Of a DNA stretch of 64,000 nt, positions 1-64,000 are shown piece after piece. Numbering within the stretch: position 1 is the stretch's first letter; the number at the start of each line of letters is the position of its first letter. Position numbers and translations under genes: made by a program. The notes beneath the pieces are model-generated. The model worked only from the letters and a program-made list of their open reading frames with translations, had not been told where the DNA came from and did not search any database. Source of the DNA: Cladophialophora immunda (Eukaryota; Ascomycota; Eurotiomycetes; Chaetothyriales; Herpotrichiellaceae); the NCBI RefSeq assembly GCF_000835495.1, contig NW_015622545.1, positions 2,372,777 to 2,436,776 of the forward strand. The letters are read 5' to 3'.

Positions 1-340
1 ACTCCTTTGGGTAAAGCCGTACATCATTCCGTTTCATCCAAGGAAGTCCTAATATAATATCGTACGAGGCTAAGCTCGGGACGATATATAGGAAGGTAGT
101 TTCCTTGTATCCGTTGATATCGATCTCTAATTTGGCCACTTCCGAGATCGATGAGTTCGTTAATTCGTTAAATCCCATAATAGGTCGAGGGGGAATCCGT
201 ATACGCTGAAGATTCCATCGAGAAGCAAAACGAGCGTCAATGAGGCCGTACGACGAACACCCAGAATCCATAAGTGCAGATGTAGAACACTCTTTATTCA
301 CTATCAAAGGCACTAAGAAAGGTGACTCGTCCATCGAGCC
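1..340 (-). pseudogene. Retropepsin-like aspartic protease segment of Gypsy pol (partial)
   Basis: In one minus-strand frame, open to the window edge, a DSG active-site triad appears near 250-270 (LMDSGCSSYGLID). It is followed about 60 residues later by an ILGLPW motif typical of the end of retropepsin domains in Ty3/Gypsy Gag-Pol. The protease would process the Gag-Pol polyprotein. The frame differs from that of the gag ORF ending at 403, so a frameshift, natural or mutational, separates gag from pol. The product is incomplete at position 1. Confidence 0.65.
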
Positions 341-402
341 TCGAAATCCTCGCCAGGCTTCCTGAATCTTCGTACGCTCCTGACGGCGACTTTTGTCAGG
401 AG

Positions 403-804
403 CTACTCGTTTTTCAGATCCTCTTCACCCTCTTCTTCCATGGTCATAGCCGTAGCTACCGTACGTCCTGCTCGAGGACGCATTGCTGGGAGTAGGGAGC
501 ATTGGCGTACGAAGTGTTCTCCTGATCCGCATCGAAGATAGCGTCCTGCTTCCTTTCGCTTGTCTAATATTTCCTTAGACACCCATTGAGCACGCTGCGT
601 ACGTGCGACGGCCGCGGTGGTAGCGTCCGACGGCTCCCACTCCATCATGTCTTCCGCTGGGGCAACCTCAATCGGCGTCGACGAGCCCTTTATCACACGG
701 GGCTTATCCCGTCCCTTCTTTCGTTGGAGGTTCTCCAGGTTAGTACTGACGGTATGAAGTAACGTACAGTACTCCTTATAGGACCTGGGGATAGGGGTTG
801 CCAC
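403..804 (-). pseudogene. Gag nucleocapsid remnant with damaged CCHC zinc knuckle
   Basis: This 133-codon open stretch contains a zinc knuckle, YLRCGSGEHFVRQC. The first ligand is Tyr (codon TAT) where CCHC knuckles have Cys (TGT), a G-to-A change consistent with RIP. The region before the knuckle is rich in charged residues, as in Gag. Gag would coat and package the element RNA. Upstream gag sequence (805 to about 1,480) has lost its open frame. It is certainly transposon-derived and not a host gene. Confidence 0.7.
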
Positions 805-1499
805 AATCGCATTCTGTAGCTCGTACGACAGACAGTTAGCTAGGAAGGTCTTCTTAACCTAGTCGTCCCAGCCAAGACCGCCAGCGTCTAGTATCGTACG
901 GTCGAATTCGGCGAGGAACGTACTGAATGTCTTTGTCCCTTACCACATAAAGCTGAGTTTCCGAGATGCTCGCTCAGCGGCTTCGTGGTCTTCGTACGCC
1001 GCCTGTAGTTACGTAAAAAGACCTTGAACCGTCATCTGGTCTGTTGAAGTGACTACGTCTACCCAGGCGCTGACTTACGCAAGGGCTTCTCCTCGTAGTC
1101 TGCTATATATATACCAAAATCGTACGATCTCGGTATCCTTATCCTTATCGACACTGAGCTTCGCCTTTACCTACGTAAGCCATAGTCGAAATTCTATCCG
1201 CTTTCCACTGAACTCAGGGAGTTCAGGGAGTTTCCGATGTTTCTGATCCGATGATTCGCGTACGGCCATTAGTTCCCGTACGTTACTATTCTCCTATGAT
1301 GTCGACTTGGGAGTAGAGGTACTCCCGCCATTCTACTGGTTCTGGAGTAGCTACTCCAGACCTTCCATTCGCTGGTTCTATGTCTGAACCATCTGATATA
1401 ACTACGCTACCCACTCCGGGGGTGGAGTTGGACCCAATATAGACGACGAATCCATTTCCATTGTCAATGCGTACGGGGGAGGTACGAGAAATAGGAGAT

Positions 1500-1950
1500 T
1501 TATCCTAATGTGAGGGTTTAGAAAGAGTTCTGTAACTAGCTAGCTAACCTAGTAATAAGGAGGATAAATCTGAGGAGAGAGAAGGAAGGAATGGCTATCC
1601 TTCCTTTCTCCTTATATCCTCCAACGCGCCGTAAGGAGGTAACTATTGTCCTCACCTCCTTACTCCTTTCCTTGCGTACGTGTTCCAGCTCCTTACCTTC
1701 CCTTACGTACTTATTCTAACTCCTTACCTTCCCTTACGTACGGTGTCTCAGCTGTCAGGACTTTGTATCCCTTATACCGTATGCGTCTTGACTAATTAGG
1801 AGGCAGCATTTCGCCTGTACATTGTACAGGCAAATCTTGACTAATCAGGAGGCAGTATTTCCTGGCGTTGGTCTTAGCGCTGGTTCGCCAGAACTGAGCC
1901 TTCTCCTGGGTTCAACCCATCACAGGTTCTGTTATTAACTAATATACTAG
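1500..1950. other. Junction/LTR-like non-coding stretch between two Gypsy remnants
   Basis: There is no coding frame here. The stretch holds GC-normal, short repeated blocks: a repeated CTTACGTAC/CCTTCCC pattern near 1,670-1,740, and the paired repeat with a TGTACA dyad at 1,786-1,860. Near 1,915 lies a run (GGTTCAACCC) that could belong to a tRNA-like primer site. It probably comprises LTR and leader remnants of the flanking elements, but no full LTR pair could be matched by eye. Confidence 0.4.
1786..1860. repeat. 26-bp direct repeats flanking a perfect TGTACA dyad
   Basis: Two near-identical blocks (TCTTGACTAATYAGGAGGCA, then RYATTT) flank GCCTGTACATTGTACAGGC, an inverted repeat. A similar dyad followed by a TTGACCAAT-like tail occurs inside the LTR at 20,810-21,087. 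RIP-decayed versions occur at 9,648-9,925 and near 13,290. It is therefore a shared LTR-type motif of these retroelements. Its role is unknown; a promoter or integration element is possible. Confidence 0.55.
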
Positions 1951-2299
1951 GTATTACATCAGTATTAGGAACCCTTAATAGGCTAATATCTTTTCTAGCT
2001 TTATTTCTTATATCCTATAGAGTCCTACGTTAGTTATTCCTTACTGGCATTTAGTATTAGTCTTATTTTCTAGTTTTAGTTCTTTCGGAATAATAGGTCG
2101 CGTACCTATCCTTTGATAGTATTCCTTCTTTACTCTAGATAGTAAGTTATCGCTATATTCCTAAGTATTCTCTAAATTATCGTATCCTAACTACTTAACT
2201 AGATATATATCGACGCACTTGATAACTTCTAATCTAGGGCTAAAGTTAACTACCCTCTTAATCTTATACTTTAGTTCTCCTATTTTCTTATCGATCTCT

Positions 2300-5200
2300 A
2301 CTAGTCCTAGTTTCGCGTTTAGGTCTCTATATAATTCCAGTAGGGATTTATAGAATACCGAGTATATTTCTAGTATCTTTAGGAGATCCAGTTCGTATAT
2401 AACTAGTCCTAGTTTCTTTTTAATACGATATAGTCCGATTTTAGTATAATCTAGTTTATCGCTTAGTCATTTTATTTTGATGTTTTTTCTTCTTATATAG
2501 ACTATCCTTCTCTCTTTAAGGTCTAATCCCTTAGATCTTCTTTTATTTTCTCTTTTTACTATTTTTTCCAATATTTTTTATAATTCCTTTTACATTATAT
2601 TATATAACTCTTTTATCTTATCGACCTTAATCCTTACTTCTTCTAATATTAGTTTCTTAAATTTTAATATCTTAAATATATTTAGATAGTATCTATAAGT
2701 TATATAAAATAGTGATATTCCTATTACGGCGGTACTATTATTAAATGCTATTTATGCCGTTAGTAGTAGTTATACCTAATTATCTTACTAATAGTTAACG
2801 TAGTATCGTAAATATTATTCTAATGTTTAGTTTATTCTTTCCGTTTAACTATCTATCTATAGGTAGTATACCGTTAATAACTTTATATCTATCCCTAAGA
2901 GGTCTATTAAGGATTACTAAAACTATAATGTGAATAGTTTATCTCTATCTAAGATTATCTCATTTAGTATCCTATATTATAATATAACTATTCTAACGAA
3001 TAAGTAGGCTAAATCTTTTACTATCGCCTTTTTAGTAAATAGTAGTATATATACGTATTTCGTTAGTCTTTCAATAACTACTATAATACTATTATACTCT
3101 TTACTTATAAGGAGTTCTCGAGATATTAGTAGTTTTATAATAAAGTTGATTATAATTAAGTTCTACGGTCTATTTAGTATTTATAGTACTATAAGTAATC
3201 CGTATAGTCTATATCGTTCTTTCTTTATTTTCTTATAGGTATTATATTTTCTAATATATTCTTTGATATCTTTTCTAAGTCCTTTCTATATAAAGTCTCT
3301 TATAATTAACTCGATTGTTTTTATAATTCTAGGGTACTCTATAAGTTAACTATTATATCTTTCTTTTATAATATCCTATTTTTACTCTTTAGTTAGCTCT
3401 ATATCTATAATTACTAAATTATAGTTATATCCTCTATATTATAGTGTCTACCTATTAGTCTTAAGTAGCGTATTAGGTTCAGGTCCTACTGCCCCTATAT
3501 AGTCTAGTCTTCTACTTAATATATCTACTTAACTATTTTCGGTTCCTTTAATATAGTAGATTCTAAAGTCGTATCTTACTAAAGTTTCTACCTATCTCAC
3601 TTATTATCTATTTAGATCCTTTATCGTTATCTAGTAAGTAAGGTTCTTATAGTTAGTGAATATCTATACCGAGTATTTTACTCCTTCTAGATATACTCTC
3701 TATTATTATAATACTTCTATAATAGCGAGTAATTCTTTATTATAGATATTATAGTTTAATTCTAGTTAAGTTATTTATCTCGAGTAGTAAGCTATAGATT
3801 ATGATCGGCTATTCTCGTCTTTCTATATAAGATATACCCCTATTATCTCGTCTAATGTATTAGTTTCGAGTATTAACTCCTTTTCTAGGTTAAATAATAT
3901 AAGGATAGGTATAGAGGTTATCTATCTCTTTAGCCCCTTAAAGGTATATTTATATTTATTATCTTAGTTAAAGATATAGTCTTTCTTTATTAAATTTATT
4001 AGGGGTACTACGATTCTCGAAAATCCTTAGATAAACCTCCTATAGTAGTTAATAAGACCTAAGAACTATTATACTTCTTTTATACTTATTAGTATAGACT
4101 AGTCGTTAATAGCCTAAACTTTATTAGGGTTTAGCGTTAGTCCTTATAATAATACGATATAGCCTAGGAATGTTATTATATATATATAGAATTTGTATTT
4201 ACTTAATTTGATCAGTAGATCCTTTTCTCTTAGTACTTATAGGACCTTCCGTACGTATTAGATATACTTATCGTATGTTTTGGAAAATATAAGGATATTG
4301 TCTAAGTAGGTGACGATAAACTCGTCTAAGTATTCTCTTAGAGTATCGTTAATAAGTTCTTAGAAGGTGACTAGTACGTTAGTTAGTCTAAAGGGTATTA
4401 CTTAATACTTATATAGGCCTTATCTAGTCCTAAATACCGTCTTCTATTCTTCTCCTTCCTTTATCCTTACCCTATAGTAGGCGTCTCTAACGTTAATTAC
4501 CGAGAACTATTTAGCTCCTAAGAGTCGGTCCTATAATTCATCAATTCTTAGTATTAGATATTAATTTTTCTTTATTATCGCGTTAAGGCGTCTATAGTTA
4601 ATATATAGTCTTAATCCCCCGTCCTTTTTTAGTATAAAGAGTACTATATAAGCTACTTTTAACTTTAAAGATCTAATAAACTCTTTTATAAGGTATTTAT
4701 TAATATACTCTTTAAGGAAGTCTTCTTCTTTTTTAGATATTAGAATTAGTTATGCGTAGTATTCTAGATCATTTTCTTCTTCTAAGGGTATCTTATAATC
4801 TTATAGTTTATATTCTAGTAAGGCCGCGTTACCTTCTCTTTCTTTAGCGAGGTCTTTAAAGTCTTTGTATTCCGATAATATCTCCCTAATACTAAAGCTA
4901 GTTAGTATACGTTCTATTAGTCGCACTAAAATCATTCTTTTTAGAGCCTTTAAGGATAATCGGTCCTCTCTTTATACGGTACTATATTTCGTAAATATTA
5001 CTATCCTTATTTACTAGTTAATAGTTAGGTTATATTTCTAAAGCTAGTCTATTCCTAAAACTACGTCGTATCCTAGGATATCTATTATATCTAGATTTAT
5101 CATTTCCTCGTATTTTGTAATCGTTAACGGAACGTTTTTCATTTCTATCGTTATCTATCTTAATAGTTATCTATCTATTATCTTTAAGAGGTATAGAAGT

Positions 5201-5400
5201 CTTTTCTTCGCTTCGTATTTATATAGTTTCCTAACTATAGTTATACTCATATAGCTCTAGTTAGCTCCTAAGTTAATTATAATAGTAATCTAAATACTCG
5301 CTAATTCTATCATAAGGGCTACGTAGCGATTATCTAATATAGTTATCTCTCTTAACTCCTAAGGCTTTCTAATCCTTAGGTTATTATTATGACTCCTCCG
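2300..5400 (-). pseudogene. Gypsy pol remnant (protease end, RT, RNase H, integrase), RIP-destroyed
   Basis: The reverse-transcriptase core is readable near 4,268-4,330 on the minus strand. The YLDNILIFS motif corresponds to the catalytic YxDD box, with the second Asp turned to Asn by a G-to-A change. About 750 bp upstream in the reading direction is a VVLGID(W)L stretch, the usual end of retropepsin. It has many in-frame stops and cannot encode a working enzyme. RNase H and integrase are placed by order only. Confidence 0.65.
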
Positions 5401-6899
5401 CCTTATTAAGTTATCACTCATAAGTTTTTTAGTTAGTGTATATATCGCTCTCTATCCCATTAGTACTTAGTGTTAAAATACTCCTCTAATATCTCAAATA
5501 CCCTAGGGTATACTAGGACATTTTCGACATCTAGGTTAATATTATAGATATATCGATACTTTATCTTTATATTATATTTTTCCTTATTTAGATAGTAGAA
5601 ATCATCTGCTATGAAATCTCCGTCCGCTCTATTATCGACTATTTCTTCGATAATAAATAGCCTATATAGATCTCCTCCGCCGTCATTACTATTAGTGAAC
5701 ATTATATTTAGTATACCTTCTTAGTAATATAAGTATAATTCTCTCCTCTATTAGTATTCTTATTTATCGTATATTTAGTCTACCTCTATAAGGTTAGCGT
5801 AGACTCCTCTAGATATTAGTATATAGAGCCGTCTTAGATTAATATTCTAGTAATGTAAATGATCTCCGTATTACTATTAGTAGTCTTTATCTTCGTACAA
5901 AAGTCTTTTATAGTAATAGTCCGGATCTTCGCGTTCGTTAATTACCTTTCTATTCCTTAAGAGTCCCGATATCGATAGAATTAGCTTAAGAATAACTCCT
6001 TTTTCTCGCTATACTTCTTTAAGTTTATTTCTTTTAGTAATAATTCTCTTTATAGTCCCCTCTAGAAGTCTTATTTTAACTATTACTAGTTCTACCGGTT
6101 AATAGATATATATATCTTCTTTATATTCGTACTCTCAGTCCTAGTACTATTTTATATTGATTTTCTTAAGTAGTGACTATAGTAACCTAAAAGAGTTATA
6201 AACTACGTATTAGTATAGTATATTAAGATAATACTTAGTCTTATAGTTATCTACCTTCTAGAAGTTAGTGACGATCTCGACATCGTACTTATCACTTTCT
6301 AGTACTACGTACTATTAGTATATAGTATCCTCCCCTAACATAAGGTTCTCATTTAGTTCTTAGATAATAACGTTATCGTTTACGTAACTATTATAAAGTA
6401 TATATATTAGTTAGTAACCTATAAGCGGGTCAATATTATCGTATAATTCTCCTATATTAGTCTACGCCTCTCTAATATGCGCGACTATCTAGTAGTCCCG
6501 GCATCTTTCGTAGGTATGGACTAGTTACACTATTCTAGTACCTTCTAGTACTATTATCATATTAAGGCTCTATTCTTATGACGGTATAATTAGTATCGTA
6601 AACGCTTTATTACCTTTTCCCACATACGAATGTATCCCTAGAATAGTATATCCTACCTCTATAGCCTAGTAGATCTCTATTATAATTAAAACTAGTTCAT
6701 CGGCTGACTACCCTAGATCGAATATAGGGTGGAGGTACTCTACTTCTAGTCCGTAATTATCTTTATACTAGTATTTTAATAATCTCTAGTAAGGTGTGAT
6801 TATTATTATTTCCTTATCGTTATATTTAATCACGATAAATATAGTAAGTTCTTCTAGTTCTAGTATACGCATTATCTAGAATCCTTATTTATTATTAAT

Positions 6900-7950
6900 A
6901 TTCTTATAGTTAGCCCTAAATACTTCCTAGCGCTTTAGCTTATTAGCTTATCTTACTACTCTTCTTTATTATTTTAGAAACTATCTACTCCTAATCTTTT
7001 CTAAGTAGTAAGTTATATATTTATTATTATAGTACGCTATCTAAGATAAGAGCTAATACTATAATTTTTCTTATTGTTCCTATTCTTCTAAGGTAGCTTC
7101 CTCCTTAGGTTTTATATCTTATTTAGATCTACCTATCTCCTTTTGAGATCCCGTACCTAGATAGTCCTCCTATACTATATTACTCTAGCTATCGGCTACT
7201 ATCTGAGCTCCCTATAAAGTGTCGGCCTTTATTTCTTCATAATCGGCTATACTATCGTCTATTATATATAGCGTTAGACCATTCTTATAATCTTTTATAC
7301 AGTATCCGGATTTTCTACATTTATAGTATAGGTTATTTTTCTTACGTTTCTCTCGCTCTAACTATAGTAATCTACGAGACCTATTATTCCTAACCTTAGG
7401 TTATCCTCCTCGCGCTTTTTAGTGAGTAGAACTACCGCGTTAGATCATATCTAAGTCTATTAGTTCTCCATAGTATTATTTATTCTTATAAGTTACACCC
7501 CCTATAAAAGTCCCTTTTCTTTCTATCTAGCGCTTATATTACTAGTTATCGGTCTCGATAGAGAGTTTAACGAGCGATTTATACTCGTTAGAACGATCTA
7601 TCCCTATCCTATCTTTAACTGAATCCTTTAGCCCCTAATAATAGACTAAGGCGAAAGCTTTATCTTCCCAATCTAGTTTCGAAGTATAGCGTTAGAATAT
7701 AGTATAATACTACGTAGCGGATCCTATCTACTTAAGTTAATAGATCCTCTAGGCTACTAACTATTCCTCTCTTAGTATCCTAAAGATCTACTTAATTCTT
7801 TCTTTAAAAACCAAGAAGTTTCTAAAGATTTCATTTGTCTCTAGACTTCACTACACTAGTATAGAGCCGAGGTAATCCCCTATAATAGGTTTAAATCACT
7901 CAAACGCTAACCTATAGAGCTAGAGTCCTATAAATAGAACTTTTTCTACG
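6900..7950 (-). pseudogene. Gypsy gag remnant with CCHC zinc knuckle
   Basis: Near 7,290-7,330 the minus strand reads YYKCRKSGYCIKDY. Reversing transitions gives a CX2CX4HX4C zinc knuckle, so at least three ligands have been lost by G-to-A or C-to-T change. Surrounding codons are AT-rich with many stops. This is non-functional transposon gag. Confidence 0.6.
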
Positions 7951-8199
7951 TAGGTAGAGTATTTAGTACGTTATAAGGTAAATACCGCCTTTAACTACAT
8001 AAGATATATACTAAGTTTACTTCTATCTCTATAGTACTATTTAACCTTAAGGTCGTCCTTTATCTTTCCGGCCTCTATATTATTAATGATTAAAGTAGTA
8101 ACACTTATAGTAGAGGTATTAGGTTATTAGGTAAGTCTAGACTCGGGCGACTTAGGGTTAGAGCTACTAGACATCGTCATTAAGTCCGCTACTATCTAA

Positions 8200-8528
8200 G
8201 TAGGTAGTTAATGTATTATAAGCTACTATATAATACATAAGGTATCCATAGGTAAACCCATAGTAGTTTACTTAGTAATATAGTAGGGAGGGACGCTATA
8301 GCTAAGACTAGAAACTAAGTATATAGTATATAGACCTATACGTATAGTAGATGATCGTGAGGAACTCGATTCTATATAACTATTATTGACTACGAGGAGA
8401 ACTATGTAACTAAGTGCGGTCATATACCACTTAGGATATATATTTAACATATTACTCTATTAGATATATTAAATATATCAATATATTTCTGAGCCTATCT
8501 AGGTATGTTACTCTATTACCCCGCTGGG
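8200..8528. other. AT-rich stretch left of the Copia pol stop; possible Copia 3' LTR/UTR
   Basis: There are no credible genes; the 60-codon minus-strand frame at 8,268-8,450 is a by-product of AT richness. It contains two 16-17 bp near-repeats (CATATTACTCTATTAGA near 8,447 and TATGTTACTCTATTACC near 8,505). By position it should hold the 3' LTR of the Copia element. No matching 5' LTR was recognised around 24,100-24,800, so this stays a guess. Confidence 0.3.
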
Positions 8529-9647
8529 TTATGCTAACATGTTTGCCAAGACACTGGCGTCTGACATGTTCTCCTCGGTCGACCTTCCCCTTGTCCTTCT
8601 CCTCGGCCTCCCATATAGTCGGTTCGTAACATAGTACTGAAATTTGACGTATCTAGTCCTACTATACGTCGATGGTGTTTACGCTATAACTAGCGCTACC
8701 TAGTTATCTCCGTAAATAGTCGTCGCAATACACTATTCGCGACCTAGTTCCTTCAAAAACTGCCTTAGATAAACTGCCTCTTTAGTAGCATTACACTAGC
8801 TAATGTATTCCGCCTTAGTTAAGGACGTTACCGTCGTTCTCTACTTTCTTAATGACTACGTAATTAGTCCGTTTATAAGCGTAAATAAATAGCCTAATAT
8901 CGACTTAGTATTAACCGAGTGTTTATCGCCCTAATTACTATCTAAGTGACTAACGATCTCGTCGTTCTTAGTATCCTTTTCGTAGAGAATGCCCTAGGAT
9001 CTCGTTCTTACTAAGTATCTAAATAGATAATTTATACACTCGACCGCAATATTAGAAGGATTAGCGTTAAACTATGCGATCTTCGAGTGAGCATAGGCGA
9101 TATCTAGCCTAGTCTGATTCGCTAACTAGGTAACCGAACTATTTATCTCTTAAAAACGCTTTAATGTCGCCTATAGATACTGATCTTATTATGGAACTAA
9201 AATAACCTTATCGTCAAACGGTGTCTTTACGGATCTACTATCCTAGTAGCTAAATCGCTCTAAGATTACGTTATAATAGTCCTATTAATAAATGAAGACC
9301 TTACCTAGTAGACGTAGGACCTAAAGACTAATAAATACCTATAAATCTCTAAGGTCTCTCAGCTTATAAGACGCTAGTAATTCAGTCTTTATCTTCTCGA
9401 TTACCTTTTTATCTACAGTAAATAGAGCGAGATCGTCTATATATAGAATAATAACCATACCCTATGAGTTAACAAATACAGATTGATCGCCCTAATATCT
9501 CTAGAAGCCTATTAAGGCTAACTTACGCAAGATATCTAGCCACTATTCACGCGGCGACTAATAAAGACCGAATAGCGCTTTAAGGAGTAGATAATAAGTG
9601 CCTTTTCCACCAAAACTAGTAGGATATTATATATAAACCTTCTCTAT
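8529..9647 (-). mobile_element. Ty1/Copia retrotransposon, 3' half (RT end and RNase H)
   Basis: On the minus strand, LYIDDLALF (9,421-9,465) is the Copia-type reverse-transcriptase box YxDD. Near 8,820-8,900 TKAEYIS-x-CNATKEAV matches the RNase H motif T-x-AEY of Copia pol. The frame ends with a TAA whose complement is at 8,529-8,531. Positions 8,532-8,640 are unusually free of RIP changes. The element continues at 21,092 on the other side of the inserted Gypsy element. Confidence 0.75.
9644..9647. repeat. Target-site duplication CTAT, left copy
   Basis: CTAT directly precedes the left LTR, which starts with TGAACT. The same four bases directly follow the right LTR at 21,088-21,091. This is the expected footprint of integrase-mediated insertion into the Copia element. 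Confidence 0.7.
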
Positions 9648-9925
9648 TGAACTAGGGCGAGGCTTCTAGCCATAGGCGCCAACTCGTACGGCGGTAGGTA
9701 ACAGGCGCGTTCACATCTTGTCAAGCAGTTGATTGATTATCTTATTATTTTTCTGTCTACCTAGGCGAATAACAAAAGAAAAGACTACTAAGCTAAAGTG
9801 GTACCCTCGAACTAACCAATCAGAGAGTAATAACGTTTACCTATATAATATATAGCCAAAAGTTGACTAATCACCTTACTCACCTACCTTATATCTCAGG
9901 TCCTCTCTAAACCTTTCCCATTACA
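9648..9925 (-). repeat. Left (3') LTR, 278 bp, RIP-mutated
   Basis: It matches 20,810-21,087 over its full length, beginning TGAACT and ending CCCATTACA. Most differences from the right copy are C-to-T or G-to-A; for example, the TGTACAATGTACA dyad of the right copy reads TATATAATATATA here. Confidence 0.92.
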
Positions 9926-9949
9926 TCCCTCCTATTATCGCTCGCTTTC

Positions 9950-12900
9950 TTAACGACCTCGCTTAAGTCTCCTAACTAGCTTCACTAGCCCTCCCGGAAT
10001 TATCAATTCTTCTTTATACCCTTTAAAGCCTCCGTAAAATTATCTAGCTATCTCGAATCTAATTCCTTCGAGCTTATATTCGCGAGAGCTAACGCCTACC
10101 TACTTTACTTTAGGTAGCGCTTGACCATCTAGTAGATCTTCAAAGAGATTAGGAAGCGATCTTCGATGTCGACCTAAACGGTAGATAACGTAGCCTATAA
10201 ACGCACCTTCTCGTAGGTATTAGCGTTGATAACCGTAAGAGCGTTCTTAACTACCTAAAGCCTATAGCTACTTTTATCTTATTAATAGTTAGATATTAAC
10301 TCAATATTTCGCGGCGGGATGCTGAAAATACGCTCCTTTAACTACCGAACGAAAATATCCAACGCCAGCTTACTACCGCTTAACTGACCGAATTAAGAGT
10401 TAATGATAGAGTACGACTATATTATCCTATCCGCTATGAAGATAAGCTAGTGGTTTCTAGTGCCTACTAAGTCATCGTTAACGATAATAAGTCGCCTAGA
10501 GAGATCATTAACGTCTCCCTAAGCCTTAAAATCTACTAGGTCGTTTACTTATCGGCATTAATTAATCCAAAAAAGAAACGCTAAACTTAAGATAATAGAG
10601 TACTTTATATAAGATTCTTTTCGAGAGACGGCGATCCCGGTATCGATAAAGGAACTACTAACCTATCCGTTACGACTAGGACTCTAGAGTACACTCTGAA
10701 GAGCCCCGTTTTAAGACGTCAGCGGTCTTATAGTCAGGATACCTAGGTAAGATCTAGTAACTCTAAGTCTTAAGTTCTTCCTCCTATCGCTTGATCAGTT
10801 ATATCAGGCTCTTCATCGGATCCTCGTATTAGGCCGCGATTCTTTCCAGTCCCTCCAGATGCATAGCGACTCCTTTTTCAGCTATATATAGATAGGCGGA
10901 CGCGTACCTCCCGGGCATATACCTAGTGAGAAGACTCAACGTATCGACCATCTTTTTGACGCCGTATTTATAGTATTTCTAAACGTCTTCGCGATTGACT
11001 AATAGCTCATTCTAGCCATAATTTATTTACTTAATATATTTTTAAATCAACTCCTATATAAATATAATAGGACTTCTAGAGTTCAGAATCAGATTCAGTA
11101 AGTTCTTAAGCGTATCGCTTCTAAGAGATTTTAGTGGAGGGACGGCACCGGAAGGGCTAGTAATACGTATTCCCTAACTCATAAGCTACTATCCTACCTT
11201 AATCCCGTAGAAAAGTCCCGAAATCTTTAGCTTCTTTACACTTAGGTTAAGGGAGATCGTCGAAGTTAGTGACTTAGGTCTAGGGGTTATTATCTATAGT
11301 CGTAGCCGCTTCGCTACGCTTAAGATATTGATTAGGTTAGCTTTCATTTAGTCTACTTATTCTATACTCCTAATAATAGAGCGTTCTTCTCCCGATTTTA
11401 TAAGTTATATTAAACTTCCTCGTATTATATCTACTAAGCTAAACCGTATTAGAAGAGATCCTTACTAAGGCCGCATAGGAATAGGGGCGACTAGCGGAGG
11501 AGTAGCCGGGAGGACCGGAGGGGGAGTTTAATCTTATTAAGTGATACGTATATTCTAGCGTCTTAAGGAAATATCGGAGGGGCCTATAAGTCCTACGAGA
11601 CTTTTGATCTATAACTATAGTAGGTTCCTAGTTTTAGAATAGGTAACTAGTTAGTGGGTTACTAGTGTCGAAGTATTTCTAGTATTCTATACTTACGTAT
11701 CGAGAGAGGCTATAGGTTCTAGCTTCCCTTCTAACGTAAGGAGATTAGTATAGTTCGCTAGAAGAACTCCCGTCTAGTATAAGTTATTCCTTTCTATAAA
11801 ACTATATTAAGTAAGTATCTCCCTCTATACTAGGAGGTTACGTTCCGCGCTCTAGATATCCAGATTAGGTAGGTTTCCGTCAAGGAGAGTTTAGATGTCA
11901 CCCGTAATTAGGTAGGCCGTAGTATTAAAGTATCTCCCCTCCTGAATTCTAGTAAGATAGGCGATCATCTCGTATAACGCGTTTTATAATAGAAGAAGGG
12001 GTAGTACGTCGTACTATATAGGGTATTTCCGGGCGAATTAATATTAATCCAAAAGGGTCATTATATCTCCCCCGTAGGGAATAATTAACTTATTAAAGAA
12101 GGCTTCGGAGGTCTATGTAGGGAGCTTTAAGAATCCGCCCTTTAGTATAGGGATACCCTTCTCTTTATATTTATAATTAAAGAGACTTATATTATTTACC
12201 CTACCGTATTCCGAAAGTAGTTTATTACGCACCTCTATCTAACGATTACGCCTCGTATCGAACTCCTTCTTTCCTTTTGATAAACTAGCGCACTTCTTAA
12301 AGGCTTCGTAGGCGTTAGGAAGGTCTTTAGTGAGGTTAAAGATACGTTAGGCTATAAAGTCGTGAATATCTCCTATCTATCGATATTTCACTTTAAGAGA
12401 GCCGTAAAAGTCCCTAACTTAATTAATATTATCCTAGTTTATAGCGGCTATTACGTCTTTAAGGGAGACTTCTTAGAGGTTATCGGGATATTTAACGGTG
12501 AGAATAGGCTAATTATTAACGATTTCAGTATTAAGTGCTTAGTATTAAGCGCTCTTACCGACCGTAGATATTAAAGTAGGGTTTAGATGGATTATTAGAG
12601 ATTTTAGTAGTAGTACCCTTAGATTCCTAGACATCTTACTAGTGAGCTTATAGACGCGTAGAGAGAGGAGTTTAGAAGGAAGGTTCTAATAGAAACGTCA
12701 AGTTAAGAGCGCGTTAAGTTATCTAAACGGTGAACTTAAAGGTAAACTTATATTAAGATCCCTAACCTACATCTTCTAGGGTTTTACTCAAAAGATAATA
12801 TTAAGAGTAGGTTGAGACGAGAGAACCCTAAATAACTCACGAGGGCGTAGGAGATAGGAGATTAGGTCGTAAGACTGTAGTAGGAAGGAAGGTTAGTTAA
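9950..12900 (-). pseudogene. Third ORF of the Gypsy element, about 1,000 codons, function unknown
   Basis: One minus-strand frame can be followed from about 12,900 to about 9,950. Its interruptions are mainly TAG/TAA codons that revert to CAG/CAA or TGG. One frame change occurs near 10,560-10,780. The decoded protein is rich in Leu, Ile, Asn, Lys, Arg and Gln and looks mainly helical. Recognisable stretches include YGVKKMVDTLSLLTRYMPGR (near 10,900-10,980) and FSIPPRNIELIS (near 10,300). I saw no zinc knuckle, protease, RT or integrase motif and no obvious membrane segment. It follows pol in the position env-like ORFs occupy in some Gypsy elements, on the same strand. I do not recognise the family. 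Confidence 0.55.
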
Positions 12901-13899
12901 AAGGTGAGAGATAGATACTTATACCTAACCATTTAGGCGTACGTACTCCCTAGCGTTTCTACGGTAGAACCTTCCTATTTCACGTTTCAGATTATCACCC
13001 TTCGAACTAATCCCGTACTAGACTCTAACTCCTAGTAATAGGGTTATCGTCGGTACTATCACTAGTATATGACGACCTCACTATCGCCTAGTAGTGACGC
13101 TTAAGACCGTTAAGTTATTACATCTATAACTAGTCTTTCTCCTTTCCTCCATATGTGAATCTTTAGCGTATTCACCTAGTCTATTAAGGTATTCTTTAGA
13201 GTCTCGCATTAGCCTTACCGTTAATAGTACTAGGTGCAGATAGCTATTTTTACTATCTTAGGCTTCGACTAATTAGCGTACTTCCTTTTTCTCTATATAG
13301 TATATAGGTAAATTCTGACCAATAAGAGTCCGCGCTAATTTCCTTAGTATTAACCTTAAACTTTCTTCTCTAGTATACCTTTTATCTTTATCTTTTAGTT
13401 CTTTCTTAGTCTAGTGAACTACGCCATTCCCTCCCTCCTTCTTTTTAATAGCGGAGTTCCGTAGCTATTGAGATTATAGAGCTAAGAGTGTTATAGTTCG
13501 CCCTCTTTTAGGAGTCTATTAGAGAGGAAAAGATATTTCTAAGAAGTCCAGACTTAGCGGCTTTCACATTAGAGCGTTACCTCCCCTACCGCTTCGCGAT
13601 AGCTAAGCGTAGGGGTAGTAAAGAAACCTAAGCGGTTTATATTTTAAGAGATTCTCCGAAGACGGTTAGACCATTATATTCCCTCCGTATTTATTCGGTT
13701 ATTAGAGGAATTTTAACTACTATCGTTAAGGATAGCGGTATTATTATTCTATTTTAGAGTCTATAGCTACGGCGGGGGTAAGTCTCGTCTAGGTCTAAGG
13801 GGTGAGAGTCCTAATCTATAGTATCTCCTATCCCCGTAAGATATAGCGGATCTTATATCGCGGTTCTTTATAAGTTTTCGTTATCAGTAACCTCTCCTA

Positions 13900-16800
13900 G
13901 CGCTAAATCTTCCCCAGTTAGGAAGTCTACCGGCCTAGAATAGAATCTCTTTAAGCGATTAGTAGCGTAGGTACTTGTTAGACGAGTACTATTAAGTTCC
14001 GCTAACGTATATATACCCTTCTCTTAATTAGCTTCTATGATTCTGAACGGTCTGAACTATTAAAAGGCTAACTTCTTTTCTATAGATATATTTATTAACC
14101 CTACGGTATTGTAACTAAGTATAAGTATACCTACCTCAAATAGTTTAGGATATAAGCTATATCGTTTATCAAACTATTCCTTCCTAAGTCTTCGTATCCT
14201 ATTTAGGTAAGCTACCGCCTTTTCTAAGTCTTTATTCCGCCTTTTAAGGGCTTAAGCCCTTATAGTAATCAAATCCGTAATATTAATAACTTTATCCTAG
14301 TTTATAATATTCTAAGTCGTAATCTTAAGTTTAATCAGTAAAATTAGTCAGTCTAAGAATTCAATCTCGTATAGTATTATCCTAGTTCTAGCTTTAATAG
14401 TTATCTAGTCCGCCTAAAGGACGGTATAAAGGTGATTTATCTATATACCTCCTCTATTAGTTTAATATATTTTTAAAAGGGCATTTATGACACCTTTATG
14501 TCCTACCTCCACTTACCTGTTAGCCTAAGGGTAGTAAGTAGAGGTAATAACGCGTTTAATCCCATATCTTTCGGCAAGTTCTTTCACTTATCCCTTATTT
14601 TCTAGCCCACTGTCGTATACTAATTTCCTAAATAGTCTATAGTAATAGATGATCTCTTTATATAGGAACTTCGCCACTATCGCGCTATTAGCGGAGGTAA
14701 TACCTCTAGACTTAACCTAGCCGCTTATATTACTCCGGGCTTCTATAAGGTACCTTTTTCCTTACGATAATAGTATCAGGGTATAGTTAACGCTAATTTA
14801 TTCCTATCGTATATCGACCGACGTAGGAAACATCTTATTATATAGCCTCCTACTTTCCCGGAACTAGTATTCAGAGTAAGTCTTTATGAATACCTAGATA
14901 TCTTAATACTAACCTTCCTAGAAATAGCGATTAGATACCCTCTAATATATCGCCTTACGCCTAAAGTATCTAGAGTTATTATACATTAACTTAAGGATCC
15001 TCTTCCTTTCGGTACTACTATTAATAACTCGTTAACTCAGCTTATTTACTATTAGTTTTCTAAATAGATAACCTCCTTAGACGAAAAAGTATATAGAATT
15101 CTTCTATAAGCGTTTGAACTCTTCATTACTTATCCCCTATAGACATTACTAATCCTAGAGGTATTTCGTAAGCTACTTCGAACGTTCTGAGTATTTGTCT
15201 TTAAAGAGCTAGACTACGCGCGGTTCTCGTAGGTCTATAGTTCAATCTCTCGCGTGAATCACTACCGGCCTTACCATTACGAAGTCTCTTCTAGTAGTAG
15301 TCTATTTAATAGGCCGAAGGCTCTCACGTACAAAAAGTATTTAGGCTTCGATCTAATTATCGATATCCTCCTCCTCCTCAGCTTCCTTTAGGTCTTCTTT
15401 AGTCAGAGGACGTTAGGATAGTACGTTAGTAACTACATTCTTATTACTAGATATATATCGCACTTTAAAGTCAAATTTTCAGATCTATACTAACTACTGA
15501 TTCACTACTACCCCTAGGAGATCTATAGACTACTAGTTAAGCTACGCCGCGAGAGTCATTACGTCCGTCTCCACTACGAAGTAGACGGCGTATAACTACC
15601 GTTTAAACTTCTTTAAGGCCTTTAGAAGCCCTTAAGCTTCTCGTTTTAGGGTATCGTATTCTAGTTCAGCTTTAACTTAGATACCGCTCTCGTACCGAGT
15701 AGCTCTCCGTTTTTACGTTACCAGATCAATCTACATAATCACCACGCCCTATCCACGTCTACTAGCGTTAACCACTAGGATGATAAGACTAGCCCATTCC
15801 CTATAGTTAAGGCTCACTAAGGCTAGAGGAGAAGATAGCGTAAGTTTAAGAGCTTTCATACCCTAGTCTTAAACCTTAGTCTATTTCTAGAGTACGTTTT
15901 TCCTAAGCAATATGTATAGGGGCTCGACTAGTATTATAAAGTATAGAATCTAGATATAGTAATAGACATAAATCCTAAGGAACCTACAGAGTTCCGGCTA
16001 ATTAGTTAGGATCGGCTAGGTTAGGATTTTATAAGTCTTCGATTCTTGAGGATATTATCCGTCTCTATTATAGACGTACCTAACTACCTCTATTCCATTC
16101 ATATAGAGCTATAATTTCTAGCCTATAACCGTAGCTCCGGCTCTTTTAAGATCGAGTATTACCTTATTAAGGTTAATTAAGTGCTCTAATATAAAGAGAC
16201 GTATTCCTAGCGCTACTTCCTATTATTAATAATCTATCTTTAGGTCCTTTACCGTAATATCATCTAGAAACGGATAAGTATACTTTAGGATTTATTCCTA
16301 TAGAATATAGTTCATAATCCTTACGAACTATACTACTAAATTCATAGCCTCTTGAGATAAGGTTACGTATCGAACTAACCTAATTAGAGTCTAGATAGCC
16401 GTAAGGTCGCGACTCTCCTTTACGAGTTCTATTTAGTCATAATTGGAGAGCTAATCTAGTAGAGAAGTTATATATATCCCCGAGAACTCTTCCGCAAAGT
16501 CATCTAATAAAGGGAGTAGATTCGCATCCCTTATAGTAACTTAGTTAATATTTTAAGCGGCGATAACTAACTAATACTCCCCTAACTTCTTCTTCTTAAC
16601 TAGGAAGAACGGGTTTCTATATAAACTATAGCCGAACTTAAAGAGACGCTACTAGATCTTATCCTTAACTAGTTTAATTATAACCAGTTTAAGTACCTTA
16701 GGAACTAGAAAACTCTTCGCCTACTATGGGGTATAAGGAACGGTCTAAATAACCTACGGTAGTATAACTTCGTGTCGGACTCAACTGATTTTATTAACTT

Positions 16801-17900
16801 CCTATACTAATACTCCTTCTCAATTATATAGGATTTCTAGAAGGACTTCCTTCTCAGAGGGTATCAAATTAGGCCCGATTACTAGCTTTTCTAGACGTTC
16901 CGACGTTAAACGTTCTCTACGGGGGAAAGATACGAGTCTCGGCTTTATCTATTATAAAAATAGATATAGTTATCTATCGGAGGTAGCTTATTCCCTTAAG
17001 ATCGCCTATACTCTCTAGTCTAAAAGACTACTAGGCGTTGAACTATCTTACTAGTCTATATCTATAGGCTTCACTTTATCTACCTTTTTCTTATAGAGAG
17101 TATTAATTCAAGCCTCAAAAGGTCTTTCCACTCGATAATGTTCATAACGTTACTCATTCTCTAGATCCTATCTTAACGCCTCAGTATCTACTAGCCTTAA
17201 TAACCTCACGAACTAGCCGTTATCTTATATATCAAAAGGCCTAGCCTTGAATTATAAGTCCTAGAGGTCTTCGTTATCTAATTCGAAAGGCTCACCTACG
17301 GAGATTAGTTCGTTATTTTGGTCTACTCAGAAGTCAATAGCTAGAGTCCTAGGTTTCCTCTAAGCCCTTACAGATATAAGTATAGGCTTCTTTATCGTTC
17401 TATACTCACCTAGCCTTTTAAAGATATTAAGTGTGCGAGTTTAAACATCGTGGATATATCTCGATCTTTAGTAAGGTTAGGAGTAGTCTAGGTAACTATC
17501 TACACTCTCTTACTAATGTAGCTATCCGTCAACCTAATGATGTAAGTATCTTCATCCTTTTCCTAGACCGACCCTTACGCTACCTTCTGGAATAGTCTCC
17601 CTAAGATAAAACGGTAAGTTAGATCTATAGTATTCGTCACGTAGACGTTTATTAGGACCTTAACTCCGGCAATACTAATAACGAAGTCTTCAATTATACC
17701 TACGAACTTTTCTCAGTCTCCATTAAACCCTACGGCATTATGAATAAACTTAGCCTTCCGTAGATACTGAGATAGACTCATCTCTTCTACTAGAGTAAGG
17801 GTCATTAGGTTAATCTCTACTCTAGTATCTAGTAAGGAATCTTCGTATCTCCCTCTCATTTTGACCGGTAGGTAGGGACATCTACTATGATATAATCGCG
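13900..17900 (-). pseudogene. Pol of the nested Gypsy element (protease, RT, RNase H, integrase), RIP-damaged
   Basis: The protease box is visible near 17,816-17,835 as LLDTRVEINLM, where Arg replaces the catalytic-loop Gly (GGA to AGA). The RT catalytic box PFLDDI lies near 16,255-16,275, followed by TVKDLKIDY. Integrase and RNase H are placed by order between 15,500 and 13,900. Many TAG/TAA stops from Gln and Trp codons prevent function. Confidence 0.7.
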
Positions 17901-19490
17901 GTCAAATCAGACGGTCTACTAATGGATTTATTTATATAGTCCCAATCCTAGTAGTAGGCTCACCTTCTGCCTACGTAGGCCGTACGCCAATGCCTCTTAA
18001 GGTATAACCTTAATAGATCGGCTCCTACTTATTTTCGTCATAATGCTAATGTTTACGAGAGAACTACTCGTCTCGAACTTCCTTTATCGACAGTAAATCC
18101 CCCATTCGAATAGAGACTTCTTAGTTCAGTAGGTAGTTTACAATTCTACTAATGCCATTTAGATCTTATGACAAAGCCTTTTGGAGAGGTCTAGGTCCGG
18201 GCAGTCCGTACGTAACCTCTTTTACAGCCCAAGGGCATAATAATACCTAGCGAGGCTAGGAAGGCTCTAATAGATCTTCCATCACGGTATCCTAGGAGAG
18301 TAGGTTACGTAATCAGTCATCCTATACATTATATAGGGAAATTCCTAGCCTCTAATTAGTTAAGTTAATTAGTCCTAGCGAATCACCTACAATCCCATCA
18401 TATATAATCTCTCCAGTCAGTCTCGCTCTCCGCGTTACATATCGTCTCGGTCCCTCTATAGGCGGTTCATAAGCTCCAATCCAAGGGTGTTTTACCTACG
18501 CGTATCCACCTTATTAAGGGGCTAGGCGCTTTCCTAGAGTATTAATATGGGCTTCGCTCTAAGGCTGATTGATACGAATCCCCTTTAAGCCTACCGTATT
18601 TAGGGCTCGGGAATCATCCTCAGAGTCGTCTAGGGCAGCATAATCAGGTTTCGATCTGGCTATGCGGACGGCGTTCATCCTTACGCCTGGCGGTACTAGG
18701 TCAGCGTCTCTCGTACCGTACGGCCATCCGGACGCGATACCGGAATTCAGATCAATTTCCCTTACAATCTATTCTAGCCTTTCGACCTTTATCTCTTTAA
18801 TAGGGATCGATAGAGCGGGCGAAGGACAGTCTTAGCCTCTAAACTTCCTAAGGGCGATTTTATAGTCAGGATTAAGGTATAACGCTCTAGTAGCTTTCTA
18901 ATACACCTACTAAGAGTCTTCTCGCAATATATATCCCGGCTACTTATAAAGAAAGTAGTTAGCTCTAGAGTTACTTAAGTTTAAGCTTCGCCTACTTAAC
19001 TACCCGCCGTAATACTACGGTTTCTCTCCGAACCGAACTAAACAATCTTAAGCTAACTAACCACGCGAGAGCTAGATTACTTCTTAAGGCACCCCTTTTA
19101 GTACTTCAATCAGCCGACTTATGAATTCTAGAGTAATAACGTCTTATACCTAAACTAGTAGTATTAACGCTCCTATTAGACGAGTTAATTCTTCCACTAA
19201 TTAGTCACTATTTTTCAGGGTAGGTAGTCAATTTACTAAAGACAACGAAGTATTCCTATCTATCTTTATTATGTCCGCATAGTTATCCCGGTGGCGTTAC
19301 TCCTTAGGGTCTTCCTTTCGAGCGGTTGAAGGTCGAGTCTCCCTCTCATATACTAGCTCTTAGAATTCCTTATTAAGCACCTCTTATGTGAATTTCTTCG
19401 TCTCATTATCAGTATCCTATAGCTCCTTTACTTATTCCTAGTATTTCTGGAAGTTCGAATTCTCTAGTTTTCGATCCATTAAGTTTTATT
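17900..19490 (-). pseudogene. Gag of the nested Gypsy element
   Basis: A frame beginning MDRKLENSNFQKY (ATG near 19,480, minus strand) reads a charged, Glu/Lys/Arg-rich protein towards the protease at 17,830. That is the position and composition of Gag. It lies directly downstream of the 5' LTR and a leader of about 1.3 kb. RIP-type stops interrupt it, and I did not identify an intact CCHC knuckle. Confidence 0.5.
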
Positions 19491-20809
19491 TCTTCCGAAT
19501 CTTGTCTATATAGACCTTTAGTAATCCGGATAGAAGGAGCTAATAGTACGCATGATTTATCTTAGCTCCGGTCCGAATTAAGTGAGTTATAGCCTTACAG
19601 AATTGACGGAGATATAGTTCCAGACTCTAGGACTTTTCTCGCCAGTACTTCGTGAGTACCTAAAGGTATTAAATACTTAATATTCACTACGTTTTATCCC
19701 GGTCTTTATATTTATCTAAGACCTTCTCTTTAAACTTCTCCTAATCCATTATATCGAACTTAGCGAGCTCTTTATAATGCTCCTTCTCTATCTTTGACAT
19801 AAAGCGAATAGACCTACGGATACATTCTCCGCTTACCATTACTTAGTTATATTCGCATAGCTCTTCAAACTCCTTAAAGAAAGAAGTTACGTTCTTTCCA
19901 TTAAAATATGGAAGATTATCATTTCCATCTAAACTCTAGGGTATTTATCTTATCGATATTATAGAAGGAGGGACGTGTAGTGACTACACTATAGAATCCA
20001 GCGTTAATAGATCTTATGAGCTAACGCTTAACATTATCGGTAGTCCTAGCTTTCCTTTACCGTTCAAGCCTCCTACGGACGACATTTCGTTATTTTTGTA
20101 TTTTTATATACGTTTTTCAGTGTTTTTATCGGTTTTATTAGTTATATCTTCGTAACTTCTCTCCTCTCCTTCGTTAAGTCCCTTATCCTTCTCGTTCCTT
20201 ATCTCCACTAGTAATTTCTATCGACACTATAGCTCCACTTCCCGGCGATAGCGCTCTAACTTTGCCCGCCTCCATAAGCTTAGCCTTCCTATCCGTCGTC
20301 GCTATTCCTCAAACAGTTCTACATTTTATTAGCTTCCCCTGAGCTCCTTAGCCAGGGGTTTTCAGGGTCAAACGCTTTCCCCATCCCTCGAGGGATATAT
20401 CTCTTCCTCAGTTCTTCTATGCAATCCAAATAGTCATAAAGTCGTTAGTTTTCTACCCCACATAGTGATAGTAAACATACACAGCTAGTAGTTCTAAAGG
20501 GCACCCCAAGCAGCGGTCTCCATAAATAGCTAACGTAACCCGTCCTATACAGCGGGATAGACTTACTCAGCCAGTAATCCCTAAGGTATACCCTACGCAG
20601 CGGTTCTACATATATAGCCAGCGTTCTCCAGATTCAGTCAGGTAGGTAGGTAAGTAAGTAATTCTTCAGTTCCATTAGTCTAGTCGTTTATTATAGTTAT
20701 ATTATCGTTTCTTCTTCTTCAGTTTTGATCTTCTCCTACCGCTCGTAAAGAGACGCCTATGCGTAAGCATTTTTCCCATTAAGCATTAGGTTCTTGTCGG
20801 AGGCACTAA
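19491..20809 (-). other. Leader region of the nested Gypsy element
   Basis: The stretch lies between gag and the 5' LTR. It contains near-tandem imperfect blocks around 20,460-20,640 (ACCCYAYGCAGCGGTYYYCAT-like units repeated three times) and few RIP changes near 20,300-20,420. No standard TGG-starting tRNA primer site was seen next to the LTR edge at 20,809. No gene was recognised. Confidence 0.4.
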
Positions 20810-21087
20810 TGAACTGGGGCGAGGCTTCTAGCTATAGGCGCCAACTCGTACGGCGGTAGGTAATAGGCGCGTTCATATCTTATCAAGCAGTTGATTGATT
20901 GTCTTATTGTTTTTCTGTCTACCTAGGCGAATAACAAAAGAAAAGACTACTAAGCTAAAGTGGTACCCTCGAACTAACTAATCAGAGAGTGGCAACGTTT
21001 GCCTGTACAATGTACAGCCAAAAGTTGACCAATCACCTTACTCGCCCACCTTGCATCTCAGGTCCTCTCTAAACCTTTCCCATTACA
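20810..21087 (-). repeat. Right (5') LTR, 278 bp, lightly mutated
   Basis: It is the same length and ends as 9,648-9,925. It retains TTTGCCTGTACAATGTACAG followed by TTGACCAATC, a dyad-plus-tail motif shared with other elements in this island. It would contain the element promoter for minus-strand transcription. Confidence 0.92.
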
Positions 21088-21091
21088 CTAT
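21088..21091. repeat. Target-site duplication CTAT, right copy
   Basis: CTAT directly follows the CA end of the right LTR and matches 9,644-9,647. Confidence 0.7.
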
Positions 21092-24000
21092 AAGATCTAA
21101 GTTAAGGAACGCGTTAACTACGTCTAGTTACGTAGACTTAAGATCTTTAATGTAAGCGATCGTAAGGAGTAGTTAAATTAATCCTAATCTCGTAGTCGAC
21201 GCATAAACCTTATAGTAGTCGACGCTACGAACCTATTTATTACTATGGACGACTCACCTAGCCTTAAATCGATCTGGTTTCTTAACTAGTACCTAATGGC
21301 CTGTGAGAACGTTCGATCTAGACTAAATCGGCACTACTAACTAAGTCCTATTATCCAGATAGGCCTAATATTACTGTTTAATTATATGTTTCTAGCGTTT
21401 ACGATCTGGCCCCTTTATGGCCTAGGTATAAGACATAACCTTATGCCTAGTTATCGCCGCTATATTAAGATATATCTAGACTACCCTACTAGCCATTTAA
21501 TCTGTCATTTCCTTAGCCTTATGCGTTAGCTTAATGACCCTACTACTTCGACGTAGTGTTAGCGCTAATAGCTAAATAGGCGGTATCGCACCCAGAAGAT
21601 TAGGTAGTCGAGGCGCTTAAATAGTATCTTCCTATTCTAGATTAATCATAACCTAATCTTATTCCATACGAGACTATAGTAGATCTAATGGCTCTTCCCT
21701 TATAAATCCTAAGTAATTAACTAGTGGCGTATCCTAGATGTCTTCATCGCTATCAAATTCGTCTATTGTCTTAATTAGCGCGAGATAGCGATAGTTATCT
21801 TTATCAAACACTATATCCTTTGATTGAAATACTCTACGATTAATAGGATCGTAAACCTAGTAGATAGAAGGCGAGTTACCGTAGCTAAGTATAATATAAG
21901 CCTTAGATCTATTAGTAAACTTACCCTGACGCTTCTCCTTTAGTATATAAACGTAAACGCGCGATCTAACGATTCGTAGATGACTTAGATCAGGACGTTT
22001 ACTATTAAATCGTTCGAATAGCGTTATCTAACCAATAGATCTATTAGGACTACGATTATGTAAATAAGCGGTAGTTTACAATAGGTTCTCCCATAAGACC
22101 TCTAGTAAGCCTAAGTCCTTCCGCATAGACCTTATTTTACTCGTAAGCGTTTAATTAAGTCGTTCTATAATACTATTAGACTTAGGGCTATAAGGAACTA
22201 TTACCTCTTAATAGATCCCAGCCTCTCTAAGATAGCTAAGTAATGTAGAACCCTTATATTCACCACCGTTATTAACACAAATAAATACTATAGGTATACT
22301 AGTGTTCGTCACAAGATTAACGTAATACTTTATCTAGTATGACGCCTTAGACTTATTCTTAAGGAAATAAAGGACTACTCGTCTAGAATAGTCGTCTATA
22401 ATCGTTATTATATACTTACTACTATTGATCGAAGTAGGAGTTATCGGCCTAGCGAGATTAGTATAAATTAATTGATTTAGTCTAGTTAATAAGCCGCTAG
22501 TTATGCTCTTACGCGGAGTACGAGGTTAGTTAGTAAGGATATAGTCTTCGTAGGGTTTTCTAAATAAATCTGTGAAATTGACGCCGTCAGTAACCTTCTT
22601 AAGTTAATTAAGATAGTTAGGCGATAAGTAGCCTATCCGTCTATACTATAGTCTAGCTATTTCACCACCTCGGATAGATAATGCTAAAATTGAGTCCTCG
22701 CAATGAATCTTAATAAGAGGCGAGATATTATCCTTTATGCCTAGTAGGTAACGTCGTCCCTCCTTTAGTACACTTATAATTCTCTTATTATCCTTATATA
22801 GACCTATATTAGTAAGGCTAGGAACGCGTTTAAGAATAGCGACTATTTCCTATTTCTTAAGTGCGTAGATACTTAAGAGATTAATACTTAGATTAGGGAA
22901 GTACTAGACGTTATCGAATCGAATAGGTACTGTAACGCTATTAAGGTTATAATCGATAATTACGTCGCTATAGCCCTCAGCCTTAATCTCGCTATAATCT
23001 ACTAACCTAGTAGTTATTGATCCTTTACGAAAGTTGATGAAATTCGTCCTAGAATAGGTTATATAGTAGGAGGCTCTACTGTCGATTAGGAAGCCCTTTT
23101 CCTTAGTACTATAAATAGCGATCTTAGACGTAGCGATTGAATAGAAATAGGCTCGATTAGTTAATACCCCCCCATCTTCGCTAGAATCTCTAGAAGTCGC
23201 ATTCTTCTTAAGGAACCTAAGTATCTTAGGAGTAATCTAGTCGGTAATCGAAGCGTTAATAGTTACCTTTTCCTTACCCTTATCCTTACTTAGTTAGTCG
23301 TTATTAACACGATTAGGATTCGATCTATAATTCTTCTATTTATAGTCGTTTATCTTATATGTTCGATAGGCTCATTTCTCTAAGTCCTTATTCTTATTTT
23401 GACCATTATTAGCATTACTATTAGACTTATTACCGCGTTTATTATTATTACTACTTAACTAGCCTTAAGCCTTAAAAGTATTAGCCTAATTAGCCTAATT
23501 AGCCTAATTATTACCTATCGATTACGCTACCTTACGTAAATCATACTAAAAGACCTTCTATACCGCTTTATCGAAGACTATCTTACTCTTCTCTATATCG
23601 AGGATCTATAAGACCACTAGTTTATAATCTTCGCCTAATCTATTAAGAAAGATAGACACCTAGAAATCGTTATTGAAATTATGTCTAAGTACCTTAAAAC
23701 CTAATCGATTAGCGCGTAGTTTATTAACGTATTCTTCTAGTGTTACGAACTATTTAGATAGGTAACTATTAACTAGTATCGTCTATTAATAGACTACCGC
23801 GAGGCCTTACTATTCGTAAGCCTATTTTAGCTTTATAAGAATATCCTTTATAGTCTTCTTATGTATAATAAGTAGTTTAACGTGATTAGCATAGAGATTA
23901 TAGATCACCCCCTATGCCTTTAAGTTCACTATCTTCCATTTCTTAAATCTCTTAATCTCTTAACTAAGCCATTGATCATAGTTCGCATTAAGCGTAGGGA

Positions 24001-24094
24001 TATCAAAACCCTTTTTAGGTCGTAGTTACTTACGCGCTAGGAAATCCGACGTTACTTTTGCTTTTACTTTAGTATCTAGTATCTCTAGATTCAT
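21092..24094 (-). mobile_element. Ty1/Copia retrotransposon, 5' half (gag, integrase, start of RT)
   Basis: This is a continuation of the Copia element split at 9,647/21,088. The minus strand opens near 24,094 with MNLEILDTKVKAK. The integrase core is readable near 22,376-22,440 (IITIIDDYSRRVVLYF), preceded by a TNLARPI stretch resembling the HTDLxGP start of Copia integrase. The domain order gag, integrase, RT, RNase H is diagnostic of Ty1/Copia rather than Gypsy. Stops of the RIP type occur throughout. Confidence 0.75.
23483..23509 (-). repeat. Triplicated 9-bp unit AGCCTAATT inside Copia gag remnant
   Basis: Three tandem copies read AATTAGGCT on the minus strand, that is Asn-stop-Ala. The stop reverts to Trp (TGG) if the RIP-type change is undone, giving an (Asn-Trp-Ala)x3 repeat in the original protein. 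Confidence 0.6.
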
Positions 24095-26137
24095 AACTAC
24101 CGGTCGTGAGATCGTAGTATAGCACTCCTAAGCGCGGAGTTCCATCTCATAGGCTAGTAACTAGACTGCGTAATTAGACTTACCTTAGAGGATTAAGTAA
24201 TTCTTACGATTATTAGACCCCCCTATATTATCTATTATTCTACCTTTTCTACTTTAATTTACTTAGGAATTCGTGGTGGGATAGGCTAGGTAGGGGCTAT
24301 GATTGAGGATTAGTAGGAATTTTCCGATTATGGCCGATTAGCGCTCGGTTAACGCTCTACTAGAGGCTAATTCGGCGATCTAGGTACAGCCACGCACCCC
24401 GCGGTGTTAGTCTATCTAATAATAGAGGGATTAATAGGCCGATCCGTGATAGAATCGCCTGAGATTAGTGGGCGCGATTTGTTGTTAGTTTGACTGCCTG
24501 TACGGTTCCAACCAGAACACCGTTACTGCATAACCAATAACACAACCCGCAGAACGAAGGATAGGTTATTCCTACTAGATAGCCAGGAAAGGATAACCTA
24601 GGATGAACTAAACGACGCTTGAGTAACGCGCAATCAAGCGTTTAGGCGCTCATAACCTGTAGAACTAACTTGATGAATTGATTGATTGTTCTATCTAGTG
24701 GGAACGGTCGCACGGCAGTTTGACTTGCCGGCGTGTAAAAACTAGCCGGATAACCTTCCTAATCAGGTTAGGGCAATAACAAGTGTACGGAGTGAAATGT
24801 TACTGCGCAAAGGGAGCAGCCTCTTCGAAAATGGCCACGCAAGTAGCGTTGTGAGTCTCAAATCCCCGCTGCAGCAGCTTGAGAGTTATGGTGCAGGTGT
24901 CAAAACAGGTGAATCGTGAAGATATACTTGGGAGACCAGTCTAGATGAAGCGGCAGCATTGAACAGCCGCCGCTCCCATATCAATAAGACGCCCTTTTCA
25001 AGACATTCTAGACAAGCCGCTTTCCAAGGGAAAGTCTGTTCAAAAGGTGCGAGAGCTCCGTAGCTTTCGATGTCAGCTGGGCATTGACAGGTGAACACTT
25101 CCCTGCAGGGACCACAGGGCTCACGAGGTATATGCCCACTAGGTCATGGAGATACACGTTTTAATAATTATAATAATTGTCGGACAGGACGATAGAAAGA
25201 CCTGCCGTTTAAAGCGACGCTGAAGCGACGCTGCTCCTGTTCTTCGATATGGACCTTATCCAATGGCCCCATCACGAATCAGAATCAGAAGTAGCGAGCG
25301 CATGCGTTGACGATTGACCTTTCTTAGTCTACCCTTTGTTATGTATTTCGGAGCGTCAGCTAAAACAGCCCCTCATTTCCTGCCACCGGAGGATATGTAA
25401 ATTCCGGGGCGAGTTCACACAGGTTGAAATAGCTGACAGACGATCTACTAACCATTATAGAATTCGATGCCTCGTTGAATAAATACTTCTGGGACGAATG
25501 GCTGAGCTCCGTCGAACCCCCACGCGGGCGGCACCAGCTGCCCATAAGCGCTGATATGTGATTGCGTGGAGAGAATTCACAGCGGTGAACTCGAGCCTCA
25601 TTCTGTTCCTGCGCCATCTCTTTGCTTCCACCAGCTTGGATAGCCTCCAAAGGAAACTTCGCGTTTTCACCATCTCCCGGTGACACGACCACACTCATGC
25701 GCATATGAACATACCCAACGACTATTTCCTCTGCTGCTAGTCCTCAACACCGAAGGCTTCACTGCGATATCATGCTTGCAATTTACGAAGCAGGAAACAT
25801 TGCAACGGATGGAATATAACTACCCTTGACCACCCTTTCTATCTTGCAGTCTCTTGGATCACACGCTCGCATTTGAGAACTCGACCTGATACCTAAAGGG
25901 GGAGATCCGATCTAGCATATCACACCAGGCGCGCCTCAATAATAAATATACTTCAATACTACGAGCCCAAATCAACTGGAAGTGCCTCCGTGACAGTTGA
26001 GTACTCCGACACCTTCGAATCACTCCTCCTCTGCCTGCGAATACAATAAGGTTAAAGACTCGCCTTATCCAACCGAGCCTAAGAAATTTCAGTATACCAG
26101 TAAAGATAAGCCTACAAGTGAATAGCGCTCCGATATC
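24095..26137. other. Transition from RIP-mutated repeats to normal sequence; no convincing gene
   Basis: Up to about 24,480 the sequence is still AT-shifted and may be Copia leader or LTR. From about 24,500 it has ordinary GC and dinucleotide use. Short minus-strand frames (24,886-25,098; 25,360-25,704; 25,859-26,185) have no recognisable domain, no plausible splice partners and no conserved motifs. I regard them as chance frames or old debris. Confidence 0.45.
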
Positions 26138-28585
26138 ATGGAACAACAGAACTTGAACACAATATCCAGTCCCAATCTGGCTCAATTACCTTCTCACGCG
26201 TCTTCTCACTCATCAACAATTCCGCAAAGTCCTTTTAACTATACTTCCCACCCTTCGGTGTTGCGACGGGTTCAGGAGCTTGAGTGTTTCTGAATGCGGT
26301 TATTCCGCAAAAACAAGGTCGGACCTGAAGTGAGTGTTCTCGTCCGATCTGGTCCATGCGTAACGGACTAATGATGAAACAGGAAACATTCTGCTCGGCA
26401 TGCACGCAAACACCAATGCAGTTTTGATGCCTGTCCGCGAAGCGCGAAGGGTTTCGCCTCAGCCAATGATTTAGACAGACACTTGAAAACGGTTCACAAT
26501 ATCAATACTCACAAGAGTAAATTATACAGGTTCTTCGCTCCGGGATGCACAAAGGCCGCCAAAGAATGGATTCGTTTCGACAACTTTAAGCGACACCTCA
26601 AGAGAATGCATGGCGAGGGTAATGTGGCCGTGTTACTTGAACAGTGTGTTCCACCACCAGATATTTTGCACCGATGCGCTGACCCATGTGAAAGGTCCGT
26701 CATGTGGTACGAAGAACGAGAGAAAGAACGAGAGAGAGAACGAGCCTAGCGGCAAGAGGTGCCAGACGACGGAGACACAACTTATTCTTCGGCCCAGTCC
26801 GATGGAATGCAAAGCAACCATCCGGTTTCCAACCAACTTAACATGCGACCATCATTTGCAGCCAGCAACATGGTGCGCTCGGTCACTTTAGTGTCCAGTG
26901 ACGAATGTCACACCGCCCGGAAAGAACAATCGGCGGCACCAGGTATGCCTGCGGATAGTGCTCCACCTCTTACGGAATCGCCAGGTCTAAAGACCTTTGA
27001 AGGCACGAAGACGTCCGAGTTTCCTGCCATTGGTGCTCCAGGTTTAAGCGGGCGACGTGACAGCCATACAGCTGGTCATATAATATTGCGATCCAAAACA
27101 TCATACCCACAATCCAACCCTGACACAACACATGAGAGTTCATACTCACGGCTCACCGACGCGTCGAGCTCTGACTGGAGTGAGGACACTCAAGATACAG
27201 CTCTGGAGAAACTAATCACAGTGTCTAGTAGGCTTTTATTTAAGGTCTATGTGAATGCTCTGCTACGAAGTCGGTCACCTCAATCTGGCAGAGCAGCATC
27301 GAATGGATCAAGGTCACCTGAAGGAGGTAGGAGTGAAGAGCAAGCACCATCTAACGCATCGGGAAAACGAAAACGAAAACAAACCGAAATCGGTGAAAAC
27401 GCTGGCAAAAGGTGCAGTGTGAGATATACTAAACGTCGAAAGGATGCAATGTGTTCCGAGTACCGACTCTTTGCGTGCCCGTTCAATAAGTATGACAATA
27501 TAGTCTTTGGTCAAGACTCACCCGATGACCGTTATCGTTCATGCGCGACTTGTGCCTTCGTGAACATTGCATATCTCAAGTAGGGTTCCACTAAGGAAAG
27601 GAGAGGATTCACAACTGACAATGCGTTAGGCAACATCTCTAACGCAATCACTACGCCCCTCGTCGCTACTGCAAACGTTGCTACAGAAACCACTTTCTTT
27701 CGCATGACAGCCTTACTGCGCATCGGCGCGAGGACCCCGCTTGTGAGGTGCTAGATCCTCCGAAGTACCGGGCGAGCGGGAGAGGATCACTGAAGATCTG
27801 ATCGAACGAAGAAAACTCAACCGCAAGAATCCTCCAGGCAAGGATCAGGTCGCATATTGGTATGAAATATACGACACCTTTTTTCCGGGTGCTTCAGAGG
27901 CTCGACCGGTCAGTCCTTGTGAGAAAGCACCACTCATCTTCCACAGGCCGCGCTAACTGCTATCTCAGATTTTGAAGGAGCGAATTCAGAGTCCGCAAGT
28001 CATTTCGTGCAGTTTTTGTCGGCTGGGAGGATTGGAGAAATATTGCCCATTGTCCGGCAACGCCTAGGAATGATGGATGATCACCTTCCGTTGGACGCTC
28101 AGATTTCAGTCCACCTGGAGATTCTGCAACAAAGTCTACAACTATATCTTCGACATATACTGAACTCGGCGTCCAGGATACCCCATTTAGGCCACCGCAC
28201 AGAAGAAAACAATACAAACGTGACGAGAAATGGCGTCCACGGTCGGACCCCTCCCGCATGTCCTTGGATCGGTGTACCAGAACCGACACTGAGCGCGGAG
28301 CCGCCCGGGACCCTATCACGGGCAGAGGCCCAGCTGGACTTCCATGTCGAGACAACAAATCAGCCTTTGACTCCGTCCTACGAAGATCGGTATGCGAACC
28401 AGCCATTATGGCTAGCCAATCTGAGCGTGGAATGGACGCTCAATTCGCTGCGTTGGAGCAAAGCAACAATCTTGGAGGTTTCGAATAGGGCCTGCAATAT
28501 GCTGTACATAGGTAATCTATCTTTGGGACACTTCCCCGAAGAGGGAGACCTGTGTACCCACTGCTACTGTATGGTAGTACAATGA
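26138..28585 (+). pseudogene. C2H2 zinc-finger protein gene, decayed by frameshifts and a stop
   Basis: The ATG at 26,138 (MEQQNLNTISSPNL) opens a Ser/Thr/Pro-rich N-terminus leading into three C2H2-type units. Finger 1 is CFEC-x-KKHSARH; finger 2 is HQCSFDACP with LDRHLKTVH; finger 3 has PGC with FKRHLKRMH, but its first Cys is Phe. Introns with good signals are seen at 26,330-26,382 and 27,580-27,629, and probably near 27,920-27,967. Downstream, a Cys/His segment (ATCAFVNIAYLK, then YCKRCY) and a WYEIYDTFFPG stretch match the architecture of large fungal C2H2 proteins. Lesions: an extra base at about 26,291, an in-frame TAA at 27,640-27,642, and a frame change near 27,760. It lies 2 kb from the transposon island. 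Fungal C2H2 proteins of this type are presumed nuclear regulators. Confidence 0.7.
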
Positions 28586-28967
28586 TACACTTCCTCATCT
28601 TTGACAAACGACTGAGTCTCTCAAACCCATCGAAAGCAGAGATACGATACATGCAATATGCTGAGAGGTTAGCAACCAAGAGAGGCGTTCTAGATGCCAC
28701 GACTCTTAATTGCTCTGGAGTATATCGTTTCCAATGCTTCACCAGGGCATGGAATTAAGGTGACAAGTTCGAGACAAGTATTTGGCATCGCCCCCGCCAT
28801 CGGTGCAATGATCTGGGTAAGTCGACGATATGGGCATTCCGGGTTTCCGGAGAAAGACTGACCGACGTGGTATTATTCGCTCAATCTCTCTTTCTTTTCC
28901 GGTTTTTTTTTTTTCTTTTACCATCATACGGGCTCCCGTTTTTATATTCTATGCATGCCTTCTCTCC

Positions 28968-30335
28968 TCATGCGACGCCTGATCCGAAGACCTCGGAATG
29001 GATGTATTCCTTCGGAACGCCCAGAGCCTCCAGTGTCTGTTGCTGCAGCTGCATGAATGGGATGGGCCCGCACAGATAGTATTGGGCGTTCGGAAGCAGG
29101 GCAATGTCTTTGACCTTGTCGAACTCGATCCTGCCCTCGAAGTCATAGTCGACCCCTTCCCTGTCAGCCTCGCCGATCTGCTCATAAAACACGGCCTTTT
29201 TGACCTGTGGATTCTTCTCCACCACGCGCGAGAGGTAGTCTTTCATGGCGTGGACGTGGCCCGACCGGACGGCGTGGATGAAGCCGACAGGGCGGGTTTC
29301 GCTCTGCCCGATCACGGTCCCCAACATGGACAGCATGGGCGTGATGCCGACACCCGCGCTGATCAAGACTACAGGCGTGTCCGCGTCGACGTCCAGGAAA
29401 AAGTCCCCACGCGGCATGCTGACATCGATCTGTGCTCCCTCGGGGACGTCCTCGTGCAGCACGTTCGAGATCCGGCCGGCCGGGATGGGCCCTCTGGCAG
29501 ACTCCTTCTTCACTGAGATCCGAAAATGCTTGCCGTCTGGGATGTCCGACAGGCTGTACTGCCGCGGTTGGTAGACTCCGAGTTCCGGGAGGAAGACCCT
29601 CACCGAGACATATTGCCCCGACTGAAACCCAGGGAGAGGTCCCTTGTCGGCGGGTTCGAGGTAGAAGGAGACGATCTCGTCACTCTCATACACCTTCTTT
29701 GCGACCGTGAACGTACGCCACCCATTCCAGCCGCCTGTAGTGTTCTCGGCCTGTCTGTAGAGATCCCGCTCGAAGTTGATGAAGATGTCTGCGAGCTGGC
29801 CGTAGGCCGCTTTCCATGCGTCGATTATCTCTTCGGTCACAGCCTCGCCAAGCACCTCTTTGATCGACGCGAGTAACTCCTCGCCCACGATCGGGTATTG
29901 GTCCGGCTGGATATCCAGGCTGGCGTGCTTGTTCCCTATTCTGGAGACGGCGGTTGTCAGCGCACCTAGGTTGTCGATGTTGTTGGCATAGGCCCAGACG
30001 GCATGTGCCAAGGCAGCCGGTTGAGCACCGGTTTCTTGGTGCGCAGTGTTGAAGATGTTGCGGAGGGTGGGATGATTGTTTAGCAGCCTTTTGTAGAAGA
30101 CGCTCGTGATGGCAAGGCCATGTTCTTGCAAAATCGGTGCCGTCGATTTCACGATCGACTTCTGCTGCTCGCTGAGGGCCTCAGCTTGCAGCTTCGAAGA
30201 GGTGTTGAAGAGTTTGCGGCCTATGTAGGGCGTTGCTGCCAGAGCTTTTGAGTCTGTGAGGGCGGCAGATCGCTGTAGAAGGCGGGATGGATTGCAGCCC
30301 ATCAACGTTCGACCTCGGACCACTTTGCTCGCCAT
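28968..30335 (-). CDS. Flavohemoglobin (nitric oxide dioxygenase) with mitochondrial-type leader
   Basis: It converts NO and O2 to nitrate using NAD(P)H and FAD. The 455-residue product has no intron. Its N-terminal 50 residues are Arg/Ser/Ala-rich and acid-poor, like a mitochondrial presequence. The globin domain spans about 55-205: distal Tyr81 (VFYKRLL), Gln105 (GAQPAAL), proximal His137 (NKHASLDI). The FAD domain carries RQYSLSD (258-264). The NAD domain carries AGVGITPML (327-335), CGPIPFM and terminal EVFG. The ATG at 30,335 is chosen because the only longer frame would start with GTG. Fungi often have cytosolic and mitochondrial paralogues; the leader suggests the latter. It faces the 3' end of the MFS gene and is probably nitrosative-stress regulated by family knowledge. 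Confidence 0.95.
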   Translation of the reverse strand: MASKVVRGRTLMGCNPSRLLQRSAALTDSKALAATPYIGRKLFNTSSKLQAEALSEQQKSIVKSTAPILQEHGLAITSVFYKRLLNNHPTLRNIFNTAHQETGAQPAALAHAVWAYANNIDNLGALTTAVSRIGNKHASLDIQPDQYPIVGEELLASIKEVLGEAVTEEIIDAWKAAYGQLADIFINFERDLYRQAENTTGGWNGWRTFTVAKKVYESDEIVSFYLEPADKGPLPGFQSGQYVSVRVFLPELGVYQPRQYSLSDIPDGKHFRISVKKESARGPIPAGRISNVLHEDVPEGAQIDVSMPRGDFFLDVDADTPVVLISAGVGITPMLSMLGTVIGQSETRPVGFIHAVRSGHVHAMKDYLSRVVEKNPQVKKAVFYEQIGEADREGVDYDFEGRIEFDKVKDIALLPNAQYYLCGPIPFMQLQQQTLEALGVPKEYIHSEVFGSGVA

Positions 30336-30398
30336 TTTCGTCTGGGGGTTATGGAACTGCAACCCCAATACAGCTGTCGGACTGAGGAGATCAGCCAC

Positions 30399-30406
30399 TT
30401 ATATAC
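30399..30406 (-). promoter_or_regulatory. TATA-like box of the flavohemoglobin gene
   Basis: The minus strand reads GTATATAAG about 65 bp upstream of the ATG at 30,335, a plausible core-promoter position for a strongly inducible fungal gene. Confidence 0.5.
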
Positions 30407-31767
30407 TTCACATTGTGAAAAGCTGGTGGTATTCGGCAGGTATGTCCCTCGTTGCTGAAGCCGTTCGCTTAGCTACTGACACGAGAATTACCCAGCTCCC
30501 CCCTGCTCAAAGCTGCCGTAGATCCACAAGAAGAAGCTTTTCATCGTGGCGCCTCAGGTGATACCAAGACTTCGTGGGGTCGGGGCTTCAGGGGATAGAC
30601 GCCCTATGTCCCCAGGTGTAAACGTACCCCAATGGCGAAGTTGGGCAGCGGGAGATTGGATCTGCCAAAAAAGCATTTCTCCGTCATCGTAGGGTTGGGG
30701 ACTGTCTCGCGCTGAAGCATTATGCCTAAGTTCACCAAGCGCTGGCGGAGCAGGAACCGATATCCCAGAAGGGGATATGGTTCTCACAGCCCGCCCGCCA
30801 CGCCCGGTAACATCAGCAACCCTGGAAGTTGACGACGCCGAAGAGCGTCCGTTCCTGTACACAATGGGAATTTTTGATGTCTAGGAAAACCCCATGAAAC
30901 TTGACGGAGATTCGTAAGTGTCATCCGATATGGGCAGGCCAGCCTATCAGACACAGGGTAAAGTCATTAGTCCAAGCCAAAAGTGCATATTCCGAAGTAT
31001 AAACACGGTGGCACGGAATGAATCGCTGGTCGCGAGATGAGCATCTCCGAAGATCCGAGGAGATGGATAATAACGCGGACACTCGGATCAATCACAGCCA
31101 AGCAAGGTAGTTGAACGTGGCAAACCGTGGCAATTAATTCAACCCCAACTAGTCAAGACAAGTCGAAATGGTCTCGAAAACGCGGACTAGCGAAGCCGGA
31201 TTTTTGAGCTATTTTACGTTGAGAAATACGAATGATTTCCGCGGCCCTGATCGCCCTCTAGCGAGCGGACCCGGCTCTACTTTGAATATATACAGCCTTG
31301 ACAGCTAATTTTCTACCGTCCCGAGTTTCTATCGTGACTCGGCCGCTCACCGCTGCCTCCGTCTCTGACAGCCCCGTCTGCTCCTTGCCTTGGCAGCCTT
31401 GTGTCCGCAGAGCAGAGAATTATCGGTCTCTGAGGCCGACGTGTGCAAGCACTTTCAAAGAGTCCAATTACTAACAGCCCAAGACGGAGATGAGGAAAAC
31501 ACCCTGCAATAGAGACCCAAGGTGGTTTAACACGCTCATCATAGAGATAGGCGTGGCATTGATTCGGCGACAGCATGGGAAGTCCCAAGGGATGGAAATA
31601 ACGAGTCTGTGACGAAGATAGAGGAGAGCTGACAGATGGAGAAGAGCTGAGGATAGATCATTTATTGAACTACTAGAGCGGGGAGATCTTTCCCAGAGCT
31701 GCTGCTATATCAAGAGCAGTGTATCCCGAGAGTCTCTCATTATAATGTCCTAGTCCTCGAAGGTTTC
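30407..31767. other. Intergenic region, flavohemoglobin promoter to MFS 3' end
   Basis: The stretch is about 1.36 kb with ordinary composition. Short frames on the minus strand (30,554-30,862 and 31,313-31,588) have no recognisable domain or start context, and I do not call them genes. Regulatory DNA for the flavohemoglobin gene is expected here. Confidence 0.5.
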
Positions 31768-33647
31768 TTACATCGAATGCACACTGCTGTTCTTTGTCCA
31801 TCGTCGGAAGGTCTTCCCGTAGAAGTAGAATATAATGGCACACAAGCACCACAGCAGAATCAACGATGCATTGGTCATGATTGGCGGGATATAGCCGTCG
31901 TCAATGATCCAGTTCTGGGGCTCGGGTTAGCGCACGCAACACCTGGAAGAACGAAGGGGGCTTTCGAGAGAACTCACCGTGATAAACTTGCTGAAACCAT
32001 AGCCCCAGACATTCTTGTTGACGGTGATGGCGACAAACAGGCTGCCCGCAACGGGCTTGTAGCTGTCGACAGCGTAGGTCGAGGCGATGCCCGGAATGGC
32101 AGCAACCTGAATACCGGCGCAGGTGTACCCGATTATGACAATGGCTTGCCACGGCCATTGGTTCTCATAGCCGACGCTGACAATGATGTTTCCGAAGTAC
32201 ATGATGATGACGTACGGGATCAGGGCGAGCAGACGCATTTCGGGCTCACGGATTCCCCTGTTCCTCGCCGTCGCGCGAGCGGCAACCAAATCGGAGAGCG
32301 GACCGGCCGTAAACAAACCAATCATGGCACCCACAAGAATGGCGAAGTTGGTGAAGCCGATTTGCTCGGTGGTGAAGTTGTAGGGTGGCGCGGCGAAGGC
32401 TTGGGTCTGTGTCAGGTTGAGAGTCAAGAACGACGAACAGCTCCAGCTGACGATAAAGGCGGCCAGTTCGACAATGGGGAAGGCGAAAAGCTTCCACGGA
32501 ACCCAAAGGTCGAGGATGATAGCCCTGACCGGGTCCGGGTTGGGAGTGTAGAGGCCCCATTGCGCTTTGCTTGGTTTCCCACGGCCGAGCCAAGGGTCGC
32601 GCTCCGCGGTTTCGACAGGGGCCAGTTCGTTGTCCGTGGGCACTTGTTCAAGGACAGCATCCGACTGTTTCTCGGCGCCTTCGGGTTTGGCTTCTTGGGC
32701 TGCAATGGCGTGTCTGATCACCTCCTTCGGGTGCTGTCGGTGCCATTTCGTCTCGGGGAACATGAAAATGACCATGATCAGCGACAGGGCGACCAGGGCG
32801 GTGTAGAACCACCAAAAACTTCTCCACCCCACGTTTTCCGCCATCGACCCCGAGATTATGGGCGCAACCATGAGAGATCCCATGTAGACAACCCAGTAGA
32901 GCGTGTTCCACTTTCCACGATCGTGGAGGAAGAAAATATCAGCAATGACAGCGGGCTGGATGGTCTCGGCAGGACCAGCTCCGATCCCATTCAGACTAAC
33001 ATCTTTGTCAGTGTCGTTCTTGTGCTGGGGTCGAGGATCACCACTCACACGCAAGCGCCCATAAAAGAGCCATAAGTCTGAGCTCTGGCACGCCAGATGG
33101 CAGAACCCAGGCAAATCAACTGGGAGAAAATGTACACGGGCCGACGGCCGAATGTAGAGCTGAGTGGGACCCTAAATGGCGGTGAGTAGGCGATTTCTCC
33201 TTCATGGACATTATGGGATCATACCAAATGAAATTACTGAAACCAAGAACAAGAATAGCGACACCGGTGAACTGCACTGCATCTGCCAGAGAGCAATGGA
33301 ACGCCTCGATGTAGTCGCCAAACATGGGTGCCAGAGAGAGTGGACCGAACCCTTGAGTAAAGCTGACCATACTCGACGCCACAATGGTGGAGATTTTCCA
33401 TGCTGTCGACCAGTTGAGGGGATCATGGGGGTCCTCTGACGGCTGCGGAACCAAGACTCGATGGTTCTTGCCTGTGCTCTTGACGAAATGGTGCGTTCCA
33501 ACATCCGCCATCACCTCCGTGCCAGGCAGAATTTCGACGTTGAGCTCTCGCTCAATGGCGGAGAGCTCCTGTGTAATCTGGGTTAGTCTGTTGATAGGAT
33601 TCGCTTAATCTGAGGGAGCGTACCTGTTCATCGTAGTTCATCTCCAT
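31768..33647 (-). CDS. MFS transporter, DHA1 drug:H+ antiporter-like
   Basis: Five exons join in frame: 33,624-33,647; 33,225-33,577; 33,049-33,171; 31,978-32,995; 31,768-31,914. The introns are 46, 53, 53 and 63 nt, with GT donors and AG acceptors. The 554-residue product has a hydrophilic N-terminus with DPHDPLNWS, which fungal DHA1 members share. Around twelve hydrophobic segments are visible, with a loop motif STFGRRP (131-137) after the second and a long charged central loop. It probably exports a small molecule across the plasma membrane by proton antiport. It is next to the Zn2Cys6 regulator and P450, so export of a cluster intermediate or self-protection is likely. Substrate unknown. 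Confidence 0.88.
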
Positions 33648-34526
33648 GTTGAAGTGCGAGCTATGGAGGCCGGTTGTGGGTAAGGTGTTTGTTTAGGGCT
33701 GGAAAAGATAATGCGACTGAGGAAGGGGCCGATATAAGTACATACGTCAAGATGATGCTCGGATCGGGGATGACTGCGTGGCGCACGCGGGTTTGCTTCC
33801 ATCTGGATGGAACCCTGCAAGCGACTGTTGAAGCTTTGCCCAATTCCGACCTGTGCGCCGGGCCTGGAGCATCGGCTCTGGGGTGAGAGCCCGTTGGGGT
33901 GGCGGGGACGCAGATACTATTGGCGAGGCTGGCATTCATCTGGGAGCCTCGTGGGTCCTCGCGGGGGGGCTAGGGCGGGGCACTTGGCGGGGGTAGCAGC
34001 CATGTGCGCATCACCGCCGGCAAGCTGACTCGGCAGTTCGTATTCGTGATTTAATTGGGCAACAGCCACGGTCCCCATTAGTCCCACGTCGCGCTATCCC
34101 TGCGAAGAAGGTGAAGCGATCACGTGGTAGCGACGGTGACATTTGTTATCTCGTCCCAGACTCTGGGAGGTGTCGCATCCTGACTCTCCTTTGCTATGTC
34201 ATAAGCCGCAACGGTGCTCGCGAATCTTCCCTGTGTCTTGCTCTCGGGGAACGACCTTCGAAAAGGGGAATTTGCGTAGCCCTAACGTTCAGAGGAAGTG
34301 ATGAGTCCAAGGCGCTCGTAAGGTACCTAGGTAGCCAAGGGAAGAAGCTTGTCATGAGAAGCTTTGAGCGGCTACAAGCCAAGTCCGAGCCAATCGCGTT
34401 GTGTGGGAGGGCTGGCAAATATGCCAACAGTTGTAATGACTGTCAGACCACGCTGCTCAGAAAGGACCATATGCTTCGGTCTCCAAAGCAAATCTCCCTC
34501 GACGGGGTGAGTTCCATTGATTGTGT
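33648..34526. other. Intergenic region between MFS start and regulator 3' end
   Basis: It is about 880 bp and includes the promoter of the minus-strand MFS gene. Frames at 33,661-33,939 and 34,111-34,593 show no family signature, and I call no gene. No clear TATA box or regulator palindrome was identified. Confidence 0.5.
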
Positions 34527-37137
34527 TTATAAAGTGGCAAATTCGTCAGGAAAGCCGTCAGGAGAAAACGGAAAGACTGAAGTGCGCAATTGAGCGCCGG
34601 GACCTGAATCGATTGGTCCATTGGAACCAGCCTCGACATGATTACCCGACGGGATGCTAAACAATGCCATCTCTGGCTGGTCTGCGTCAAAAGCTTGGAG
34701 GTTATCCCAAAGATTCAGAGCCCAATTAAGCTCGTCGGAGTCCTCAGGGTTGGTGAAATCTGAGCCAGGTAGGGTCTCCGCTGGAGGATCGGACGGATCA
34801 TATGTGGTTTGCGCACTCGGGTTCAACGCCGCTGAGTTTCTCTTCTTGGAAGAGCTCGGGCACAAGACCGAGAAGCGCTTGATGACCTCTCGCTCATGTG
34901 AGCCAGGCTGGTATATAGCTGAATCCCTGCCTTCGTGGATGATGCTCAGGAGACCTAGCAGGGCGAGGACAATCAGCTTATATGAGCGATCCCGTGAAGG
35001 GGCACAAACTTACGAAGCAGGGCTCCGCCAATCCTCCAGTACCGCGAGTAATGACTTAGCAGTAACTTGGATAGTTCGTAGCTTTGGAAGTTGGGCTCAT
35101 GTTGTGCTGCAAGAGCGTCCCACGGGTTGATCATACAGCAACTCATGAATGGATGGTTTAATGGAATATACTCCGGGGGCCATATTTGCGCGATCCGAAC
35201 CAGACTAGAGTAAAAGTGCCTGCCGAAAGTCGCGGCCTCCTGGACAATGTTCAAGGATGGTTCCGGCCCAGCATGACACCATCGTCTGCGCTCCAAAAGG
35301 GCTTCGCACCTGCATCTGTAAGAAGAGCAGTAGGCGGGCATCATATCATTACTCACGATAGAACCATACAATGCGTCGAGATAACCCAATTGGCGTTCCC
35401 GAAGTTGTTTTCATTCACGTTCATCACCCGCAGTTGAAACCCAGCAGGTAACGCATGTTTGAAACAAGCAAGGTCCATTTCGAGCGCCGCCTGCATATCC
35501 GAGGTGTTCCGCTTGGGTTGACGAGCGTCATCGGCGAAGTAAGACTTGAGGTAATTGGCGACCAAGTACCAAGCTCGGGGGCTTTGGTTCTCCGACCCAG
35601 CAAGGCTCTTCCATATGGCACCTGGACGTTCGATAAGATAGGACGACTTGATGGAAAGACCATTGAACCATTGATGATCAGCCACAGGTAAGAGAACCTT
35701 GATCTCTCCTCTTTCAATCCCATACGGCTGGCAAGAGACCGTCGAAACGAAGCAATCGAGTTCGTAAATGACCCACCAGAGCCTCCGGAGCTCTTCTTTT
35801 CGAATCCAAACATCTGGGTCTTCCTCAGCATCCGAGATGATTTTGTCCTCGTCGTCGGTCTCGTTAAGCCCAAGATCATAAGCAAAGCGGACACAAACGC
35901 TTACTAGCAACGACCCCGGTGCAGCATGGCCAGCGGTAATGTTGTAAAACGCCAGCAGAACGCAGCCCTTTACGAGTTCAAGCGAAGGTTCTTCGATACC
36001 CTTCAAGACAAGATCTTTGAGAGCTGCCGCCCGCTCTGCAAAGACCTTACCTCTTAGGACAGGATCTGTATCTGAGAAGAAGCTTGCTTTGGAGAACCGG
36101 GCTGCGAGCGCAAACACGCCGTTGATCAGGATTGCATCATCGTTACAGACGGTCTGTCTGCTCACAACCCGACCGCGAAAATCCTCACTTCCAACATACT
36201 TTCGGTAGAAGAGTGGGCGATGTAGAACCGGCAGCCAGTTTTGGATATAGTCAAAGAAGAGTCCGACTCTAACGTCATAAGAGACCGCGATTTGAACAGA
36301 CGGACATGGGAAATAGACTTACAACTCGTAGGCTACTGCGTCTGGAATGTGCCACCCGTTTGCTTCTGCATTCACACCATCGGCAGTCGAATCAGCATTG
36401 AAATGGGTGCAATGCTCCGGTAGAAATGTCTTCGGACAGGGAGCATGAAGTCCTAGCTTCCACTGGTCTGGTTGATCCTGATTCAAAGCTCGTAGATGGC
36501 CTGGCGGTGGACAGTCCAACCCAGTCAGTGAGCCGGGCTGGACTATAGTTCTTGATTCGGGGCCGACAGGATCTGGGGATCGACCTTCGCCTGTGTCAAC
36601 AATGGCGTCTCGTCTCATGCATGATTTGAATTCTATCCACATTTTGTGGCCCTACCTTTGTGCCAATCAGAAACTTCTTTGTCAACTGCGTTGGAGTCGA
36701 TACCGGTAGCGGCAGCGTTGTCAGTTCGACGTTAATGCACCATGGGGAGAGGAAACTCACCGTTCCCACTACCACGGCTCGGTGAAGACCCTCTTTTCCG
36801 GGTCCTTGGGCCTCTGGCACGGCACGTCGAAGACCTTTGCCTTACCGGAAATGTACAAGTAGCGCCCACCCTTTCGCAGAGGCCACAGATAGGGCGCCGC
36901 ATGTCACCTGTGGATTGAACCCAACGTCATTGAATTTTGCCCACTGAGGACCGGTCGGACTCACACTTGATTTTTTTTCTGGCATAGCAAGATCGTTAGC
37001 AGGCCTTCGTTCTAGACTCAGGTGTAGAGGGGGCGTCGGGCACTGGTCACTCACCTGTTACAGCCCTGACATGCCCGATTGACCGTTGGAGAATGCGGTG
37101 ATGAGCTCTTCGTAAAGGATAGCCAAGTGTGAGCCAT
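34527..37137 (-). CDS. Zn(II)2Cys6 transcription factor with fungal-specific middle domain
   Basis: The start ATG at 37,137 opens MAHTWLSFTK. Exons 37,055-37,137, 36,965-36,978 (only 14 nt) and 36,846-36,907 join to give Cys23-x2-Cys26-x6-Cys33-x6-Cys40-x2-Cys43-x6-Cys50, an exact binuclear zinc cluster. The splicing between 36,846 and about 36,640 could not be resolved. Later exons are clear: about 36,640-36,323; 35,357-36,268; 35,014-35,315; 34,527-34,954. They encode the fungal_trans domain (FFDYIQNWLPVLHRPLFYRKY; LRRLWWVIYELDCF) and an acidic Asp/Pro-rich tail. The product would be about 710-740 residues. It shares the 470-bp divergent promoter with the P450 gene, so it is probably the pathway-specific regulator. 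Confidence 0.85.
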
Positions 37138-37607
37138 GTTGTTTGGTGTCTCTCTGTCTCAAAGAGGTCCGATATCAGTTGGGAAGAGTTCGACGTTAGG
37201 CGACAGTGTTGCTGGAGGTGAGAATGCCTTGATACACCGTGGTGGAGGTAATTGTCATTTCCCCCGCTTTTTGGCATGGCAATTCGTGCGGGAGAGGGCC
37301 AGCTTGAGGCCGCAAGGTCGGAGTTGAATGGCCACAATAGCAAAGGGCCAATGCTTGCTGTCTCTGGAGTTCCCACCTCGTTCAGCTGAAAATTCAGGCG
37401 GGACACTGGTTGCCTTGATTGCCAATTGGCCACAGCTAATATTCCCGTACCCACTTCCCCGATTACCCCGGACGAGGCTGAAATAGGTTCATGGTCTCTC
37501 TCTCCTGTGTTGCCCAGACCTTGTCTCTCAAGGATTTATTGTCCGACCGGTATCGCCCAAGTAGTCGAATCTCTAACAGAACTCAACATTTCCTGGGTAT
37601 CATCACC
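37138..37607. promoter_or_regulatory. Divergent promoter between regulator and P450
   Basis: The two ATGs, at 37,137 (minus) and 37,608 (plus), lie 470 bp apart, so the region must contain both promoters. No certain TATA box or CGG inverted repeat was recognised, though CG-rich half sites (for example CCGACCGG near 37,542) occur. The arrangement suggests co-regulation and possible self-regulation by the Zn2Cys6 protein. Confidence 0.6.
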
Positions 37608-39503
37608 ATGGCATTTTCCATTGCCAGCTCCGTCGTTGTCGTGTTAACTGGTCTGCTCCTCTACGCGGCCCTGTGCGTCGGGCACAGGGGACCTCATTAT
37701 CCTCCAGGTTAATATTCAGACAGCGATCCCCGAGCTACTCAGTCCCGCTAATATTCCACCAGGCCCTCCCACACTTCCATTCATCGGAAACATCCACCAG
37801 ATCCCGATAAAAGGGGCGCACTTCAAGTATGTATCTCGAGGTTCTTGCAATGACCCGATCTTACGAACTCTATCAGATTCACAGAATGGGCGCGCCAATA
37901 TGGTGGCATATTCTCGCTGAAGCTCGGAACGAGCACCATGGTCGTACTCACAGACCGTCGTCTCGTCCGCGAGCTTCTAGACAAGAAAAGCGCGGTGTAC
38001 AGTGACCGCCCAACCTCGTATATCATACAGAACCTCGTTACACAGGGGGATTACTTGCTCACCATGCCTTATGATCAGGAATGGCGGAAAATGCGAAAAC
38101 TGATCCACCAGGAGTTTATGGAGTCGATGTGCGAGAAAGAGCATGTCACGCTCCAAAATGCAGAGGCCGTCCAAATGATGCGCGACTTTGTGATCGAACC
38201 AGAGAACTATTTACTGCATACGAAGAGATTCAGCAATAGCATCATCATGAGTATCCGTATGTGAGGTGCGTTCAGAGTCTGAAGACCACGCTAATACGTC
38301 CTCAAATATAGTCTACGGTCGTCGGACACCAAATGTTCGTACACCTCATATGCACCAGTTCTACGATGCGATGGAACACTTCTCCCACGTCATGGAAACA
38401 GGGGCACTGCCTCCGATTGACGTCTATCCGTTCTTGAAGTACTTACCTCAGCGACTGCTTGGAAACTGGGTCTCACGGGCCACGGAGACTCATCAGAAGA
38501 TGCACCAGCTGTACCTTGATCAGCTCAATCTGGTCAAGCAAAGAAGACAACAGCAGGGCAGCAAGAACTCCTGGATGGATCAAGTGCTCGATAAAGAAGA
38601 TAAACTAAACCTGAGCGAGCACCAAATCTTGCTATTAGGCGGTGTGGCGCTGGACGGTGGCTCCGACACCACTGCGACGGCGCTCCTTAACTTTGTCAAA
38701 GCAATGACCTGTTATCCGGATGTCCAGAAACAGGCACAGAAAGAACTCGACGAGTTGATGGGCGATAGACGCTCTCCGCTCTGGTCTGACTACAAAGATC
38801 TCCCTTATGTGAGTGCAGTCGTCAAGGAGACTATGAGGTGGCGTCCGATTGGTGGTCTCATACCTCACGCGACATCAAGCGGTCAGTTCCCCCAGTCCAC
38901 GCTTCTCCGTTCCACGTTCAAGATTCTAACGTTTTCTGCCGACACATATAGATGACTGGATAGATGGCAAATTTGTGCCGAAAGGCAGTACCGTCCTTCT
39001 CAATATCTGGGGGTTGCACCAGGACGAGACGAAATTTCCCGAACCGGACAAGTTTGATCCAACAAGATATGCCGGACGTACACTGCTTGCTCCAGAATAC
39101 GCCGCGTCGGCAGATTATGATTCCCGTGACCACTACAGCTACGGTGAGTATCTCTACTCCTAAGGATCGCAGGACAGAATGTCGGTTTGTGCCGTTTCGA
39201 ACGCTCGTTGACATATCTTAAGGTACTGGCCGGCGAGCCTGTCCAGGAATCCATCTGGCTGAGCGCAATCTCTTCCTGGGCATGGCGAAACTCTTGTGGA
39301 GTTTCACGTTTGAGAAACAAATTGACGAGGCTGGCCAGGCCATGGAACCAGACACTAACTATGCCACCGGCTGGAGTGAAGGCTTGATTACTTGCACCAA
39401 GGACTTTCCAAGTAAAGTAGTTCCCCGGTCTGCGGAGAGGGTTGAAACCATCATGAGGGAGTTTGCCCAGGCAGAAGCAGAAGTGTTCTCGAAGTACGAC
39501 TGA
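37608..39503 (+). CDS. Cytochrome P450 monooxygenase (membrane-anchored, fungal E-class group I)
   Basis: Six exons join in frame: 37,608-37,707; 37,763-37,826; 37,877-38,256; 38,312-38,881; 38,952-39,143; 39,223-39,503. The 528-residue protein has an N-terminal membrane anchor (about 2-22) and a PPGPP-type hinge formed across the first intron. It has the I-helix oxygen-binding motif GGSDTT (297-302), ExxR (Glu354, Arg357) and the heme loop YGTGRRACPG with axial Cys442. All catalytic signatures are intact. It sits on the endoplasmic reticulum and needs a reductase. Placement next to an aldehyde dehydrogenase suggests it makes an alcohol or aldehyde that is then oxidised to an acid. The CYP family cannot be named by eye. 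Confidence 0.93.
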
Positions 39504-39893
39504 TTATAGACAATCTGTTCTCCTCAATTGAATTATTCGCAGACTTGCATGTCTTCCGTTTTGCCAGGAGACATTCTGAGCCTTGACAGGTCACTGGAGA
39601 CTCGCTTCGGCTTTGTCCTCTACGCCAAATGAACGTTGGCGAGGGCACTGAGGCAAGAACCGAGACTGGGATGCGGCGCGTTAGGCCCTCCAGGCCTGTC
39701 AGCAAAGAGTCGAGGGGCAAAGACATCAGGTCTGCGACTTGCCAAAAGAAGCAAATTGCCGATTTTTCGTCTCCATTAATGGTGGAGTACGCAAATGCTC
39801 CATTTGTATGTCATATACCAGAATGATTATATTAACCTCGCGACTCTTTTTGCCTGTGAGAGTTGTGAACATCGAAAACTACAAACGACCGTC
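39504..39893. other. Intergenic region, P450 terminator and ALDH promoter
   Basis: It is 390 bp between two plus-strand genes. No gene, TATA box or strong palindrome was recognised. Confidence 0.5.
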
Positions 39894-41481
39894 ATGCCTT
39901 CGTTGAAGACTTTGCCTTTGATCATAGACAACAAGGCTGTTGAGCCAGCAGGCTCCGCAGTCGCGACCAATACCTCTAGCAAGCTCAACGCCGAATATGT
40001 CAGATACGTCAGTGCAACTCCTGAAGACGCTGTGGCCGCGGTGGAATCTGCTCAGAAAGCCTTCCACCCGTGGTCTCAAAGCCTTCCGCGCACGCGCAGG
40101 ACGATCTTACAGAAGACAGCGGCATTGATTCGCGAATATGCGGCCGAGTTGATCAAGTTACAGGTCGAGGAGACCAACTGTCCTGAAACTTGGGCGGCTT
40201 TCAATGTCAATATAGCTGCTTTGCACTTGGAGGAGATTGCCGGAAGAATTACCACTGTTCTTACCGGAGATATACCTGTGGTTCAGGTCTGATCATACCC
40301 CGACAATGTCTCTATGGCTCCTCACCGCCTACTAAGCACTGTCACAGACTCCAGGCCAGACGGGATATGTGTACAAGCGTCCACTTGGTGTAGTTTTGAC
40401 CATTCCGCCGTAAGATTCACGGTTCAACTCGCTATCGCCATGGACATTCAGCTAACCCCTTCGGCAAAGGTGGAATGCAGCAGTTTTCCTCGCAACTCGA
40501 GCAATAGATACTCCGATCGCGGTTGGCTGCACGGTCGTGCTCAAAGCTTCCGAACAATCACCAAACACCCATCACCTTCTCGCGGAGCTATTCCGTCGTG
40601 CTGGCCTTCCGCCCGGTGTGTTGAATGTCATTCAGACGCGACGCGAAGACGCCGCCGCCGTCACCGAGGCGTTGATATCTCATCGCCACATCCGGAAGAT
40701 CGAGTTCATCGGATCTGCCGGGGTCGGATGTCGCATTGGCGCCCTTGCCGGCAGATACCTGAAGCCCACTCTCATGGAGTTGGGAGGTAAAGCCGCCGCC
40801 TTGGTGCTCGAGGACGCCGACCTGGAACTGGCTGCGCAGGGCTGCGTGCACGGGGCGTTCATGCACAACGGACAAACCTGTTTCTCCACCGAGCGCATCA
40901 TCGTGAACAAATCCATCTGGGACAAGTTCATCACGGTACTGTCCACGGCAGCATCGAAATTCCCCGTCCAGGAAGCCATTTCTCCCACAGGGGCCAACAA
41001 TACACTCCGAATGTTGCAGGAGGCGGTTTCCAAGGGCGCCAAAGCCCTCTACGGCGAAGTGAAGCTCCTCGCCCCCACAAAGTTGCAACCCGTCATCCTG
41101 TCCGGGTTGACGCCAGACATGGAGATCTACGACAATGAATCCTTCGGGCCAGTCCTGGCCGTGCATGCCGTGGAGAGCGACGAAGAAGCAATCGCACTCG
41201 CAAACAGCACCAAGTACGGCCTGAGCGCAGGAGTGTACAGCAGAGACATCAGCCGCGCACTGAAGGTTGCGAGCCGCATCGAGGTCGGGCAGACGCACAT
41301 CAACTTTCCCATGGGCACGGGGACCGACGAGGCGTCTCTGGCCGTGGGGCTCTCGAAGGCGAGCGGCTGGGCAAAGCAGAATGGAGGCTACGGCTTGGAC
41401 GAATTCCTGGAGTTGAGGACCATAACAGTAACGGATCCGGCTGAGTTCGCGGCCGGCATGGCCCAGATGGCACAGCAGTGA
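39894..41481 (+). CDS. NAD(P)+-dependent aldehyde dehydrogenase (vanillin/salicylaldehyde-dehydrogenase-like)
   Basis: Three exons, 39,894-40,286, 40,348-40,409 and 40,470-41,481, join to a 488-residue ALDH. The second intron interrupts the PPWN motif. Catalytic Glu255 (MELGGK) and nucleophile Cys289 (HNGQTCFS) are present. The substrate-side PPWN, the cofactor-binding FIGSAGVG loop and the C-terminal ESFGPVL motif are intact. It oxidises an aldehyde to a carboxylic acid in the cytosol. The sequence style resembles the fungal family acting on aromatic aldehydes, but substrate cannot be told by eye. It lies in tandem behind the P450, supporting a P450-to-ALDH oxidation sequence. Confidence 0.93.
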
Positions 41482-42412
41482 AAAGGGAGGAGGGACTGAT
41501 ACTCAGATAGATCGCCACCTTGATAGCCAAGAGTAACTTGCTTCTAGGAGGTTCACAAATATCACACTGGTCAAGCCCTCAGTCCCCTTAAACCATAAGC
41601 TTCATAAGCAGTCAGAATCTCCAAAGGTTTGAGGTAAGGGCTTAGCGTAACTGTTGTCGAATCTGGCTCTCAACCAAAAACCCTCCCAGCTGGGAGCAAG
41701 CAACAGTCGATCGGGGCACGGCTTTGACCTGGCCCCCCGCGAACCCCGTGGCGGCCTGGGCACGTCGGGGAAAAGAGGGTCAGTCCATGTGGGGTCGGCA
41801 ATTATCCTCATCAGGTCTAGCATTCTATATCTTCTCAAGCCTGCTTGTTCGGATTTCTGATTCTCTCTCCCGCAATCAGAGACAAGGTATGAAGTTCGTC
41901 CGTGCCACTTGGGACCGAAAAGTCCGGCGGGTACATAGCCCCCTGTTTTGACGGGAGCGACTCGCATTGCCCTCTCACCGCTGGTATGTCTGAGGCTGAA
42001 CAGGTTTTGACCATGTCAGCTGAGTCTGCCTAAAAGAGATGTCTACCACGCTGCCGAGCCCGGCTGCAAAGCTTGGGTACGAGCTCGCTCGTTTAAGCTT
42101 GGGTTGAGAGCGTGCTATGGGCAGTAGACAAAAAGGCACAACAGACATGGCTACAACGCAGTGGGATTCAATATATCAGAACCAGTTTCGGCCGAAGCCG
42201 CTTGTTATTCGACTAGGTATCCGTGTTCCGCGCCAACAGAACGCTGCGCGACAGATTCGCCCTTCGTTGGACATCATCCTTTCCTCCATCGCGAGGAGTC
42301 TGTCGAGAGTCGACTTCTCTGTCACCACAAGGGCAGCTAGCGGCTGTCCGTTCTCTTTCTTTGTGACCCAGACTGTACTTTTGAGTGCTCTGCTGGGAAG
42401 AGCGAAGCCTTT
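41482..42412. other. Convergent intergenic region between ALDH and sugar-porter MFS
   Basis: It is about 930 bp at the 3' ends of both neighbours. Short frames on both strands have no domain signature. No terminator element beyond ordinary AT runs was recognised. Confidence 0.5.
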
Positions 42413-44367
42413 TCATGCCTTGAATTCATGCTCTGCCTCTGCTGTGATCGGCGTTCCCTTCTCTTGAACAATAGAAGCCGTTCGCCCGGCGAGATCACTG
42501 GGGTGTTCCGCCCCGGTAATACCAAGTCTCTCATTGATGCGTTGCATTCGGTCTCGATCAGCCTGGGCGACGCTTTCGATGGAGCCACCGAAGAAGACGT
42601 CGAGCTCCTCAAGGGTCTTGTTCTTTGTCTCTATCAAGCATGGTCAGCATCATGACACCTTGCCAGGGTGGCTCGGACTCTCTCACCTGGGCACAGAAAC
42701 CAGACAAAGGCACCGCCCGCCCCAGAGAAGAAGGCAAAGAAGATATAAGTACCGAATCGCATCGAGTTGATCATGTCACGGGTTGTCAGACCGATTATGA
42801 AGTTGAACATCCAGTTCGTCGAAGCCACAATCGAGACACCGCGGGATCGCATGCTGTTGGGGAAGAGCTCTTGGGTGAGCACCCAGGCGACGGGGCCCCA
42901 CGAATAGGCGAAGTTGACCGCGAAGAGCCAGATGAAGGCGATGGAGACCCAGCCAGGGGTTTTGGCAAGACCTTTACCCAGCGCCCACTTGTCCTCGTAC
43001 ACGCCGTCTACCGACGCGACGACGATATGGCAGGCACACATACCAATCGCCCCGACGATCAAGAACGTCTTTCGACCAAAGTTGTCGAGGAAGAATACTG
43101 ATGGGAGCGTGAAGAGGATCTGCAGGATACCGGTAACGCCGGTGGCCAACAGGTTGGTGGTGACTGAGCTAAAACCGAAACTTCCGAAAATCTGTGGTGC
43201 GTAGTACCTGCGACCAAATTAGGTTGCTGTTCTAGGGGAGCTGCGGCTTCTACTCACAAGACGGCGTTGATACCTGTGAATTGCTGGAATCTACCCTCGC
43301 AGTTAGGACTCGCGGGTACATCGGAGCAGGCACAATGGGACTCACATCATGATCCAACATCCAATGCTCAACCGCTTGAACATGTTTGGGGCGAACAGAG
43401 CCTTCCAAGGAGCGAGAACACCGCCACTCCCCTTCATCTCAGCCTCGGTCTCTTCGTCGAACATGACAGTCGCCTTGATTTCGAGGAATTCGGCGACCAG
43501 AAGCGGGTCAGAAGGGTCGAGTCTTCTCAGCCTGGACAGTGCGGCCACACAGTCATCTTCGCGATGTTTCATCATCAACCATCGGGGAGAGAATGGGAGA
43601 AAGAACATGCCGAAAAACAGGATCCAGGCGGGGATCAGCTGAAGAGCCAATGGCACACGCCAGGAGACCGTCTTCTCGCCGAGACAAGTGTGGCCGTGTG
43701 CCAGGTACGGTTCGAAAGTGTTGGTCGAAGAATAAGGATTCGCTACTCCTGCAGGGTCACAGTGGCTACCCCCGACAAAGTGCATGCCATAGTCGAGCCA
43801 GAAGCTGATGCAGGTACCGATGGTGATGGACAGCTGCTGCAGCGATACCAGAGAGCCTCTGAGTTCCGGAGGGGCAATCTCGGCCTGGTACAGAGGAATC
43901 ACCATGCTGAACATGCCGATCCCGAGGCCGCCAATCACTCTGCCGGCGAAGAGCATGGCGGGGTTTTGAGCGCCAACTTGAAAGCCGGTGCCGAGAGTGA
44001 AGACCAGGACGGCGACCATCATGCTGTACTTCCGAGAGATCCTGTCCGACAAGTATCCGTTGAACAAGGCCCCGGCCCAGGCGCCCAGTTCCAGGGCAGA
44101 GACGAGCCAACCTTGAATGGTCGAACCCGTCAAGGTAGGAAAGTGAGCCTGGAAGTTCTCCATGACCAAGATCGGGCCCATGACACCTTGGTCATAGCCG
44201 TACATCATGCATCCGAGGGAAGCAAACGCACAGGTCATGAAGACATAGGGATTCTTGATCATCCCCACGATGCCATGGGATTTGTTCGCATTGTTGCGGC
44301 CGACGATGGACTGGCTGACTTTGGCCTCGTTGACCCTCGGGCCCGCGAGGCTACCAAAGCGAGGCAT
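42413..44367 (-). CDS. MFS sugar-porter family transporter
   Basis: Four exons join in frame: 43,346-44,367; 43,258-43,290 (33 nt); 42,687-43,207; 42,413-42,630. The 597-residue protein has about twelve hydrophobic segments. It carries GYLSDRISRK (loop 2-3), GRVIGGLGIGM (142-152), a PFSPRWLM variant of the PESPRWL motif, QQFTGIN in helix 7 across the small exon, and PETKNKTLEEL after helix 12 (from 525). These are sugar-porter signatures. Such fungal proteins import hexoses, quinate or other polyols by proton symport. In this neighbourhood it is likely the uptake route for the cluster substrate or its sugar part. Confidence 0.93.
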
Positions 44368-46164
44368 GGTGGGTGAAGCGCCTTCAGTTGTAGAGGCTTG
44401 ATTTGCAGGAAGCTTGAGAGTTGCTACTGGTGACTGATGACGAGGAGAAGAGAAGAAAAGGACGAGACACCGCGAGTCGTGACTTGTCTTTTGTCCAAGA
44501 ACATGTGTGGAAGTATTGAAATTCCATCAAGGAGGTTGGGGATCTTTATCGTCCTCCAAAGCGAATAGCTGAGTGAACATCATGGCGAAAAGGCACACCA
44601 TGCAGGTAGCATCTACTGCAAAGAGCAACCACAATCCAAGAGAGGTCGTAGAAACCCCACACTTGCAGACGAGCATTTCGCCTGATCACACCCTGAGTCG
44701 CAACCACACCGAACTGGGACAATCTGGGGACTCCGCGTGAGTCTTTCTGGTGCGGCTCTGGTCATTGCCATAGGAGCAAGCGTGCCGGATTGCCATAGCC
44801 CGGGAATCCGCGAGATCAATCACGGCCTCCTGGACGAAAGAGGCTGTATTTGGGAGGAGACAACGATTGAAGGCTCATGATTGGCGACTTCATGACTTGA
44901 TCAACAAGGAACGGCCGTGCGAAGTAGCATTCACGCGACAACGCGCGGCCCTGAACCCTAGCCTCGTCCAAAATCCTGCACAAAAATCGGCTATACGGCA
45001 AAGTTGGATATGGCGATGGGTCGTGATGGCCAATCATCACCTGGCAAGCCCCTTGGACCAAAGAACAACTTACTCAGGACATGGGTGAGAGGTCCACTGA
45101 GATCCTCCAAGAAGCAAAGCTGGAGAAGAGCAGTACATACCTTCAATTGAATGGATGGTGGGAGCTGGTGTGGAGGGCCTTTGCAGTTGTGTGCATCATC
45201 CTAGGTACCAGCCCCGGACTTCGGTAGCAGGGGCCCGAAAGGATTCATTAATAATTATGCAGACATAGGCACTGTCTGCAGAGGATTCTCCACGCCGTTG
45301 TCTCTGCCCATGTGTCTTACTCGAACGTTGACGTGCCATTTAGGTTGCTACCAAGCCGTGGTTACAACAAGAAGGCGATCCTCTCCCCCTCGGACCAAGC
45401 AATGTGCCCGCTAGGCTCTAAATACGAGCCCAAGAGGCCTTAGCTTCGACGAGATACGCCCAGAGGAGATCTCGGAGGGTCTTCCGGCAATGGCACGCGC
45501 GGTATGATCGGAACAGAGGAGCATGTGGCCGCACATTCAGGCTCACAATACCTGGGTAGCAGCAGCACATCCTGTCGCTGGAGCACTGCCACCTTCAGAC
45601 CCATTCAGCCCCTTTATTCCGGGCCATTGTTGGCATGAAACCGAAGCAGAAACCAAGATCAAACAATTTAGGCGGGCTCCCAGCAAGCATTATTGCCCGT
45701 GCTGGCCCTTTTGTTCCTCTCCCAGGAGGTTGTTCTTGACTACATGGTTGTGGTAAGACCTCCCCTTATCTATTATCAGCGAAATCAGCGAACTCTATCG
45801 TGGACTGTTAGCGCCTCTTACACAGCACCTACAACTACCCGGCGAGCCGAGACCATCAGAGGTTGGCCTGCACCCCAGTTTCCCACTCGTTCGGGGCCGA
45901 GACCGCATGGAACTTCCTGCTTGGCTTTACCAGCTCCGGATCATTCCGTTCCCAATCCGTCGTACCATAGATTTCTGCCCTGGCGTCGCTCAATTTTTTA
46001 TCCAGGCCATCAACATCCAGTGCTCCACACGCGCAAGTGCAGTCCAGTGGCATGTCGTTGCTTGAAGGTTGACAGGCATTTACAAAGGGTTTGTGTCCAG
46101 AATAGGCCCGTGGCTACCCGGCGGACGACATCGACTCGAGGCTGGAGTAAGCAGCCAATCGGAG
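44368..46164. other. Intergenic region, divergent promoters of sugar porter and arrestin-like gene
   Basis: It is 1.8 kb. Frames at 44,816-45,061, 45,523-45,756 and 45,693-46,164 have no recognisable domain. Part of 45,900-46,164 could be an unresolved 5' exon or leader of the arrestin-like gene, because the downstream frame is open back to about 46,069. Confidence 0.4.
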
Positions 46165-47778
46165 ATGGAGGGTTACAAGGAGATCACTTCAGCGATCGAG
46201 GGACGTCTCTTTCTCTCGACGCAAAAGGTGCACGCGGCGCAGGAGGGCAACGAGGCTTACTTCCAGTCTCGCCCTGTATCCTTACCCACGGCGGATTCCT
46301 GGTTGTCACCATTTGCCAACCCGATCAGCTTCTCGGCAAAGACCAAATCCAACGATACAAAGACCGAGGGAAAGGTGGGTGGTGGTGGCGGTGCCAGAGA
46401 GAGCTCGCGTCGTGTCCACCTGAAGAGCTCAGGCAAATCTCTGCCCAAGAATCACGAGCAGAACGTGGAACACATTGAGTCCGCCCGAAACGATGCTTTC
46501 AGCGTGGCCTTCGACCTCGCCGAGCCGGTGTTGTACTTGCAAGGATTTGATTTTCCACACAACCTGGAGCATACATCCGCGGTGCTGAGAGGGGTGGTGC
46601 GGTTGAAGGTCGTGCGGGAGACGACACTTGGTAGGCTGTCGCTCGTTTTCCAAGGAGTCAGCCAGACCATCTGGCCCGAGTCGTGGAGAGTGAGACATCT
46701 GAAAAAGGTGTATGACGAGAGCATTGTCAAGCACGCGTGGGACTTCCTCGACAAAGATAATAACTCCCAGCACCCCGGGCGGACATTCAATCCCGGAGTG
46801 TATAGCTACAATTTCGAACTGCCGCTGGCATCTTCGTTTCCGGAAACCATTGAGCTGCCTATGGGCAAGGTGTTCTACAACTTGACGGTTACCGCCGCAG
46901 AGTCGGGCCGCTCTTCGAACTCTGCCACCTTCAAGCAACCGGTGCTGCTGGTGCGCATTCCGTGTGTGTGTTCGCTCGAAATGACCGAGCCTTACGAAGT
47001 CCACGGCATCTTACAGGGACTGGGGTACAGTTTCTCCCTTGCGGCCAAATCCTGTCCCGTCGGCGGGCAGCTCCCCTTCAAAATGAAGATCTCGACCCAG
47101 ACAGACCGCTTCTGGCAGCAGATCACCGTGTCCATGGTCGAGGAGGTGCAATATCAGACACGCGATGCTCTGGCGCATCGAGAACAGTCGCGGTCGAAGG
47201 CAGTCCTCCACACCAAGCGAGTCAAACGGGATCCCCTCCACCAGCGAGCCTTCCGGCGCATCAGTGCCGTCGGTGAGAACATGGCGGTGTCCTACGCGAG
47301 CGGCACGGTTATCGAGAAAGAGGTGCGGCGGAGCAGTCGGTCCATGTCCGTGCACGAAGAGAGTGAAAGCAATTATCTCAACGAGACCGCCGTCCTCCAA
47401 ATGCCGTCATGCTCGCGCATTCAAGCGGACACGGCCTACAGGTGTCTGTATGTCCGACATTACCTGCTGGTAAGTGGATCCGGTCGTGGCTTTGTGCCTT
47501 TTCCCGTCCCGACTGACACTGATACTTCCCAGATAACCATCTCCGCCTTTGTCGAGGTGACCGAGAGCAGCCGGAAACACTTCGAGATCCGGGTGCGGAT
47601 GCCCATCCAGCTCCTGACTTGCAGATGGCTGGATGGAAGCGCCACGCTGCCCAAGTATTCGGAAGATCCCGAGCAGCTTTCGCTCGAAGGACCTCTGAAT
47701 CTGTGTCGATGCACCAGCGGGTCCTCCCAAAGGCGGAGTAGTCCCGGCGACAGGACGATTGTCCATAGAGAAGAATAG
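46165..47778 (+). CDS. Arrestin-like protein (ART/CreD/PalF-type trafficking adaptor)
   Basis: Exons 46,165-47,469 and 47,533-47,778 give 516 residues. The 63-nt intron is in frame and without stops, so retention would add 21 residues. The N-terminal 110 residues are Ser/Gly/Lys-rich and disordered. An arrestin N domain starts at about 113 (FDLAEPVLYLQGFD; RGVVRLKV), with W-x-F/NFELPLA-type strands near 240. An arrestin C domain follows (about 300-460; PVGGQLPFKMKI). Family members link plasma-membrane transporters to Rsp5-type ubiquitin ligase and endocytosis, or act in pH signalling. I saw no PPxY motif. The tail is short and the 5' end uncertain. A transporter adaptor inside a cluster with two MFS genes suggests transporter turnover control. 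Confidence 0.8.
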   Translation: MEGYKEITSAIEGRLFLSTQKVHAAQEGNEAYFQSRPVSLPTADSWLSPFANPISFSAKTKSNDTKTEGKVGGGGGARESSRRVHLKSSGKSLPKNHEQNVEHIESARNDAFSVAFDLAEPVLYLQGFDFPHNLEHTSAVLRGVVRLKVVRETTLGRLSLVFQGVSQTIWPESWRVRHLKKVYDESIVKHAWDFLDKDNNSQHPGRTFNPGVYSYNFELPLASSFPETIELPMGKVFYNLTVTAAESGRSSNSATFKQPVLLVRIPCVCSLEMTEPYEVHGILQGLGYSFSLAAKSCPVGGQLPFKMKISTQTDRFWQQITVSMVEEVQYQTRDALAHREQSRSKAVLHTKRVKRDPLHQRAFRRISAVGENMAVSYASGTVIEKEVRRSSRSMSVHEESESNYLNETAVLQMPSCSRIQADTAYRCLYVRHYLLVSGSGRGFVPFPVPTDTDTSQITISAFVEVTESSRKHFEIRVRMPIQLLTCRWLDGSATLPKYSEDPEQLSLEGPLNLCRCTSGSSQRRSSPGDRTIVHREE

Positions 47779-48927
47779 CCACACGGAGCGACGGACAAGT
47801 TTCACATCACCGTCAAATTGTATGAATATATGCTTGGTCTTCGACTTACACTCGGGAAGCACAGGTCCAACTGTCTGTCTTTGTATATCATGGAGTCTCA
47901 TTGGTGAAGGGCTGACCACGGCATCGTTGCGCTTGCCGCTCTGCATGCGCAAGTGCCTCCTTCTTCACCCGGCGGGAAGAATCTGAGCGGGCAACTCCCA
48001 AAGACGACTATATCAACGAGCACCAACAAACCTTGCAGATGCCAGTGAACATGCAACGCGCGGCCGCACAGCTTGCGCAGGCATCCAAATGTGGCCGCAC
48101 GCTGGCTTTCCAAAGTGCGATCTCCTGGGTATCGGATTCGAGTTGCGATAGAAGATGCTTGGAGGTGCGGGTTCGCCACGAGGCGTCGGAGACAAGGTCT
48201 GGGAAGTCTTTTAAATCCCCACCGAGATCCTCCAGCAAGGCCAGTACGTGAATTATGTCCAACCAGGGGACCAGGAAGATCGCGAAGAGCGTCGACGGAT
48301 CGCACTGCTCTGGACCTTGCATCCGTCCTCTAGCCCTTCTCCACCGCCCGGTTCTGATGGCAGGCGAGCGAGAACTTCTTGTCGAATCCTGCAGTCCGCA
48401 CCGATGCCCAACTTCGTCGGAGATCGAAGAATAAGTCTATAGATGGGATCTACTATATGTTGGTGCTTAGAGCAGTGCGAGCAACATTATAGGCCCAGAA
48501 AGACTACACGGGCGTAAAATCTCAGACCCCAAGTCGCACGCATGAACCTTAAATCTATCCATGATGACCGAGGTCTACCAGGATAGCACCCCATCCCCTG
48601 ACCCTTCATGTCCCGTCGCCTTTAACATGAGCTCCTGGGTCACTGGCAGGATATGTTAGTCAGTCCTGACGATTATTCAGGGCGATCGGCAGTGGTCCCT
48701 GTACGTACAGCTCTCAGCAATGTTAAAGCGACAACTATGATTCTCGCCGCCCACCGACGAGGGCCAGACCTTTCCACCCTTGGATCGCTCGAGGCGGCGA
48801 TGAGATTTGATTTTCTCAAGAAAGACCGAGTCGTGCAGCGTTGGTCGACTACAACATCACCATTGATATTAAGATGTGTTAGCTACTAGCAGCAACCATG
48901 TTCCGGCACGCCATCATCTGTGGCCAC
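47779..48927. other. Convergent intergenic region, no gene recognised
   Basis: It is about 1.15 kb at the 3' ends of the arrestin-like and Rieske genes. Overlapping frames on both strands at 47,898-48,442 (up to 135 codons) carry no motif I recognise and give no spliced product I trust. Confidence 0.45.
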
Positions 48928-50089
48928 CTACCTGCTTTCGCACGCTTGAGCTACAGCATACCGGTCTTCGAGAGAGGAGACACAGCGAACGATATCGGAC
49001 TGGATGGTGCTGAGTAGCGCCGATGTGGCGGAAGATAGCCCTGCCGATGTGTACAACGTGCAATGCACCACGCATTTTGCCGCCGTTTTGGGCTGAACCG
49101 TGATCAGCAAGGAAGAACCGAGATGCCGTAGAGCGAAGACGTCCGACAAGACCGAGGGCTTCGTATGCGTGATATTTCGATTACCTCGTTTCCCGGAGAC
49201 TGTCGGCAGAGAAAATGCATCCTCCGCTTCTGGTCAAATAGTAAGCAAAGATTCGATACCGGCGGGGCCCATATGCGAGCGTCTCTCCTACCGGCCATTT
49301 TCCAATTGAATGTCCCCTCCACCTCCCAGCTTTCCAGGTGCCCTCTGCTGAAGACCTTGTCGTCGACGTACGCATCAGACTCGGGCGGGAGGCTCAGATT
49401 GATGCGGACCACGCCGTCGGCGTCAATAGCGGTATTCACTTCGAGGAGTGAGTTCGCTTCCTTTCGAAATCCCTTCACGTTCTCAAACTTGGGAGCCTTG
49501 ACCAGGTGGCCCTGGAGGTCGTACGTCCAGCCATGGTATCTGCACGCCAGAACCGGGGTGCAGCCCGCCCGCTTCGTCGAAACGACAGGATAGGCACGGT
49601 GTCTGCAGACGTTGTGGAAACAGCGCAGGACTCGGTCCTTGCCGCGGACCAGGAACAGAGGGAATCCCGCTGGGTGTTCGACGATCCGGTACGACCCCGA
49701 ACTGGGAAACATGCTTGCATGAGAGACGGCAATGGACATCTAGGCGAGAATTAGTTAAGACCGAGAAGTTCACCAGTGGTCGCCCGGTGACCCTCTCTTC
49801 GCCGTGGCAGGCAGTCTGGTCGTACCCCAGCAAAGATCGCTCGCCTTTCATCCTCCAGGAGCCCGTCCGACCGCCACCAACCATCCGGGAGATCTGACAC
49901 TTTGGCGACCTCGCCGGCCGCCGTTGCGTCGCCGATGTCGCACAGTCTGCCGCGGGGAAACGGGCTCTCGACCGGTCCAGGCCGCGGTGAGGACCATAAT
50001 GTGAAGACGACTGTGACCGCGACGGCCGTGCAGGTGACGAGAGCGACCGAAGCGGTTGAGCAAAGAATATCAATGGCCGTTGCCTGCAT
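48928..50089 (-). CDS. Membrane-anchored Rieske [2Fe-2S] protein lacking the mononuclear-iron site
   Basis: Three exons, 49,826-50,089, 49,292-49,739 and 48,928-49,229, close to 337 residues with introns of 86 and 62 nt. Residues about 9-32 form a hydrophobic anchor. An LPDGWW...ERRAIF start typical of Rieske oxygenase alpha subunits follows. The cluster ligands are Cys133-x-His135 and Cys154-x2-His157, followed by GWTYDLQGHLVKAP. After GTFNWKM, where oxygenases normally continue into the D/E-x2-H-x4-H iron site, the protein jumps through a short linker to a C-terminal beta-strand segment (SLLITVQPKTAAKC). So it could carry electrons but not activate oxygen alone. It lies 827 bp downstream of a gene with the complementary domain, on the same strand. 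Confidence 0.82.
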
Positions 50090-50916
50090 TTTTTTTTTTC
50101 CCTGCGATTATACCTCTGGTTCGCCGGTGAACCTGAAACAGTGAAACTTGCTACTGCGCACGACGAACAAAAGAAAGAAAAAGGCGTCGGCGACTATAAA
50201 GCAAGGGCCACGATACAGAGTCAATGAGATCGAAGGAAAGGTGGGCACAGTCGTGCATATCACGACTCCCGCACTCGAAGCCGCTCATCAGGCCGTGGCT
50301 CCAGGTCCACGGATGTGGGTGTCGCGCTGTACGGCTCTCATTGAGATGCGAATCTGCATCCTTCCCTTCGGTCCCAGGACACCCCCCGCAACATCCTGCG
50401 AGTGACTGGATCAGAGGAGAGACGGCGGACGCAACAGATGGGACCTGTTGACCTTAGCAGGAAGCCATGTCCGGGAACAAAAGTCAACGACGGCGAGATC
50501 GATAGGGGCCCGTGCGGGCCTGGGCTCTGCATGCATGGGCCGTTGCCAGAAATAGAGAATAAATAGAGTTGAAAGCCACTCGTGGGGGGGCGTGAACTTG
50601 CCTACCTCTTGCGGCGATCTCGGTTCGGTTGTGGCCAGGATCGTGGACCATTCATTATCTGTTCGGTGGAGACGGTGCAGCAAAAAGAGGGGGACGTTCA
50701 TTCTTCCCATTATTACAACGGGACGGGAATCACCGTGTTGATATCATGGCCCTTATCTTGGTCACGGTCTGGCATTACAAGACAAGAGTGTGCGGATCAG
50801 CTAGCCATCTTGTTGACCTTTGGTGGTTTTATCACGATTCCTGTATTCCTTGCGACTATCATGATCGGTACAATCCACCGACAGTCTCAAAACTCCCTGT
50901 TCGATTGTGAGTCGCT
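50090..50916 (-). promoter_or_regulatory. Intergenic region holding the promoter of the Rieske gene
   Basis: It is 827 bp between the two oxygenase-family genes. A 12-base poly-T run (poly-A on the minus strand) lies directly upstream of the ATG at 50,089. No remnant of a catalytic or Rieske motif was found here, so the two genes are not simply one gene interrupted by a long intron. Confidence 0.5.
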
Positions 50917-51943
50917 TCAATGTGCCGAGAGTGTAACCTTCTTCTCTTCCGCGTGCTGAGCCATGACCATCTCGAATACCCGCTGCTGATAGTCTTGACA
51001 CATGTCAGCTTCAATACACCCGCATTCCATCCCCTGCCATCTTGGGGGATAATGAACTTACGAGCAACGCCGTTCTCCTTCTCGGGGTTCAGGCATCCTT
51101 CAGTGTAGATGCCCCTCTCGAGATTCGCCTGGGCTCGCTCGCACAGGTCGAAGTCCTCGTTGGCCACCTGGCGGACGAACTTGTAGTACACTTCAAACGG
51201 CTCCCCGGACGCCTGGTGGTAGTAGTCGAACTCCATCCGAGACACGCCGGGTTTGGGCGTCGGACAGGCCCGAAACGAGGAGATGCCCCCGTTGTAGAGG
51301 TTCAACGTGGTGTTGGGGAAGAAGTACAAGAAGAGCCCGTCCTGCGACTCGTCCCGCGTCGCAAAGTGCCGGGACCAGTTGTGGTGGTTGATGACGCGGT
51401 AGAAGGTGGGCGGGTAGAGCCTCGACAGGCCCGGGTGCGTGAACTGGCAATGGAGACACTCCTGGAAGCCGTCCATCATGGTCTTCCAGTTGAAGTTCCC
51501 GTCGTAGGCGAGGCTGCGCCGGTAGGGGATCTGCGTGAAGTCGTACGCCTCAACCAGCTTCTCGAGCCCCGGGTAAAACTCTTCGAACGGCGGTGCATGG
51601 GACGAGATGGTTGAAAACACGAGGCCCGAGCGGGTTTGGTGGCTGTGTAGTTGTTCGCCCTGGATAGTTATCTATACTCAGGAACCGTTTTTAATCATCC
51701 ATGGCTTCAGCAGGCACGTACAGAGGTCTCAGCGTATGTGTTGACTTCCTTCTGGTCCCCCGCGAGGGTGGTTCTTGCAATCAACGCGATTTGGGCAATC
51801 TCGAAGCGGAGGTCGTTGCCGCTCTCAAACTTGGACAGGGTTCCCAGAAAGTACCATGACCGTAGGAACACGGCACGGCGTTCGAGCATATGGATCGGCT
51901 TGCTGCAATACCAACTTGCCGGCAGGGTGGTCGGAACATCCAT
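50917..51943 (-). CDS. Rieske-oxygenase-family catalytic protein lacking the Rieske cluster
   Basis: Exons 51,722-51,943, 51,062-51,659 and 50,917-50,993 join to 298 residues, with introns of 62 and 68 nt and standard signals. The start TLPASWYCSK...ERRAVFLRSWYFLGT is the usual N-terminus of Rieske oxygenase alpha subunits. The next 50 residues contain no C-x-H and no C-x2-H pair. The catalytic domain follows: GNFNWKTMMDGFQECLHCQF with Glu141, His144 and His149 as the mononuclear-iron box, and NEDFDLCE near 241-248 for the likely acidic ligand. The C-terminus FEMVMAQHAEEK matches a full-length family end. It presumably needs an external electron donor, possibly the neighbouring Rieske protein. 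Substrate unknown; the family includes choline monooxygenase-like enzymes. Confidence 0.85.
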
Positions 51944-53026
51944 TTTGCTCGACCCTTAACGGCTTGAGAACAAGCTGCGGAGGCTGATATCAAATTGAGT
52001 GTGGGAAAGGGAAGAAGAAGACGGGAATCTTGGAAGGGTTAGAGATTCATGTAGTTCCTCTCCAAACTCAGAATGCTACCGAAAGAGTCGGCTTATGAGC
52101 GAGGGGTCTTTCAACTTCGGGATCGAGACTCTCCCACTGGCTACCACCCTCCATTTTCCAGCGTCACATGTCACGCTCAGGTTCTTCGGACACAATCATT
52201 GTATTCCCGCCAAACCTACTGCTAGATACGATGGGGAAAAGGGTCGAATCTACCATCTATGGACAGCTTAATGGCGGGACTAGTTCGACTTATGCTCGGA
52301 ATCCTTCGTCCATCAATACGTGTAGTCGCTTTGAAGTTTGAGCGATTGGTGATCGAGATCAAGGTTGGCGGATGAAGGATGTACGACCTTTGATCGATGC
52401 GAAAGGGTCAACATGATATTGATTAGTACCGCGAATATATAGCAGGATGTATAGAGCGGGGATCGCCCAGAATAAGGCTGAACGTCAGATAGCTGCCTCC
52501 TCCAAAGACGCCGCGATGCTGGGACCAGACCGAGCGTACTCCAGATGTCAAAGGAAATACGCATTTGCCGTTCACGGAGCTCTACCTCGACAGGTTTCCC
52601 CTCGAATCTGAAGAGGGAATCTCGTCTTGCCAGTGCAACGCTCTTGATATTCTCAGCCATTGCTGTTTGACGTGGGAATATCGAACAAGACGTCGAGATT
52701 TGGATCGTTTTGTATGCCAACAGAAAAAGGAAGCCGGTCGGAGTCACTCGCTCTGGGTGCGACTTGGCGGCTAGATGCTTGCTCGAAAGAGAAAAATAAT
52801 CCCAAATATGCATGCGTCCCAGGGCCAGCGGTTCTCTCAACAGTTACTTGTCTCGCAACTCTATCTTCGACGTCGAATGGCAAGCAGGGGTATTCGTAGC
52901 CACGCGATAGGACGATATCCTCCCCCAACGATGACAACTCTATTTATGTTCCTAATACATCCTAGGCTGGCACCACTCCTGTCCAACCGAGGAGCATTAT
53001 TAACAACCCCTCGCCCCTCTCCGAGA
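51944..53026. other. Intergenic region upstream of the catalytic oxygenase gene
   Basis: It is about 1.08 kb and includes the promoter of the minus-strand gene at 51,943 and the 3' flank of the next regulator. A minus-strand frame at 52,313-52,840 contains MAENIKSVALARRDSLFRF but matches no family I know and has no confident splice partner. Confidence 0.45.
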
Positions 53027-54585
53027 TCAGACGGCAACGACTGGATTTCCTTCGGCCTCCCAGCCCTTGGCAAGGAGGATCCAATTCTTGTGCGGTGTCT
53101 GCCAAAGGTCCTGCAGGAAAAGCTGGATTCTCGAATAATGGCCAAATCCCGTATGCATTGACATTGCACCACAGATCTCCGAGATCGTGGCTTTCTGTTC
53201 GGGGGTGGTCCAGTCGCAGATTCCTGCAATGAACACCGGCCATGCCAGATTGTGAAGGACGGCTTTGACGTTGTGGAATTGCTTCAACGATCTGAAGAGT
53301 TTGTCGAGGTGGAATTGGGCGCGGAAACCCATCCCCAGCCGGAGACGTTGGCATGCATAGAGAACTCCAGCGTGGTGAAAGACGTGGATGAGCCGGGTGA
53401 AGTCTTCTTTGGCGGATTGGCTGCGCTGCGAGATCATCTGTCCGGCAACCATGAGGCTCGGCCCTTGGGCCAGCTCCAGCTCGCTCTCCAGCTCATCAAG
53501 ATAAGCGTCGTCATCGCGGAGAGCATCGACTGCGACGATGTCGAGCGACCGGCGGGTAATTCGATGCACAATGGTCAAAAATCGGCCTAGGATAACATCG
53601 CCGTTCGCAAATTCCGGCAGAATGACCGTGTGAATATGCTCAGCGTCGAACATGGTCGTACACATCAGGATATCACACAACGCCAGCTGATTTTTGAGAA
53701 AGGCAAATAGCTCGTCGCTGGGCGACCTCTGCGAGGACAGTCTCTCCAGCATGACTCGAGCGGCCTGTCTGTGAAATCGGGCCAGAGGCAACTCCGATCC
53801 CAAGAGCGATTGATTGGCGAGGATCAGCATCGCGGCCAAGGTGCACTCGAGGGATCGGTTTTCTCCCCCCGCTGACCCGTTGCCCCCAACTTCTAGACTG
53901 TTATTTATCTGCCGCACGTGTGCCGCAATCATCGCCATCGTAGCATCGCCAGTTGCCGAGGAGAATTTCAACCCGTATTGGGGTTCTTGGGGCATGTGAG
54001 CGGCAGATATAGCACAGATCGCCAGCCGCAAGATGAGGTGCTGTTCTGCCATGGGCAATATGAGACGACGATATCCGTTGGCATCGGAATCCAACCACAC
54101 CATCATCGGGGCGATGTGCGATGCATAGTATTCGAAGAACCGGTCGATCACAGGCCTGTCAAGCGAGAAGGTTGGGATTTGAGGTTCAGGCTCGATCGCT
54201 ACATTTGGTGTAGGCCGGTCACCGTGTGGATTTTCAGACAGTTTGGGTTTGTCGGTGAGGGACCTGGCATTGAAGGCCTCAGCGGGAGAAAGGTGCTTCA
54301 GCGGCCCACGCACAGCGACGGCGCTCGTCCACCGCAGCTGCCGCTGATAGCCAGGGCAACCCAGGCCTTTGCTTGAGCATTTTCTGCACGTCGGGAGAGT
54401 GCGGTCGCACAGAATGCGTCTTCTAGCACAGGTGCGACAGCCTGGACGAAGGGTCAATATACTGAAATAAATTCCAGGCTTTCGTATTCGAAGGGACGCT
54501 AACCTTTCCCCGCAGTCTGCTCGCACGTATTCCGATCCCTCACGCTGGTCTTGGGAGTCTCAGGAGAGATCGGATGGTCAATCAT
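53027..54585 (-). CDS. Zn(II)2Cys6 transcription factor, fungal-specific TF domain 2 type
   Basis: Exons 54,504-54,585 and 53,027-54,441 join to 498 residues. The 62-nt intron falls just before the zinc cluster. Ligands Cys29-x2-Cys32-x6-Cys39-x6-Cys46-x2-Cys49-x6-Cys56 (GCRTCARRRILCD) are perfect. They are followed by a Pro-rich linker and an alpha-helical C-terminal region (from about 115; RPVIDRFFEYYASHIAPM) of the kind found in fungal TF domain 2 proteins. The start at 54,585 is chosen because the unspliced frame would lack a sensible N-terminus. It is divergent from the alcohol dehydrogenase gene, so it likely controls the right half of the cluster. Confidence 0.92.
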
Positions 54586-55130
54586 GCTAAAGCCTATCTA
54601 GGGTCCCATAGTCATGCGAGATCTCGCGCAATGTGACGGCCGAGCGAGCGCAATGTGGAGGACGGTGCAGCCAACTGATTTAGTGATCGGACGGTGGGAA
54701 CCATTTCCGCCGTTCTTTTCAAGACATTCTTAGGGTTTGGACCCATCAGTCACTGGAACTGCCATTAGTTCGAGAAAAATGTAAGATAAAGAAAGGCACC
54801 GGAATCGCATCGAGATAAGGAGAAGCTTGGCCCCGTACGTAGGAACATTACGCACCCAAGTGACGACAACGGCACTGGGCGGGCGCCTTTCCGGGACGCT
54901 TCTACTAAGCTACATTCTGGTCAAGCCTTCGCCACAAACGACAGGCCGCCAAAGCTTGCAAGCCGTTTCCCAGAGGGGAAGGAGAAGGAGACGGACGATA
55001 TTATGGACCCGGCTACAAATACACTAGCTTCTCTCCCATGACTGCGACAAGCCTGCAAATTCTTCTATTCGACAATTCTACAACAGTCCGCAGTCAGGCT
55101 ACTTTGGCAACTCCATATCGGGCTTCAAGG
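54586..55130. promoter_or_regulatory. Divergent promoter between regulator 2 and alcohol dehydrogenase
   Basis: The ATGs at 54,585 (minus) and 55,131 (plus) are 545 bp apart. No certain binding site could be assigned. A longer plus-strand frame starting at 55,038 would add 31 residues to the dehydrogenase and cannot be excluded. Confidence 0.5.
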
Positions 55131-56364
55131 ATGCCGCAAGACGCGCTGCCCGCCCAGCACAAAGCAGTCGTTTTCGACAAGCCCGGGACAATATCTGCCA
55201 AAGTCACCACAATAGACACTCCGCGACCGGGATATGGCGAAGTGCTGGTCAAACTCACCCATTCGGGCGTCTGCCATTCCGACATGGCCGTCATGCTCAA
55301 TGCGTGGGCCATTCTCCCGGAGCCCACCCCCCCAGGCCAGATCGGGGGACACGAGGGTGTCGGCGTGATTGTCGCCCTCGGGCCGGAAACACAGAACTCG
55401 GGGTTGCAGATCGGCGACAGGGCCGGGATCAAGTACATGGCCGACATCTGTGGGAGTTGTCGCCAGTGCTTGCTGGGGAGAGATGCCTTTTGTCCCAAGG
55501 GAAAGATATCGGGATATCTCACCCCCGGGACCTTTCAGCAATATGTGTTGGCCCCGGCTCACTACGTGACTCCCATACCGGACGGCCTGGACAGCGCGTT
55601 AGCAGCGCCTCTACTCTGCGGAGGAGTGACCGTGTTTGCAGGGTTGGCCAAGTGCGGTGCAAAGCCTGTAGGTCTTCCCAGGCTAACGACGAGGCGGTCT
55701 AACATGCCTAGGGGGATTTCGTAGTCATCTCTGGTGCGGGCGGCGGTCTCGGCCACCTGGCCATTCAAATTGGTCGCGGAATGGGGTTCAGAATCATTGT
55801 CAGTCAACCAATTTCAGAGCATTGTCCCCTTCTCTCGTGATTCTGGGGTCTTTTGCCGAAATTGATACTGACTTCCTCCTCCAGGGAGTCGACGCAAGTC
55901 CGAAGCGGGAACTCGCCATGGAAAGTGGCGCGGAAGCATTTTTTGACCATTTAAGCTACACAGGCCCCGAAGGTTCTGAACGGCTTGCGCAGGATATCAA
56001 GGCAGCCACAGGCCATCGCGACGGTGCCGCTGCGGTCATCGTTTGCACCGCGTCCAACGCCGCCTACGCACAATCCCTTTCGTTTCTGCAGATCGGAGGA
56101 ACGGTCGTCTGCCTGGGTATTCCCGAAGGCCCGCGAAAGGCAATAACGACTGCGGATCCTGGGACCTTTATCGAAAGGGACTTGCGGATCATTGCTTCGT
56201 CGGTGGGGACGAGAAAGGACGCAATCGATGTCCTTGACATGGCGGCGCGGGGGATCGTAAAGTCGCATGTGGAAATTCGGCCGATGGATCAGCTTGAACA
56301 GACGTTCCGAGAGATGGACGATTGCAGTCTGCAAGGACGAGTGGTGCTAAAATTAGACCAGTAA
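55131..56364 (+). CDS. Zinc-dependent alcohol dehydrogenase (MDR family, ADH1-like)
   Basis: Exons 55,131-55,667, 55,712-55,798 and 55,885-56,364 join to 367 residues. Catalytic zinc ligands are Cys48 (SGVCHSD), His73-Glu74 (GGHEGVG) and Cys163. The structural zinc has Cys107, Cys110, Cys113 and Cys121. The Rossmann motif GAGGGLG (187-193) binds NAD. It is a soluble, cytosolic dehydrogenase that interconverts alcohol and aldehyde. The ATG at 55,131 matches the usual fungal ADH start (AQHKAVVFDKPG). With the ALDH at 39,894 it can form an alcohol-aldehyde-acid route. It is divergent from regulator 2. Confidence 0.93.
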
Positions 56365-56908
56365 TGGCGACGGGTACAGGAGGTCTACGAATAGCGCTGG
56401 AAAACCTACCTGTTTGCAATGCTAGAATTCCCGCGGCAAAGATCACATCCTCTTCGGTAGCCTCCCCTGCTACCACTGCTTTCAATCAAGGACCGATATT
56501 TAACTCGCTAACCGTGCATTCACGAATTCTTTTAGGGCAATAAGGCTGCAGTTTACCATACATCTTGCTATGGTGGTCCGGCACCCAACGCGTCCATGTC
56601 CAAAATGAATGGTACAGTCTGGCGAGAGGAGGGCTCTCTGGTAGTCATTCTGACTTATTCGCTCCAAGGTAGGTCATCTGCAAAGATGGGTACTCTATTC
56701 AAGAGAGTTGGAGGGCAATTGGGGTGTGCACGGACGGAGAAGGATATAGCTGTCCAATGCACTACAGAGAGTATGAAACGAAGCAGCGACACTCCGCACA
56801 GGCGAAGCCAATTCGCTATAAAGGCTACGAGATCATATAAATCCCCGAAGAGACGATGATGATGATACAATAGTCATGAATTGGATTCCGCTGAGCTTCA
56901 AGCAAACC
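56365..56908. other. Convergent intergenic region between ADH and AsaB/CmcJ-like gene
   Basis: It is 544 bp at the 3' ends of both neighbours. Short frames on either strand have no recognisable domain. Nothing regulatory was recognised. Confidence 0.5.
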
Positions 56909-58017
56909 CTAATAATCATAAAACACCAGCGTCCTCACCTCGATACTCTCTCTGGGCGGGCCGTTCTCGTACGCGGGATCCACAAACGCCGTGTGCGGAA
57001 TTCGCCTGGCGCGCCCGTCGGTGACAGAGTCGTAGCACTTGATGAGAAGTGGCTCATCGGGCCGCTGCGCATACTTGAAGTACCACTGGTGATTCGGGTT
57101 CGGCTTCACCGCGTAGGTCTCGCCCTCGCGATCCGGGTAAATCAGCTTGGCGGGGACGAGGTCACTGTCGGGTACAGAATTGGCGTCGGCGAGGGTCAAA
57201 GGGTCTCTGAGAATCGTCTTAATCGGGCGCCAGACCTGCGGTGCAGAAAGGAGTGGGTCGGTCAGTCGTGATGGTTGTTTTCAAGGGAAGGGATCTGGAC
57301 ACCAGGAGGAACTTACGTTGATGATCTGGAAGCGCTTTTTGAGGAGCTCGTCGGCTTCGTCAGGGAGGTGGTACTTGACACGGTTCTCCGAGGCGCCGTA
57401 GGACTGATCGATATGAACCCGACGTGCAGGGCCGCGAAGCTGGCCGGCGATGTCGCGGACGTCGGACGTTGCGCGGCGGATTGTGTGGTCGAAGATGAGA
57501 ACGCGAGAGGCTCCAGTGCTGTTGACAACACAGGTACATGTTTAGTGTCTGGTTTCACACTCTTTTGAAATGGGCGAACGAAAATGGAGTTCAGTACGTA
57601 TTCTTCAGAAGCTGTTCAACTTCCGGGTAGTATTCGGCCTTGATCTTCTCGTCGTCGACGAAGTCCTTCTCCTTGCTCTCATGCTTCACATACTGAAAGC
57701 CATGGCTGTCAATGGTATATTTGTCTTCATCCCCGGAAACATCATGGATGAGAACATTCTGGGCTACATGAGGTCGGAGGTAGGAGTTGGGCTTTCTGTT
57801 GCTCTGGTCTTTAGAATCAAATTGCCTTGGGCATTCCATCGACCTAGAAAACTCACCCGACGTAAGAAGGAGCAGGGGGAGTCCCGTCCCCGGGGTCCTT
57901 GTAATAGTACACCTCCGCAGCGACATCGTGCTTTGCAGGCTTGTTCTTTGTGGTAAGAGGCTCGATGACCTGCCCGAGAGCAGTCCCCGGCGCGTGTTGG
58001 ACCGCAGCTGTAGCCAT
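56909..58017 (-). CDS. AsaB/CmcJ-like non-heme iron oxygenase (hydroxylase/desaturase)
   Basis: Four exons, 57,857-58,017, 57,598-57,795, 57,317-57,518 and 56,909-57,235, join to 295 residues. Hallmarks of the family are present: RRVHIDQSY with His155-x-Asp157, FQIINVWRPI across the last intron, NPNHQWYF, DSVTDGRARRIPHTAF with distal His268, and RESIEVR at 282-288. The HxD...H triad is the likely iron site. Relatives include the cephalosporin 7-alpha-methoxylase component CmcJ and fungal cluster enzymes annotated as AsaB or GA4-desaturase-like. The substrate is unknown. It lies between the ADH and SDR and probably hydroxylates or desaturates the pathway molecule in the cytosol. Confidence 0.9.
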
Positions 58018-58728
58018 ACTTATTGACGTATTCAAATGCACACTTCGGTTCTCCAGTGAGTGTCCTCAGGAAAAATATTTGGGACTCTAAGCATTTAACA
58101 AAGCTTCAAGGTGCAAGACGCGATATATCCCTTCACGTCCCTCGGCAAAGGCATCCGCAGCTCAACACCTCAATTTGTAATCTGGTCATTTCGCGAGCAC
58201 GCAATGCATGCAAGAAGCACGTCAATACCTACCATATCGTCTTGGATAACGCTGAGCTACCGATTGACGCGTACATGATGTTGGCCGTGTCTGGGTGGTA
58301 ACCTGCTAGCGTCATACTATGGACTTGACTTTCTTCGGCAAGTATAGGGGTATTAGACTGCCCAGAGTGCCTAAACCACCAAGGTATTGCGGAGACTGAT
58401 AACTTATCCACACAGCTAACCTAATTCTTATCCAGAAAAGAAAAGAGCGAGTTAGACGCACTGGAGTTTGTTCTGGGATTTGTATTCGTGTTTGCCACTC
58501 GTTGGTCTGGTAATCTGAATGCTTGATTGGGCGTTGGGATTTTGTGAAGCTGTACTATTGCCTAAGCCTGTCCCGCACCTCATCTGACTCACGGGGGAGA
58601 CTGCCTCTGTTCTCCATGTCAACCACAAGCATACAAGTGTCTTGAAGCAGGATTGAGCCGTGGCAGTATGTCTTTCCTCCATGTTGTTATCGAGCGTCAT
58701 CCTACCCAAATCATCAGAGAGCCATGGC
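58018..58728. other. Intergenic region between SDR 3' end and AsaB-like promoter
   Basis: It is about 710 bp and includes the promoter of the minus-strand gene starting at 58,017. Short frames (58,023-58,301 plus; 58,452-58,709 minus) show no domain. Confidence 0.5.
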
Positions 58729-59597
58729 CTAGAAATGCTCGTTGAATGGCCTCAAATCAATCTCCTGTGTCCAGGCCGACTTGTGTTGCGTATGCAGACT
58801 CCAGTAACTTTCAGCAATCTTGCAGTAGGTCAGCATCTCATCCTAAGAGCAGCTGTTCAGGGCGACTTACAGCATAAGGGCTTAGTTTGCCATCTGGAGT
58901 TGCATCATTGCGAGCAGCATGCTCCGCGTCAGGCACGTCAATGCCACCGTCGATGATGGCGTGCGCGACGTGCACTCCCGCCGGACCGAACTCCCTGGCA
59001 AGGGACTGTGTCAAGATCCGGCCACCGGATTTCCCGGCCGCGATGACAGACCATAGTTTGGAGCCTCGGATCGATGCAGTCGCTCCGGTGACGATGAACG
59101 TTGGTGGTAACGGAGAACTATCCACAGACTGGAGAAGTAGCGGCAACACGCTTTGCGCAAAGTTGAAGAGACCACGGCTAGAATGTGACGTGTCATTAGA
59201 TGCCAAAATGTCTCCGAAGAAAAGGTGCGTTAAGGGGGACATACATATTGCCGTTGAGGCTGGCGTCCAGATCCCCCAGGTTTAGTTCTAGGAAGGGTTT
59301 GCGGCTTCCCCGTACATTGGGTCGGACGTTGTAGATCGCCGCCACAAGCTGCAAATCCGCAAACTCCTTCTTGACGGACTCGAGTGCGGAATTGAGAGAT
59401 GACTGGTCTGTTGCATCGGTGGAGATACCAATCGCCTTCCCGCCAGCGTTGTTGATCTGGGCAACCACGTCCTTGTAGCTCTCCGGTTGACGGGATAGCA
59501 AGACGACTGGATACGACTCCGCAAAGCGGAGAGCGACTGATCGACCAGTTCCGGGCCCGATGCCAGCTACAATGGCGAAGAATTTGTTGGAAACCAT
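58729..59597 (-). CDS. Short-chain dehydrogenase/reductase with atypical active site
   Basis: Exons 59,245-59,597, 58,871-59,177 and 58,729-58,842 join to 257 residues. The N-terminal Rossmann motif reads AGIGPGTGRS (11-20), a variant of TGxxxGxG. ATASIRGS provides a possible catalytic Ser region. Where the YxxxK pair is expected the sequence is SVIAAGKSGG: the Lys is there but the Tyr is not. This variant occurs in a subgroup of fungal SDRs, so the protein may still act, or may have lost oxidoreductase activity. The C-terminus LRPFNEHF matches that subgroup. It is probably an NAD(P)-dependent tailoring or catabolic enzyme. It is the last gene of the cluster on the right. Confidence 0.88.
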
Positions 59598-60798
59598 TTT
59601 GTTGCGGTGAATTTGTTTTTGAATATCCTTTATTCTGTCCGAGCAAAGATGCAGGAAAAGAGCAGAAAATAAGCGTTGATAGAGCAATTGGTTAAAGATG
59701 CTGGACGAAAGTGTCAGAGTGAAGCAAGTACATTGTTTCGAAGGGTCGAATTACTAATACAAGATGATGGCTTGTTCCTGTCCAGAAATTGCGTGACGAG
59801 CGATGGGTAATAGGTATTATGTGGAGGCGGAGAGTCACATGCTTTACTGGATGATCGCTGTTCCATCGCGAGGAGGATTAGTGAGCAAATCTGTTCGGAA
59901 TGAGAGGATGTGCGATTGTTGGTCCAAATGGGCGCCGATTTGGAATCAAAGAACCACCTGATTAAAATCTATGGTACAGACGGTTGACAAAGGAAAGGAG
60001 AAAACGGTACAGTGCGCACCCTCTGTGAGCATCCCATGGGCATAGTTTGTTTTGGCAAAATAGGTATTATATGGCATATCACGCCCCAGCAACGATGAAT
60101 CGGAAGTCGGCTTGGTGGCTCTGCGCAGATAGGTGGCCCGTGGCGTCTTTGGCTAGCGAGAGGAGCCCTCGTCTCGCTCCGTAACATGATGCCAGGGACA
60201 GTCCAGCAGGTAGGAAGCTAAGCGAGCAATTTGTGGATTAGGTTCCTCCCCGTGCTGATCCCCCGCCGCGGGGTTGAAGGAATATCACTATGAAATAGAC
60301 CGATTCAGACACGCCTCCGCGAATGAATCAAATACTCTGTCTTCTCTCTTTGCTTTGGGTCAAATAATGCACTTAAATTATCGTTCTCAAGCGTCAAGAG
60401 CAAATTTCCGTAACGACACTTACGGAACCAATAACATGTCTCATCTTACACTTGCAATCCCATATCGGTTGCTGTGTACTAGTATTCAATGAGCCCTAAC
60501 TCTAATCCTGCATCAGACCGCGGTCACGGCACTCTCTAGGAGTCCAGATTAGGCTTGTCTATGGCACTACCGGGACAAAAGGTCTAGCCTCTTAAAGCGA
60601 AAGGTAAAAAGAAAGAGAGGGAACCGAATATGACTCCCAGTTTTCCCAATAGGCACATATATTGCTTATCTGATACCCTGGCTGTGAAAGCCGGAGCCAC
60701 CACCACAGTTCGCAGATATAAAACGAATGATTGAGCTGAAGTGCACAGAACATAACACTCAAGGCAGACTAGTCAAGGGTTGTCGGCGAAGAAGGCGT
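59598..60798. other. Intergenic region, 1.2 kb, no gene recognised
   Basis: It contains the SDR promoter and the 3' flank of the secreted-protein gene. Frames at 59,969-60,187 (minus) and 60,274-60,492 (plus) have no signal peptide or domain. Confidence 0.5.
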
Positions 60799-61297
60799 CT
60801 AGCAGTTACCATCAATCGAATATGACGGAATGCCGGTCTCTGTCTCCTGGAGACACTGTCCAACGCTCAGAAGGGTGGCGCCATTGCTGCAGTTTTCGTC
60901 CGTATACACCGTGACTGTGACATTACCGTGTTAGCGTCCCTGCTGTGAGACATCTTTCTGTTTGAAATGGTACGAGACTCTTACCTTGACACCCCGCTGG
61001 CTGGCTGAGAAGAGCGATGGCCTTGGTACCGGGGATCGACCGAACGCAGTTGGCGCCGCCTGAGCCCGTAACCTGGCCGATAAAGCCATTATTGCACGAA
61101 TTGGAGAAAAAGTTGGCTTGGAACCCAGCTAGGACGTGTGGCTTGGTGATATCCGTGACCAGGAACTGTTGACCTTCGATATCGTGGACACTCTCCGCGG
61201 CAGTCACTGTGCCGTATTTGTGAGTGGCTGGAATGCGGGCTGCACATGCGCTTGCAAAAGCCGCAGCGAAAAATAGGACGGATGATCTGACAAACAT
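60799..61297 (-). CDS. Small secreted cysteine-rich protein
   Basis: Exons 60,985-61,297 and 60,799-60,914 join to 142 residues. The 70-nt intron has a CTAAC branch point. A hydrophobic signal peptide (1-19, SVLFFAAAFASA) precedes a mature part with six Cys (68, 84, 103, 113, 125, 142), which could make three disulfides. The ending IDGNC places the last Cys at the C-terminus. No catalytic domain was recognised. Size, secretion and Cys spacing fit fungal effector-like or cell-wall-associated small proteins. There is no evident functional link to the cluster. Confidence 0.82.
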
Positions 61298-62814
61298 ATT
61301 GATGGGGATATGCGAGACTGTGGCAGGCGAAACAAATAGCTTTCTAGATCAGATGGCGAGGATGAGAGCTTGATGAGAATGAGCGTAATGCAGAGGCAAT
61401 TGGGCGACTGCTTTATACCCGGTGCATCAGTCAAAGCCTTGGGCGCCGGACTTCTTTCTTTCAGCTCAAAGTGCTCCTTTCAGCACTTGAGATATAAAAG
61501 CCTCGTGACGGATGGCCTTGAAAGATCATTAGCATGTCACATTATAGAAACTTCGAATACGGAGCTGACTCCCAGTCCTTCGTAGAGCCGTATTATCGTC
61601 TGGAGATTGGCCAGCAAGGAGTGCTTGCTGGCATGGAAACCGGGGAGCTATTGTCTGAACCTAGCCAGCCGTTACAAGAAAGCATCCGTCCTCTTACATT
61701 TCTCGTGATGCTGTCGTCAGCAAGGTAAGGGAACATGAAGATAGTGGATTGTTCAGCCGAGTTGGGGTCTCGACACTGAAACTCAGCCGCACACGGTCAG
61801 CAAGGCCACGGAGAGGTGAAGATATACGACCCTTCAGCTGACTTCATGTTTATACTTGACACAGTACCCCGACCTGCTCTGTCCTATCGTGTCTGACTTA
61901 CATTCACCTAGAGGAGGGTTAGCGGCGGTACCCCAGTCGGCGAAAGCGGTGAGAAATGGAGGGCCGGAATCTTGGCATTGTGAGTCTATATCAACCATTC
62001 ACGAGGTAATCAAATCTAATCAGGCACCACAGTCATCGACAACCATCTGTTTGCGAAGTGCGGCAAATGAGAAGACATGACCGATACAGCAGAGCTGAAC
62101 ATCATTTCGAATCGAACTCATCAATCATGAGTATAGCAACCAGACGATATCAGATTTCGCCTTGGGCCCTGCGTTTGTTGCCTTACGGATACACTGCCAC
62201 ATAGATGACACGAAAGACATTTTATGCCCGGAGACATGTCCCTGACCGTGGTTCAGAGGTTGAAGAGCTTACAGGGTGTATGATTGGCTTTGAAACCAGC
62301 TGCCCAACAAATCAGACCTTGTTGCGAGGCAGGAATGGAACTTTTGAAGGATGACTTGGTTTCATGGTACTGTTTTCCTACCGCTACTTAGATCGTTGAC
62401 GGGTTTCGAAGTCGGCAGCATCAAGAATGCACACCGCATCACCCAATTGTGTTGAGCTATGCTATTTTGGAAAGCTTTGGCTCACAAGATCCATCATTGC
62501 ATCTAGCGCCGGTGAAGAACTTTTGCTGGCATCCTCCTGAGGGCAATTCGAATGGTTCAACAACTCCGAAAAGGCTATTATAGACGAGCCGTTTAATACT
62601 ATTAAAGATTACTATGAGCGCCTCGTTAGATATTCGCTATCTTAAGGCTTTAACGTTATTGAAGGCTCTAGTAGAATGAAGTAGTTTCCTAGTAGTAACT
62701 TCCTCTATACTGTACTTCTCCAGAAATGTCCCTGTACTGATGGACAGGTCAGAATAGAGGCTCGTAGACAAATAGTACATGGATAGTCCCCAATGACAGA
62801 TGGAATTTCACACG
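61298..62814. other. Intergenic region with a short RIP-like relic; no gene recognised
   Basis: It is 1.5 kb and includes the promoter of the secreted-protein gene. Small frames (61,370-61,585; 61,534-61,728; 61,856-62,080, all plus) have no recognisable domain and overlap one another. Confidence 0.45.
62565..62725. repeat. Short AT-shifted, RIP-like transposon relic
   Basis: Inside normal sequence, this block of about 160 bp switches to TA-rich, CA-poor composition (ATTATAGACGAGCC..., CTATCTTAAGGC..., TAGTAGTAAC) like the island at 1,950-8,200. It is probably a fragment of a RIP-mutated repeat. The family cannot be identified. Confidence 0.45.
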
Positions 62815-63945
62815 TTACATGAGCGCACATCCCTGCGCCTGTCTGATTCTTGCCTTGATCAGCTTCAGCTGCTTCTTCTTCTTCTCATTCTCGTCCCTGA
62901 GATGCTCATTTTGGTCCTTTTCCGCCTGTAACTGGGCCACCATCTCATCGTGTCGTTGGGCCTCTTCTTGCAACTCCTTCGAGCGCTCCAGCTGGAGTTG
63001 ATCACGATCGACTTTCATTAGCTCCCAGTCATCTTCCACGCTCTTGATTTTGTTCTTCCATTTCTCCACCTCCTCCTTGAGAATGCGGACTTCTGTTTCC
63101 CTCTTTTGGTGGGTCAATCTATTATCCCGCTTGACGTCTGCAATTTCCCTCTGAAGGTCATTGATCTCGAATTCATAGATCTCCTTTTTATTTTCCAACT
63201 TCTCTTCTAATGCGATGCCGGCCGCAGTCTTATCAAGCGTTATGCCCTCCTCCATCTCTTTCTGGATTGTTAAGTCGATGCCGTCCCGGGGCCGATTTTC
63301 CAAAAGGTGGCGCACGATTCTCAGCGCCGACCGCTCTTCACTGTCATGGATGAAGTCGGTTGCCCCGTGAAGGATCATAGGCTTCCAGAATACCTCGTCC
63401 TCAAGAAGCTCCTTGTGGCGAGCGTGCTGCTTTTCTCTGTCTGCCTCTCCACTTCCCCAGTGTGTTGTCGCAAGAGCAACCGAAGACATGGAATCATCAC
63501 CGCACATTTTTTTGAACATGCGGAGGTTGTTCTTGACAGTTCCTGTTACACGCGTGTTATTGATCGCGTGTAAGTATACTATGCCTGTTAGCTTAATCCC
63601 ACCCTGGCGTGCCTTGTTGAGCCAGTTCGCTATCTCGCGCAGGATGGCAGAGTCAGGTCGAGTGGTGTCGTCAAATCCAGGAGTGTCGACGAAGATAACT
63701 CGACGGCCGTCAATTTTGTTAGATGCCGGGTGCGCCTCTACCATGGCAGTCACTGCACGCCCATTTCGCTCTGTTAGCACTTCTAGAATCACGGCGTTGC
63801 CCACAACTGCTGGGAAAACTTGCCCGATTTTAGACCATCTCCCACTGTGGCTGTATCGCAGAAGTGTCGGATGAACGTGCTTTTCCCCGAACCAGTCATT
63901 CCCATAACGGCAATGAAAGCATCATTGTGGTGGACATCTGGTAGT
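62815..63945 (-). CDS. AIG1/IMAP-type P-loop GTPase with C-terminal coiled coil (5' end unresolved)
   Basis: The exon about 63,945-63,824 encodes the P-loop GMTGSGKST. Exon 63,752-62,815 encodes the rest. The join appears to use a GC donor (GGGCAAGT at 63,823) and a normal AG acceptor, giving GLKSVTAMVEAHP. The G3 motif DTPGFDD, a LHAINNTR stretch and TTHWG (G4-like) follow. A charged coiled coil of about 140 residues comes next (EEKLENKKEIYEFEI...), ending CALM. Relatives are fungal G-domain proteins of the AIG1/septin-like group, possibly membrane or scaffold GTPases. The start lies in an upstream exon near or beyond 64,000. Confidence 0.82.
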
Positions 63946-64000
63946 CTTTAGAGCGGTGAGTAATTTGATCTCCATCGGGATGCGCATATCTCGTCCAAAC

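What the first reader, a model, noticed from the sequence alone, without database searches (positions are those of the whole stretch)
48928..51943. A naturally split Rieske oxygenase: cluster and catalytic iron in two adjacent genes
Two adjacent minus-strand genes belong to the Rieske oxygenase alpha-subunit family. One (48,928-50,089, 337 aa) has a membrane anchor and both Rieske ligand pairs but no E-x2-H-x4-H iron box. The other (50,917-51,943, 298 aa) has the iron box (Glu141, His144, His149) but no Rieske ligands. Both spliced frames close exactly, with length divisible by three, standard introns and family-like N- and C-termini. In known Rieske oxygenases both centres lie on one polypeptide, and electrons pass to the neighbouring subunit. 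A two-gene division of labour would be unusual. The alternative is two paralogues with complementary deletions and no joint function.
Basis: partly seen in the sequence, partly recalled or inferred. Interest (0 to 1): 0.88.

Follow-up and report, generated by a model that had tools for sequence, protein, structure and literature searches.

The report
Split Rieske oxygenase in fungi
Two neighbouring fungal genes each keep one half of the machinery of a well-known oxygen-inserting enzyme, the electron-carrying iron-sulfur cluster in one and the catalytic iron in the other, and the same two-gene arrangement recurs in other fungi, so they probably work as one enzyme made of two different proteins.

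Summary
The finding is real and broader than reported. The window is from Cladophialophora immunda. Gene B (50,917-51,943, minus) is a Rieske-oxygenase alpha-type protein with the full catalytic-iron site and no Rieske ligands. Gene A has the Rieske site, a membrane anchor and no iron box. A's 3' end was misread: it has five exons (50,089-48,575), 405 aa, and ends in Leu-Ser-Trp, a published cytosolic Fe-S delivery signal. All 120 listed B homologues keep the iron box and none has Rieske ligands; 77 of 77 aligned A-type proteins keep the Rieske ligands. Each family forms one clade. In 19 of 22 species with both listed, they share a contig. A second, separately descended pair sits 0.7 kb apart elsewhere in this genome. 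Anchor and Trp tail go with A, not B. Models of both span a whole alpha subunit, closest to quaternary-ammonium oxygenases. Best reading: a hetero-oligomeric Rieske oxygenase in which A's cluster reduces B's iron. One precedent exists, the two-chain Micromonas chlorophyllide a oxygenase, so this is a new variant, apparently independent. Complex formation, activity and substrate are untested; 59 of 81 B-bearing species had no named A in capped listings.

The parts
50917..51943 (-). Gene B, catalytic subunit: exons 51943-51722, 51659-51062, 50993-50917 (298 aa; a 302-aa variant starts exon 2 at 51671)
   Evidence: PF00848 only in P0001
51435..51461 (-). B iron box Glu145, Cys146, His148, Cys149, His153 (302-aa numbering; Glu141/His144/His149 in the 298-aa model): bridging Glu, Cys pair, two His ligands
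   Evidence: Aligned residue by residue with CntA 6y8j; invariant in 74 of 74
51153..51155 (-). B Asp247 codon, third ligand of the facial triad (aligned with CntA Asp323)
   Evidence: 74 of 74
48575..50089 (-). Gene A, Rieske subunit: exons 50089-49826, 49739-49292, 49229-48932, 48848-48709, 48642-48575 (405 aa)
   Evidence: Identical to PV07_09026/P0121; PF00355 only
49991..50083 (-). A N-terminal membrane-anchor helix (residues 3-33)
   Evidence: AlphaFold2 helix 3-33; Kyte-Doolittle mean 2.19 at residues 13-31
49533..49607 (-). A Rieske [2Fe-2S] ligands Cys133, His135, Cys154, His157
   Evidence: Invariant in 77 of 77 aligned A-type proteins
48578..48586 (-). A C-terminal Leu-Ser-Trp, matches the CIA targeting signal [LIM]-[DES]-[WF]-COOH
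   Evidence: motif from PMC10623007
50090..50916 (.). 827-bp spacer between B stop and A start; both genes on the minus strand, B upstream

Best explanation
A and B are the two subunits of a heteromeric Rieske oxygenase. Shown from sequence and predicted structure: B is an alpha subunit that lacks the cluster-binding part of its Rieske domain and keeps the facial triad His148/His153/Asp247, the bridging Glu145 and the rest of the fold. A is an alpha subunit that lacks the iron box and keeps the Rieske cluster site, and has an N-terminal hydrophobic helix and a C-terminal Trp tail. Inferred: A receives its [2Fe-2S] cluster from the cytosolic Fe-S assembly machinery through its tail and sits on a membrane facing the cytosol. 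A takes electrons one at a time from an unidentified reductase. A docks head-to-tail on B as neighbouring subunits do in the homotrimer. Electrons cross from A's Rieske cluster via B's Glu145 to B's iron, where O2 is activated and a substrate oxidised. The Cys pair and Tyr/Phe143 suggest a quaternary ammonium substrate (choline/carnitine type). The likely origin is duplication of a one-chain enzyme followed by complementary loss of one centre in each copy, possible because electrons in this family already cross between subunits.
Against: No complex, activity or expression data. 59 of 81 named B-bearing species had no named A in the listings; the listings are capped and word-filtered, so this is not absence, but B may have other donors. 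Of the 22 species with both, three gave no shared contig length. A changes about 2.5 times faster than B (median distance ratio), and 20 of 81 A-type proteins of at least 360 aa do not end in Trp, some perhaps through gene models. A trimer cannot alternate A and B evenly, so the assembly must differ (heterodimers, or a trimer of dimers as suggested for Micromonas). No dedicated Rieske-oxygenase reductase was recognised among 16 window frames scanned; the nearest FAD/NAD reductase module is in a flavohaemoglobin about 18.5 kb away. The distance correlation partly reflects shared species history.
Confidence: 0.75

Rival explanations
1. B is a working oxygenase that takes electrons from something other than A (a full-length Rieske oxygenase, a soluble ferredoxin or P450-type reductase, or peroxide), and A is a membrane Rieske electron carrier for other partners; they are neighbours only as members of one pathway.
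For: 59 of 81 named B-bearing species had no named A in the capped listings. The genome holds several loci with both Rieske and catalytic domains. CntA can run a peroxide shunt (PMC10952381, passages).
Against: B keeps the bridging Glu in 120 of 120 listed, whose known role in CntA is to pass electrons from the Rieske cluster of a neighbouring subunit. A keeps a whole alpha-type fold, not a small ferredoxin. Two separately descended pairs both stay linked.
Confidence: 0.17
2. One or both are non-enzymatic relics or regulators, paralogues with complementary deletions and no joint function.
For: A diverges quickly; some A-type predictions are fragments (20 of 101 under 360 aa).
Against: Cofactor ligands are invariant in both alignments; conservation and linkage over distant fungi; confident folds.
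Confidence: 0.05
3. Artefact of gene modelling: true transcripts join A and B into one protein, or extra exons restore both centres.
For: Fused B-A models are deposited for two Blastomyces species (820 aa), Aspergillus sergii (716 aa) and A. avenaceus (714 aa).
Against: Here B has a stop and family-like C-terminus and an 827-bp spacer follows. The listed A and B are otherwise separate proteins. Pair 2 is divergent, so it cannot be one transcript. In the A. sergii model B lacks its usual last exon, which suggests run-on annotation. Even a real fusion would keep the same two half-sites.
Confidence: 0.03

Closest known systems
Micromonas pusilla chlorophyllide a oxygenase (two polypeptide chains; PMC9615114 passages; primary paper Kunugi et al. 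2013 seen only in its reference list)
   Same: A Rieske oxygenase found in two chains whose isolated preparation made chlorophyllide b in vitro; heterodimer suggested earlier, trimer of dimers thought likely. That one chain holds the Rieske site and the other the iron site is recalled from the primary paper; the passages read say only two chains.
   Different: Different function (chlorophyll b synthesis in a green alga); fungal A and B match quaternary-ammonium enzymes best. Not compared by sequence here.
Carnitine monooxygenase CntA (Group Va; PDB 6Y8J, 6ZGP)
   Same: Best sequence match of both profiles and best (B) or near-best (A) fold match; B has the same facial triad, bridging Glu, Cys-x2-Cys and an aromatic residue at position 203.
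   Different: CntA has both centres in one chain as an alpha3 trimer; here they are on two chains, one with a predicted membrane anchor.
Full-length fungal choline-monooxygenase-like Rieske oxygenases (such as P0182, P0220)
   Same: Same Glu, Cys pair and Tyr/Phe in all 60 (of 68) in which the pattern was found; terminal Trp in 45 of 49 of at least 390 aa.
   Different: Both centres in one chain; no hydrophobic anchor before the Rieske domain in 49 of 49.
alpha3-beta3 and alpha3-alpha'3 Rieske oxygenases (review PMC12445004, passages)
   Same: Hetero-oligomeric oxygenases.
   Different: The review says beta subunits lack catalytic centres; no division of the two centres between chains was seen in the passages.

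Membership tests
Rieske non-haem iron oxygenase (alpha subunit family) | Rieske Cys-x-His ... Cys-x2-His site | tested here: met
   Met by A (77 of 77 aligned); absent from B (0 of 120 listed)
Rieske non-haem iron oxygenase (alpha subunit family) | 2-His-1-carboxylate mononuclear iron site | tested here: met
   Met by B (H148, H153, D247 in 74 of 74); iron box absent from A1 and A2, chance pattern matches in 3 of 101 A-type proteins
Rieske non-haem iron oxygenase (alpha subunit family) | Both centres in one polypeptide (usual, not universal) | tested here: not met
   PF00848 only in P0001, PF00355 only in P0121 and P0260; so the pair, not either gene alone, is the candidate oxygenase
Rieske non-haem iron oxygenase (alpha subunit family) | Two-domain alpha-subunit fold | tested here: met
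Rieske non-haem iron oxygenase (alpha subunit family) | O2-dependent oxygenation with a reductase | not testable with these tools
   Needs purified proteins
Group Va quaternary-ammonium oxygenases | Aromatic residue at CntA position 203 | tested here: met
   Y 60, F 14 of 74; Y 99, F 21 of 120; criterion from PMC7948474
Group Va quaternary-ammonium oxygenases | Cys-x2-Cys flanking the first His ligand (some Group V enzymes) | tested here: met
   120 of 120 listed; feature from PMC10952381
Group Va quaternary-ammonium oxygenases | Oxidises choline, carnitine or similar | not testable with these tools
   No assay
Two-chain Rieske oxygenase, Micromonas CAO type | Both chains needed in one complex | not testable with these tools
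   Linkage and co-inheritance only
Two-chain Rieske oxygenase, Micromonas CAO type | Common descent with the algal pair | not tested
   Algal sequences were not compared; A and B profiles best match bacterial CntA in the PDB

The most novel reading that the evidence does not exclude
A second, independent evolution of an obligate two-chain Rieske oxygenase, widespread in filamentous ascomycetes and unrecognised: after duplication of a homotrimeric enzyme each copy lost one centre, the electron-entry subunit gained a membrane anchor and alone kept the Fe-S delivery tail, and the catalytic subunit became a soluble partner reduced in trans, with at least two separately descended pairs kept in one genome.
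Probability: 0.6. Interest if true: 0.88.

Novelty: new variant of a known kind. Interest (0 to 1): 0.8.

Why it matters
Rieske oxygenases such as CntA depend on electron transfer between neighbouring subunits. A natural enzyme whose donor and acceptor sites are on different genes would let each step be mutated, labelled or swapped alone, without the second copy of each centre that obscures work on homotrimers. It would show that an inter-subunit catalytic dependence lets a homomer turn into an obligate heteromer by complementary loss, and place one partner on a membrane. It would also give a function to fungal proteins annotated as 'choline monooxygenase' or 'Rieske domain' that would each appear dead on their own, and offer a test of the Fe-S delivery tail: the tail has stayed with the cluster and left the cluster-free partner.

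Tried and rejected
Rejected: relic pair (invariant ligands, linkage), single mis-modelled gene (second pair divergent), and the 337-aa model of gene A. The deposited B-A fusions (P0241, P0242, P0243, P0247) were taken as evidence of tandem B-then-A order only, because A. sergii B lacks its usual last exon; their DNA could not be read. L018 (G000:C4:4335500-4340500) at first looked like another Rieske-only gene, but an iron box lies in another frame just downstream, so it is probably a full-length enzyme with an intron there.

Led nowhere: pathway inference from window neighbours (Zn2Cys6 regulator, alcohol and aldehyde dehydrogenases, sugar transporter, P450, flavohaemoglobin) gave no clear substrate. 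No collection here holds fungal relatives' DNA that I could search, so dN/dS and a tblastn survey for A in B-bearing genomes were not done. NCBIfam matches were far below cut-off. Literature: seven searches aimed at a fungal or split case showed no such paper in the listed titles and abstract starts; two searches were for the algal case and the Fe-S tail. Most subscription journals are not held. In the review PMC12445004 a term search found no 'fung' or 'Micromonas'.

Limits of counts: the A-type set (101 proteins) and full-length set (68) were typed by the Pfam column. Left out: P0167 (both domains, 275 aa), P0172 (Rieske-only, 226 aa, by oversight), and the four fused models. The full-length set includes three Rieske-only fragments (P0183, P0208, P0219) that drop out at 390 aa; 46 of its 49 longer members match the iron-box pattern. 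The iron-box pattern matches three A-type proteins (P0124, P0189, P0265): two far from the site, P0124 about ten residues past its N-W-K but without the E-C-x-H-C context. One B protein has a hydrophobic stretch, outside its first 60 residues. B counts use the 120 listed of 359 hits; A listings show 120 of 1609 and 120 of 1172. The species table leaves out C. immunda (its linkage is seen in the window; P0001 comes from another assembly), the fused models and unnamed entries. Contig identity was inferred from equal contig lengths. The chance figure of about 10^-32 assumes 35-Mb genomes and independent species, so it is only indicative. Trees used the quick method with midpoint rooting. Fungal class names are recalled.

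Full report
What is there. On the minus strand, gene B (51943-50917) lies upstream of gene A, with an 827-bp spacer. B has three exons and 298 aa; a deposited C. immunda protein, P0001, equals the window's 302-aa variant. With the contig lengths of P0121 and P0260, which equal those of C5 and C2 of this genome, this identifies the organism. Gene A was read too short. The donor at 48931 and two more exons give 405 aa ending at 48575, identical to the deposited PV07_09026. P0001 has only the catalytic Pfam domain and P0121 only the Rieske domain.

Not a local accident. A search with B gave 359 hits; all 120 listed carry only PF00848, have the box E-C-L-H-C-x-x-x-H and have no Rieske ligands; the named ones include Aspergillus, Penicillium, Talaromyces, Histoplasma, and genera of Dothideomycetes and Leotiomycetes. 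Full-length enzymes could have appeared in this listing, since the length filter admits them. Searches with A and with an alignment of 19 A-type proteins gave Rieske-only proteins first, then full-length ones. In 77 aligned A-type proteins the four Rieske ligands are invariant; in 74 aligned B proteins the triad, bridging Glu and Cys pair are invariant. In quick trees with 20 full-length fungal enzymes, 23 B proteins lie on one side of a branch (support 100) and so do 33 A proteins (99).

The two halves belong together. Of 65 named species with A and 81 with B in the listings, 22 appear in both, and in 19 of these the proteins come from contigs of equal length, the shortest 65 kb. Consecutive locus tags occur in C. 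yegresii, E. spinifera, E. bonariae, Oleoguttula and Knufia. Of the three without a shared length, Knufia has consecutive tags, Aspergillus tubingensis entries stand for many sequences and may come from different assemblies, and Rhinocladiella shows an A of pair-2 type and a B of pair-1 type. B of Calycina marina (P0097) and an unnamed A (P0244) both give an 11,568-bp contig. Deposited B-A fusions in Blastomyces and two Aspergillus species show the same order, B then A. The window's genome has a second pair, B2 and A2, divergent with 719 bp between start codons; A2 equals deposited PV07_03168. A protein search finds no third B-type gene; its other matches, at about 29-44% identity, are full-length loci. 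In both trees the window pair groups with Oleoguttula, Zasmidium and Polychaeton (supports 93 and 96), while pair 2 stands apart, so each pair has its own shared history. Distances for 22 pairs correlate (r 0.74; 0.68 for 16 without Chaetothyriales; 0 of 10,000 permutations as high in either), though shared species history adds to this. Against: 59 of the 81 B species had no named A listed; caps and the word filter prevent a conclusion, and A changes about 2.5 times faster than B.

Division of accessories. A hydrophobic segment before the Rieske domain occurs in 72 of 81 A-type proteins of at least 360 aa and in 0 of 49 full-length enzymes of at least 390 aa; in B, 0 of 120 have one in the first 60 residues. 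A terminal Trp occurs in 61 of 81 A, 45 of 49 full-length and 1 of 120 B; the strict [LIM]-[DES]-[WF] tripeptide in 36 of 81, 8 of 49 and 0 of 120; many others end Leu-Ala-Trp. PMC10623007 (abstract and passages) shows that this tripeptide recruits the cytosolic Fe-S targeting complex, names choline monooxygenase and Neverland among proteins with it, and reports that tail and Fe-S ligands are conserved together. Here the tail stayed with the cluster.

Known relatives. The statement that in known Rieske oxygenases both centres lie on one polypeptide is not quite right: Micromonas chlorophyllide a oxygenase is in two chains and was active in vitro, suggested to be a heterodimer or a trimer of dimers (PMC9615114, passages). 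I did not compare the algal sequences; independent origin is inferred from the subfamily. Seven literature searches aimed at it listed no fungal case. The verdict is a new variant of a known kind, with strong comparative and no biochemical evidence.

Noticed in passing
window 2001-24000: AT-rich stretch (GC 0.26-0.40 against 0.48-0.57 from 26 kb on); no open frame of 180 aa or more was printed before 26,750. Perhaps a gene-poor, repeat-degraded or centromere-like block.
   Followed up: no
L017 (G000:C2:2515500-2524500): Second split Rieske pair: A2 on plus (4907-6313), B2 on minus (4187-3037), divergent, near a UPF0029 protein.
   Followed up: yes
P0241, P0242, P0243, P0247: Deposited fused B-A proteins of 714-820 aa in Blastomyces and Aspergillus; run-on annotations or true fusions.
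   Followed up: partly
window 38251-63921: Neighbours: P450, aldehyde dehydrogenase, sugar transporter, arrestin-like protein, Zn2Cys6 regulator, zinc alcohol dehydrogenase, short-chain dehydrogenase; possibly a catabolic cluster.
   Followed up: partly
window 28971-30398: Flavohaemoglobin-like frame (globin, FAD and NAD domains) on the minus strand.
   Followed up: no
full-length fungal Rieske oxygenases: Terminal Trp in 45 of 49 proteins of at least 390 aa but the strict published [LIM]-[DES]-[WF] in only 8; many end Leu-Ala-Trp. The Fe-S targeting tripeptide may tolerate Ala in fungi.
   Followed up: partly
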